36,971 nt of DNA from a virus, in the IMG/VR virus record IMGVR_UViG_3300022562_000917, positions 1-36,971 of that record. One strand, 5' to 3'. Under the pieces are notes generated by a model. That model searched no databases, was not told where the DNA came from, and was given only the letters and a program-made list of their open reading frames with translations. The number at the start of each line of letters is the position of its first letter. The stretch's first letter is position 1. Below are positions 1-36,971 of this stretch, piece by piece. Made by a program: the position numbers and the translations under genes.

Positions 1-66
1 TATGTTGATCCAGGTGGCGAATATATTGAAATGATTGCCCTTTCTAAGGAACAACCAACATCATAA
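1..66 (+). CDS. C-terminal end of an unidentified protein (partial)
   Basis: The window opens inside a reading frame that gives 21 residues before TAA at 64-66. The tail reads YVDPGGEYIEMIAL and then a short polar end. Too little is left to assign a family. Its stop overlaps the stop of the convergent minus-strand ORF (61-213) by 6 bases, so the two genes meet tail to tail. Confidence 0.6.
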   Translation, partial: YVDPGGEYIEMIALSKEQPTS

Positions 67-213
67 CTCAATGATAATGACCCTTGAGGGCTCTTCCTCA
101 TCATTATCTTGTTTATAATTTGGTGGAGGCGGCTCTAATTCGATATAGAGCGGCTGTAGCTCTTCTTCCTTCTTTTTCTCTTTTTTGTAGATGAAGGGAA
201 AGAATATATCCAT
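61..213 (-). CDS. 50-aa minus-strand microprotein, unknown function
   Basis: This is the only convincing minus-strand gene in the window. A GGAGGT Shine-Dalgarno lies 4 nt upstream of an ATG (complement of 211-213), and the frame runs to TGA at 61-63. The protein begins with an aromatic/hydrophobic patch (MDIFFPFIY), then a Lys/Glu block, a PLYIELEPPPP segment, an acidic stretch, and a hydrophobic end (RVIIIEL). No signal peptide or full membrane helix is evident. The composition looks designed rather than random, but I do not recognise the family. A longer in-frame start at 309 would run through the neighbouring Cys-rich gene and lacks the strong SD. It is divergent from the gene at 254 and converges on the gene ending at 66. 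Confidence 0.6.
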   Translation of the reverse strand: MDIFFPFIYKKEKKKEEELQPLYIELEPPPPNYKQDNDEEEPSRVIIIEL

Positions 214-236
214 GATGACCTCCGGTCTCTGTATAT

Positions 237-268
237 GTTGGAATATTGATAAGATGATGTGTTCCAAC
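237..268. repeat. 7-bp inverted repeat around the start of the Cys-knuckle gene
   Basis: GTTGGAA (237-243) is the reverse complement of TTCCAAC (262-268). The 18 nt between them contain the ATGATG start of the gene at 254. In the mRNA it could form a weak hairpin that holds the start codon in its loop. In DNA it could be an operator in the short divergent promoter region shared with the minus-strand gene. Its length is near what chance allows. Confidence 0.35.
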
Positions 269-451
269 TGTTCTAAGCTGGCCTTCCTATATACTAAGAA
301 GTCTTGCATGCGCTGTCAAGGCGCGGTCGTCATAAACGTGGCCGTAATTTGCGAACTTTGTTCGTCAAAAGATAAGATTTGTACGGTCTGCTTGAAAAAA
401 CTTCAACCTTTACAATCGTCCACGGGCGGTTGCGGATGCGGCAAGAAGTGA
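254..451 (+). CDS. Small Cys-rich zinc-knuckle protein (65 aa)
   Basis: The protein has four CxxC pairs (CSNC, CMRC, CELC, CTVC) followed by a CGC near the C-terminus, enough for two structural zinc sites of treble-clef or zinc-ribbon type. I start it at ATG 254 (followed by a second ATG at 257). The in-frame ATG at 191 adds a stretch that overlaps the minus-strand gene and has no SD. The SD for 254 is itself weak (gataag). The function is unknown; such small phage zinc proteins often bind host proteins or nucleic acid, which is inference here. It is the first gene of the rightward run leading into the deformylase. Confidence 0.7.
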   Translation: MMCSNCSKLAFLYTKKSCMRCQGAVVINVAVICELCSSKDKICTVCLKKLQPLQSSTGGCGCGKK

Positions 452-479
452 TTATAGTAAGTCAGGATATAGGTAAGAT

Positions 480-1010
480 ATGATAATCACAAATAATGAA
501 GATGCATTGCGAGTCGTATGTGAACCAGTTCTACCAGAAGAAGTGGGATCGCTAGTAGAAACTCTTGAAAAAGAACTAACGTATGCAAATCGTTTGGGAA
601 AGAACGGTATTGGCTTAGCTGCCCCACAAATAGGTATCGCTAAAAACATTGCTATTGTACGATTGCCTAAGATTAGTTTCAATTTAGTTAATGCTAAATT
701 GGAACAAGGTTTTGATCCAGCTACCTTTACTGAAGAAGGTTGTCTGTCTTTCCCTGGACGCCTAGAAAATACTACAAGATTCCAAGAAGTATACATCACT
801 AATAATTTAGTTGAGCCGCATAGTTTTATAGCTAGCGGCTTTCTTGCTGTAGTGTGTCAACATGAGCTAGATCATCTTAACCAAAAGTTGTTTATGGATC
901 GTAGCGTTCCTAAGCCAGTACCTGTTGTTAGAAGTGCCGCCAAAGTTGGACCTAACGCACCTTGCATTTGCGGCTCGGGCAAGAAATATAAGAAGTGTTG
1001 TGGTAGATGA
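480..1010 (+). CDS. def: Peptide deformylase with C-terminal SEC-C zinc motif
   Basis: Removes the N-formyl group from nascent proteins at the ribosome exit. All three deformylase motifs are present: [10 protein letters not shown] (residues 43-52), EEGCLSFPG with metal-ligand Cys88, and QHELDHL with ligands His128 and His132 and catalytic Glu129. After the catalytic domain (about 1-145) and a Pro/Val-rich linker comes a SEC-C-type motif, [17 protein letters not shown] (Cys162, 164, 173, 174), like the zinc tail of SecA. At 176 aa it is catalytic domain plus tail. Phage and organelle-like deformylases are known and may speed maturation of phage proteins; the SEC-C fusion is the unusual part and might direct it to ribosomes or other partners (inference). 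Its stop overlaps the next start (ATGA). Confidence 0.95.
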
Positions 1011-1216
1011 AATGTCCAAAATGCAACAGTAAAGATACTAGAAAAGTTTGGGTTCATGAACCTAATTGGCATATGGGTCATCAAATTTGCCTAAATCCCC
1101 TATGTAAGCATCAGGGTGATTGGCTTTTATTCTGTGAGCCGCCTATAATCATTGAGACTAATCCTCATAAAATCTTAATCCCTGGTATAGATGATACAGG
1201 AGATTCAAATGAGTGA
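1007..1216 (+). CDS. Zinc-ribbon protein (69 aa)
   Basis: A CPKC pair near the N-terminus (residues 3-6) and a second Cys pair about 25 residues on (CLNPLC) form a probable zinc ribbon of the kind seen in Ogr/Delta-like or topoisomerase zinc fingers. An aromatic, hydrophobic segment ([10 protein letters not shown]) and an Asp-rich tail follow. The start overlaps the deformylase stop (ATGA), so translation is probably coupled. The specific function is unknown; nucleic-acid or protein binding is likely. Confidence 0.75.
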
Positions 1217-1463
1217 TAATAAAAAAGCAGAATTAACTACTGATGTTTTGATGGCTGATGTCATGTTGCGAGTCACAGCTATGGAAAAACTACTAATTGA
1301 AAAGGGCGTTTTTACTCAAGAAGAACTTGCCGTTTCTACCGAAGAAATAGCTAAAAGAGTAGCTAAAGTAGTTTTAGAGAAAGCGCAAGCCTCAAAAAAT
1401 ATTGAAGAGTTAGTGGCTGATTTGGAGTCATCTGTTAAGGATAAGAAAGACCTTAAAAACTAA
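1209..1463 (+). CDS. Small helical protein, unknown function (84 aa)
   Basis: The start is taken at ATG 1209 because AGGAG lies about 6 nt upstream (acaggagattcaa); an upstream in-frame ATG at 1191 would place the SD inside the gene. The protein is predicted to be almost entirely helical and is rich in Ala, Glu, Lys and Val, with heptad-like spacing (TAMEKLLIEKGVF, EEIAKRVAKVVLEKA). It ends in a charged Lys/Asp tail. It overlaps the preceding gene by 8 nt. No family recognised. Confidence 0.75.
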   Translation: MSDNKKAELTTDVLMADVMLRVTAMEKLLIEKGVFTQEELAVSTEEIAKRVAKVVLEKAQASKNIEELVADLESSVKDKKDLKN

Positions 1464-1464
1464 T

Positions 1465-1773
1465 ATGCAGTTTATTACTAAGGAAGAAGAATTACAAATC
1501 GGTAAGCCATTGCAAGCTTTATATTTTTATGCTTCTTGGATGCCTTATCATAGTAAATTTCTTACTATGATAAGCAAAATGGAGGAAAAACATAAAGAAG
1601 TTGAATTTTTGGCAGTAGACGTTGATGCATTTAAAAATCAATGTATTAGATTTACAATAGATTCTATTCCTACCGTTCTAATTTTAAAGGAAGGCAAAGA
1701 AGTTAAAAGGATCAATGGGTTAGTATTAACCAGCGCTTTTAGAAGCGCTTTTGCTGATATATGTACTTCTTGA
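1465..1773 (+). CDS. Thioredoxin-fold protein lacking the CxxC active site
   Basis: The 102-residue protein follows the thioredoxin pattern: a central strand (LYFYASW), a helix, a strand with VDVDAF, and the cis-proline segment DSIPTVLILKEGKEV. Where thioredoxin has WCGPCK, this has WMPYHSK, so both redox cysteines are replaced (Met and His). It should not catalyse disulfide exchange and may instead be a structural or binding subunit, as thioredoxin is for T7 polymerase (inference). The start follows the previous stop by 1 nt with no clear SD, which suggests coupled translation. Confidence 0.8.
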   Translation: MQFITKEEELQIGKPLQALYFYASWMPYHSKFLTMISKMEEKHKEVEFLAVDVDAFKNQCIRFTIDSIPTVLILKEGKEVKRINGLVLTSAFRSAFADICTS

Positions 1774-1794
1774 ATACTATAAGCGGAGAAAATC

Positions 1795-2163
1795 ATGCCT
1801 ACCAAGAAAACAACTAAGAAATCTAAAGTTACCAAGCAAGCTAAGAAGGTGGAGAATCCAGTAGTTGCTCCAGTACCTGTTCCAGCTCCACCTGCGCCTC
1901 CGGTCAAGACAGAAGCTGAAAAGATTTGGGAAGAAATAAAGAACCGTTCCATTATGATGTTTGGCCTGCCCGATCAATTTGTTTTCCAACATTGTACGTT
2001 TGTACCCGTAGAGCCAACGAATCTTTATGTGACCATTAAGTCTACTGCAACGTTGCCATCTTTGGAAGCTGCGATTACTCCTGATTTCACCGTAGAGTTA
2101 GCTGATAAATTTGTAATTGTCAAGCGTGCTCCTAAGCCATTAATTCCTTCTAAGAGGAGATAA
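1795..2163 (+). CDS. Unknown protein with basic and Pro-rich N-terminus (122 aa)
   Basis: The first 20 residues are Lys/Thr-rich (TKKTTKKSKVTKQAKK), then comes a Val/Pro/Ala linker, then a compact region of about 75 residues with alternating hydrophobic strands (NLYVTIKSTATLP, FTVELADKFVIVKR). The basic head may bind nucleic acid. A GGAG SD (agcggagaaaatc) precedes ATG 1795. The last codons (AAG AGG AGA) also serve as the SD of the next gene. No family recognised. Confidence 0.75.
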   Translation: MPTKKTTKKSKVTKQAKKVENPVVAPVPVPAPPAPPVKTEAEKIWEEIKNRSIMMFGLPDQFVFQHCTFVPVEPTNLYVTIKSTATLPSLEAAITPDFTVELADKFVIVKRAPKPLIPSKRR

Positions 2164-2166
2164 CGA

Positions 2167-2682
2167 ATGCCATCTGAAAAGGACGAGCCAAGATCATTAC
2201 AAGGACCTGATGAGTATGCTCCAAGAGGAGGAGTTAAGTCTCCGGGTAACTCTATGTTTGACAACAGACGCAAAGCACCTACTCAGCAAGAGTTTCAACA
2301 AAGAGTAAATCAAGTTCAAGAAACACTCTCAGGTTATAAAAAACGTGCTGCTGAGCTGTTTGTACAATTTCAAAAAGCTATGGGCGATAAGACTCTACCA
2401 CAGAATAGAAATATTCTGCATCAAGAATCGGAAAAAGAACTGCTAGGTAATATGATAAATCTAGCGGCGGAAATTAATAGCGACCCAAATGAAAGAGAGA
2501 GTGAAGGATCTCTTACTTGGATTGTTCTCTTACTTAAGACCTGTTTCTCTCAGAGAGATAGGGTGAATGAATTAGAATATAAGTTAGCCACGCTCCAAAA
2601 GAAATTAGATTCTGGCGCTATGGCAGACTATATAAACAAAGAAATTGTCAAGGCCCTTGACAAGAAAAAAGATAGTGAATAA
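2167..2682 (+). CDS. Unknown helical/coiled-coil protein (171 aa)
   Basis: A polar, probably disordered N-terminus (about 1-40) is followed by long helices with coiled-coil character (FQQRVNQVQETLSGYKK; VNELEYKLATLQKKLDSG). A short hydrophobic stretch (LTWIVLLLKTCF) lies mid-protein but is flanked by charged residues and looks like a buried helix rather than a membrane span. The SD is the AGAGGAG just upstream. No family recognised. Confidence 0.75.
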   Translation: MPSEKDEPRSLQGPDEYAPRGGVKSPGNSMFDNRRKAPTQQEFQQRVNQVQETLSGYKKRAAELFVQFQKAMGDKTLPQNRNILHQESEKELLGNMINLAAEINSDPNERESEGSLTWIVLLLKTCFSQRDRVNELEYKLATLQKKLDSGAMADYINKEIVKALDKKKDSE

Positions 2683-2689
2683 TTTGAAC

Positions 2690-2869
2690 ATGACACCCAA
2701 GGAATTTCTTTTATCTTTAATTGCTGAAGAAAAGGAGCGCTTTGGGCAATATTCTCAATTATGTGCCCTATATCTAATACAACCAGATCCAATAGTGATA
2801 GCTCGACACCAGGGGAAACTGGAAGTGTTGCAGCAGCTTTTGCAGGAAAAGATTATTATCAAGAGCTGA
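2690..2869 (+). CDS. Small helical protein upstream of the primase zinc domain
   Basis: This is 59 aa if ATG 2690 is the start; an in-frame GTG at 2675, overlapping the previous stop region, would add five residues. Neither has a strong SD. It is predicted to be all helical (KEFLLSLIAEEKERF; QGKLEVLQQLLQE). The frame overlaps the next gene's listed frame by 109 nt, and in that overlap this frame has the more protein-like composition. It may be a separate protein, or the N-terminal part of the CHC2 protein joined by a -1 frameshift near 2845-2851. Confidence 0.55.
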   Translation: MTPKEFLLSLIAEEKERFGQYSQLCALYLIQPDPIVIARHQGKLEVLQQLLQEKIIIKS

Positions 2870-3381
2870 TTCGTAAGTCCAACACAGTCCCCCTCGTCAA
2901 GATATTCAAACATTATAATGTGCGACTGGATACGCATTATAAGAAGACTACGTGCCCCTTTAGGTCACACTCAGGTGGACGCGAGCGTACGCCTTCGTTT
3001 TATTTTTATCCAGAGACAAATAGCTTTAACTGTTATGGCTGCAACATTGGTGGTCCAGGTTGGAAGTTTGTAATGCAGATGGAAAATTGTACGAAGGTAC
3101 AAGCCGCATACAAGATACTTCAAATGTTTGGAGATGATGTTGATGAAGATGCTATGTACGATACTCCGGACTTTGAGGAACGTCTCGCCATTATGATGGA
3201 TTTTTCCGGTGCTGTTCGAGAATTTCATCAAACTTATCCGACCAAAGAAGCTAGGGTATATGTTGAGCAGGCATGCAAGAAATTCGACACGCTTGCCACG
3301 CAAAAGAAATCGAATAACAATGAAGCCTTGCGTCGCATTGTCGAACAATTAAAGCACTACATTAGCCTATATAAACCATGA
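2761..3381 (+). CDS. CHC2-type primase zinc-binding domain protein (DnaG N-terminal part)
   Basis: Resembles the zinc-binding domain of DnaG primases, which reads the template during primer initiation. The motif runs CPFRSH, then RERTPSFYFYPETNSF, then CYGC. His is displaced by two residues compared with the usual CPFH, but C/H/C/C ligands are all present. A helical C-terminal part (about 130-206) follows, with no TOPRIM catalytic core; that lies in the separate gene at 24478. The start is uncertain: ATG 2761 has no SD, and the first 30 residues overlap the preceding gene and look like a frame shadow. No other ATG, GTG or TTG precedes the domain, leaving CTG 2866 or a -1 frameshift from the upstream gene as alternatives. 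Confidence 0.8.
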   Translation: MCPISNTTRSNSDSSTPGETGSVAAAFAGKDYYQELIRKSNTVPLVKIFKHYNVRLDTHYKKTTCPFRSHSGGRERTPSFYFYPETNSFNCYGCNIGGPGWKFVMQMENCTKVQAAYKILQMFGDDVDEDAMYDTPDFEERLAIMMDFSGAVREFHQTYPTKEARVYVEQACKKFDTLATQKKSNNNEALRRIVEQLKHYISLYKP

Positions 3382-4574
3382 CTAACGCCATTATTCTTGG
3401 CGATGTACATTTAGGAAAAGGTACCAACATCGGTAAAGGTGGTGTAGGTTCCACGCTAAATAGTCGCATCGTAGATCAACTAAATCTTCTTGACTGGACG
3501 TTGGATCGTGCCATTGAGCATCATGCAGATCATATCATTCTTACAGGTGATATCTTCGAAGAGCCAAAGCCACATCCAACGCTTATCGTTTTATTTATGT
3601 CTTGGCTCAAGAGATGTCAAGTCCATGATGTCAATGTTCATGTCATCAGGGGCAATCATGACATTCTTCGATCAGGAAACGTGTATATTTCTCCGCTTGA
3701 TATTATAAGTGAAGCAGAATTAGAAAAAGTACACGTTTATAAAGAGACCGATACCGTCATTATTGGTACCACTGCTTTTACTTTCGTACCATTTCGTGAC
3801 AGAAAATCATTTGCCGTAGGCTCTAACGCAGATGCAGTTGCGTTGGTACGCGATAGTCTTGTTTACGAATTGGCTAGTATCCCTAGCACTTATCGTAAAG
3901 TGCTCGTAGGACACTTGGCTATTGAAGGATCTATTCCTGTTGGTGACGAAATTGATGATATTACTAATGAGCTATTCTGCCCACTAGATATGTTTCAAGG
4001 ATATGATTATGTGTGGATGGGACACGTACATAAGCCACAGGTAATGCAGAAAAAGAATCCATACGTTGCCCACATTGGAAGTATGGACATTTCTAATTTT
4101 GGCGAGACTGACCATAAAAAACATATTGTTGTTTTCAACTGTGCCGAAGGGAATGGTTGGTTCGCAGAAAATTTGCCAACTAGACCACTACAAAAGATCA
4201 CTATTAGTGTGCCCAAAGATACCGTAGATTCCACGGCATATGTTTTGAAGGAGTTGAAAAAGGCGGGAGTCCAAGAAAATGCTATCGTGCGAGTTGATGT
4301 TGCTCTTACTGCGCCCGACTTAAAATCAGTTAATAAGTCCACAATTGAGAAATATCTAACTGGACATGGGGCCTTTAATGTCAATGCTATTTCAGAATCT
4401 AAAAAGGTTAGCCTGATTAAAAAGGATAGTAACAATAACATCGACTCAAAAATGGAAATACCTTCCGCCATTAAGTCTTATGCGAAAACATATATAGATG
4501 ACGCTACGAGAGCTGGATTTACTGAGTTAGCAATGGAAATCCTTAATATCTATAAAGCTGAGGGTAAAGAATGA
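3378..4574 (+). CDS. sbcD: SbcD/Mre11-type recombination nuclease subunit (T4 gp47-like)
   Basis: Nuclease half of the Mre11-Rad50 (gp47-gp46) complex, which resects DNA ends for recombination-dependent replication. The calcineurin-like phosphoesterase motifs appear in order: GDVHLGKG (about residues 8-15), LTGDIFEEP, IRGNHD, GHLAIEG and GHVHKPQ, providing the metal-binding Asp, His and Asn residues. The C-terminal 100 residues form the capping/partner-binding part. At 398 aa it is typical in length. The ATG overlaps the stop of the CHC2 gene (ccatga), and its own stop overlaps the start of the gp46 partner, a coupling expected for a stoichiometric complex. Confidence 0.95.
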   Translation: MTNAIILGDVHLGKGTNIGKGGVGSTLNSRIVDQLNLLDWTLDRAIEHHADHIILTGDIFEEPKPHPTLIVLFMSWLKRCQVHDVNVHVIRGNHDILRSGNVYISPLDIISEAELEKVHVYKETDTVIIGTTAFTFVPFRDRKSFAVGSNADAVALVRDSLVYELASIPSTYRKVLVGHLAIEGSIPVGDEIDDITNELFCPLDMFQGYDYVWMGHVHKPQVMQKKNPYVAHIGSMDISNFGETDHKKHIVVFNCAEGNGWFAENLPTRPLQKITISVPKDTVDSTAYVLKELKKAGVQENAIVRVDVALTAPDLKSVNKSTIEKYLTGHGAFNVNAISESKKVSLIKKDSNNNIDSKMEIPSAIKSYAKTYIDDATRAGFTELAMEILNIYKAEGKE

Positions 4575-6799
4575 AGCCATCCAGATTGTACATTCAAAAT
4601 TTCATGTGCTATGATGATGCCTATATTGACTTCAATCAGTTCAGCGCAGCCCTCATTGTTGGAAGGGCGGAAAATAACGATACAGAATCTAATGGTGTAG
4701 GAAAGAGTACAATATTCCGTAGTATGGAGTATGTTCTTTTTAACTATGCGGATGTCACGCTGGAAAATATAGTGCGCGATGACATGGATAAATGTAATGT
4801 TACTTTTGACTTTTTCGAAGGTGGACAAGAATATAGAATCGCACGCACACGTACACGTAAGGGTGCGAATGATTTAACTTTATACAAGAGAACTGCTTTA
4901 GATGGTGATGGGGAAGAAGCCTATCATACCATTAAAGGCGATCGGTATACGCCAATTGTTGACGAAGAAGAGAAGTATTGGAAAGATATTTCTGGTCGTC
5001 GTACTGCCGATACTGAGAAAGAACTGTCTAAGTTAATCAAAGTTAATCTAAAGTCTTTTAGAATTTTTGTGCACTTTATGCAACATGATTTTACTGGGCT
5101 GGCAACGGCAACCCCCGAGACTCGCAAGAAGATTCTTAAGGATGCTTTAGGGCTTATTGTTTATTCCAAGTTAGAAAAAATCGCTAAAGATAAGTCATCT
5201 ACTTTGCTCAAAGAAGCGGAGCGCTTCCGTATTCTCATTGATAGTTTGGGAGATCCGGATGCAACTATTGCTGATCTTTCGCAGAGATTGCTAGTTAATG
5301 AGCAGTCGCTAAACGATCATTCGTTGAAAATAGCAGAATTGGATGCAGAAGTTGATAAGTTTAGTGAGAAGGTAAATCAACTTACTACTGAACATGCTGG
5401 TCTCGAAACCAAGTTTTCTTCTTTAATTGCTAGGGAACAAGCGTTTAAAAACGATAAAACAAAGATTGAAACTTCTATTAAAGAGTATACGACTAAAAAA
5501 GCCAACATTATTCAGGCAGCCAAAGATACTGTATCGGAACTAAAAGCATTAGAAGATACACAGGTTAAGCTTGCAGAAATGGATTTTCATCAGATTGATA
5601 TTTTATCTGAACAGATTGTTTCTAACAAAGAAAAAATTGCTCAATTCAATTTGACTATTCAGAATGATATGTTAAGAATTGAAAAGCTCAAGAAGCCCAT
5701 TCCTGAAGATGGAGAGTGCGAAGAATGCCGCCAGCCTATCAGCCCTGAACACCGATTTGCTTGTCAGAAAAAATTGAATCAGGAAATGCAAGAAAAGCAG
5801 GCCAATATTCAGCGGCTAAAAAAAGAAATTGCTGCTTTGAATTCGCAGAATTCGGTGCATCAACAGACCATTAATCAACTTACCCTTTCAAAGCAACATT
5901 TAGAAAGTGTAAATTTGAAGATTTCTTCTAAGAAAAAAGAAGTTGCTGATAAGCGTACTATCCATGATGAGTATAAAGTTTTATTGGACAAGTTTAATCA
6001 AGAACTAGAAGATAAGATTAAAGAAATGGATTTGGTAGCGGAAGAACTTCAAAACTCATCTGCTATTAAAGAGGCTAAAGTTCTTGAAAAGCTAATCCAA
6101 GAAGAGAAAGAAAAATCACGTAAGGTAGAACTTTCGCGAGCCATCTATAATAAAGAGTTTGCTCATTTTACTAGTACCAAAGCTGTTTTACAACATGACC
6201 TTAATCAGAAGACAGAAGATAAAAGAAAAAAGATTGAGCACACTAAAACGCTCAAAGAACTTGAAGAAAAACTAGGTATGTATCCGGCGGTCATTCAAGC
6301 CTTTTCTAGTACCGGTATTCCAAATCTTATTATTCAGAATGTATTGGATGATTTGCAAATTGAAACCAATGCGCTGTTATCTCAATTAAAACCCGGTTTA
6401 CAACTGTCTTTTTCTGTTGAAAAAACTATCGAAAAAACTGGAGATCAGGCGGATACTTTAGATATTGTTTATTCTGTTAACGGCAAGAAAAGATACTATG
6501 AGAATATTTCTGGCGCTATGCAAATGGCTGTTAATTTTAGTTTGAAGTTAGGGCTATCATTCCTTTTGCAAAAATTGAGCGGCATAGATGTCAAGCTTTT
6601 GTTGCTAGACGAAATTACACAATCTTTCGATGTGGGACGAGTCGATATGTTCGTAGACATTGTAAAATTGTTCCAGAAGGATTACACGATTTTGGTTATT
6701 ACTCATGATGATAGATTGAAAGATAAGTTCTCTCATGCGGTTTTGGTGGAGCAAGATATAAACTTGGTATCACGCGCCCGAGTAGTTTCCTCGTGGTGA
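4571..6799 (+). CDS. sbcC: SbcC/Rad50-type ATPase subunit (T4 gp46-like)
   Basis: SMC-like ATPase partner of the nuclease just upstream. The Walker A ends in NGVGKST (about residues 41-47), preceded by an enlarged Gly/Asn loop. Two long coiled-coil arms flank a zinc hook, CEECRQPI, near residue 380, with a second Cys downstream. The C-terminal ATPase half carries a signature-like ISGAMQMAVNFSL segment, Walker B (LLLLDEITQSFD, about residue 675) and the H-loop LVITHDD. At 742 aa it is longer than T4 gp46 because the coiled coil is longer. It starts 4 nt before the nuclease stop (ATGA overlap). Confidence 0.95.
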   Translation: MKPSRLYIQNFMCYDDAYIDFNQFSAALIVGRAENNDTESNGVGKSTIFRSMEYVLFNYADVTLENIVRDDMDKCNVTFDFFEGGQEYRIARTRTRKGANDLTLYKRTALDGDGEEAYHTIKGDRYTPIVDEEEKYWKDISGRRTADTEKELSKLIKVNLKSFRIFVHFMQHDFTGLATATPETRKKILKDALGLIVYSKLEKIAKDKSSTLLKEAERFRILIDSLGDPDATIADLSQRLLVNEQSLNDHSLKIAELDAEVDKFSEKVNQLTTEHAGLETKFSSLIAREQAFKNDKTKIETSIKEYTTKKANIIQAAKDTVSELKALEDTQVKLAEMDFHQIDILSEQIVSNKEKIAQFNLTIQNDMLRIEKLKKPIPEDGECEECRQPISPEHRFACQKKLNQEMQEKQANIQRLKKEIAALNSQNSVHQQTINQLTLSKQHLESVNLKISSKKKEVADKRTIHDEYKVLLDKFNQELEDKIKEMDLVAEELQNSSAIKEAKVLEKLIQEEKEKSRKVELSRAIYNKEFAHFTSTKAVLQHDLNQKTEDKRKKIEHTKTLKELEEKLGMYPAVIQAFSSTGIPNLIIQNVLDDLQIETNALLSQLKPGLQLSFSVEKTIEKTGDQADTLDIVYSVNGKKRYYENISGAMQMAVNFSLKLGLSFLLQKLSGIDVKLLLLDEITQSFDVGRVDMFVDIVKLFQKDYTILVITHDDRLKDKFSHAVLVEQDINLVSRARVVSSW

Positions 6800-6808
6800 G
6801 GAGGTTAG

Positions 6809-7438
6809 ATGTACAAAGTTGCCATATGTGGACGAGCTAATACTGGAAAGAATACTCTTTCCAGATTGTTAGAACAAGAGCTTTATTGGTTGCAGAACGC
6901 AGAATATCATGCCAAATATGGAAAGGACATGGTCTTTTCTTCCAAGAGCATGGCGTTTGCCGATCCGATTAAAGAAATTGTTATGACCATGTTCCCGCAT
7001 GCTAACAAAGAATGTTTATATGGCCCGTCTCATTTGAGATCGGAGATTATTCCCGGAGCTTTCAAAAATGATAAGCCGCTAACGTATAGGCAAGCCTTGA
7101 TTGATATTGGGACGGAAGTAGGGCGAGCTTATAACGATAAGGTTTGGTTAGAAAATTTTGACCATCGTTACGAGAGCCTTCTAATACAAAAAAACCCTCC
7201 CAATCTTATTGTAGTAACTGATGTCCGATTCAGGAATGAATTTGACCATCTTAAACAAAGAGGGTTTTTCCAGATTAGATTATACCGAGATACTGGTATG
7301 GCCCCCATCGAACATGTGAGTGAAACGGGGCAATCCTCCATTAAAGATGAGGAGTTTAATTACGTCCTCTTCAATAATAAATCTTTGGACGATTTAAAAG
7401 AGGAGGTGAGGTGTCAGATAATACCACGAATGATTTGA
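6809..7438 (+). CDS. Deoxynucleoside monophosphate kinase (T4 gp1-like)
   Basis: Phosphorylates dNMPs to dNDPs for phage DNA synthesis. It has an N-terminal P-loop of the GRANTGKNT form (residues 8-16, Asn in place of the usual Ser/Thr after Lys, as in T4 gp1-type kinases) and a strand with VVTDVRFRNEFD, characteristic of this family. At 209 aa it is of normal length. The SD GAGGAGG precedes ATG 6809. Phages with this enzyme often use it for modified nucleotides, but no base-modification gene is visible here. Its 3' end overlaps the next gene by 28 nt and contains that gene's SD. Confidence 0.85.
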   Translation: MYKVAICGRANTGKNTLSRLLEQELYWLQNAEYHAKYGKDMVFSSKSMAFADPIKEIVMTMFPHANKECLYGPSHLRSEIIPGAFKNDKPLTYRQALIDIGTEVGRAYNDKVWLENFDHRYESLLIQKNPPNLIVVTDVRFRNEFDHLKQRGFFQIRLYRDTGMAPIEHVSETGQSSIKDEEFNYVLFNNKSLDDLKEEVRCQIIPRMI

Positions 7439-7788
7439 TTTCAAAGGCTATTAATAAATTTGTATATGCTCAAATGAGCGCAGAAGCTTTGAAAAAACAA
7501 TTTGTGCCTAAGTATCTGGCGACCGGAGAGCTTAAGTTCTATCGCTTCCTATTACTTTACGCTCTGAATAAACTAATCCATATCGAAAAAGGCTCCTTCA
7601 AGGGAAAAACTCCCGAGTTGGAGTTTTTAGATTATTATGACCAATTCATATTTTTGTATAGAAGAGAGGGAGAGGAAGTTTATCTAGATTTGGCCCGTGT
7701 TTTTAGAAAGGCCGCTCACAAAGTCTATAGAGTTATGCTTAAGAAAAATATGACCGAGCGTAATGTCAAGTTCCTCAATTTGGTATAA
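7411..7788 (+). CDS. Unknown basic helical protein (125 aa)
   Basis: A GTG start at 7411 is favoured because a full AGGAGG lies 4 nt upstream, inside the end of the kinase gene. The protein is helical and basic, with aromatic residues spread through it (LKFYRFLLLYALNKLIHIEKG; EFLDYYDQFIFLYRREGEEV). No motif is recognised. It sits between a nucleotide kinase and a probable virion protein, so context does not settle its role. Confidence 0.75.
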   Translation: MSDNTTNDLISKAINKFVYAQMSAEALKKQFVPKYLATGELKFYRFLLLYALNKLIHIEKGSFKGKTPELEFLDYYDQFIFLYRREGEEVYLDLARVFRKAAHKVYRVMLKKNMTERNVKFLNLV

Positions 7789-7789
7789 A

Positions 7790-8818
7790 ATGGCAGTTAT
7801 TAGCGTTACAGTTACTCAATCAGAAGAGCAAGTAGTTTCAGGAATTCCAAAAACAGTTTCTGTAACCACCAATATTCCAGCTACGATTTTTTACACATTG
7901 GATGGAACTGATCCAACTTTGTTTTCTACTATTTATACGGGCCCAATTTTTCTTCCGTTTAATGAGCTATTAATTACGCTAAAAGTATTTGCTACAAATG
8001 GTACAGATTCGTCTCCTATTGTTGTTGAGCAGTATATGACTAACATTGTGGACAGTAATGCTCGTCTACCTCATGCGGGGACTACAGCAGCAGCCGGTAG
8101 TGTCATACCGGACAGTTATCCCTTTGGAACTCCGCCATATCAACCACAACAGGGCTATTTAAACCCCGCAGATGCTGGGGCTTATACTGTTAATAATACG
8201 GCTCTTCCATCTAATCCAACCGGGTTTGATGGACAAGGTAATCCTACAGGATTCACCAATCAGCCATATGATTCCACTAATTATCAAATTACCTACACTG
8301 ATAGAAATGCGGCAGGAGAACAAAATCGTAATTTAGGCAATATGCCCGGTTATACTACACTGCCGTATCCTTCAGATGTGCAGCCGGACACGGGGCAGAC
8401 ATCTAACCAAGGTCCAGAGCAGTCCAGTCAATTTACAACATTGTTTGACCCAAGGGCCATGGTTATCTTCCAAGACTTCAGCCAGGAAGACCCAAACGAT
8501 CCTCCACAAATTAACAGGCAATTTTTTAGCTTAGAGAATCCGGAAAGAGTTCGTGATGGCACTTTATATTTCAACACGGGACAGGATGCTACGGCTCCAG
8601 TCAGCGGTTCGTTTGTAAGGGCTCATTACAATCCACGCAATAATACGATTACTCATTATTATAGAGATTCTTGGTCTAATAAATGGATTATTTCAACTGC
8701 TCCATACCAACCAAACGGTACATTTGATGGCAACATGGCTCAAATGGCTATGGGCACGAAGAGCGGTGCTGGCGTTGTATTTGAATGGTTGCCATTTACA
8801 AGACGCGTTCTTTTCTAA
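7790..8818 (+). CDS. Virion-associated protein with chitobiase-type C-terminal (CHB_HEX_C) domain
   Basis: I start at ATG 7790, just after the upstream stop; the in-frame TTG at 7763 lies inside the previous gene. Residues about 10-80 form an immunoglobulin-like domain of the chitobiase/beta-hexosaminidase C-terminal type, with the typical FYTLDGTDPTL core and an ALKVFAT-like strand later (ITLKVFATNGTDSSP). A long Pro/Gly/Asn/Gln-rich, low-complexity middle follows, then a C-terminal region with aromatic strands (REGTL-like DGTLYFNTG; ITHYYRDSWSNKW). This suggests a fibre, decoration or base-plate-associated protein, perhaps binding carbohydrate (inference). It is oddly placed among replication genes. 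Confidence 0.7.
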   Translation: MAVISVTVTQSEEQVVSGIPKTVSVTTNIPATIFYTLDGTDPTLFSTIYTGPIFLPFNELLITLKVFATNGTDSSPIVVEQYMTNIVDSNARLPHAGTTAAAGSVIPDSYPFGTPPYQPQQGYLNPADAGAYTVNNTALPSNPTGFDGQGNPTGFTNQPYDSTNYQITYTDRNAAGEQNRNLGNMPGYTTLPYPSDVQPDTGQTSNQGPEQSSQFTTLFDPRAMVIFQDFSQEDPNDPPQINRQFFSLENPERVRDGTLYFNTGQDATAPVSGSFVRAHYNPRNNTITHYYRDSWSNKWIISTAPYQPNGTFDGNMAQMAMGTKSGAGVVFEWLPFTRRVLF

Positions 8819-8820
8819 TC

Positions 8821-8836
8821 GATATATAGATTATTA
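8821..8836 (+). promoter_or_regulatory. GATATATA motif (copy 1), candidate promoter
   Basis: GATATATAGATTATTA lies just after the stop at 8818 and about 24 nt before ATG 8860. It is flanked by TAATC/GATTA as an inverted repeat. Similar sequence occurs in four other gaps (15811, 22635, 25271, 25797), which is why it is listed. Confidence 0.45.
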
Positions 8837-8859
8837 CACATTAAGCGAAAGAATTATTA

Positions 8860-9645
8860 ATGACAGAAGATTTGCGACTATCGGTTAGCAAGACCAAAAC
8901 TTTTTTGGATTGCAAAGCTAAATATAAGTTTTGCTATATTGAAAAGCTGCCTCGTAAAGACTGGGACTTCCATATCTTTGGTAAGTTTTGCCATAGTGTT
9001 CTAGAGTATTTTCATAAACAATATATTGAAGGATGTTTATTGCCCTACAATATTACAATGAATGACGCTTTTAAACATGCTTTAACTGAGTTTAAAGATA
9101 AGATGACTCCAGATATGAAGAAGGAGTGTTTTCAAATTGTCGATCAATACTTGCGTATAATTACGAAAGATAAACAGAACGGCATGCCAGCTAACGTAAT
9201 TTCGGTAGAAAAAAGATTTGACTTTGCCATCGCCGAAAATCTTGTTTTAAACGGAGCAATTGACAGGATTCAGTTGGATGACGATAATGTTATCCATGTG
9301 GCCGACTACAAGACCACCAAAAATAAAAAATATCTCAAGAACGATTTCTTTCAACTCTTGACATATGCGTACGTTATAATCTCAGAGGACCCTAGTATTG
9401 AAAAGGTAAGAGCGTCCTATATTCTACTTAGACATAATTTTGAGTATGTTACTACGGAATTTACTAAAGAAGAGATTTTGGCAGTGAAAGATAAGTATCA
9501 GGAGTATGCAAAACAGATGCTTTCTGAGCAGGAATTTCCACCAAACCCCACTAACTTATGTAACTATTGTGATTATCTACAACAATGTCCAGCAGGCAAA
9601 AGCAAGGCTTTTGACCAACAAGTTTATGGTGAAGTCAACTGGTAA
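8860..9645 (+). CDS. PD-(D/E)XK nuclease, RecB/Cas4-like with probable Fe-S cluster
   Basis: RecB-family single-strand exonuclease fold. The N-terminus has the typical LSVSKTKTFLDCKAKYKF entry helix with the first Cys of the cluster, then FGKFCHSVLEYFH. The catalytic core reads NGAIDRIQLDDDN then HVADYKTTK (the D and DxK motif), followed by FFQLLTYAYV with the conserved Gln/Tyr helix. The C-terminus CNYCDYLQQC supplies three more Cys, completing the four ligands seen in Cas4/AddB-type 4Fe-4S nucleases. At 261 aa it is a stand-alone nuclease. No cas1, cas2 or CRISPR array is nearby, so a replication/recombination role is more likely than CRISPR adaptation. Confidence 0.88.
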   Translation: MTEDLRLSVSKTKTFLDCKAKYKFCYIEKLPRKDWDFHIFGKFCHSVLEYFHKQYIEGCLLPYNITMNDAFKHALTEFKDKMTPDMKKECFQIVDQYLRIITKDKQNGMPANVISVEKRFDFAIAENLVLNGAIDRIQLDDDNVIHVADYKTTKNKKYLKNDFFQLLTYAYVIISEDPSIEKVRASYILLRHNFEYVTTEFTKEEILAVKDKYQEYAKQMLSEQEFPPNPTNLCNYCDYLQQCPAGKSKAFDQQVYGEVNW

Positions 9646-9654
9646 GAGGAACCG

Positions 9655-10902
9655 ATGAAAATTGAAGTAAATGAATTAGAACCATGCAGATTGTCCATTC
9701 ATTATGAAGCAAACTTTTTAGAGATTGCGGACAAGCGAGAAGAAATTGAGCGTGCTTTCAAGAAGGCTCCTGTTCCAGGTTTCCGTGAAGGTAAAGCTCA
9801 AATGGAACACATTCGTGTACATTATCGTCAACAGATTGACGACTCATTAAAGCGTGCTCTTGCTGAAGATGCGTTTCACAATACGCTCTTTGAAAAAAAG
9901 CTACGTCCACATGGGCCACCACGTTTCAATAGTTTATTACTAGATGGCGGCAAATTTTCATGTGAATTTGAAATGATGACTAAGCCGGAGTTTGAGCTTC
10001 CAGCATGGAGAGATATGGAAGTTCCAAAACCACATGGACAAGCCAATGCAACCGAGCTTTCCGAAAAGATGATGCAGGAACTGCGTGTACGTCTTGGAGA
10101 TGTACAGCCATATGCCGAAGGTGATTTTGTTCAGAGTGGTGATAACATCATCATCGATTATGAAGGTTTTGTTGATGGTGCTAAAGCAGACGCTTTGTGT
10201 GCCGAAGGTGAAATGATTACCATTGGAAAAAATCAGCTAGATGGTTTTGATACCAATCTATTGGGTATGTCTCTTGATGAGGTAAGAGAGTTTGATTTTA
10301 CTTCACCAGAAAATGGTCTGCCATCTATGGCTGGCAAGCTAATTCATTTCAAGGTTACCTTGAAGATGGGCTCGAAGACTATGCCATGTGCTTTGGATGA
10401 TGAAATGGCGAAAAAGATGGGCAAAGAAACTCTTGCTGAATTGCAAGAAATGGTTGCTCAGGCAGCTTTTGCTCGTGCAGAATCCATGAATAAGATGGCT
10501 GTCCATGAAGCAGTTTCTAGAAAGCTGGTTGATAGCGTACAGATGGACGTTCCACACTGGATGTCTCTTTCTGAAGCTCAATATTTAGCACATCAATCTC
10601 AGCTAGATTGGGCAATCATTCCCGATGAAGACAAAGAAAAAATGATTGAGATGGCTTCTCAAAATGTAAAGCTGGCTTTGACATTAGATAAGATTAGAGA
10701 AACTGAACCAGAGTCTCAACTATCTGATCAAGAAGTATTTGAAATTATCAAGCAGAACTTGGCAAATACTAAAGTTCCTCAAAGTCTTGATGAAGTGATT
10801 CAGCAAATGAACAAAACTGGATATCTCCAAATTCTATTCCAGAGAATTAGAGATGAGAATACTATGGACTTCGTAGTGAAGCACGTTAAATTAGTTGAAT
10901 AA
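9655..10902 (+). CDS. tig: Trigger-factor-like ribosome-associated chaperone
   Basis: Trigger factor binds the ribosome exit tunnel and shields nascent chains. The 415-aa protein (E. coli: 432) matches the three-part plan. The N-terminal ribosome-binding domain (about 1-110) has the signature loop VPGFREGKAQ at about residue 40. An FKBP-type prolyl isomerase domain (about 155-235) includes GDNIIIDYEGFVDG and LDGFDTNLLGM. A long helical C-terminal chaperone domain follows. The signature Pro of GFRxGxxP is replaced. SD AGAGGA precedes ATG 9655. It is a rare phage gene; the product could favour folding of phage proteins or compete with the host factor (inference). Confidence 0.9.
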   Translation: MKIEVNELEPCRLSIHYEANFLEIADKREEIERAFKKAPVPGFREGKAQMEHIRVHYRQQIDDSLKRALAEDAFHNTLFEKKLRPHGPPRFNSLLLDGGKFSCEFEMMTKPEFELPAWRDMEVPKPHGQANATELSEKMMQELRVRLGDVQPYAEGDFVQSGDNIIIDYEGFVDGAKADALCAEGEMITIGKNQLDGFDTNLLGMSLDEVREFDFTSPENGLPSMAGKLIHFKVTLKMGSKTMPCALDDEMAKKMGKETLAELQEMVAQAAFARAESMNKMAVHEAVSRKLVDSVQMDVPHWMSLSEAQYLAHQSQLDWAIIPDEDKEKMIEMASQNVKLALTLDKIRETEPESQLSDQEVFEIIKQNLANTKVPQSLDEVIQQMNKTGYLQILFQRIRDENTMDFVVKHVKLVE

Positions 10903-10916
10903 TAGGAGTAAGTATA

Positions 10917-11240
10917 ATGGGAAAGAAAGATAGTGGTCCCTTAACCTCTTTACCAAAGAAGTGGGATGATCTCATTAAGAAGATGCCTGAGTTCAAAGAC
11001 GAAGCAGATGCTGCTAGTGTCGATGATCTCAAAAAGATTATTGTTGCCTGTGAAGGAAATATCTATACAGTCAGCAAGGAAGAAGAAGCAGATGACAAAC
11101 TAACTGCAGCTAGAGAGATGTCTAAGGAGTTATCTGCACCATATCGTGATGCTAAGAAAGTTCAGCAAGCTAAGATTCAATACGCCTTGCTTTGCTTAGA
11201 AAGCAAGGGTGTAGATTTGGATAATAAGGATGAAGGTTGA
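10917..11240 (+). CDS. Unknown acidic/helical protein (107 aa)
   Basis: Predicted to be mostly helical, with a Lys/Asp/Glu-rich composition (VDDLKKIIVACEGNIY; ELSAPYRDAKKVQQ). The AAREMSKELSAPYRDAKK part resembles helical hairpins in phage proteins of unknown role. A good SD (taggag) precedes ATG 10917. It lies in one operon with the trigger-factor gene, 14 nt downstream. No family recognised. Confidence 0.75.
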   Translation: MGKKDSGPLTSLPKKWDDLIKKMPEFKDEADAASVDDLKKIIVACEGNIYTVSKEEEADDKLTAAREMSKELSAPYRDAKKVQQAKIQYALLCLESKGVDLDNKDEG

Positions 11241-11508
11241 ACGATTCATAATACAAGCTTGCTGTAACAAGAAGCAAATTGTCTTTAAACTAGACAGACC
11301 TCTTGACAGAAGTATACTTGATGTTCTGAAAAGTAATGGGTTCGTAGAAGCGGAACACTTTACTAAAGCAGGAATGCTATATGCCGATAATCTGGACTTA
11401 ATAGTAACGGGTCCATTCGGCAGTGATAGAATAAATGCTAAGTGTAAGAAGCCGGACTGCGACCAAATCCTCAATGATTTTGAGGCATTACTTAGCAGAA
11501 CGGGATGA
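11230..11508 (+). CDS. Unknown small protein (92 aa)
   Basis: It overlaps the previous gene by 11 nt and the next by 4 nt (ATGA), so it is translationally coupled on both sides. It has a short strand-rich N-terminus (ERFIIQACCNKKQIVFKL), a helix (RSILDVLKSNGF), another strand (NLDLIVTGPFG) and a CKKPDC pair near the C-terminus. The layout recalls small alpha/beta regulators, but no family is recognised. Confidence 0.75.
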   Translation: MKVERFIIQACCNKKQIVFKLDRPLDRSILDVLKSNGFVEAEHFTKAGMLYADNLDLIVTGPFGSDRINAKCKKPDCDQILNDFEALLSRTG

Positions 11509-12176
11509 GGATGGCAAAGGGCTCGGGATCTATCGCTGAAATCAGAAAGAAAGTTACCAAAACCCACGAATTTATATCCACTTCATATCATGAGGCTGGA
11601 CACGCCATTTACGCTCTTTTACATTTAATGAAGGTTACTTCGGTATCCGTTTTTGAAAATAAAAAAGTAAAAAGAATTCACGGACTTACATATTATGATT
11701 ATCCTAGTGAATTTGATGAGATTCAAGATCCTGACTTATTAAATACTTTACTTAGAGCCGAAATTGGCATTAGTTACGCCGGTTTGATTGCAGAAAAGAC
11801 TTTGTTTAGAAGCATTTCTGGTTCTCGACAAACTCCAACTTTCATATCATATGGTTCAACTGATGACAATAAATCAGCCCGAGAGGTGATTAAAAAGTAC
11901 AATCTAGCACCTCCTGGGCCCAAAAGAACAGCTTATAAGCAAAAACTAGCGAGAGAAGTTCAACATGAGCTTCATACTCATTGGGATGCGGTAATGGTCG
12001 TTTCACACGCCCTGTTCCGTCATCGACGCTTATCCTTTGTAGACTTACAAGAATTGCTTACCAAAAAGACACATAATAAAAAGTTTTGGAAAGAACAATT
12101 CAAAAAGATTAATTATTATTACGACAATAGCCTAAACCTTGACGAGAAAGATTTAAAAATTATCTTGTCAAGATAA
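11505..12176 (+). CDS. Stand-alone FtsH-type (M41) metalloprotease-like protein
   Basis: The zinc motif HEAGH (residues 29-33, in TSYHEAGHAIYALLH) and the downstream AGLIAEKTLF then YGSTDDNKSAREVI, with an Asp in the position of the third zinc ligand, match the protease domain of FtsH. The AAA+ ATPase and membrane segments of FtsH are absent: the protein is 223 aa and starts directly before the HEAGH helix. It may be an ATP-independent protease or may work with a host unfoldase (inference). The C-terminus is basic and Tyr/Asn-rich. The ATG overlaps the previous stop; ATG 11511 is an equally possible start. Confidence 0.8.
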   Translation: MRMAKGSGSIAEIRKKVTKTHEFISTSYHEAGHAIYALLHLMKVTSVSVFENKKVKRIHGLTYYDYPSEFDEIQDPDLLNTLLRAEIGISYAGLIAEKTLFRSISGSRQTPTFISYGSTDDNKSAREVIKKYNLAPPGPKRTAYKQKLAREVQHELHTHWDAVMVVSHALFRHRRLSFVDLQELLTKKTHNKKFWKEQFKKINYYYDNSLNLDEKDLKIILSR

Positions 12177-12215
12177 CGCCGATACTTTACACCGTATTCC
12201 CTGGCAAAGTACACG

Positions 12216-12233
12216 CAGTCTATCCTTAGACTG
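12216..12233 (+). promoter_or_regulatory. Perfect hairpin in the dnaE leader
   Basis: CAGTCTA (12216-12222), loop TCCT, TAGACTG (12227-12233) form a perfect 7-bp stem with a tetraloop. A second possible stem, TACTTT/AAAGTA (12183-12188 and 12206-12211), lies just upstream. The 120-nt gap between the protease gene and the replicase gene is the longest unexplained leader in the left half. No T-run follows, so it is not a typical terminator. It may regulate translation or stability of the polymerase mRNA. Confidence 0.4.
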
Positions 12234-12296
12234 AACAGCTCCGAGAGATGAGTCGATGTGCATTTGTTACAATACACAACCCAATCAGGAGGTCGT

Positions 12297-15200
12297 ATGA
12301 CCGACTTTGTATCATTGCATAATCAGACTGAGTTTTCTATTCTTGATTCTATTATCAGTCCTAAGGGACTTTTCAAGAAAGCTAAAGAGTTAGGACAGCA
12401 GGCCGTTGCTGTTACAGACCATGGTTCATTGGCTAGCGCTTGGGATGCATGGAAAGCGTCAAAAGATACTGGCGTCAAACTTATCATTGGATGCGAATGC
12501 TATTTCCAAGATGATGCCACCAATGTGAACGAAAAGTTCAGACATATTGTCTTGCTTGCTAAAAATGCAGTGGGATATAGAAATCTGCTAACGCTCAACA
12601 AGAAAGGATTCGACCAAAGTTCCTTTGTTGGTAAGCGCGTGTATTCAGTTTTGGATTGGAAGCTTCTAGAACAATATTCTGAAGGGCTCATCTGTCTTAC
12701 AGCTTGCGGTAATGGTATTGTTAGCCAGCTTCTGATGAAGGGTAAAATGGATGAGGCAGAGCAGACAATTCTGCGCCTCAAGAAATTGTTTGGCGATAAT
12801 TTAGGTTTAGAGATTCAGCCGAACAATATGAAGCGTGGCTCCAACATTTTCAATGATGAAATTGACCAACAGTTTTTAAACAAACAGCTCATCACTTTAG
12901 GCAAGAAACTTGATGTGCGAGTTGTGGCTGCTTGTAATGCCCACTACCTAAACAAAGAGGACTCAGATATTCATGATTCTTTCTTAGCTATTGGCGCACA
13001 TCAGCCAAAGAGTTCAGCATTTCGTTTACGATATCCGCCTGCCGAGTTTTACCTTAAAACGGGCGATGAGGTGAAAGCGTTCTTTACCAGAAATTATGGA
13101 GAGGCATTAGCGCAGGAATTCTGCGATAATAGTGTGTACTTCGCTAACTTGTGCGAAAAGCCAGAATGGATCGATCCAAAATTTTCCAATCCGTCGGGCA
13201 AGGAGCTTCCTGTCTTTCCAGTTAAGGATGAGCCAGATTATGCTGAGTTTCGTCAATGGGCAGACCTTCTAGATGACAATGTTAAGCATCTAGATGAGGA
13301 TAAGCTGTTTTTGCGTTATCGTTGCGAACAGTTTCTTGAGTCCCGCGTTAAGGATCTCAATGATGAGAACATGGGCACATATAAAGCTCGTTTGGTAGAA
13401 GAGATAGATGTTTTGGAGTACCACGGCTTCTCCAGCTACATGCTCATCGTAGCTGATTTTATAGATTGGGCTAGAAAGCATGAAATTGCCGTGGGCGAAG
13501 GCCGAGGGTCTGTCGGCGGCTCTTTGGTAGCTTATTTGTTAGGAATTCACCAAGCCGATCCAATCAAGTATGGTTTGATCTTTGCCCGTTTCCATAATAA
13601 AGAAAAGTCTAGCTTTCCAGATATTGATACGGACTTTGCGCCATCAGGTCGTGTGAAGGTACAAAATTATCTCCGACAGAAATACGGTGAAGACCATGTT
13701 GCTCACGTTAGTAACGTCAATACTATTACGCCCAAAGTGTATGTTAAAGATATTGCGCGTGTGTGCGAAATAGGCGGTAGTAAGGAAGATGCTCTTAGAA
13801 TTGGTAACGAAGTTGCCGATTGTATTCCTGCAGAAATTCATTCTATTGATGATGCTCTTATAAAGGTCCCGCTATTTGCGGAGTACGCCAAGAAATATCC
13901 AGAGTTTGTAAAGTACAAGGATATCTGTGGAAAGTACCGTGCCTGGTCCACTCACGCTGGTGGTATTATCATCTCTGCCCGTCCTCTGACTGGTCTCGTT
14001 CCACTCAGGAAGGATAAGGATGGAGCACTAGCCATTGAGTATGATAAGGACAAGGCTGAGGAAAATGGTCTAGTCAAGATGGATACCTTGGGACTTTCTA
14101 CTCTGGATATTATTGGTCAAACCATGCAGCTCATTAAGTCGTCCGGCAAAGCAGTTCCGGCGGCTATTAATTATGATGATTACGACCAGGAAGCTTACGA
14201 TGTAATTTCTAATGGCGACACTTTCTGTGTGTTCCAGCTTGGAACATCTGGTGGAACTATTGATTTATGTAAACAGATTAAGCCAAAGTCTGTCAATGAC
14301 ATTAGCTACATCAACTCTCTGGCTCGCCCCTCTGCTCGTGACATGCGCAAGGACTTCATTCTTACTAAGAATGGCGAGAAGCCGTTCTCTTTACTACACC
14401 CAAAACTAGGAAGAGCGTTCAACAATACGTTCGGATTCGGTCTATATGAAGAGTCTCTTATGTATCTAGCTCAAGACGTGGCTGGATGGAGTTTACATTC
14501 TGCTGACCGTTTACGTAAGCTCACGAAGGAAAAGGGCAAGAATCCCAAGAAAGCTCAAGAGTGGCGCGCAGAATTCATTAAGGATGCTGTTGGGAATAGT
14601 GTCAATGAAGCAATTGCCAAACGTATTTGGGATGAAGTCGTAGATAAATTCCAAGGTTACGGTTTCAATATGTCTCACTCAATCTTGTACTCTATGACAA
14701 GTTATAAGACTGCATGGTTGAAGGCTCATTATCCGATTGAGTTCCTTATGGCCAATTTGATGGCTGAAGTAAAATCCAACGCGCCCGATGCGAAGACTAA
14801 TATTGAAAAGATCAAGAAAGAGATCCGTAAGCGTCGAGTCAAAATTGTTCCTCCTGATATCAACAAGTCACAGTTGGTTTATACTTTGGAAGAAGGTAAT
14901 AAGCTAGTTACCGGACTAGATGCCATTAAATTTGTGGGCGTAGATGCTATCAAAGATATTATTGATAAGCGACCATTCAATAGCTTTTTCGATTTTATGG
15001 TAAGAGTAAGTTCTAAGGCAGTTAGAGCAAATAGCATTCAAGCCTTAGCGGCTTGTGGGGCTTTGGATTCTTTTGGAATTCCGCGCAAGCTCATGTTCTT
15101 GTATTGTTCAGACTATCGCAAAAAATTGCAAGTTTGGCTCAAGAAGCATGATCCGACCAAAGAGCAGTTCCTTTATCCTTGGCCTGCCGAGCCCGAATGG

Positions 15201-15812
15201 ACTAAGCCTGAAGTGTATGCTCTAGAACATTATTACATTGGAGAGTCGTTTACATGTAAGCCGGTAGAAGCTTATGGTACGTTTTTTGGTGGCGAGCATA
15301 CTACTGTGCATGATATCAAGCGCTCCAAAGATAAAACCAGCGTAGCGGCCGTCAAAGGTATCATACGAGACTTCTTCGAATTTAGAGTAAAGAAAGAGGG
15401 CAAGTATTATGGTCAGTCGATGGTCAAGGCCGTTCTAGAAGATAAAAATGGCGACCAGTGTACTTTGACAATTTTCCCGGATCGCTGGAAAACCGTCAAA
15501 GAAAGAATTCAAGAAATTAACAAGAAGGCGGAATTCGATATAGGAATAGCATTGTTCTTCTCAGGAAATACAAATTCTTATGAAGATGACATGGGTGTCA
15601 TATTAGATCAATTATACCACATTGCACTTCCACCGGCTCTTCCTGCCGATTTAAAGGCCAAAAAAATCAACCTTAAAGAGGCAAAAGCAAAACTTCTCAT
15701 TAAGGAAGAAGACGAAAAACCTAAGAGTCCTCAGGAGATACTCGATCAAATCGAGGACGTTCTATACGATGAAGGTCTCATCGATTTGGACGCGGAACCG
15801 GATGATGACTGA
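12297..15812 (+). CDS. dnaE: DNA polymerase III alpha subunit (DnaE-type replicase)
   Basis: C-family replicative polymerase of 1171 aa. The start is set by AGGAGG 5 nt before ATG 12297; an in-frame GTG at 12258 lacks an SD. Domains in order: PHP (about 1-270, AVAVTDHGSLASAW), palm with GEGRGSVGGSLVAYLLG and the catalytic PDIDTDF (about residue 440), the third catalytic Asp in KMDTLGLSTLD (about 594), fingers with MSHSILYSMTSYKTAWLKAHYP, then HhH and OB-like parts. In the first PHP motif the usual HxH is LHNQ, so the second His is lost and PHP proofreading is probably inactive. No epsilon-type exonuclease is seen in the window. A bacterial-type replicase in a phage with T4-like recombination genes is notable. 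Confidence 0.97.
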   Translation: MTDFVSLHNQTEFSILDSIISPKGLFKKAKELGQQAVAVTDHGSLASAWDAWKASKDTGVKLIIGCECYFQDDATNVNEKFRHIVLLAKNAVGYRNLLTLNKKGFDQSSFVGKRVYSVLDWKLLEQYSEGLICLTACGNGIVSQLLMKGKMDEAEQTILRLKKLFGDNLGLEIQPNNMKRGSNIFNDEIDQQFLNKQLITLGKKLDVRVVAACNAHYLNKEDSDIHDSFLAIGAHQPKSSAFRLRYPPAEFYLKTGDEVKAFFTRNYGEALAQEFCDNSVYFANLCEKPEWIDPKFSNPSGKELPVFPVKDEPDYAEFRQWADLLDDNVKHLDEDKLFLRYRCEQFLESRVKDLNDENMGTYKARLVEEIDVLEYHGFSSYMLIVADFIDWARKHEIAVGEGRGSVGGSLVAYLLGIHQADPIKYGLIFARFHNKEKSSFPDIDTDFAPSGRVKVQNYLRQKYGEDHVAHVSNVNTITPKVYVKDIARVCEIGGSKEDALRIGNEVADCIPAEIHSIDDALIKVPLFAEYAKKYPEFVKYKDICGKYRAWSTHAGGIIISARPLTGLVPLRKDKDGALAIEYDKDKAEENGLVKMDTLGLSTLDIIGQTMQLIKSSGKAVPAAINYDDYDQEAYDVISNGDTFCVFQLGTSGGTIDLCKQIKPKSVNDISYINSLARPSARDMRKDFILTKNGEKPFSLLHPKLGRAFNNTFGFGLYEESLMYLAQDVAGWSLHSADRLRKLTKEKGKNPKKAQEWRAEFIKDAVGNSVNEAIAKRIWDEVVDKFQGYGFNMSHSILYSMTSYKTAWLKAHYPIEFLMANLMAEVKSNAPDAKTNIEKIKKEIRKRRVKIVPPDINKSQLVYTLEEGNKLVTGLDAIKFVGVDAIKDIIDKRPFNSFFDFMVRVSSKAVRANSIQALAACGALDSFGIPRKLMFLYCSDYRKKLQVWLKKHDPTKEQFLYPWPAEPEWTKPEVYALEHYYIGESFTCKPVEAYGTFFGGEHTTVHDIKRSKDKTSVAAVKGIIRDFFEFRVKKEGKYYGQSMVKAVLEDKNGDQCTLTIFPDRWKTVKERIQEINKKAEFDIGIALFFSGNTNSYEDDMGVILDQLYHIALPPALPADLKAKKINLKEAKAKLLIKEEDEKPKSPQEILDQIEDVLYDEGLIDLDAEPDDD

Positions 15813-15828
15813 TATATACGATATTAGA
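15811..15828 (+). promoter_or_regulatory. GATATATA motif (copy 2), candidate promoter
   Basis: GATATATACGATATTAGA begins at the dnaE stop codon and lies about 80 nt before ATG 15906. It has both halves of the motif (GATATATA then GATATTA). The rest of the 93-nt gap is AT-rich, with a second GATATCGATTGTATATGCAT stretch near 15873, and shows no clear terminator. Confidence 0.45.
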
Positions 15829-15905
15829 TAATAACAAAATCGACCCAGTCGTCAAAAAATGATACAGATGATATCGATTGTATATGCATAATAAGGGATG
15901 AAGTC

Positions 15906-16820
15906 ATGACCAAAATCAAACTCAAGGAATGGGCAGATAGACACAACCTATCATACCTGACTGCAAATAGGCATTTTCATGCAGGTATGATTCCGGGTGC
16001 TGTGCAGCTAGATTCAGGCACTATTCTTGTAGAGGATGACTCACCGGAGCAAACAATGGTAGGCAATTCATCTAATGATGCTATGTCTCTCTTCTTAAAG
16101 AAGACGGTTGAATTTAGCAAGAATAATTCTTCTGTAGAAGATTTTGCAGCTTATATTATATCTAATTTCCAACTAAGATTAAATTCTGTTCCTGAAGGCC
16201 CTAGATACTCCAGGAATAAACCAAAAGCAGACGAAGTGCAAAAACACTTCCAGCAATTCCTTCCAAATAAAGAGTCTGTCGAACACATGAAAGCGGTCGC
16301 CTCTCTTTTGAAGCAAGGAAAAATAGCTGGTGATGTTGTGCCTGCTGCAAGTGCGCCCTCGGCAGCAGCCACTTCGCCTGTTGACGGTTTATCCGAAGAT
16401 TATGTTCCTAGTACCGAACAAGTACTACAAAGTTTATTGGCATCCCCCAATGCCACAGACGTACGTATGTACGGGAATGTGACTGAAGGTCTGGTCTCAC
16501 GAAGTGTTGATTTTAACACAACTCCACAACAAATCAACTATACCGGCTCTACAAACCAGACCTTCAGTACCACATCCTCCATTGCTGATGGAGTAGCAGT
16601 CAATGCTAGCCATTTAGTTGGAGGCACTCCATTTGGTGAGACAAGCATGAATGCTGTATTTCTTGCAGCCCCAGCCGGCGGAGTTTCTGTTCCATTTCAA
16701 CCAACTCAAAAAGAACTATTGTCTGCAGCTCAAGTTATAGAAACATCTGACAGTGATGAACTATCAGAGCCCGACAGTCGCCCACGTAAGCGTGGCCGTA
16801 AACCATCTAAGAAGAGATAA
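15906..16820 (+). CDS. MerR-like HTH DNA-binding protein with C-terminal AT-hook
   Basis: The first 45 residues (KLKEWADRHNLSYLTANRHF then AGMIPGAVQLDSGTILVED) match the MerR/excisionase-type winged HTH found in IS607-family resolvases and many phage proteins. A helical region (about 55-140), an Ala/Ser-rich linker and a Ser/Thr/Asn-rich section follow. The last 14 residues, RPRKRGRKPSKKR, carry an AT-hook-like RGRKP core next to an acidic stretch. No recombinase catalytic domain is present. It may be a transcription regulator or DNA-organising protein. It has its own upstream gap with a candidate promoter, so it probably heads the 15906-19315 operon. Confidence 0.75.
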   Translation: MTKIKLKEWADRHNLSYLTANRHFHAGMIPGAVQLDSGTILVEDDSPEQTMVGNSSNDAMSLFLKKTVEFSKNNSSVEDFAAYIISNFQLRLNSVPEGPRYSRNKPKADEVQKHFQQFLPNKESVEHMKAVASLLKQGKIAGDVVPAASAPSAAATSPVDGLSEDYVPSTEQVLQSLLASPNATDVRMYGNVTEGLVSRSVDFNTTPQQINYTGSTNQTFSTTSSIADGVAVNASHLVGGTPFGETSMNAVFLAAPAGGVSVPFQPTQKELLSAAQVIETSDSDELSEPDSRPRKRGRKPSKKR

Positions 16821-16822
16821 TC

Positions 16823-17743
16823 ATGTTACATAATCGTTTGTCCCAGTTGTTTCAAAAACAAACTGATAGAATTCTAAAAGACTTTCTAAATGATAATCCT
16901 GATCTACTTAAAAAGTATGTAGATGGTAGCGTAGCAGTTGTTGGTGCCGTTCTAGGACCAATCAATGTGTTTATGAGACACCTTCTTACAGTTCAAGGAT
17001 TAGATCCTGATTCAGTGCCTGGTGAGAAAGAAAGGGCTCTTGTTCAAGAGGCTTTACACAATTTCTTTTCTAGAGATCATGGTAAAGATTTTGACGAAGA
17101 CTACGACTTCTCTTGGGTCCATAAGAAATTCGAAGAGGCTCGTGGACATATGAAGCAGCTTACCAAAGAGAAGTTTGTTGAGATGACTGATTTGTCTAAG
17201 TTGCCAAATATCGGTCCAGGCAGATATCCAACAGCCGATGAAGAACAAGAAATCTATGTAGCCAGGCCATCTACTGTACTTCCATCAAAAGAAATTCGTA
17301 TAACCGGTGAAGACAAGAAAGAATCAAAATTCGATCCGGGCGATGCAATTAAACAGCTTCAAATTCTTGCAGAAGAGATGAAGATTGTTGAACCTAAAAA
17401 GTCTGGACTTAAGACTGGCAAGAAGAAGCTTAATAAGAGCAGCGGTCCCGGTGTCAAAGTACGTAGAATCTCTCCAACTCCAGCAGAAGTTAAAAATAAC
17501 CCACCAAAAAGAAGTGCTCTTAAAAAAAATCTTAAGGCAAGATTTGACGCATCCAAAAAGCTAGTTGATGATATGGTAGCATGCGGTTTGGTAGAAAATA
17601 ATGATGATGCTAAAAAAGAACAATTAGAACAGCTTTTACTTATGGATGAAGGAACTATGGCATCTCTGAGTAGGGTTGTTGCTAAACATGCCAAACCAGT
17701 AACCAATAATTTTACCGGCTCCTTTAGAAGAGTTCAGAAATAA
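16823..17743 (+). CDS. Unknown protein (306 aa) ending in GSFRRVQK
   Basis: The N-terminal half is helical (RLSQLFQKQTDRILKDFL; VVGAVLGPINVFMRHLL). A middle region is rich in Lys, Pro and Ser and probably disordered (KSGLKTGKKKLNKSSGPG). The C-terminal helices are charged. The final residues GSFRRV match the end of the next gene product (RSFRRVI). The Arg codons of this tail also form an SD-like AGAAGAG for the next gene. No family recognised; virion or DNA-binding function is possible. Confidence 0.75.
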   Translation: MLHNRLSQLFQKQTDRILKDFLNDNPDLLKKYVDGSVAVVGAVLGPINVFMRHLLTVQGLDPDSVPGEKERALVQEALHNFFSRDHGKDFDEDYDFSWVHKKFEEARGHMKQLTKEKFVEMTDLSKLPNIGPGRYPTADEEQEIYVARPSTVLPSKEIRITGEDKKESKFDPGDAIKQLQILAEEMKIVEPKKSGLKTGKKKLNKSSGPGVKVRRISPTPAEVKNNPPKRSALKKNLKARFDASKKLVDDMVACGLVENNDDAKKEQLEQLLLMDEGTMASLSRVVAKHAKPVTNNFTGSFRRVQK

Positions 17744-17750
17744 GGTACAT

Positions 17751-18188
17751 ATGCCATTTAGACGTGTTCCAACATTATCAGATAGAGGAAGTATTCGTGA
17801 TCTACAAGCTAGGAATGAAGAAGATTTTCCTCCAACTGAGCACGAGCTTCGTATAAAAAAGCTCTATGAGCACGCCATGGTTACTAGAAATCAGGCTTTA
17901 GTTGATTCGTTAGGTTTGATTCCACTTAATGGGACAGCTAACGATCCTGTGTCTATTTTTAGGCATCGTGAATATGTTAAATCACTTAGTGATAAATTGG
18001 CAGAACAAATTCAAGAAACTGCTAAAGAAATAGAGGGCTGTTTGGCTGTTGATGAATCGAGTATGTGTCAAGAAATGAGGTTGTCTCGATATAAGCAAGC
18101 GAACTCTTTAGCGGCAATTACCGACCCAGAAGAGCTAGTAAAAACAGCAAGTGCTTTACCAAAGAGAAGTTTTAGAAGGGTAATCTAA
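17751..18188 (+). CDS. Unknown protein (145 aa) ending in RSFRRVI
   Basis: The protein begins MPFRRVPTL and ends PKRSFRRVI, so an FRRV element occurs at both ends. The middle is helical and charged (ADKLAEQ-like SDKLAEQIQETAKEIEG). Spacing to the preceding gene is 7 nt, and its stop overlaps the next start by one base (TAATG). No family recognised. Confidence 0.75.
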   Translation: MPFRRVPTLSDRGSIRDLQARNEEDFPPTEHELRIKKLYEHAMVTRNQALVDSLGLIPLNGTANDPVSIFRHREYVKSLSDKLAEQIQETAKEIEGCLAVDESSMCQEMRLSRYKQANSLAAITDPEELVKTASALPKRSFRRVI

Positions 18189-19021
18189 TGAAGTGTGTAT
18201 CCTGTGAAACAGAAATTAATCCAAAATGGAAGCATGCCATTGATATGAATGTTTGCCCGTTCTGCGGCAAACATATTATGGAAGAGCATCTTAAAAATTG
18301 TATAACTGCATTATCTACAGCAATGGATGCAATGTTAAAATATCAAGAACAGCTTGATGATTGGATGCTTTCGAACCACAACTACATCAAAACAGATTCT
18401 CCAAATCTTGCGGCATACATGCCTAAAGAAGCTATTAAGGAAATGCGCAAAGTTCTTGATGAAGAAGAATTCCAAGAAAAGAAGAAGTCTGTTGTTAAGA
18501 TCAAGACTCTTGATGGAGATGGTCAAGTGGTTGAACAAGAGGTTGTTGTTGAAAAGATGGCAACAGATGACAGAACTCAAACATTCCACGATCGCGCTAA
18601 TAATATGCTAAAGCAAGAGAAAGCCGTGGACGGTGATCCTAAAAGTGTCGCAGAAAGAACTAAGGATCTTAAGGCAATGGCAGAAAAGATCAAACGAGAA
18701 GCTGCCATTAGTGCGAAAGCCGAAGGTGGTATGGCATCTATGATTAGTAAAGAAATGATGGCAGAAGCCGATCCAGAAGATGTGGCAGCATTCCAATCTT
18801 TAATCAATAGTGGCGATATAGTTGCTTCAAGTTTGCCGGCAGCCTCAGATGGTGATGATGATGAAATTCCATCCGTCGTTTTGCAAATGGCCGCTATGAA
18901 AAAGGGTGGTAACGCAGGTGGTGGAGCCAACGAAAAAGATTTAAGAGCATTGGCCAATATGCAAGCCAAAGTACAAAATTCTGCTAAGAGATTAGGTAAG
19001 GGAAGTTTCTCTAGAGGATAA
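18188..19021 (+). CDS. Zinc-ribbon protein with long helical/acidic body (277 aa)
   Basis: An N-terminal zinc ribbon is formed by CVSC (residues 3-6) and CPFCGK about 20 residues later. Helices follow (TALSTAMDAMLKYQEQLDDW), then a basic/acidic charged region, an Ala/Met-rich segment and an Asp run (SDGDDDEIPS). The end, KGSFSRG, resembles the SFRR tails of the two genes before it. Translation is coupled to the upstream gene through TAATG. Similar zinc-ribbon/helical proteins occur beside phage recombination genes, but the function is unknown. Confidence 0.75.
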   Translation: MKCVSCETEINPKWKHAIDMNVCPFCGKHIMEEHLKNCITALSTAMDAMLKYQEQLDDWMLSNHNYIKTDSPNLAAYMPKEAIKEMRKVLDEEEFQEKKKSVVKIKTLDGDGQVVEQEVVVEKMATDDRTQTFHDRANNMLKQEKAVDGDPKSVAERTKDLKAMAEKIKREAAISAKAEGGMASMISKEMMAEADPEDVAAFQSLINSGDIVASSLPAASDGDDDEIPSVVLQMAAMKKGGNAGGGANEKDLRALANMQAKVQNSAKRLGKGSFSRG

Positions 19022-19024
19022 GCT

Positions 19025-19315
19025 ATGTCAATTAGGATTGTTGATAATAAAAAGTTAGATATGACCGATGAAGAATGGTCGATGTACCAAAAAATTGTCC
19101 AATCATATACAGACTTAACAGGTAAAGGTGAAGACCTATTTATTGATCTATTTGAGACTAATGAAGAAGGCATCATTGTTTTTCTTAAACCCCCTTCTAA
19201 AAGAAGAACTAGTTTAGAGGTTTTCTTATTTCTAATGGCTGTTATGCAGCACCAACATTTACGATTAATGCACCAACAAGTTGACGAAGCGATTGCGGCA
19301 CTAAAAACAAAATAA
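19025..19315 (+). CDS. Unknown small protein (96 aa)
   Basis: The N-terminus is helical and acidic (KLDMTDEEWSMYQKIVQSY). A short strand (EGIIVFLKPPSKRR) leads into a hydrophobic, Met/His/Gln-rich helix (VFLFLMAVMQHQHLRLMHQQ). The SD AGAGGATAAG lies in the end of the preceding gene. It is the last gene before a 69-nt gap and the UvsX operon. No family recognised. Confidence 0.75.
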   Translation: MSIRIVDNKKLDMTDEEWSMYQKIVQSYTDLTGKGEDLFIDLFETNEEGIIVFLKPPSKRRTSLEVFLFLMAVMQHQHLRLMHQQVDEAIAALKTK

Positions 19316-19384
19316 TAAGATCGCCAAATAATCTTTTGTCGAGAAAAAGTTCGTTTAATTCAATATTACAGGAGAAAGACAAAC

Positions 19385-19888
19385 ATGAGCCAACAAGTAA
19401 GACTCGGCGATGTTTTAGGTTCTAACCTTGAGGAAGATTTCAAAAATTTCGACCTCACCGAGATTCAGAAAGTGTTAGAACAACTTAGGGATGCAGATGC
19501 TATTGATTTAGCTCATGCGGAACTTTTACAGCAACAATCACTAAGAGGAGCAGATATCTTAGCAGATTATCTAGCTAAGATGGTAAAGACAGTAGCGTAT
19601 CTAGAATCACAAGTAAATAGTACGAAGAATAAAGTGTCCTTAGATTATGTAGCACCCGATGGGTCTAGAACGACAGTGGACATGAAGAAATGGGCAGGAG
19701 AATCATCGCCCGAAGTCGAAAAAGTACAAATTAAACTAGCAGAAGCCAAGGGCGCCAAGATGGCGCTTGACCGAAAATACGAGATTTTAATCAAAGCTCA
19801 CCACCATTTTAAAGACATTGCGGGCGGGCTACGAAAGACGATCCTCGGATATAGTTCAGGCAACCCCGCGGCCGAAGGCTACGATTGA
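19385..19888 (+). CDS. Unknown protein in UvsY position, possible recombination mediator
   Basis: A 167-aa, helical, charged protein directly upstream of the UvsX/RecA gene, 11 nt apart. The N-terminal half carries an acidic helix pair (EIQKVLEQLRDADAIDLAH) and the C-terminal half a basic one (KMALDRKYEILIKAHHHF then KDIAGGLRKTI). T4 UvsY is of similar size and also ends in basic helices, but I see no diagnostic motif, so the mediator role rests on position and general character. A good SD (acaggag) precedes ATG 19385. The 69-nt gap before it likely contains the operon promoter. Confidence 0.6.
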   Translation: MSQQVRLGDVLGSNLEEDFKNFDLTEIQKVLEQLRDADAIDLAHAELLQQQSLRGADILADYLAKMVKTVAYLESQVNSTKNKVSLDYVAPDGSRTTVDMKKWAGESSPEVEKVQIKLAEAKGAKMALDRKYEILIKAHHHFKDIAGGLRKTILGYSSGNPAAEGYD

Positions 19889-19899
19889 TAGGAGAAAAA

Positions 19900-21099
19900 A
19901 TGTCAGACGATAAGAAAAAGAAGGTCGACAAGCTAACCGCATTTTTCAAAAGTTTCGCAGATGCAGACGCTCAGTTAGATTTCAGACTTGCACATGAAAC
20001 TGTAGCAGAAAAGTTGCCGGTCATTTCGACGGGCTCATTAGCTCTTGATGACGCACTTTCATCCGGTGGATTGCCAAAGGGGAGATTGATTCAGTATTAT
20101 GGCGCCCCTGGTAGCGGTAAGACTTTGATGGCTATGCTAGCTATGAAAGAAGCCCAATTATCAGACCCCGAATCACAGCAAATGTTTATTGACGCTGAAG
20201 GCACGTTTGATGCCAAGTGGGCAGAAACGTTAGGCTTGGATGTTTCTCGTATCATTGTCGTAGATGGTGAGACCGCCGTTATTGGCCGTAGCTGTTTTGA
20301 GATGGTGCTTGGAGTTCCCAAAGAGCATTCAAAAACACACGAACTTATTGGTAAGTCTAAACAGGGCTTACTAGACATGATTATGGCTGGCGAGTTCAAT
20401 ATCAACATGGTTGTATTGGATTCTCTTGGAGCTATCATTCCTCCTGGCGAAGATGTTTCGGCAGTTGGAAAGATGAATATGGCTTTGCTAGCAAGATTCT
20501 TAACTACAACTTTCCGTAAACTTTCTCTCGATGCAAATAGGGCAAATGTGCCATTCATTTTCATCAATCACAAGAAGGCAAATATGGATCCTTATGGTGT
20601 AGACCATTCGTTCTCCGGTGGAAATACTTACGCTCACTTCTTGAGCGCCAACGTTTACTTTGAAGCGGTGGCTCGTGCTGACGCACAAATCTTGGATGAA
20701 AAAGAGCAAAAGGTCGGACATACGATGCGTGCAACCATTGAAAAATCGAAGTTTGGACCTTACCCACGTAAGTGTGAATTCAGAGTAAACTTCGGGGCTG
20801 GTGTTATAGACAAGCATGAAGAAATTGCTAAGCTAGCTGTTGATTACAATGTTATTGTAAAAACCTCTACAGTGACCCATGAATATGGCGATCAGAAGTG
20901 GGTTGGCTTCAACAAAGTGTGTGAAGCAATTAAAGACAGTCCAGCTTTAGCAGATGAACTAGTCGTTAAGATTGGTCAGGCCCGTGACGCCAAATGGGAT
21001 GCTGTTCGTAAGGAACAAGAAGCTAAAAAGGCAGGAGTTACTGCTGGCGATGAAGCTGGTCTTGAAGTAGAAGCAAAGAAAAGTAAGAAAGGTAAATAA
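19900..21099 (+). CDS. uvsX: UvsX/RecA-type recombinase
   Basis: Forms filaments on single-stranded DNA and drives strand invasion. The start is ATG 19900, preceded by AGGAG; an in-frame TTG at 19885 sits before that SD. At 399 aa it has the RecA-fold core: LPKGRLIQYYGAPGSGKT (Walker A, about residue 68), a conserved acidic strand (MFIDAEGTFD), Walker B (NMVVLDSLGAIIPP) and an L2-region-like segment, HSFSGGNTYAHFLSANVYF. A Lys-rich tail (KKSKKGK) ends the protein. The layout fits phage UvsX more than cellular RecA. It works with the gp46/47 complex and the SSB at 21846. Confidence 0.95.
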   Translation: MSDDKKKKVDKLTAFFKSFADADAQLDFRLAHETVAEKLPVISTGSLALDDALSSGGLPKGRLIQYYGAPGSGKTLMAMLAMKEAQLSDPESQQMFIDAEGTFDAKWAETLGLDVSRIIVVDGETAVIGRSCFEMVLGVPKEHSKTHELIGKSKQGLLDMIMAGEFNINMVVLDSLGAIIPPGEDVSAVGKMNMALLARFLTTTFRKLSLDANRANVPFIFINHKKANMDPYGVDHSFSGGNTYAHFLSANVYFEAVARADAQILDEKEQKVGHTMRATIEKSKFGPYPRKCEFRVNFGAGVIDKHEEIAKLAVDYNVIVKTSTVTHEYGDQKWVGFNKVCEAIKDSPALADELVVKIGQARDAKWDAVRKEQEAKKAGVTAGDEAGLEVEAKKSKKGK

Positions 21100-21102
21100 G
21101 TT

Positions 21103-21453
21103 ATGCCAATCGATTTAGGCCCCAATAGTCTGGTAGGTGCGCAGGCGCCGACCCTAAAGAAACCCCCATTTCTAATTACATTAGATGATGGTGTAACTGG
21201 GAAGACTCGAAATTTTCAGAGATTTATTTCTTTGGATAAGCCTGAATCTGTCAATGGTTTTGTCCAAGTTAAGGGAATTTTCTCTGATAAGGACGAAGAT
21301 GAAATAATCAAATCCTTTTCTGACATCTTGACGGGCACGCCCAAAGAGTTTATATTAGAGATGATGTTTCCGTTACACAGAATTTACAGTATTAGAAGTT
21401 TAGTGTTTAATGCTGTCAAGTCTGTAACCACAGTAACGCCAGGTAAGCAGTGA
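21103..21453 (+). CDS. Unknown protein (116 aa)
   Basis: It begins 3 nt after the recombinase stop and is followed with overlap by the basic protein at 21450. Pro-rich N-terminus (TLKKPPFLITLDDGV), then alternating helix/strand (SVNGFVQVKGIFSDKDEDE; GTPKEFILEMMFPLHRIY). No family recognised. Its placement suggests a recombination accessory or simply a co-transcribed gene. Confidence 0.7.
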   Translation: MPIDLGPNSLVGAQAPTLKKPPFLITLDDGVTGKTRNFQRFISLDKPESVNGFVQVKGIFSDKDEDEIIKSFSDILTGTPKEFILEMMFPLHRIYSIRSLVFNAVKSVTTVTPGKQ

Positions 21454-21761
21454 TTACGAATAAGAAAGTGAGTAATACAATGCAAGTAGTGAATGAAGTA
21501 GATGAGGTAATTTTTCGTGGTATTACCTCTATTATGGAAAGGCAGTCTGTAAGCATCTGGACTGGAACGATGACTAATTTGACCACTGCACTCAATCGAG
21601 TATTGAGCCGTCGTCAAAGAACTCTTCTTCCTGGTTCTCCAGGCGCTCTCAGAGTGGCAACTAACAGAGTAGTCAACAGACTACGCAACAGAGGTATTAG
21701 CGTAAGATTTGGACGTACCCCTGACCACGCACGCACTCGTTACGTAAGATTCGCACGCTAA
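21450..21761 (+). CDS. Arg-rich basic protein (about 100 aa)
   Basis: The protein is strongly basic towards the C-terminus (LSRRQRTLLPGS; RVVNRLRNRGISVRFGRTPD; RTRYVRFAR), which suggests nucleic-acid binding. The start is uncertain: GTG 21450 overlaps the previous stop, GTG 21468 and ATG 21480 are alternatives, and none has a strong SD. No family recognised. It lies between UvsX and SSB genes. Confidence 0.65.
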   Translation: MITNKKVSNTMQVVNEVDEVIFRGITSIMERQSVSIWTGTMTNLTTALNRVLSRRQRTLLPGSPGALRVATNRVVNRLRNRGISVRFGRTPDHARTRYVRFAR

Positions 21762-21845
21762 TGTGATAGAAGTTACGATCGGTTGTTTTGTTAAGAAGAA
21801 AAAGTACCTTAGTGTACAGAAGAATGATAACAGTAGGAGATCAAT

Positions 21846-22568
21846 ATGACGAATACATTCGGTGAAGTTGACTGGAACTCAGACGTTTTCCCAGGTGACG
21901 GTAAGAAACAAACTAACAGCAAAGACCTCTTTCTTCGTTTAGATGAGGGTCCAAATGAGATTAGAATTTTGACCCAGCCCCACCAGTACTTGGTTCATAA
22001 GTACAAGAAAGATGGTGATACTGGTTTTGGACAGAAAGTTCAGTGTTCTGCAATTCATGGAACCTGCCCTCTCTGTGAAACTGGTGACAAGGCCAAGCCA
22101 CGTTGGTTACTAGGTGTAATCAGCCGTAAGACTGGCACCTACAAGATTTTGGATATCTCTTTCTCCGTCTTCTCGGCGATCAGAAAGTATAACAAGAATC
22201 CAAGATTTGGAGATCCAACCAAGTATGATATCAACATTGAGGTTGATAAGAATGGCGGAGCCACTGGATATTACAGTGTACAAGCTCTTCCAAAAGAGCC
22301 ACTATCGGCTGCTGATCAAGACATTAAAGACAAGATTGATTGGGATGACCTGAAGCGCAGAGTCACTCCACCAACCCCTGACAAGGTTCAGGCAAGGCTG
22401 GACAAGATCAATGGCGTAACCACCAATGGCGCAACTTCCTCTGCTCCAGCTCCTGCTGCTGCCAAGAAGACCGCCCCAAAGGCTGCCGCTCCAGCCGTCA
22501 GCATGTCGGATGACGAAGAACTAGAGAATTCTTTCCCTGACTACGAAGGGGAAAAGGCTCAATCCTAA
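21846..22568 (+). CDS. Single-stranded DNA-binding protein (T4 gp32-like)
   Basis: A 240-aa protein with the layout of gp32-type SSBs: an OB-fold core with a Cys/His zinc site (CSAIHGTCPLC, about residues 60-70), a conserved segment SRKTGTYKILDISFSVF, an Ala/Pro/Lys linker and an acidic tail (SDDEELENSFPDYEGE) of the type that recruits recombination and replication partners. SD TAGGAG precedes ATG 21846. It coats ssDNA during replication and recombination and works with UvsX. A strong terminator follows 24 nt after its stop. Confidence 0.9.
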   Translation: MTNTFGEVDWNSDVFPGDGKKQTNSKDLFLRLDEGPNEIRILTQPHQYLVHKYKKDGDTGFGQKVQCSAIHGTCPLCETGDKAKPRWLLGVISRKTGTYKILDISFSVFSAIRKYNKNPRFGDPTKYDINIEVDKNGGATGYYSVQALPKEPLSAADQDIKDKIDWDDLKRRVTPPTPDKVQARLDKINGVTTNGATSSAPAPAAAKKTAPKAAAPAVSMSDDEELENSFPDYEGEKAQS

Positions 22569-22591
22569 CATATCTCAATCCCTAGATATCA

Positions 22592-22631
22592 AAAGGCTCA
22601 CAGCTTAACTGTTGTGGGCCTTTCTATTTTT
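22592..22631 (+). terminator. Rho-independent terminator after the SSB gene
   Basis: AAAGGCTCACAGC pairs with GTTGTGGGCCTTT (13 bp with two wobbles), with loop TTAACT, followed by CTATTTTT. It sits 24 nt after the SSB stop and should end the UvsX-SSB transcript. A second weak inverted repeat, ATATCT/AGATAT, lies just before it. Confidence 0.9.
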
Positions 22632-22634
22632 ATC

Positions 22635-22649
22635 GATATATTACTAAGT
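22635..22649 (+). promoter_or_regulatory. GATATAT motif (copy 3), candidate promoter
   Basis: GATATATTACTAAGT lies between the terminator and ATG 22650, only about 8 nt before the start codon. If it is a promoter core, transcription would begin at or near the start codon, giving a short or leaderless mRNA; no SD is visible. Only the first half of the motif is preserved here. Confidence 0.4.
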
Positions 22650-23210
22650 ATGGCAAAAACTATACTTGGCTTCGATGCTTCTTCTACTACTATTGGTTAT
22701 TGTATATTAAGTTGGGACGAATCTACAAATGATATTTCGTTTGTTAGAGCCGGCTACATTAAACCAATCAAGAAAGGTTCTATTATTGAAAGAATAGTGG
22801 ATACCAGAAATAAAGTTCAGAAAGTTATCGTAGATGCTCAGCCAGATTATATTGCGATTGAAGAAATAATTCAATTCATGAAAGGCAAAAGTACTGCTAA
22901 GACTATTATTATGCTGACTACATTTAATAGAATGATTTGTTTGACAGCTTATGACTATTTAGGCAAAGAGCCAACTCTTTATAGTGTTATGACAATTAGG
23001 CATGGTCTAAAAACTGGAAAAGATCTTCCAAAAAAAGAAGATATGCCCGCCCTTGTAGCCCAACATTTAGGCATTACATTTCCTTACGAGTACGATAAAA
23101 AGGGCAAAATAAAAGTCGAAAGTTACGACAAAGCGGATGGTGTGGCAGTTGCGCTTTATCACGCATTTGTCTTGGCAGGAAAAGTCAAGCGTAAAGGTAA
23201 GAAGAAATGA
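22650..23210 (+). CDS. ruvC: RuvC-like Holliday junction resolvase
   Basis: RNase H-fold junction endonuclease that resolves recombination intermediates. The start is ATG 22650 (186 aa); upstream in-frame GTG 22614 lies inside the terminator. The acidic residues are in place: Asp9 in ILGFDASSTTIGYCI, a Glu pair in YIAIEEI, and the late Asp in SYDKADGVAVALYHAF. A Lys-rich tail (KVKRKGKKK) follows. It begins the operon with DnaJ, the double zinc ribbon and the TOPRIM primase part, and complements the gp46/47-UvsX recombination set. Confidence 0.88.
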   Translation: MAKTILGFDASSTTIGYCILSWDESTNDISFVRAGYIKPIKKGSIIERIVDTRNKVQKVIVDAQPDYIAIEEIIQFMKGKSTAKTIIMLTTFNRMICLTAYDYLGKEPTLYSVMTIRHGLKTGKDLPKKEDMPALVAQHLGITFPYEYDKKGKIKVESYDKADGVAVALYHAFVLAGKVKRKGKKK

Positions 23211-24139
23211 ATCTTAAGGAAGCCTACTCAACTTTAGAATTATCTCCCGGCGCCAAGCCGGAGGAGGTCAAGAAAAAGTATCGAGAACTTACTAAGAAGT
23301 ACCATCCCGATGTAAATAAAGATCCTGGTGCCGAGGCCAAATTCAAGAAAATTAATGAGGCGCACTCGATTGTTCAAAGTGGAAAAGGTACCGATCCTGA
23401 AGATAGATTCCCGTCAAATCATCGTTCGCCCTTTCATAGACAGCAAGTTATTCAATTAGAGAATGTAGAACTAAATCTCACTATCTCTTTTAAAGAGTCT
23501 GTTTTAGGATGTAAGAAAGAGGTTAAGTATTCCCGCCAAACTAAGTGTCAAAATTGTGAAGGTGCAGGAGAAGTTAGGCTCAATAACGGATGTACGAAAT
23601 GTGGCGGCCGTGGGCAAATAGTTAATAGACAAGGCCATATGGTAATGGTTACTACTTGTGATGCCTGTCAGGGCAGGTCTAATGTAGCCGAATGTAGCGT
23701 ATGTCATGGACAGGGCACTCTACATGCAGACGTATCTGTACACGTGTCTGTACCTGCGGGAATTCAAAATGGTAACACTTTACGACTTCAAGGCATGGGA
23801 AATTACGCGGGCTCTTTTATGGGATTTGCCGATCAACACACCGATGCATTTTGTCATATTCAAGTTACCCCGGAGCCCGGTCTTAATATAGAGGGGCGGA
23901 GTGTTGTAAGTTCTTTAACTATTTCTCTATTAGACGCTTTACAAGGATGTAGCCGTAAAGTGAAGACTATTAACGGAGAAAAAGAAATACAGATTAAACC
24001 CCAGTCTAGACACAATGATGAAGTAATTATTCCTAATCTTGGAGTAGGTGGCACGGGAAACCATGTAGTTGTTCTGGACGTACAATATCCCAAGAACACC
24101 GACAAGCTGATTGGCGTTCTATTAGATGAGGTAGTATAA
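23207..24139 (+). CDS. dnaJ: DnaJ-type co-chaperone
   Basis: Co-chaperone that stimulates Hsp70 (DnaK) ATPase. The J-domain occupies residues 1-60 with the HPD tripeptide at 33-35. The usual Gly/Phe-rich linker is largely missing. The zinc domain has four CxxC repeats (114/117, 129/132, 151/154, 163/166); the third is CDACQGRS rather than CxxCxGxG. Two C-terminal substrate-binding subdomains follow. At 310 aa it is shorter than E. coli DnaJ (376). No DnaK is in the window, so it must use the host's or one encoded elsewhere. ATG overlaps the RuvC stop (ATGA); its stop overlaps the next start (TAATG). Confidence 0.93.
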   Translation: MNLKEAYSTLELSPGAKPEEVKKKYRELTKKYHPDVNKDPGAEAKFKKINEAHSIVQSGKGTDPEDRFPSNHRSPFHRQQVIQLENVELNLTISFKESVLGCKKEVKYSRQTKCQNCEGAGEVRLNNGCTKCGGRGQIVNRQGHMVMVTTCDACQGRSNVAECSVCHGQGTLHADVSVHVSVPAGIQNGNTLRLQGMGNYAGSFMGFADQHTDAFCHIQVTPEPGLNIEGRSVVSSLTISLLDALQGCSRKVKTINGEKEIQIKPQSRHNDEVIIPNLGVGGTGNHVVVLDVQYPKNTDKLIGVLLDEVV

Positions 24140-24477
24140 TGCCATTTTCAATGTTTTGTCCTCATAAAGGCTGTGGCCAGCAGATGGAACCATATTTGGA
24201 TCCTAGTAATGATAAAGTGTATTGTGAAAAATGTGATCGTGAAATGACAAATGTTACGTATTTCGTCAAAGTTCAAATGAAATCATTAAAGCAATACAAA
24301 CAAAAACAAGCTATTGCATTTGGTATCAAATGTCAAAAATGTCAAAAAGAGGCGCAGCCGAAGGTAGTGGGCGATGATATAGTCTGCCCAGGATGCGGGA
24401 AACCGCACGATCACCTGAGTGAACCCTTCAAGATGATGCTTAAAGACAAACTCAAAACCGCAAACAAAGATGTATAA
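24139..24477 (+). CDS. Double zinc-ribbon protein (112 aa)
   Basis: Two zinc-ribbon units are visible: CPHKGC with CEKC (about residues 7-36), and CQKC with CPGC (about 67-87), separated by a basic helix (KSLKQYKQKQ). It is coupled to dnaJ by TAATG and directly abuts the TOPRIM primase gene. The CHC2 primase domain is encoded elsewhere, so this protein could supply additional template or partner contacts to the primase (inference from position). No family name recognised. Confidence 0.8.
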   Translation: MPFSMFCPHKGCGQQMEPYLDPSNDKVYCEKCDREMTNVTYFVKVQMKSLKQYKQKQAIAFGIKCQKCQKEAQPKVVGDDIVCPGCGKPHDHLSEPFKMMLKDKLKTANKDV

Positions 24478-25239
24478 ATGCTGGAAAAGATAATTGAAGC
24501 CTGCCGTTACCTGTTGAAACATTATCCGGGAGCGCGGGAAAGCAAGTCTTATCTCGATTCGCGCTTAAACGAAGATAGCCAGGAACTTTTCCAATTTGGC
24601 TACTTCCCAGGGGTACAGGATCTTTCCGTTCTTACCGATTTGGTCGGAGAAGATACTTTACGTGAACATGGGTTATTCTATACAAGAGTTATAGAGGATT
24701 CTCTATTCCCTCGTAAGATACCTACGTGTTATTTTCAAGAGTATCCGTTAGTTATGCCTTATCGTGACCCTTATGGAAAAGTCGTGGGTATAGTAGGGCG
24801 TAACCTTCTTTCTGATGAAGAACGAAAGAAAACGAAACTTTCGAAGTACAAAAATACTAAATTTGAGAAGGGGAACGCAGTATTTGGGCTTTATGAGAAT
24901 AAACAATCTATTTTAGATAATGGATACGTATATGTTGTAGAGGGTCAATTTGACCTAATTAAAGCCTCAGAAATAGGTTTTAGAAATATTGTTGCTGTAG
25001 GATCAAAAAATTTAACTCTCTATCAATTTTCTGTCATTAGCAGATACTCTAATGACATTAGACTGTTATTAGATAGTGATGTATCTGAAAAGGAGAGGAA
25101 ACGGATTATTCAAAAGTTTGGGCAATACGCCAATATTCAAGATTTTTATTTACCTGATGAGTATAAAGATATCGACGAGTATATCACTAAGACAAAAGTT
25201 AGTGACTACACAGAGATCCCTTTTGCCATCAGAGTTTGA
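24478..25239 (+). CDS. DnaG-like TOPRIM primase catalytic protein
   Basis: Carries the RNA-polymerase/TOPRIM core of a DnaG primase without the zinc domain. Motifs follow the DnaG order: VMPYRDPYGKVVGIVGRNLL, KYKNTKFEKGNAVFGLYE, then the TOPRIM residues EGQFDLIKASEIGF (catalytic Glu) and LLLDSD (metal-binding Asp-x-Asp). At 253 aa it is about the size of the core alone. The missing N-terminal CHC2 domain is found in the gene at 2761, which points to a split primase. No DnaB-interaction domain is evident. ATG follows directly after the upstream stop. Confidence 0.88.
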   Translation: MLEKIIEACRYLLKHYPGARESKSYLDSRLNEDSQELFQFGYFPGVQDLSVLTDLVGEDTLREHGLFYTRVIEDSLFPRKIPTCYFQEYPLVMPYRDPYGKVVGIVGRNLLSDEERKKTKLSKYKNTKFEKGNAVFGLYENKQSILDNGYVYVVEGQFDLIKASEIGFRNIVAVGSKNLTLYQFSVISRYSNDIRLLLDSDVSEKERKRIIQKFGQYANIQDFYLPDEYKDIDEYITKTKVSDYTEIPFAIRV

Positions 25240-25260
25240 AATTATTCAAAAATTTCAAAC
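25234..25260 (+). repeat. Perfect 10-bp inverted repeat spanning the primase stop
   Basis: GTTTGAAATT (25234-25243), loop ATTCAAA, AATTTCAAAC (25251-25260). The TGA stop of the TOPRIM gene lies in the left arm. It is followed by no T-run. It could be an RNA-stability hairpin, a weak terminator or an operator. Confidence 0.55.
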
Positions 25261-25270
25261 ATCCTCTATT

Positions 25271-25284
25271 GATATATTGTGATT
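25271..25284 (+). promoter_or_regulatory. GATATAT motif (copy 4), candidate promoter
   Basis: GATATATTGTGATT lies 28 nt upstream of ATG 25313 in a 73-nt gap. It follows the AT-rich hairpin at 25234 and precedes the sigma-like gene, which would let that gene be transcribed separately from the primase operon. Confidence 0.4.
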
Positions 25285-25312
25285 GGGTTTTTACTTTATC
25301 TAGGGGTCAAAG

Positions 25313-25753
25313 ATGGAACGTAGAAAAAATCGTAGCGACAAATATCAATGGGTGTTACTCGAAACAGTTTGTTCAAATGACATGATGGAAGCGTTTTGCA
25401 ATGAAGATAGTATCTCAGCAAGACTTAATCCATTTGAGTACAATGAAGATTTAATTGAGCTGGAAGAGCAACTCAAGAAAGAGTTTTGGAGAGTCGTAGA
25501 TACTTTACTGACACCAAGACAAAGAGAAGTGATTCGACTTTACGCTGATGGCTACACTCAGATGGAGATAGCTAAAATGCTAAATGTCAATCAAAGCTCT
25601 ATTACCAAGTCTCTTAATGGAAATGTAGATTATAAGAATGGTAAGAAGATTTATGGTGGAGCTAGAAAGAAAATTCGTAAGATTATCGAAAATGATGAGA
25701 AAATCAAAGATATCTTGAACAAAATGCGCGATGCAAGAGACGAGAGATGGTAA
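25313..25753 (+). CDS. Sigma region-4-like HTH protein
   Basis: A 146-aa protein whose residues about 62-100 read LLTPRQREVIRLYADGYTQ and then MEIAKMLNVNQSSITKSLNG, the classic sigma-70 region 4 / LuxR-type HTH pattern. Only a short acidic helix precedes it, with no recognisable region 2, so it is smaller than T4 gp55. A basic C-terminal part (KKIYGGARKKIRKI) follows. It may be a phage sigma-like factor or anti-host regulator that recognises the -35 side, or a terminase-small-subunit-like HTH protein. It sits between the replication genes and the presumed late genes, flanked by a motif and a terminator. Confidence 0.75.
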   Translation: MERRKNRSDKYQWVLLETVCSNDMMEAFCNEDSISARLNPFEYNEDLIELEEQLKKEFWRVVDTLLTPRQREVIRLYADGYTQMEIAKMLNVNQSSITKSLNGNVDYKNGKKIYGGARKKIRKIIENDEKIKDILNKMRDARDERW

Positions 25754-25760
25754 AATAAAG

Positions 25761-25788
25761 AGCCCACTGAGAAATCGGTGGGCTTTTT
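25761..25788 (+). terminator. Strong Rho-independent terminator
   Basis: AGCCCACTGA (25761-25770), GAAA tetraloop, TCGGTGGGCT (25775-25784) give a 10-bp stem with one wobble, followed by TTTTT. It lies 8 nt after the sigma-like gene and separates the replication block from the late-type block. Confidence 0.95.
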
Positions 25789-25796
25789 CATGCATG

Positions 25797-25814
25797 GTAT
25801 ATATAGATATTAGA
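25797..25814 (+). promoter_or_regulatory. GATATATA motif (copy 5), candidate promoter
   Basis: GTATATATAGATATTAGA lies 9 nt after the terminator and about 95 nt before ATG 25909. With copies 1 and 2 it gives the fuller consensus (G)ATATATA, 0-1 nt, GATATTAGA. Confidence 0.45.
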
Positions 25815-25847
25815 AGAAATAACGGTAAACTTGTGCGAATAAAATAG

Positions 25848-25853
25848 TATAAT
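25848..25853 (+). promoter_or_regulatory. TATAAT -10 box before the late-type block
   Basis: A perfect TATAAT sits 55 nt upstream of ATG 25909. The -35 region at the right spacing (GTAAAC, 17 nt upstream) is poor, so it would need an activator or a phage sigma factor. A CTATC/GATAG hairpin lies between it and the gene (about 25869-25881). Confidence 0.4.
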
Positions 25854-25908
25854 GGTATCAATATTTCTCTATCTTAGATAGGGTACGTTCTGTTCAATGG
25901 GAGACATG

Positions 25909-26373
25909 ATGCCAAAATTTTCGATAGATTACTCTGGTTTGGCCACTCAAATTACAAAGAAGGCATATCGTCTTTCTGAAGTGAAAGACCAACTAGAAAC
26001 CGTTGCTTTTGATGTAGTTAGATTCAAAGATGGCGATAAGGGAGCTGATCTCTGGCAAATTCAGAGTGCAGATGATGGAGATTACATCGTTGCCCTGTAT
26101 GATGATGAAGAGACCGAAAAGACTGCTTCGGCTAATCCTTGGGGAGTTTTAGTTACTAGAGGCGGTACCGATTTGCAAATTTCTTATAAGGGAGACCCTC
26201 TTGTAAGAATGGCATCTTCCAAGCTTGGCATTCCAAGCAGCGAGTTACATAGGGCTGAGCAATACCTGCCTGAGAAGTTAGCTACTAACAAAAAGCTAGT
26301 CAAAGCTCTATTGAACGAATTGAGTGATGCAGCTAGACAAGAGGTATCTAGACGATACCCGGAATTGGTTTAA
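25909..26373 (+). CDS. Unknown protein, first gene of the late-type block (154 aa)
   Basis: Start ATG 25909 is chosen because GGGAG lies 5 nt upstream; ATG 25906 and 25897 are in frame but too close to or before the SD. The N-terminal half has a helix (QITKKAYRLSEVKDQLE) and beta strands (DYIVALYDDEE; WGVLVTRGGTDLQISYKG). The C-terminal half is helical (KLATNKKLVKALLNELSD). The mix resembles small virion or assembly proteins, but no family is recognised. Confidence 0.75.
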   Translation: MPKFSIDYSGLATQITKKAYRLSEVKDQLETVAFDVVRFKDGDKGADLWQIQSADDGDYIVALYDDEETEKTASANPWGVLVTRGGTDLQISYKGDPLVRMASSKLGIPSSELHRAEQYLPEKLATNKKLVKALLNELSDAARQEVSRRYPELV

Positions 26374-26388
26374 CGGAATAGGTGTTAA

Positions 26389-27990
26389 ATGAGCCTCGAT
26401 AAAATACATCAACTAGTAGGTTCTCTCGCAAAAGCGGTGGATGACAATCAAAAAATTGCCACCCCGATTTTAGCAGTTAAGCTCGCTAAATATGCCGAGA
26501 CCTATCCACATGATCAGACCATCGGGGCTATGTCCCGTGTAATAGACAAGATGGCCAGCAATAATACGATGTTTATTCGTAAAGCAGAGTTGAAATCTCT
26601 TTACTCGAAGTTGTATTCTCGTGGCAGCAAATTTGCCGAATTGTTTGCCGATGAAATGGGCGACGTTTCCTACGAACCCGAAATCACTCTTGAGAAGAGA
26701 GATGATGCAGTTAAAGCCAATGTTTATCATGTAGGTGACCAAGTTTTAGCGAATGCTTTAGAAAGCGTATTTGATAATCACATCCCTCTTAAGATGTATT
26801 CGCAGCCTCTTGCTGAAAAGGCTATGCGCTCCGTGGGAACCACTTTGGATGCTTGGAGCTTGAAACCATCTAAATTAACTATCGCTGATGGCAATGATAA
26901 GTTCATTGTTATTAAGGCTGACTATGAAACTCCAAAGGGAGTAACCAGCTTTTATGTTCCAGTAGAAGTAACTAAGAATGATGTAGTCAATCCAGAAGTA
27001 TTTATGGGTAATACTGGACCAGAAGATTTAAATCACGCCACTATTAAGGCTTATTTAATGCAACAAGCTGGCACCAAAACTAAGGTTGGGGCCACTGATA
27101 TTCTAACTGCATTAACTAGTGCCGCCAGTGATAAGCGTGAAGTTACTGCCGCTGAATTGGCAGTTACTCGCCTTAATGCCAAACGTCAAGGTATGTCCGA
27201 ATTTTTCCAGGATCAAGTAGTTGGATTGAAGGTTGAAGCCTCTCCTAAGAAGGATGTTGAGCTTCCTAAGTCTGATGAATTTTTCTCTTTCGAACAGAAA
27301 TTCACAACCCCTCAGGGACTGGCTTCCTGGAGGTTTGGAGCCGAAAGAGTTACGACTGCTAGAAACCACATTTCTCGTGAGTTGCAGTCTTTTGGATTTA
27401 ACAAACACCAAATTGTTATAACAGGCAATGATGAAGATACCATTTTCTATGGAGTCTCTCTTGATACTGGCAAAGTGGCATTTACTGTTCCAGTCAAAGT
27501 TGCTGGTGATAAGATTCAGAAACCAACTGTTATGCTATGTAAGGGATCTATCTCGTCTTTTGATAGAGCCGGCATCAATGGATTAGTTTCTGAAAATAAG
27601 ACCGATTCTAAGGTCGCTGCTGTTGCTTCTAACATGGCCTCTCTCAAGCCAAGCGAGATTGTAAACAATCTACGTGAAGCGCTTGCAGAAGAGAACTATG
27701 CTAAGGCAGAAGATGCTCTCAACGTACTAGCAAACTCTGGAGACAAGAAGGCTTACACCCTCGCATTCCAGTTGTATATGAGCGGACTAGCTGGTGTCAA
27801 AACGGCTGAGACAAAGTGCTCTAAGATGATTAAGAGTGCTAACAGCGAATACCCAATCTGTTCACACACCGGTCTACCAGTTAATAAGGTATACCAAGAT
27901 AAGCAAGGATACTGCCGCCCATTGTACCGTCAAGGTATGGATGAAACCTACGAGGGAGCCTCATTCCTTAACGCTAAGATTTTTGGGTGA
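26389..27990 (+). CDS. Unknown 533-aa protein with an internally duplicated domain
   Basis: After a helical N-terminus (about 1-85), two copies of an alpha/beta module are visible. Copy 1 (about residues 140-225) contains KLTIADGNDKFIVIK, SFYVPVEV and NPEVFMGNTGPEDLNHATIKAYL-type ends. Copy 2 (about 315-400) contains QIVITGNDEDTIFYGV, AFTVPVKV, KPTVMLCKGSISSFDRAG. The C-terminus has a Cys/His cluster (CSKM, PICSHTG, YCRP) that may bind zinc. Size, duplication and position suggest a virion or assembly protein. No family recognised. Neighbours are co-directional with 3-15 nt gaps. Confidence 0.75.
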   Translation: MSLDKIHQLVGSLAKAVDDNQKIATPILAVKLAKYAETYPHDQTIGAMSRVIDKMASNNTMFIRKAELKSLYSKLYSRGSKFAELFADEMGDVSYEPEITLEKRDDAVKANVYHVGDQVLANALESVFDNHIPLKMYSQPLAEKAMRSVGTTLDAWSLKPSKLTIADGNDKFIVIKADYETPKGVTSFYVPVEVTKNDVVNPEVFMGNTGPEDLNHATIKAYLMQQAGTKTKVGATDILTALTSAASDKREVTAAELAVTRLNAKRQGMSEFFQDQVVGLKVEASPKKDVELPKSDEFFSFEQKFTTPQGLASWRFGAERVTTARNHISRELQSFGFNKHQIVITGNDEDTIFYGVSLDTGKVAFTVPVKVAGDKIQKPTVMLCKGSISSFDRAGINGLVSENKTDSKVAAVASNMASLKPSEIVNNLREALAEENYAKAEDALNVLANSGDKKAYTLAFQLYMSGLAGVKTAETKCSKMIKSANSEYPICSHTGLPVNKVYQDKQGYCRPLYRQGMDETYEGASFLNAKIFG

Positions 27991-27993
27991 GCT

Positions 27994-28821
27994 ATGAGAA
28001 TATTCAGGCTAGCAGACCTTTTAGAGCACAAATACGAGCTGCGGTCTGAAGGTGCCCCTTCTGCTCAAACAATTGATGAAGTCAAAAGGGCCCTTATTGG
28101 TGCGTATAGAAACTACGTAAGTAGTGAATCCGCTAAAGATCCAATTTTACAGATGTTAGCCGATGCCGGTGAAACGTTTAGTAAAACACTTATTTCTATG
28201 TTCGAGAATTTGATCGGCCACATTGATAAGCATAGTAACACTCAGTTATTTGTCAAAGTCAATAATATGTTGGGCATGATCAATGAAATGAAGAATGACA
28301 AAACGTTTCCTGTCAGGTCTTTTATTCACAATGCCGTTAGAGTGACAAAGGAATCTGAGAGAAATTATAGAGAGCATCTCAAACAAAAATTTGAGATGGT
28401 AGTATCCAGACTCTCTTCTATTCTTGAAAGAGAAGCTAAAAAATTGAAAACAACTTTACCTTTAGGCACCCCAGCGGAGCTGGAAGGTACAAGAGTTGCT
28501 CCTCAAAGAAAAGAACTAAGCAAGGAAAAATTGCTTATGTTTATGAGAACTCCTGCGGCTCAATTTTATGGGCTAGATAATATCGATGTAATGTCACAGG
28601 CTCTTTCATATCCTGAAGTTAAAGATAAGATTACTACTCTTGTAAATGCAATTGATAGAGGTCATATTCCGGCTGATGGGCCTGAAGTTATGGCAGAAAC
28701 CAGAACTATTAAAAGTTGGTTAGACGCGAAAAAGACTAATCTTTCGGCATTAGAACAGATGCCCGAGAAATCTGCTCCGGCCGTTTCTCTTTTTGAAGAG
28801 GAAGAACAAGAACCTGAATAA
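27994..28821 (+). CDS. Unknown helical protein (275 aa)
   Basis: Predicted to be mostly helical, with long amphipathic segments (FSKTLISMFENLIGHIDKH; FEMVVSRLSSILEREAKK) and a strongly acidic C-terminal tail (FEEEEQEPE). Its first residues, MRIFRLADLLEH, resemble the start of the next gene product (MRISELLNAMAS). Starts 3 nt after the preceding stop. A virion-assembly or scaffold-like role is possible from position only. Confidence 0.7.
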   Translation: MRIFRLADLLEHKYELRSEGAPSAQTIDEVKRALIGAYRNYVSSESAKDPILQMLADAGETFSKTLISMFENLIGHIDKHSNTQLFVKVNNMLGMINEMKNDKTFPVRSFIHNAVRVTKESERNYREHLKQKFEMVVSRLSSILEREAKKLKTTLPLGTPAELEGTRVAPQRKELSKEKLLMFMRTPAAQFYGLDNIDVMSQALSYPEVKDKITTLVNAIDRGHIPADGPEVMAETRTIKSWLDAKKTNLSALEQMPEKSAPAVSLFEEEEQEPE

Positions 28822-28832
28822 GAGGCTAAACT

Positions 28833-29546
28833 ATGAGAATCTCTGAACTATTAAATGCTATGGCTTCTTGGCTAGAGAGCCCAAACAACGAGGCAATGCT
28901 GCTTGCTGAAGCTGATCAAAAGTGCATGCAGGTAGTTGCAGAGTCTTGTGTTCTAGCCGCCGCTTTACTTAAAAAGGCCGCTGATGAGGTAGATGTTTTA
29001 GAGCCTCCTGCCGATTCTCTTATCACCTCTGAGTCAATAGAAGAAACTGCTGCATTAGCCCAAGCACTAGATGAGTCTGGCGACCCACAACTCAAGAGAA
29101 TGGCTTCTGTACTAGATGAATTGCTTCTTACTATTGCTGCTCCGCCCAATGCTTATGCTGAGCGTAAAGATTTGGTAGATGCTAGAGCTGATGAGATTAG
29201 AAAGAAGTATGAAGATCCTCGTAAAGACTTACACAAATATAACCAAATTGGTAAATCAGAAGACGCCATTGAGAAGAGTAATTTTACCAAAGAATATCGT
29301 ATTTTAGAGGCTCCTTTAAGCACTCGTTATTGTCCAGATCATCCAGGCGCTCAAATTGCGCGTGTTGGTGAGCATGCATGGCAGTGTGAATTAGATAAGA
29401 AAACCTATAATTTTGAAACCGGTTTCGATTTGAATAATGGCTCTAAAGTTCCAGGTGGAGATGTATCTCAACAAACTCAGGGACTAGATATTCCATTCCA
29501 CGCCATCTTTGATACTCGTGAAGGGCGCCTAGGTTACAATAAGTAA
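28833..29546 (+). CDS. Unknown protein with C-terminal Cys/His motif (237 aa)
   Basis: The N-terminal 100 residues are helical and Ala/Leu-rich (VAESCVLAAALLKKAADEV). The C-terminal part contains YCPDHPGAQIARVGEHAWQC, a probable zinc-binding or rubredoxin-like turn (C, H, H, C), followed by a Gly/Asn-rich stretch. It ends near REGRLGYNK. SD AAGAGG lies upstream. No family recognised; it belongs to the late-type block. Confidence 0.7.
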   Translation: MRISELLNAMASWLESPNNEAMLLAEADQKCMQVVAESCVLAAALLKKAADEVDVLEPPADSLITSESIEETAALAQALDESGDPQLKRMASVLDELLLTIAAPPNAYAERKDLVDARADEIRKKYEDPRKDLHKYNQIGKSEDAIEKSNFTKEYRILEAPLSTRYCPDHPGAQIARVGEHAWQCELDKKTYNFETGFDLNNGSKVPGGDVSQQTQGLDIPFHAIFDTREGRLGYNK

Positions 29547-29576
29547 TTGATTCTTCTGGTTATAAAATAATATAAT
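29547..29576 (+). promoter_or_regulatory. Sigma70-like or late promoter (TTGATT-N18-TATAAT)
   Basis: TTGATT (29547-29552), 18-nt spacer, perfect TATAAT (29571-29576), 13 nt before ATG 29590. A TATAAAATA element at 29561 inside the spacer resembles the T4 late promoter TATAAATA. Use of the TATAAT box would leave a very short leader that cuts into the SD (GAGG, about 29582). Confidence 0.5.
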
Positions 29577-29589
29577 AATCAGAGGCTTT

Positions 29590-30348
29590 ATGAACAAAAA
29601 TGCGCTTAAAAAGATTCTGGAACACCCAGATAAAGATGAAATTATTGCAAAATTAGTATTAGACTATCCACCAAAAGATATTCACGACTGGCTTGCTGCT
29701 AAATACACTAACGTCAGTGAAGCTAAATTTGTCGTGGCTGAAAAGTCTATTAAAACATTCAAAGATAATTATTTAGATGTCTACTCCATGATCCGAGAGG
29801 ATATGATGAAGACAAAGCAAGCTGTTGCAACTTCTACTGAAGAACAGCTTGAATTGGCGGTTAAAAATAACTCCACTTACAAAAACAAAATGTTGGAGTT
29901 GGCCGGCAAAGAAATAGATGTACGCCAAATGGTTGCTCATTTGTGTATTGCTATTGAAACTCGTTTAGGACAAGTTTTCGATGAAATACAGGAGGATCCT
30001 CGCAATATTAATACGAGGGTAGACCGCGTGTTGATTGAGTACGGTGAACTGCTCGGCGGGCTGCTAGAGAAATACTATAAATTCACTGAGAACCCAGCAG
30101 ATATGGTTATTCAGCATAACGTGACTTTGCAGGCGGTTGATCAGCATATTTCGGTATTTCATGATGTAATCCGAGATGTTTTGTCTCAATTGGATCTAGA
30201 AAGCTCGATGCTCTTTATGGAAACATTTAATGAGAAAATGTCTAAGCTTAAGATGCCAAGTCCAGAGCAACCATTAAACACGGACGTAAAGCTAGCTGAG
30301 GCAAAACTTCTGAATGAAACTATTAACAAGAAATTGAATAATCAATAA
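29590..30348 (+). CDS. Unknown helical protein (252 aa)
   Basis: All helical by eye. The N-terminus (KKILEHPDKDEIIAKLVLDY, then PPKDIHDWLAAKY) has the look of a helix-turn-helix or spectrin-like fold, such as occurs at the start of some terminase small subunits and portal-associated proteins. Middle helices (VRQMVAHLCIAIETRLGQVF) and a Lys/Asn-rich end (NETINKKLNNQ) follow. Its stop overlaps the next start (TAATG). No family recognised. Confidence 0.7.
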   Translation: MNKNALKKILEHPDKDEIIAKLVLDYPPKDIHDWLAAKYTNVSEAKFVVAEKSIKTFKDNYLDVYSMIREDMMKTKQAVATSTEEQLELAVKNNSTYKNKMLELAGKEIDVRQMVAHLCIAIETRLGQVFDEIQEDPRNINTRVDRVLIEYGELLGGLLEKYYKFTENPADMVIQHNVTLQAVDQHISVFHDVIRDVLSQLDLESSMLFMETFNEKMSKLKMPSPEQPLNTDVKLAEAKLLNETINKKLNNQ

Positions 30349-32261
30349 TGCCAGAATCAAAATCTCCTAAAAAGCCAATTATCGATATGCCTTCCAAAAA
30401 ACAATTGGAAAAGGTTATTCGTCCATATTCTGAAGAAGAATTACAGCTTACTCCAGAGCAGGAAGAAAAGCTTAAGAAGCTGATGGAGTTTTTTGATTTT
30501 CACGGCATCAACTACGATAAGTTTCAACCAAAGTTTTATTCATTTATTACGGATAAGAAGGCTTATCCAAATTATGATCAATATCAATACTCACCCAGCA
30601 GACATGATATGAATAAATGGATGTATGCGGTAAAAGACATACATTATAAGCAGAAAGCAGGATTACCATATAAAGAGGCTATTAGGGGAGCTACCCACGG
30701 CTGGGCTAAGATGGAAATTTTTGACTTCCTAAACTGGCTAAAGTTCCACGAAGAAGGGGCACATATGAAATACAAGTTTGCACAAGTCTGGTATGAAAAT
30801 GGACAGCCAGGCTATTTCTTGCACATAAAGCCAGATGCTCCTCCGGCACCTGAACCAGCGTCAGATGCACAAGCCGTTAACGATGCACGTGAAGATGCTG
30901 AGCGTGAAGAAGAAAAGCGCAACATTATTGAAAAACAACGTCAAAAAATCATTGGTCGTTTAGATTCTGCTGAAAAGCTTCTACGTTCACCAGAGGGACA
31001 ACAGTTTGCTGGCAATGAACTTGAACAACTTATGGAAGCCATCTATACGCTTAAAAAGAAAGTGCAGCTTGTTAACAAGCTTAGTGTATCTACACGTTTG
31101 TATGAAGATATGATCATCCGTCAGAGCAATGTACTTAAACGTGACGGCTTTACTAAAGCTGCTGAAGTTTTATACTCTTTGGCACAAACTCCTGGACAGT
31201 CTGGTGAATCAGCTAGCGGCTCTCCAGATGGAGCTACTCCAACTGACACTCCTTCACCACCAGATCCATCTGGTGCGGGTCAAAGTGGAACCCCAAGTGG
31301 TTTGCCGGCCACTGCTCCTGGTACTCCAAGTGCACAAACACCAGTAGGTGGAGATCAAAATAAAGATCAGCCACCGCTTGCTGCTCCTGCCCCTGAGCCA
31401 CAACCAAAGGGAATTAATGAGTTCATTCAAAATATGAACCAAGGTAATAAGACTGACGTTACTAAGTCTGATGATGATTTAGAAGTCGAAGATTCTTTTG
31501 AGGTAGATGATCCAGAAGAAATGTTAATGGTAACTGAAGCTCAAGTTGCTCCGCCAGTTGCACCTGGACCGCCACCCGCAGCTTTGGAAGATGTTCCTAT
31601 GACGGATGCGCCACCACCAGAAAGAAATCCTCCAGCCTTTGTTCCTGATGCGGAGCCAAAAGAACCCAAAGCTCCAGCCGAAGAAGAACCATTAGAGGTT
31701 ACTGAGGATGATATCCCAGGAGACAAAGAAGCTCCAGCCACAGGCGAATCCAGTTTCGATGCGCAGATTGATAGTGCATTTAAGAATGTTACCATTAATG
31801 ATGTTGTAGAAAAATTAGAGAGCATTTCTAAATTCTATAAGACTAGAGAACATCCAAGACAACTTAGTGTAGTTGATATGATGTTAGATAGTCTTGGGCT
31901 TGCATCTATGTTCCCTTCCCTTTCAGAAGCTTTGAACAAATCTTTGGAAGCCAACAACTATATCTCTACTCGTGTAGATGATATTCTTGCTAAGCTGCGT
32001 GGAGCTATTGCTAGCCAAGAAAAGCCTACAGCGGCCGTACCAAATGAAAGACCAGAAGTAGCTGGAATCAAGAACAAACTACAAACTGATCAAGATAAAG
32101 AGGCCAAGAGAAAGCAAATGAGGAAGGAACAAGAGGCCGCCATGTTAGAAGGTGGAGGCAAAGAAACTCCAGAAGTTGAGTTAGGAGAACTAGGTGGCGG
32201 TGAAGCCCCAGCCGCTCCGGCCGCCCCACCTCCAGCAGCACCAAGACCACCAGTAGTCTAA
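30348..32261 (+). CDS. Large Pro/Ala-rich multi-domain protein (637 aa), probable virion protein
   Basis: Parts in order: a conserved-looking N-terminal region rich in Tyr, Phe and Trp (about 40-165; FFDFHGINYDKFQPKFYSF; HGWAKMEIFDFLNWLKFHEE), a charged coiled coil (about 180-270), a long low-complexity Pro/Ala/Gly/Ser/Thr linker (about 285-380), an acidic Pro-rich stretch (about 385-465), a helical domain (about 475-560) and a final Lys/Glu coil plus Ala/Pro tail. Such a chain of folded parts and linkers suits a structural or head-assembly protein. No family recognised. The start is coupled to the upstream gene by TAATG. Confidence 0.7.
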   Translation: MPESKSPKKPIIDMPSKKQLEKVIRPYSEEELQLTPEQEEKLKKLMEFFDFHGINYDKFQPKFYSFITDKKAYPNYDQYQYSPSRHDMNKWMYAVKDIHYKQKAGLPYKEAIRGATHGWAKMEIFDFLNWLKFHEEGAHMKYKFAQVWYENGQPGYFLHIKPDAPPAPEPASDAQAVNDAREDAEREEEKRNIIEKQRQKIIGRLDSAEKLLRSPEGQQFAGNELEQLMEAIYTLKKKVQLVNKLSVSTRLYEDMIIRQSNVLKRDGFTKAAEVLYSLAQTPGQSGESASGSPDGATPTDTPSPPDPSGAGQSGTPSGLPATAPGTPSAQTPVGGDQNKDQPPLAAPAPEPQPKGINEFIQNMNQGNKTDVTKSDDDLEVEDSFEVDDPEEMLMVTEAQVAPPVAPGPPPAALEDVPMTDAPPPERNPPAFVPDAEPKEPKAPAEEEPLEVTEDDIPGDKEAPATGESSFDAQIDSAFKNVTINDVVEKLESISKFYKTREHPRQLSVVDMMLDSLGLASMFPSLSEALNKSLEANNYISTRVDDILAKLRGAIASQEKPTAAVPNERPEVAGIKNKLQTDQDKEAKRKQMRKEQEAAMLEGGGKETPEVELGELGGGEAPAAPAAPPPAAPRPPVV

Positions 32262-32269
32262 GGAGGTAA

Positions 32270-33040
32270 ATGAAACTCCGTGAATTGCTGCAAGACATGA
32301 AGAGAGTACAAGAAGAAATAGGGTCCTCGGTTCCCTATATTTGCGGAGGTACGCCTAGAGATAAGTATATGGGCAAATTGGAAAACGTTGCCGACATAGA
32401 TATTACTACTGGCGATAAAACGGTTGACTATCTTTCTCAAGAATTTTATTTGGATCTTCGTAAGAAGTATAATGTTACTAGAAAAACAATGGATGATGGA
32501 CACAGTTCTATTTTCATTGGTAAATTGAAAATAGATTTTTCATCGAACTTTATTGTGCCCGGTGTTGATAACGCGCTTAAAAAGAAGGGTATTACCCCTA
32601 CTAACATGCATCGAGAGATGTTTAGTAGAGACTTTACTTGCAATTCTTTATTACTTACAACAGACTTACGCAAAATTTTAGATCCAACTGGACAAGGATT
32701 CAGCGATATTAAGAGTAAAGTAATTAGAACATGTTTAGCCCCGGAAATTACTTTAACTTCTAATAGAAATAGGGTTGTTAGGGCTATCTATTTGGCTAGC
32801 AAATTAGATTTTGATCTAGATCCAAAGATTATTGAGTTTGTTGGTAAAAATCCACAGACCGTCAAGATTTCTACTGAGAAATCGATGACAGAAAAATTAG
32901 ATGAGGCTTTTACCAGAGATGCTGATAAAGCGTCTCACCTTATTACTAAAATGCATTTGTGGAACTATATTCCAATTACTGAAAAGGTATATCCATATTA
33001 TATGAAACAGAATAAAGGAAAACCCAATGTCAGTAAATAA
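32270..33040 (+). CDS. CCA-adding enzyme/poly(A) polymerase-like nucleotidyltransferase
   Basis: Class II nucleotidyltransferase head and neck. Residues 23-45 read YICGGTPRDKYMG then NVADIDITTGD, the GG...RD...DxD motif with the catalytic Asp pair at 42 and 44. Further on, MFSRDFTCNSLLL and LDPTGQGFSDIKSKVIRTC match the RRDFTxNAL and DxxGGxxDLxxxxIR motifs, and RNRVVRAIYLASKLDFDL matches the LRxxRAIRFA motif. It is 256 aa, without the usual body and tail. It may repair phage or host tRNA 3' ends or polyadenylate RNA. It has a full SD (AAGGAGG) and sits unexpectedly in the late-type block. Confidence 0.85.
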   Translation: MKLRELLQDMKRVQEEIGSSVPYICGGTPRDKYMGKLENVADIDITTGDKTVDYLSQEFYLDLRKKYNVTRKTMDDGHSSIFIGKLKIDFSSNFIVPGVDNALKKKGITPTNMHREMFSRDFTCNSLLLTTDLRKILDPTGQGFSDIKSKVIRTCLAPEITLTSNRNRVVRAIYLASKLDFDLDPKIIEFVGKNPQTVKISTEKSMTEKLDEAFTRDADKASHLITKMHLWNYIPITEKVYPYYMKQNKGKPNVSK

Positions 33041-33851
33041 GAAAGCTTATTTCCAAGGTGGGGGCGGCGTAAATGAGCCAACGCCTGGCGAAAAGAAATA
33101 CAAATCCGATCCGGCCCTGCTTATTCAGCCACGATTCGAGGAGCCTCTTTATTACAACTACGATTTGTATACAATTCCCGGCATGGAGCACATAGGTCCC
33201 GGCACCGGCTATCATGGTCTTCAAAATTATGACAGCGTCCAGGAATTTCTAGAAGCAAGGCGCCAAAGAATGAAGGGTCGCTACGTAGCCGATGATTCAT
33301 GGATTCTAGATGATAATTCCAAAACAAAGAAAAATCCAAATATTAAGGCTCGTGCAACTCTTTTATCTAAACTGGTAAAAACTGCTATTGATTTTCCAAT
33401 AGATGACCAGGTAAATCACTATGATCAAATGATTTATCCAGAAGAAGCGCAATATCAAATTAGAAGAGAAAGAGGAGATAGATACTCATTTCCTTCAGAG
33501 GGTGATCCTTTAGGCCCAGAAAATTTGAATATTTCTATGACTACGCCACAAATTGCTGGAGAACATAGTTATTTACCAGAAGATGACTGGGCTGGCCGCT
33601 CTAATGAAGCTCTTAATTTCGGTAGAGATTATGATGAAGATGGAAAGCCGGCCAGAGGGTTAGATGATGATATTCTTGAAAAACTACTGAATAAGTATTT
33701 GTCGTCATCCGAAACCGATCTATTTGGTTTACCAGACGGAATTGATCCTAATTCCGACTTAGATGCGGAAGAAACCGAACAAAATGAGGAGCCTTACACT
33801 GGTACCTCTGATATCGGTACAGATATTTATGAAGATAAGTGGAATATCTAA
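33027..33851 (+). CDS. Unknown acidic protein (274 aa), probable virion protein
   Basis: Overlaps the nucleotidyltransferase gene by 14 nt in another frame, with AAGGA upstream of ATG 33027. The N-terminus is Gly/Pro/Tyr-rich (YFQGGGGVNEPTPGEKK; PLYYNYDLYTIPGM). The rest is acidic and polar, with a long Asp/Glu/Asn tail (DPNSDLDAEETEQNEEP). Extended, aromatic and disordered features suggest an assembly or structural role. No family recognised. A KTAIDFPIDD segment matches a K-x-A pattern found in several neighbours. Confidence 0.7.
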   Translation: MSVNKKAYFQGGGGVNEPTPGEKKYKSDPALLIQPRFEEPLYYNYDLYTIPGMEHIGPGTGYHGLQNYDSVQEFLEARRQRMKGRYVADDSWILDDNSKTKKNPNIKARATLLSKLVKTAIDFPIDDQVNHYDQMIYPEEAQYQIRRERGDRYSFPSEGDPLGPENLNISMTTPQIAGEHSYLPEDDWAGRSNEALNFGRDYDEDGKPARGLDDDILEKLLNKYLSSSETDLFGLPDGIDPNSDLDAEETEQNEEPYTGTSDIGTDIYEDKWNI

Positions 33852-33867
33852 AAACCAACGATTATCA

Positions 33868-33896
33868 TTGCATACAACCGCATATTATCATATAAA
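33868..33896 (+). promoter_or_regulatory. Candidate promoter (TTGCAT-N17-TATAAA)
   Basis: TTGCAT (33868-33873), 17-nt spacer, TATAAA (33891-33896) in a 68-nt gap, 23 nt before ATG 33920. The -35 half is weak. CATATAAAG also resembles the core of T4-type late promoters, and a similar ATATAAA box precedes the terminase gene. Confidence 0.4.
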
Positions 33897-33919
33897 GAAA
33901 GCATTCCTGAGGTACCTAA

Positions 33920-35002
33920 ATGACTTTACAATCTAATGCACAACAGCTATTTGTCATAGATCCCGTCTCCCCGGCTTCTCAGTTACCGACTCGTGATACG
34001 AATATGGTATCGGCTATTCAACCTCACCATCACCATGAAGGTAAGGAAGAGCTTATTAGCCTAAGTCCAATTGAGGTAACAGAGCCGGTTGACGTAGAGA
34101 TTGTTGTTGATGAACTTCCGGGCGCCCCTCCTGGCACAAAAGATCCGGAAATTGAAGTTCTTGATGACTCTATCCAAGTTAGCGAGGCTGATGACGACAA
34201 TGACGCTAAGAAAGGCAAAGGCGGCAAAGATAATAAGTGGAACTTATTAAAAGATGGCCCTAAGGGATTTGTTGCTTGCATTAAAGAAAGATTAGACTCT
34301 GTACCAAAGCACTCGGGATATGATTCTGCTGGCCTCGAAAGAGCCGTTTCATATATGGAAAAATTAGATAGCGAAATTTCTAAGGTTATGAGATCAGATT
34401 TAGATTCTGAGCTAGATGCAAATCAGGTTGAAAAAATTCGTGCTCAATTAGATGATGGACTTTCCCGTTTGCATGCTCGCCTTGATAAGGTTAAGGAATC
34501 TAAAAAGTCTTCTCGTAAAAAGAAGAAGACCGCTCAAGATTTATCCGCTCAAATCAATGACGTATTGAATAGATGGGAAGACTCAGATATTCAGGCTTAC
34601 GTCGAGGAAAACTCCGTTCCTGGTGAAGAGTGGGATGCTCAAAAAGCTATTCATCAGATTGCTAATGGTGGAGAAGAGCCAGGATTTGAAGGTCTAGTTA
34701 TTGTCAAAGAAGCACAAAAGATTACAGGCGTCAGAGGCGTATATGTAACCGTTCCTCTTTTGATTTCTAGAATTGCACGTGTTTGCATCAATGGAACAGT
34801 TTCTGCTGGACATGATATTGAAGACTTGTACAATCGTCAAGTTAAGAAGTATGCTTTAAATGAGCGTGAACAAGCTGAAGTAAGACAATTACTATGGGAT
34901 ATGGGCTATCCACTTCGTGAGGATCGTGGCTTCTTCCCAGATGATGATCTTGAAGTTTACGATACTGATAACATGGATTGGGCAGCTAACTACAAGGCTT
35001 AA
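33920..35002 (+). CDS. Unknown charged protein (360 aa) with poly-His and coiled coil
   Basis: A natural HHHH run lies near residue 36. Acidic and Pro-rich stretches follow (VEIVVDELPGAPPGTK), then a Gly/Lys/Asp segment (AKKGKGGKDNK), a helical coiled region (about 150-205) ending in RKKKK, and a more globular C-terminal domain (about 245-350; VYVTVPLLISRIARVCINGT; NEREQAEVRQLLWDMGYP). SD TGAGG lies before ATG 33920. Probably a head or assembly protein judging by position next to the terminase; no family recognised. Confidence 0.7.
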   Translation: MTLQSNAQQLFVIDPVSPASQLPTRDTNMVSAIQPHHHHEGKEELISLSPIEVTEPVDVEIVVDELPGAPPGTKDPEIEVLDDSIQVSEADDDNDAKKGKGGKDNKWNLLKDGPKGFVACIKERLDSVPKHSGYDSAGLERAVSYMEKLDSEISKVMRSDLDSELDANQVEKIRAQLDDGLSRLHARLDKVKESKKSSRKKKKTAQDLSAQINDVLNRWEDSDIQAYVEENSVPGEEWDAQKAIHQIANGGEEPGFEGLVIVKEAQKITGVRGVYVTVPLLISRIARVCINGTVSAGHDIEDLYNRQVKKYALNEREQAEVRQLLWDMGYPLREDRGFFPDDDLEVYDTDNMDWAANYKA

Positions 35003-35004
35003 TA

Positions 35005-35637
35005 ATGAGTAGACAACCAAGACACCAAACAGTGGTGAGTAGACAATCTGACGCATCTTATAGCGAAGATCATTGGCTGAAAGAGTTTGAAAACAAACTA
35101 CAGTCAACGGCTGTACAGCCACGTGGTCAAAGCCTATATGATCAGATTCATACCATTATGAATGGCAAATCTAAGTATCCATCTGTACAAGCTGCTGTTG
35201 ATGATATGATGCAGCGTAGTGGTTTAACTGCTTATCTGGATAACGTTAAAACTTCTGAAGAAGAAACTTCCGGAAAATCAAAGAAGGTTGCTCAACAACA
35301 ATTTGATGATAGCACTCCTGAAGTTATTAAGATGAAGCCGAGTATTTTGGGTACTCTTGAGAACATTATCAAAGAGACCAAGGGCAATATACCAGTGCCA
35401 GCCATTATTAGACGTTTGCGAGCCCTACATGCCGCCGATGTTTCTGATGAAAATGCTTGGGATGAAGATAAACTTATCCGTTTGGTCAGTAATTATAATC
35501 TAAGAGCTAAAACAGATAATCCTAGTAGCTATGATAACTTTTCTAACTTAGGAAAAGGAGATCATTCTACTGCCGATTCCGATATTGATCAGTCTAATAC
35601 TGATGCGTTTAACATCTTAATGCCTGCAAAAATTTAA
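35005..35637 (+). CDS. Unknown protein immediately upstream of terminase (210 aa)
   Basis: Polar N-terminus, then helices (SVQAAVDDMMQRSGLTAYLDN; ILGTLENIIKETKGN; PAIIRRLRALHAADV) and an Asp/Ser/Asn-rich tail. It begins 2 nt after the previous stop. Its place just before terL is where a terminase small subunit or head-completion protein is often found, but no clear HTH or family motif is seen, so that role is unproven. Confidence 0.7.
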   Translation: MSRQPRHQTVVSRQSDASYSEDHWLKEFENKLQSTAVQPRGQSLYDQIHTIMNGKSKYPSVQAAVDDMMQRSGLTAYLDNVKTSEEETSGKSKKVAQQQFDDSTPEVIKMKPSILGTLENIIKETKGNIPVPAIIRRLRALHAADVSDENAWDEDKLIRLVSNYNLRAKTDNPSSYDNFSNLGKGDHSTADSDIDQSNTDAFNILMPAKI

Positions 35638-35688
35638 CTCCTTTGCACTTACCCAAGCTATTTTGTGTCTTTTTTCGCTAATTTAGGC

Positions 35689-35704
35689 ATATTCTTCTGA
35701 ATAT
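35689..35704. repeat. Inverted repeat ATATTC-TTCT-GAATAT before terL
   Basis: Perfect 6-bp arms with a 4-nt centre lie 15 nt upstream of ATG 35719, in an 81-nt gap that also holds a T-rich stretch (35661-35675) and ATATAAA at 35711-35717. It may be a regulator site or small RNA hairpin affecting terminase expression. Confidence 0.4.
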
Positions 35705-35718
35705 CGCTGCATATAAAC

Positions 35719-36971
35719 ATGCAGAACGATAGTAATAAAGAAATTTTTAACAAACTAAAGTCTGATCTAATGAACTTTGACCCGGTTCATTTTACCGAGA
35801 CGTATTTAACATTAGATGGTAAGGATTTTACGCTCCACGGAAACGGGTACAAGCCGTTTGCCGATATTTACAGGTATATTGGAATCAAAGCTTTAGAACC
35901 AGATGCCAAACCAGTTATCATGGTTAAAGGGCGTCAGGTTGGAGCCACCACCATGGCTTCCGCTCTTGAAATGTATTTCATGGGTTCAGGATTATTTGGA
36001 GATGGTTTTAGACCACCAATTCGTGTAATTCACGCTTTTCCTCAGTTAGAACTAGCCGCAGCTTATTCGAAGACTAAGTTGAATCAAATGATTTCTCAGG
36101 CTAAGATTCCTGAAGGAACCAAAGAAGGTAAGGGAGGCTCTCGCCCAAAGTCTTTTATGCAGCAGTTGTTAGATACTACGACTGCCACTAATGACTCTTT
36201 GCACTTCAAGCAGTTCAATGGTGGGAACCATTTGTGGATTGAATCTACAGGTGTTGACGCTGACAGAATCATGGGCCGTACCGCTGATATCATTTTCTTT
36301 GACGAGGTACAGAAAACAACTTCCCAAGCAATGGGAAATGCGTTAAAGATTTTGACCACTGCCAAGTATGGTCGTCCATCTAAAGGCGTTCAGATATATT
36401 TCGGAACTCCGAGAAGAAAAGGATCTGACTTCCATAAGATGTGGCAAGCATCTTCTCAACAGTATTACTATTTAGGATGTGAAAGCTGTAAAGAGTATTT
36501 CCCATTATATACTCCTGGAAGTGATGATTGGGAAAAAGTTTGGATCTATGGTAAAGTTGTTAAGTGCTCCAAATGCGGACATGAACAAGATAAATTAGAA
36601 GCTCAAGAACGAGGCAAATGGGTAGCACTTAAAGATCCAAATGATCCAGATTGTGAGATGATTGGATTCCATATTAACCAGCTATACATGCCGATGTTTA
36701 CTAGAGAAGACATCGAAAAAGAAAAGCCTGGTAAGCACCCAATCAATACAGAGCGCGTTTTTCAAAACGAAGTTCTTGGAGAGTTTTATCAAGGCGATGC
36801 TAGTCCTATGTCTCCAGATGAAGTTCGTCAGCTTTGCGCAGATTTTGAAAGAAAGTTTAGCCCTAGAATTCTTCCGGCTAGAGGACCGGCCCTTAATCAA
36901 CAACTAGTAGTACTTGGAATTGACTATGGTGCTCGTTCCGATTTAGAACAATTAGCAGATCCAGAAAGAGT
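35719..36971 (+). CDS. terL: Terminase large subunit (partial, 3' end beyond window)
   Basis: DNA-packaging motor. 417 codons are open to the right edge. The ATPase has Walker A VKGRQVGATT (about residue 80) and Walker B DIIFFDEVQ with its catalytic Glu (about 195). A zinc ribbon, CESC then CSKCGH (about 254-280), is inserted between ATPase and nuclease, a feature of GpA-like terminases rather than T4 gp17. The nuclease domain begins at VVLGIDYGARS, with the first RNase H-like Asp, near the end of the window. The start codon ATG 35719 has no clear SD; an ATATAAA box lies directly before it. Confidence 0.93.
   Translation, partial: MQNDSNKEIFNKLKSDLMNFDPVHFTETYLTLDGKDFTLHGNGYKPFADIYRYIGIKALEPDAKPVIMVKGRQVGATTMASALEMYFMGSGLFGDGFRPPIRVIHAFPQLELAAAYSKTKLNQMISQAKIPEGTKEGKGGSRPKSFMQQLLDTTTATNDSLHFKQFNGGNHLWIESTGVDADRIMGRTADIIFFDEVQKTTSQAMGNALKILTTAKYGRPSKGVQIYFGTPRRKGSDFHKMWQASSQQYYYLGCESCKEYFPLYTPGSDDWEKVWIYGKVVKCSKCGHEQDKLEAQERGKWVALKDPNDPDCEMIGFHINQLYMPMFTREDIEKEKPGKHPINTERVFQNEVLGEFYQGDASPMSPDEVRQLCADFERKFSPRILPARGPALNQQLVVLGIDYGARSDLEQLADPER

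Follow-up and report, generated by a model that had tools for sequence, protein, structure and literature searches.

A full-length trigger factor in a clade of huge phages, with a conserved ribosome-docking loop and a degraded prolyl-isomerase pocket

A clade of uncultivated huge phages carries trigger factor (TF) as a fixed, conserved gene. Its representative in the DNA analysed here, a 36,971-nt piece of a phage genome (henceforth the window), is a 415-residue protein encoded on the plus strand at 9655..10902, whose domains and fold identify it as a genuine trigger factor of full length. It combines a strongly conserved ribosome-docking loop with a degraded prolyl-isomerase pocket, and probably serves as a holdase at the host ribosome. 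As far as the literature searched goes, no phage clade was known to have a co-translational chaperone as a fixed gene, and with this one a takeover of the ribosomal exit site by phages becomes directly testable.

The trigger factor gene, its locus and its family

The initial annotation had recognised all three trigger-factor domains at nearly cellular length in this ORF, which starts with ATG, and profile searches bear this out: Trigger_N (2.6e-18), FKBP_C (5.2e-5) and Trigger_C (4.2e-8) of Pfam are recovered in order and above their curated cut-offs. The N-terminal ribosome-binding domain occupies residues ~1-113 (9655..9993, plus strand; Trigger_N match at residues 1-138) and displays a strand-strand-helix-loop-helix layout in the AlphaFold model. 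It is followed on the same strand by an FKBP-like domain at residues ~152-243 (10108..10383), delimited by residue mapping to E. coli TF, and by the C-terminal chaperone or arms domain (10384..10899), which corresponds to Trigger_C and is almost entirely helical in the model. The solved structures nearest by sequence are trigger factors, with phmmer aligning residues 11-383 in the comparison with E. coli TF (1w26; E = 6.6e-17). The structure prediction that the initial annotation had proposed, generated with AlphaFold on an alignment of phage sequences alone (mean pLDDT 85, pTM 0.66), gives a model that matches E. coli TF over its full length: Foldseek returns full-length TF structures as the top matches, with 1w26 at E 2.6e-21 and a TM-score of 0.5-0.6, a range to be expected of a model with several mobile domains.

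The window further encodes SbcC/SbcD-like proteins, a dNMP kinase, a UvsX-like recombinase, a primase, a RuvC-like resolvase and a terminase. Immediately upstream of TF, at this and every other close orthologous locus, lies a PD-(D/E)XK exonuclease gene (8860..9645, plus strand); the 9-bp gap between the two genes contains a putative ribosome-binding site, AAGAGGA (9644..9650, plus strand), which suggests that they are co-expressed. Directly downstream are two small conserved ORFs of 107 and 92 aa (10917..11508), a 223-aa M41-like protein with an FtsH-like HEAGH motif (11505..12176; PF01434 at 3.7e-4, a weak match below the cut-off) and a DnaE-type DNA polymerase (12258..15812; phrog_405 at 1.3e-249), all on the plus strand. 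The HEAGH motif is invariant in 14 M41-like sequences, and the M41-like gene is a conserved neighbour between TF and DnaE. For 13 syntenic loci a stretch of 20 kb each was retrieved, and all have SbcD, SbcC, the exonuclease, TF, the two small ORFs (13/13) and the M41-like protein in this order; two loci lack the dNMP kinase, and in another two DnaE is unseen because the retrieved sequence stops there. A search that started from the exonuclease, and was hence independent of TF, found TF directly downstream in all 24 close orthologues (at least 53% identity) and added seven contigs new to the TF set; TF was absent beside five distant exonuclease matches (<30% identity). The claim of a phage-encoded TF is thus upheld by the conserved position of the gene beside phage replication genes on many contigs of huge phages. 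As separate observations on the window, a sigma-70 region 4-like HTH protein at 25313-25753 is a possible phage transcription regulator, and Rfam and tRNA scans returned no match.

Relatives of 413-416 aa with 48-78% identity to this TF are found on 35 viral contigs of up to 481 kb. The family comprises subfamily 1, with at least 42 contigs, and subfamily 2, with seven contigs and ~32% identity; at the one subfamily-2 locus examined (L142) TF has matching neighbours. The end of the DnaE ORF at that locus (L142:6217-8973) resembles the start of an intein (CLYFLEPIDIYTPEGSYLT...). Searches of GTDB genomes with patterns specific to the phage TF family found no relative, and cultivated phages yielded no close one, the hits in the GenBank phage collection being <32% identical.

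A phylogeny against bacterial tig, likewise proposed in the initial annotation, places the sampled phage TFs in a single clade apart from the bacterial TFs with 100/100 support in each of two trees (33 phage sequences in the first, 30 from both subfamilies in the second), in which the phage stem is long and the bacterial sample lacks Bacteroidota and other phyla. The simplest reading of these trees would be one old acquisition from bacteria. Identity-based distances are correlated between TF and each of seven neighbours, which are replication and PDF genes (r = 0.81-0.94), DnaE serving as an evolutionary yardstick, and the least saturated pair gives a dN/dS of ~0.05 (0.053/1.04). Purifying selection acts on phage TF, which evolves together with the replication genes. 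An alignment mixing phage and bacterial TFs was too divergent for use in scans.

Docking loop and prolyl-isomerase pocket

The docking loop, FKKAPVPGFREGKAQ, spans residues 35-49 (9757..9801, plus strand) and maps to G43, F44, R45, x, G47 and K48 of E. coli TF. Its final part, GFREGKAQ (residues 42-49), contains the docking core G-F-R-x-G(K) of the N-domain. Entropy ranking of 36 distinct sequences places FKKAPVPG first in conservation among the 8-residue segments of the protein (rank 1/408), with KAPVPGFR second. Among these sequences G42 and R44 are invariant and F43 is present in 32/36, the remaining four having Y, S, C or N. Residue mapping gives the same picture: the equivalents of E. coli Gly43 and Arg45 are present in 33/33 subfamily-1 proteins and that of Phe44 in 30/33, while all three are found in 7/7 members of subfamily 2. 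That the docking loop is under the strongest constraint argues for retained ribosome docking, in which phage TF would bind uL23.

The ribosome signature had been called altered, which holds for Glu45 and for the last two residues but is an overstatement for a loop whose GFR-x-GK core is intact and which is more conserved than any other part of the protein. The position of E. coli Lys46 is variable: it is P or K in 35/37 bacterial TFs, selected independently of the motif and 30 of them from one phylum, and the phages have P, K, E or Q. Bacterial proteins retrieved with the pattern GFR[KP]GKVP were left out of these frequencies. Glutamate at this position, as in the present phage, recurs in 6/33 mapped phage TFs (5/36 distinct relatives) and in none of the 37 sampled bacterial ones; judging from the residues, its negative charge in place of the lysine could weaken the ribosome contact. 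The final proline of GFRxGxxP, a consensus position rather than a strict requirement, is Gln49 here; proline is retained in 6/36 sequences of subfamily 1, 7/7 of subfamily 2 and 36/37 of the bacterial sample, in which one TF (L042) is also devoid of it. In subfamily 1 the last signature residue is mostly Ser or Thr, and the change from V to A is also general.

A larger change than that of the docking signature, and one absent from the initial annotation, is the degradation of the isomerase pocket. The conserved FKBP-type pocket (F168, F177, I195, F198, Y221 and F233 in E. coli numbering) is incomplete in this TF: F177 is replaced by Ala and Y221 by Gly, F168Y and I195L are conservative substitutions, and F198 and F233 are retained. 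The same holds across subfamily 1, where equivalents of F177 and Y221 are each found in 0/33 sequences, F217 is replaced, residue 194 is deleted, the F168 position is Tyr, and the F198 and F233 equivalents are mostly kept. Isomerase activity is accordingly predicted from these residues to be reduced or absent. The conservation of the docking loop alongside the loss of the F177 and Y221 equivalents indicates that selection kept docking rather than catalysis. Phage TF amounts to a natural experiment in what a trigger factor needs, with the docking loop and arms retained and the isomerase pocket lost.

Co-occurring maturation genes and predicted function

Phages with TF share a conserved translation-maturation set, unmentioned in the initial annotation, comprising S21, a peptide deformylase (PDF) with a SEC-C motif and methionine aminopeptidase (MAP). 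In the window, PDF is encoded at 480..1010 (plus strand; PF01327 at 2.3e-25), has intact catalytic motifs, including QHELDH, and bears a C-terminal SEC-C motif at residues 159-176 (PF02810 at 6.9e-9). PDF is present in 14/14 long phage records, from several kb to ~12 kb upstream of TF; ribosomal protein S21 also occurs in 14/14, mostly a few kb upstream of PDF; and MAP is encoded elsewhere in 11/14, the three records without it possibly being incomplete contigs. A SEC-C-like cysteine tail occurs on PDF in 13/13 aligned relatives and was unseen on four subfamily-2 PDFs and on phage MAP. The small metal-binding domain of SecA, which is of the SEC-C type, binds ribosomes near uL23 (PMC6620043), and by analogy the tail may dock phage PDF at the exit site. 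PDF, MAP and TF work in sequence on nascent chains (PMC8185961). A phage GroEL as partner chaperone was found on none of the 14 contigs, and a search for L7/L12 in these phages gave only weak partial matches. Two further genes were observed: a thioredoxin-like protein (1465-1773; PF00085 at 1.2e-10), found between PDF and TF in 13/13 syntenic loci, and a homologue of CCA-adding tRNA nucleotidyltransferase (32270-33040), another translation-linked gene of the window.

We consider it probable that phage TF is a ribosome-docking, isomerase-degenerate holdase that, alongside phage PDF, MAP and S21, attends to nascent proteins on host ribosomes. Its N-domain loop would fit uL23, the docking protein at the exit site of the host ribosome; once docked, it would displace or supplement host TF, with which competition is plausible, and its C-terminal arms would hold nascent phage chains, presumably in preference to those of the host. 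Because the prolyl-isomerase pocket is degraded, it would act mainly as a holdase. PDF, perhaps docked at the exit by its SEC-C tag, MAP and S21 would act beside it as a phage nascent-chain maturation set. Against this reading, Glu45 could weaken the contact with the ribosome, the signature mostly lacks its final proline, four relatives have another residue in place of the docking Phe, and three records are without MAP; moreover, TF sits among replication genes and may be expressed early, whereas S21 is reported to be expressed late in other phages. More tentatively, and with some doubt on our part, such a kit of S21, SEC-C-tagged PDF, MAP and isomerase-degenerate TF might cause infection proteins to be initiated, processed and chaperoned preferentially by phage factors on host ribosomes.

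Bacterial TF also works off the ribosome (cf. the title of PDB 3gty), and the location of phage TF within a replication gene cluster, together with the loss of the docking Phe in some family members, would suit a cytosolic chaperone that shields or assembles phage proteins, such as large replication or capsid proteins, with docking as a secondary matter; this we regard as unlikely, given that no segment of the protein is better conserved than the docking loop and that the ribosome-linked PDF, MAP and S21 co-occur. Retained docking residues could also serve dominant interference, whereby phage TF on uL23 blocks host TF, SRP or SecA and shuts down host protein biogenesis. For this the N-domain alone would suffice, but the full C-terminal chaperone domain has been retained and purifying selection acts on the gene as a whole, making the proposal quite improbable. 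A role chiefly as a peptidyl-prolyl isomerase, for which the presence of the FKBP domain and the retained F198 and F233 equivalents could be cited, is still harder to credit in view of the residues lost in subfamily 1 (the F177, Y221 and F217 equivalents and loop residue 194).

Relation to bacterial trigger factors and known phage genes

Bacterial DNA mis-binned as phage, or a recent capture of a host gene, deserves practically no credence: while those TF hits of the GenBank phage collection that could be checked look bacterial (Acinetobacter tig-clpP-clpX) and PHROG 26774 represents bacterial TFs, the phage neighbourhood recurs in dozens of contigs, the GC content of the gene (0.400) matches that of the window (0.401), terminase, DnaE and SbcCD are on the same contig, and the single phage clade with its long stem speaks against recent capture. 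Contamination at the TF locus is rejected by synteny and GC, and since dozens of independent contigs have kept the gene, neither chance nor contamination accounts for it. The examined hits in the GenBank phage collection are bacterial contigs or similar to them; one record labelled as phage (L038, CAKLQH020000005.1) is a bacterial chromosome contig with tig-clpP-clpX. Mislabelled records of this kind could mislead searches for phage TF.

The sole PHROG convincingly matched by phage TF is phrog_26774 (1.9e-30), which E. coli TF matches at 2e-121; this family possibly stems from host genes that flank prophages, and a TF adjoining a prophage is on record (PMC6811365). No viral structure in BFVD resembles phage TF at E <= 0.001. 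A Southern Ocean virome study detected no TF analogue among viral proteins (PMC8407431), and the main text of a survey of huge phages lists PDF, S21, L7/L12 and translation factors, with TF absent from that list (PMC7162821). The main texts searched, the PHROGs and the viral structure library yielded no phage-clade TF; we regard the protein as a new viral member of the TF family, of which an unremarked annotation may exist in supplementary tables.

Phage-encoded ribosomal proteins, translation factors and deformylase are already known. Phage PDFs of cyanophages, Vibrio phages and huge phages share the catalytic core with the PDF described here, which is distinguished by its SEC-C motif; among the GenBank phage matches listed for it, none reaches past residue 140. 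Phage genes whose products insert themselves into the ribosomes of the host (Chen 2022, PMC9723584) are comparable, and S21 and PDF are likewise present in these phages; that paper mentions protein folding chaperones and leaves TF unnamed. Whereas such known genes act at initiation, phage TF is predicted to act on nascent chains at the exit. Bacterial TF (tig; E. coli 1w26, 2vrh) and phage TF have in common the domain order, the fold, the near-cellular length and the GFR-x-GK motif. Phage TF differs in being only 24% identical to E. coli TF, in forming a separate clade, in its degraded isomerase pocket, in having mostly lost the terminal proline of the signature and, in this phage, in bearing Glu at its variable position.
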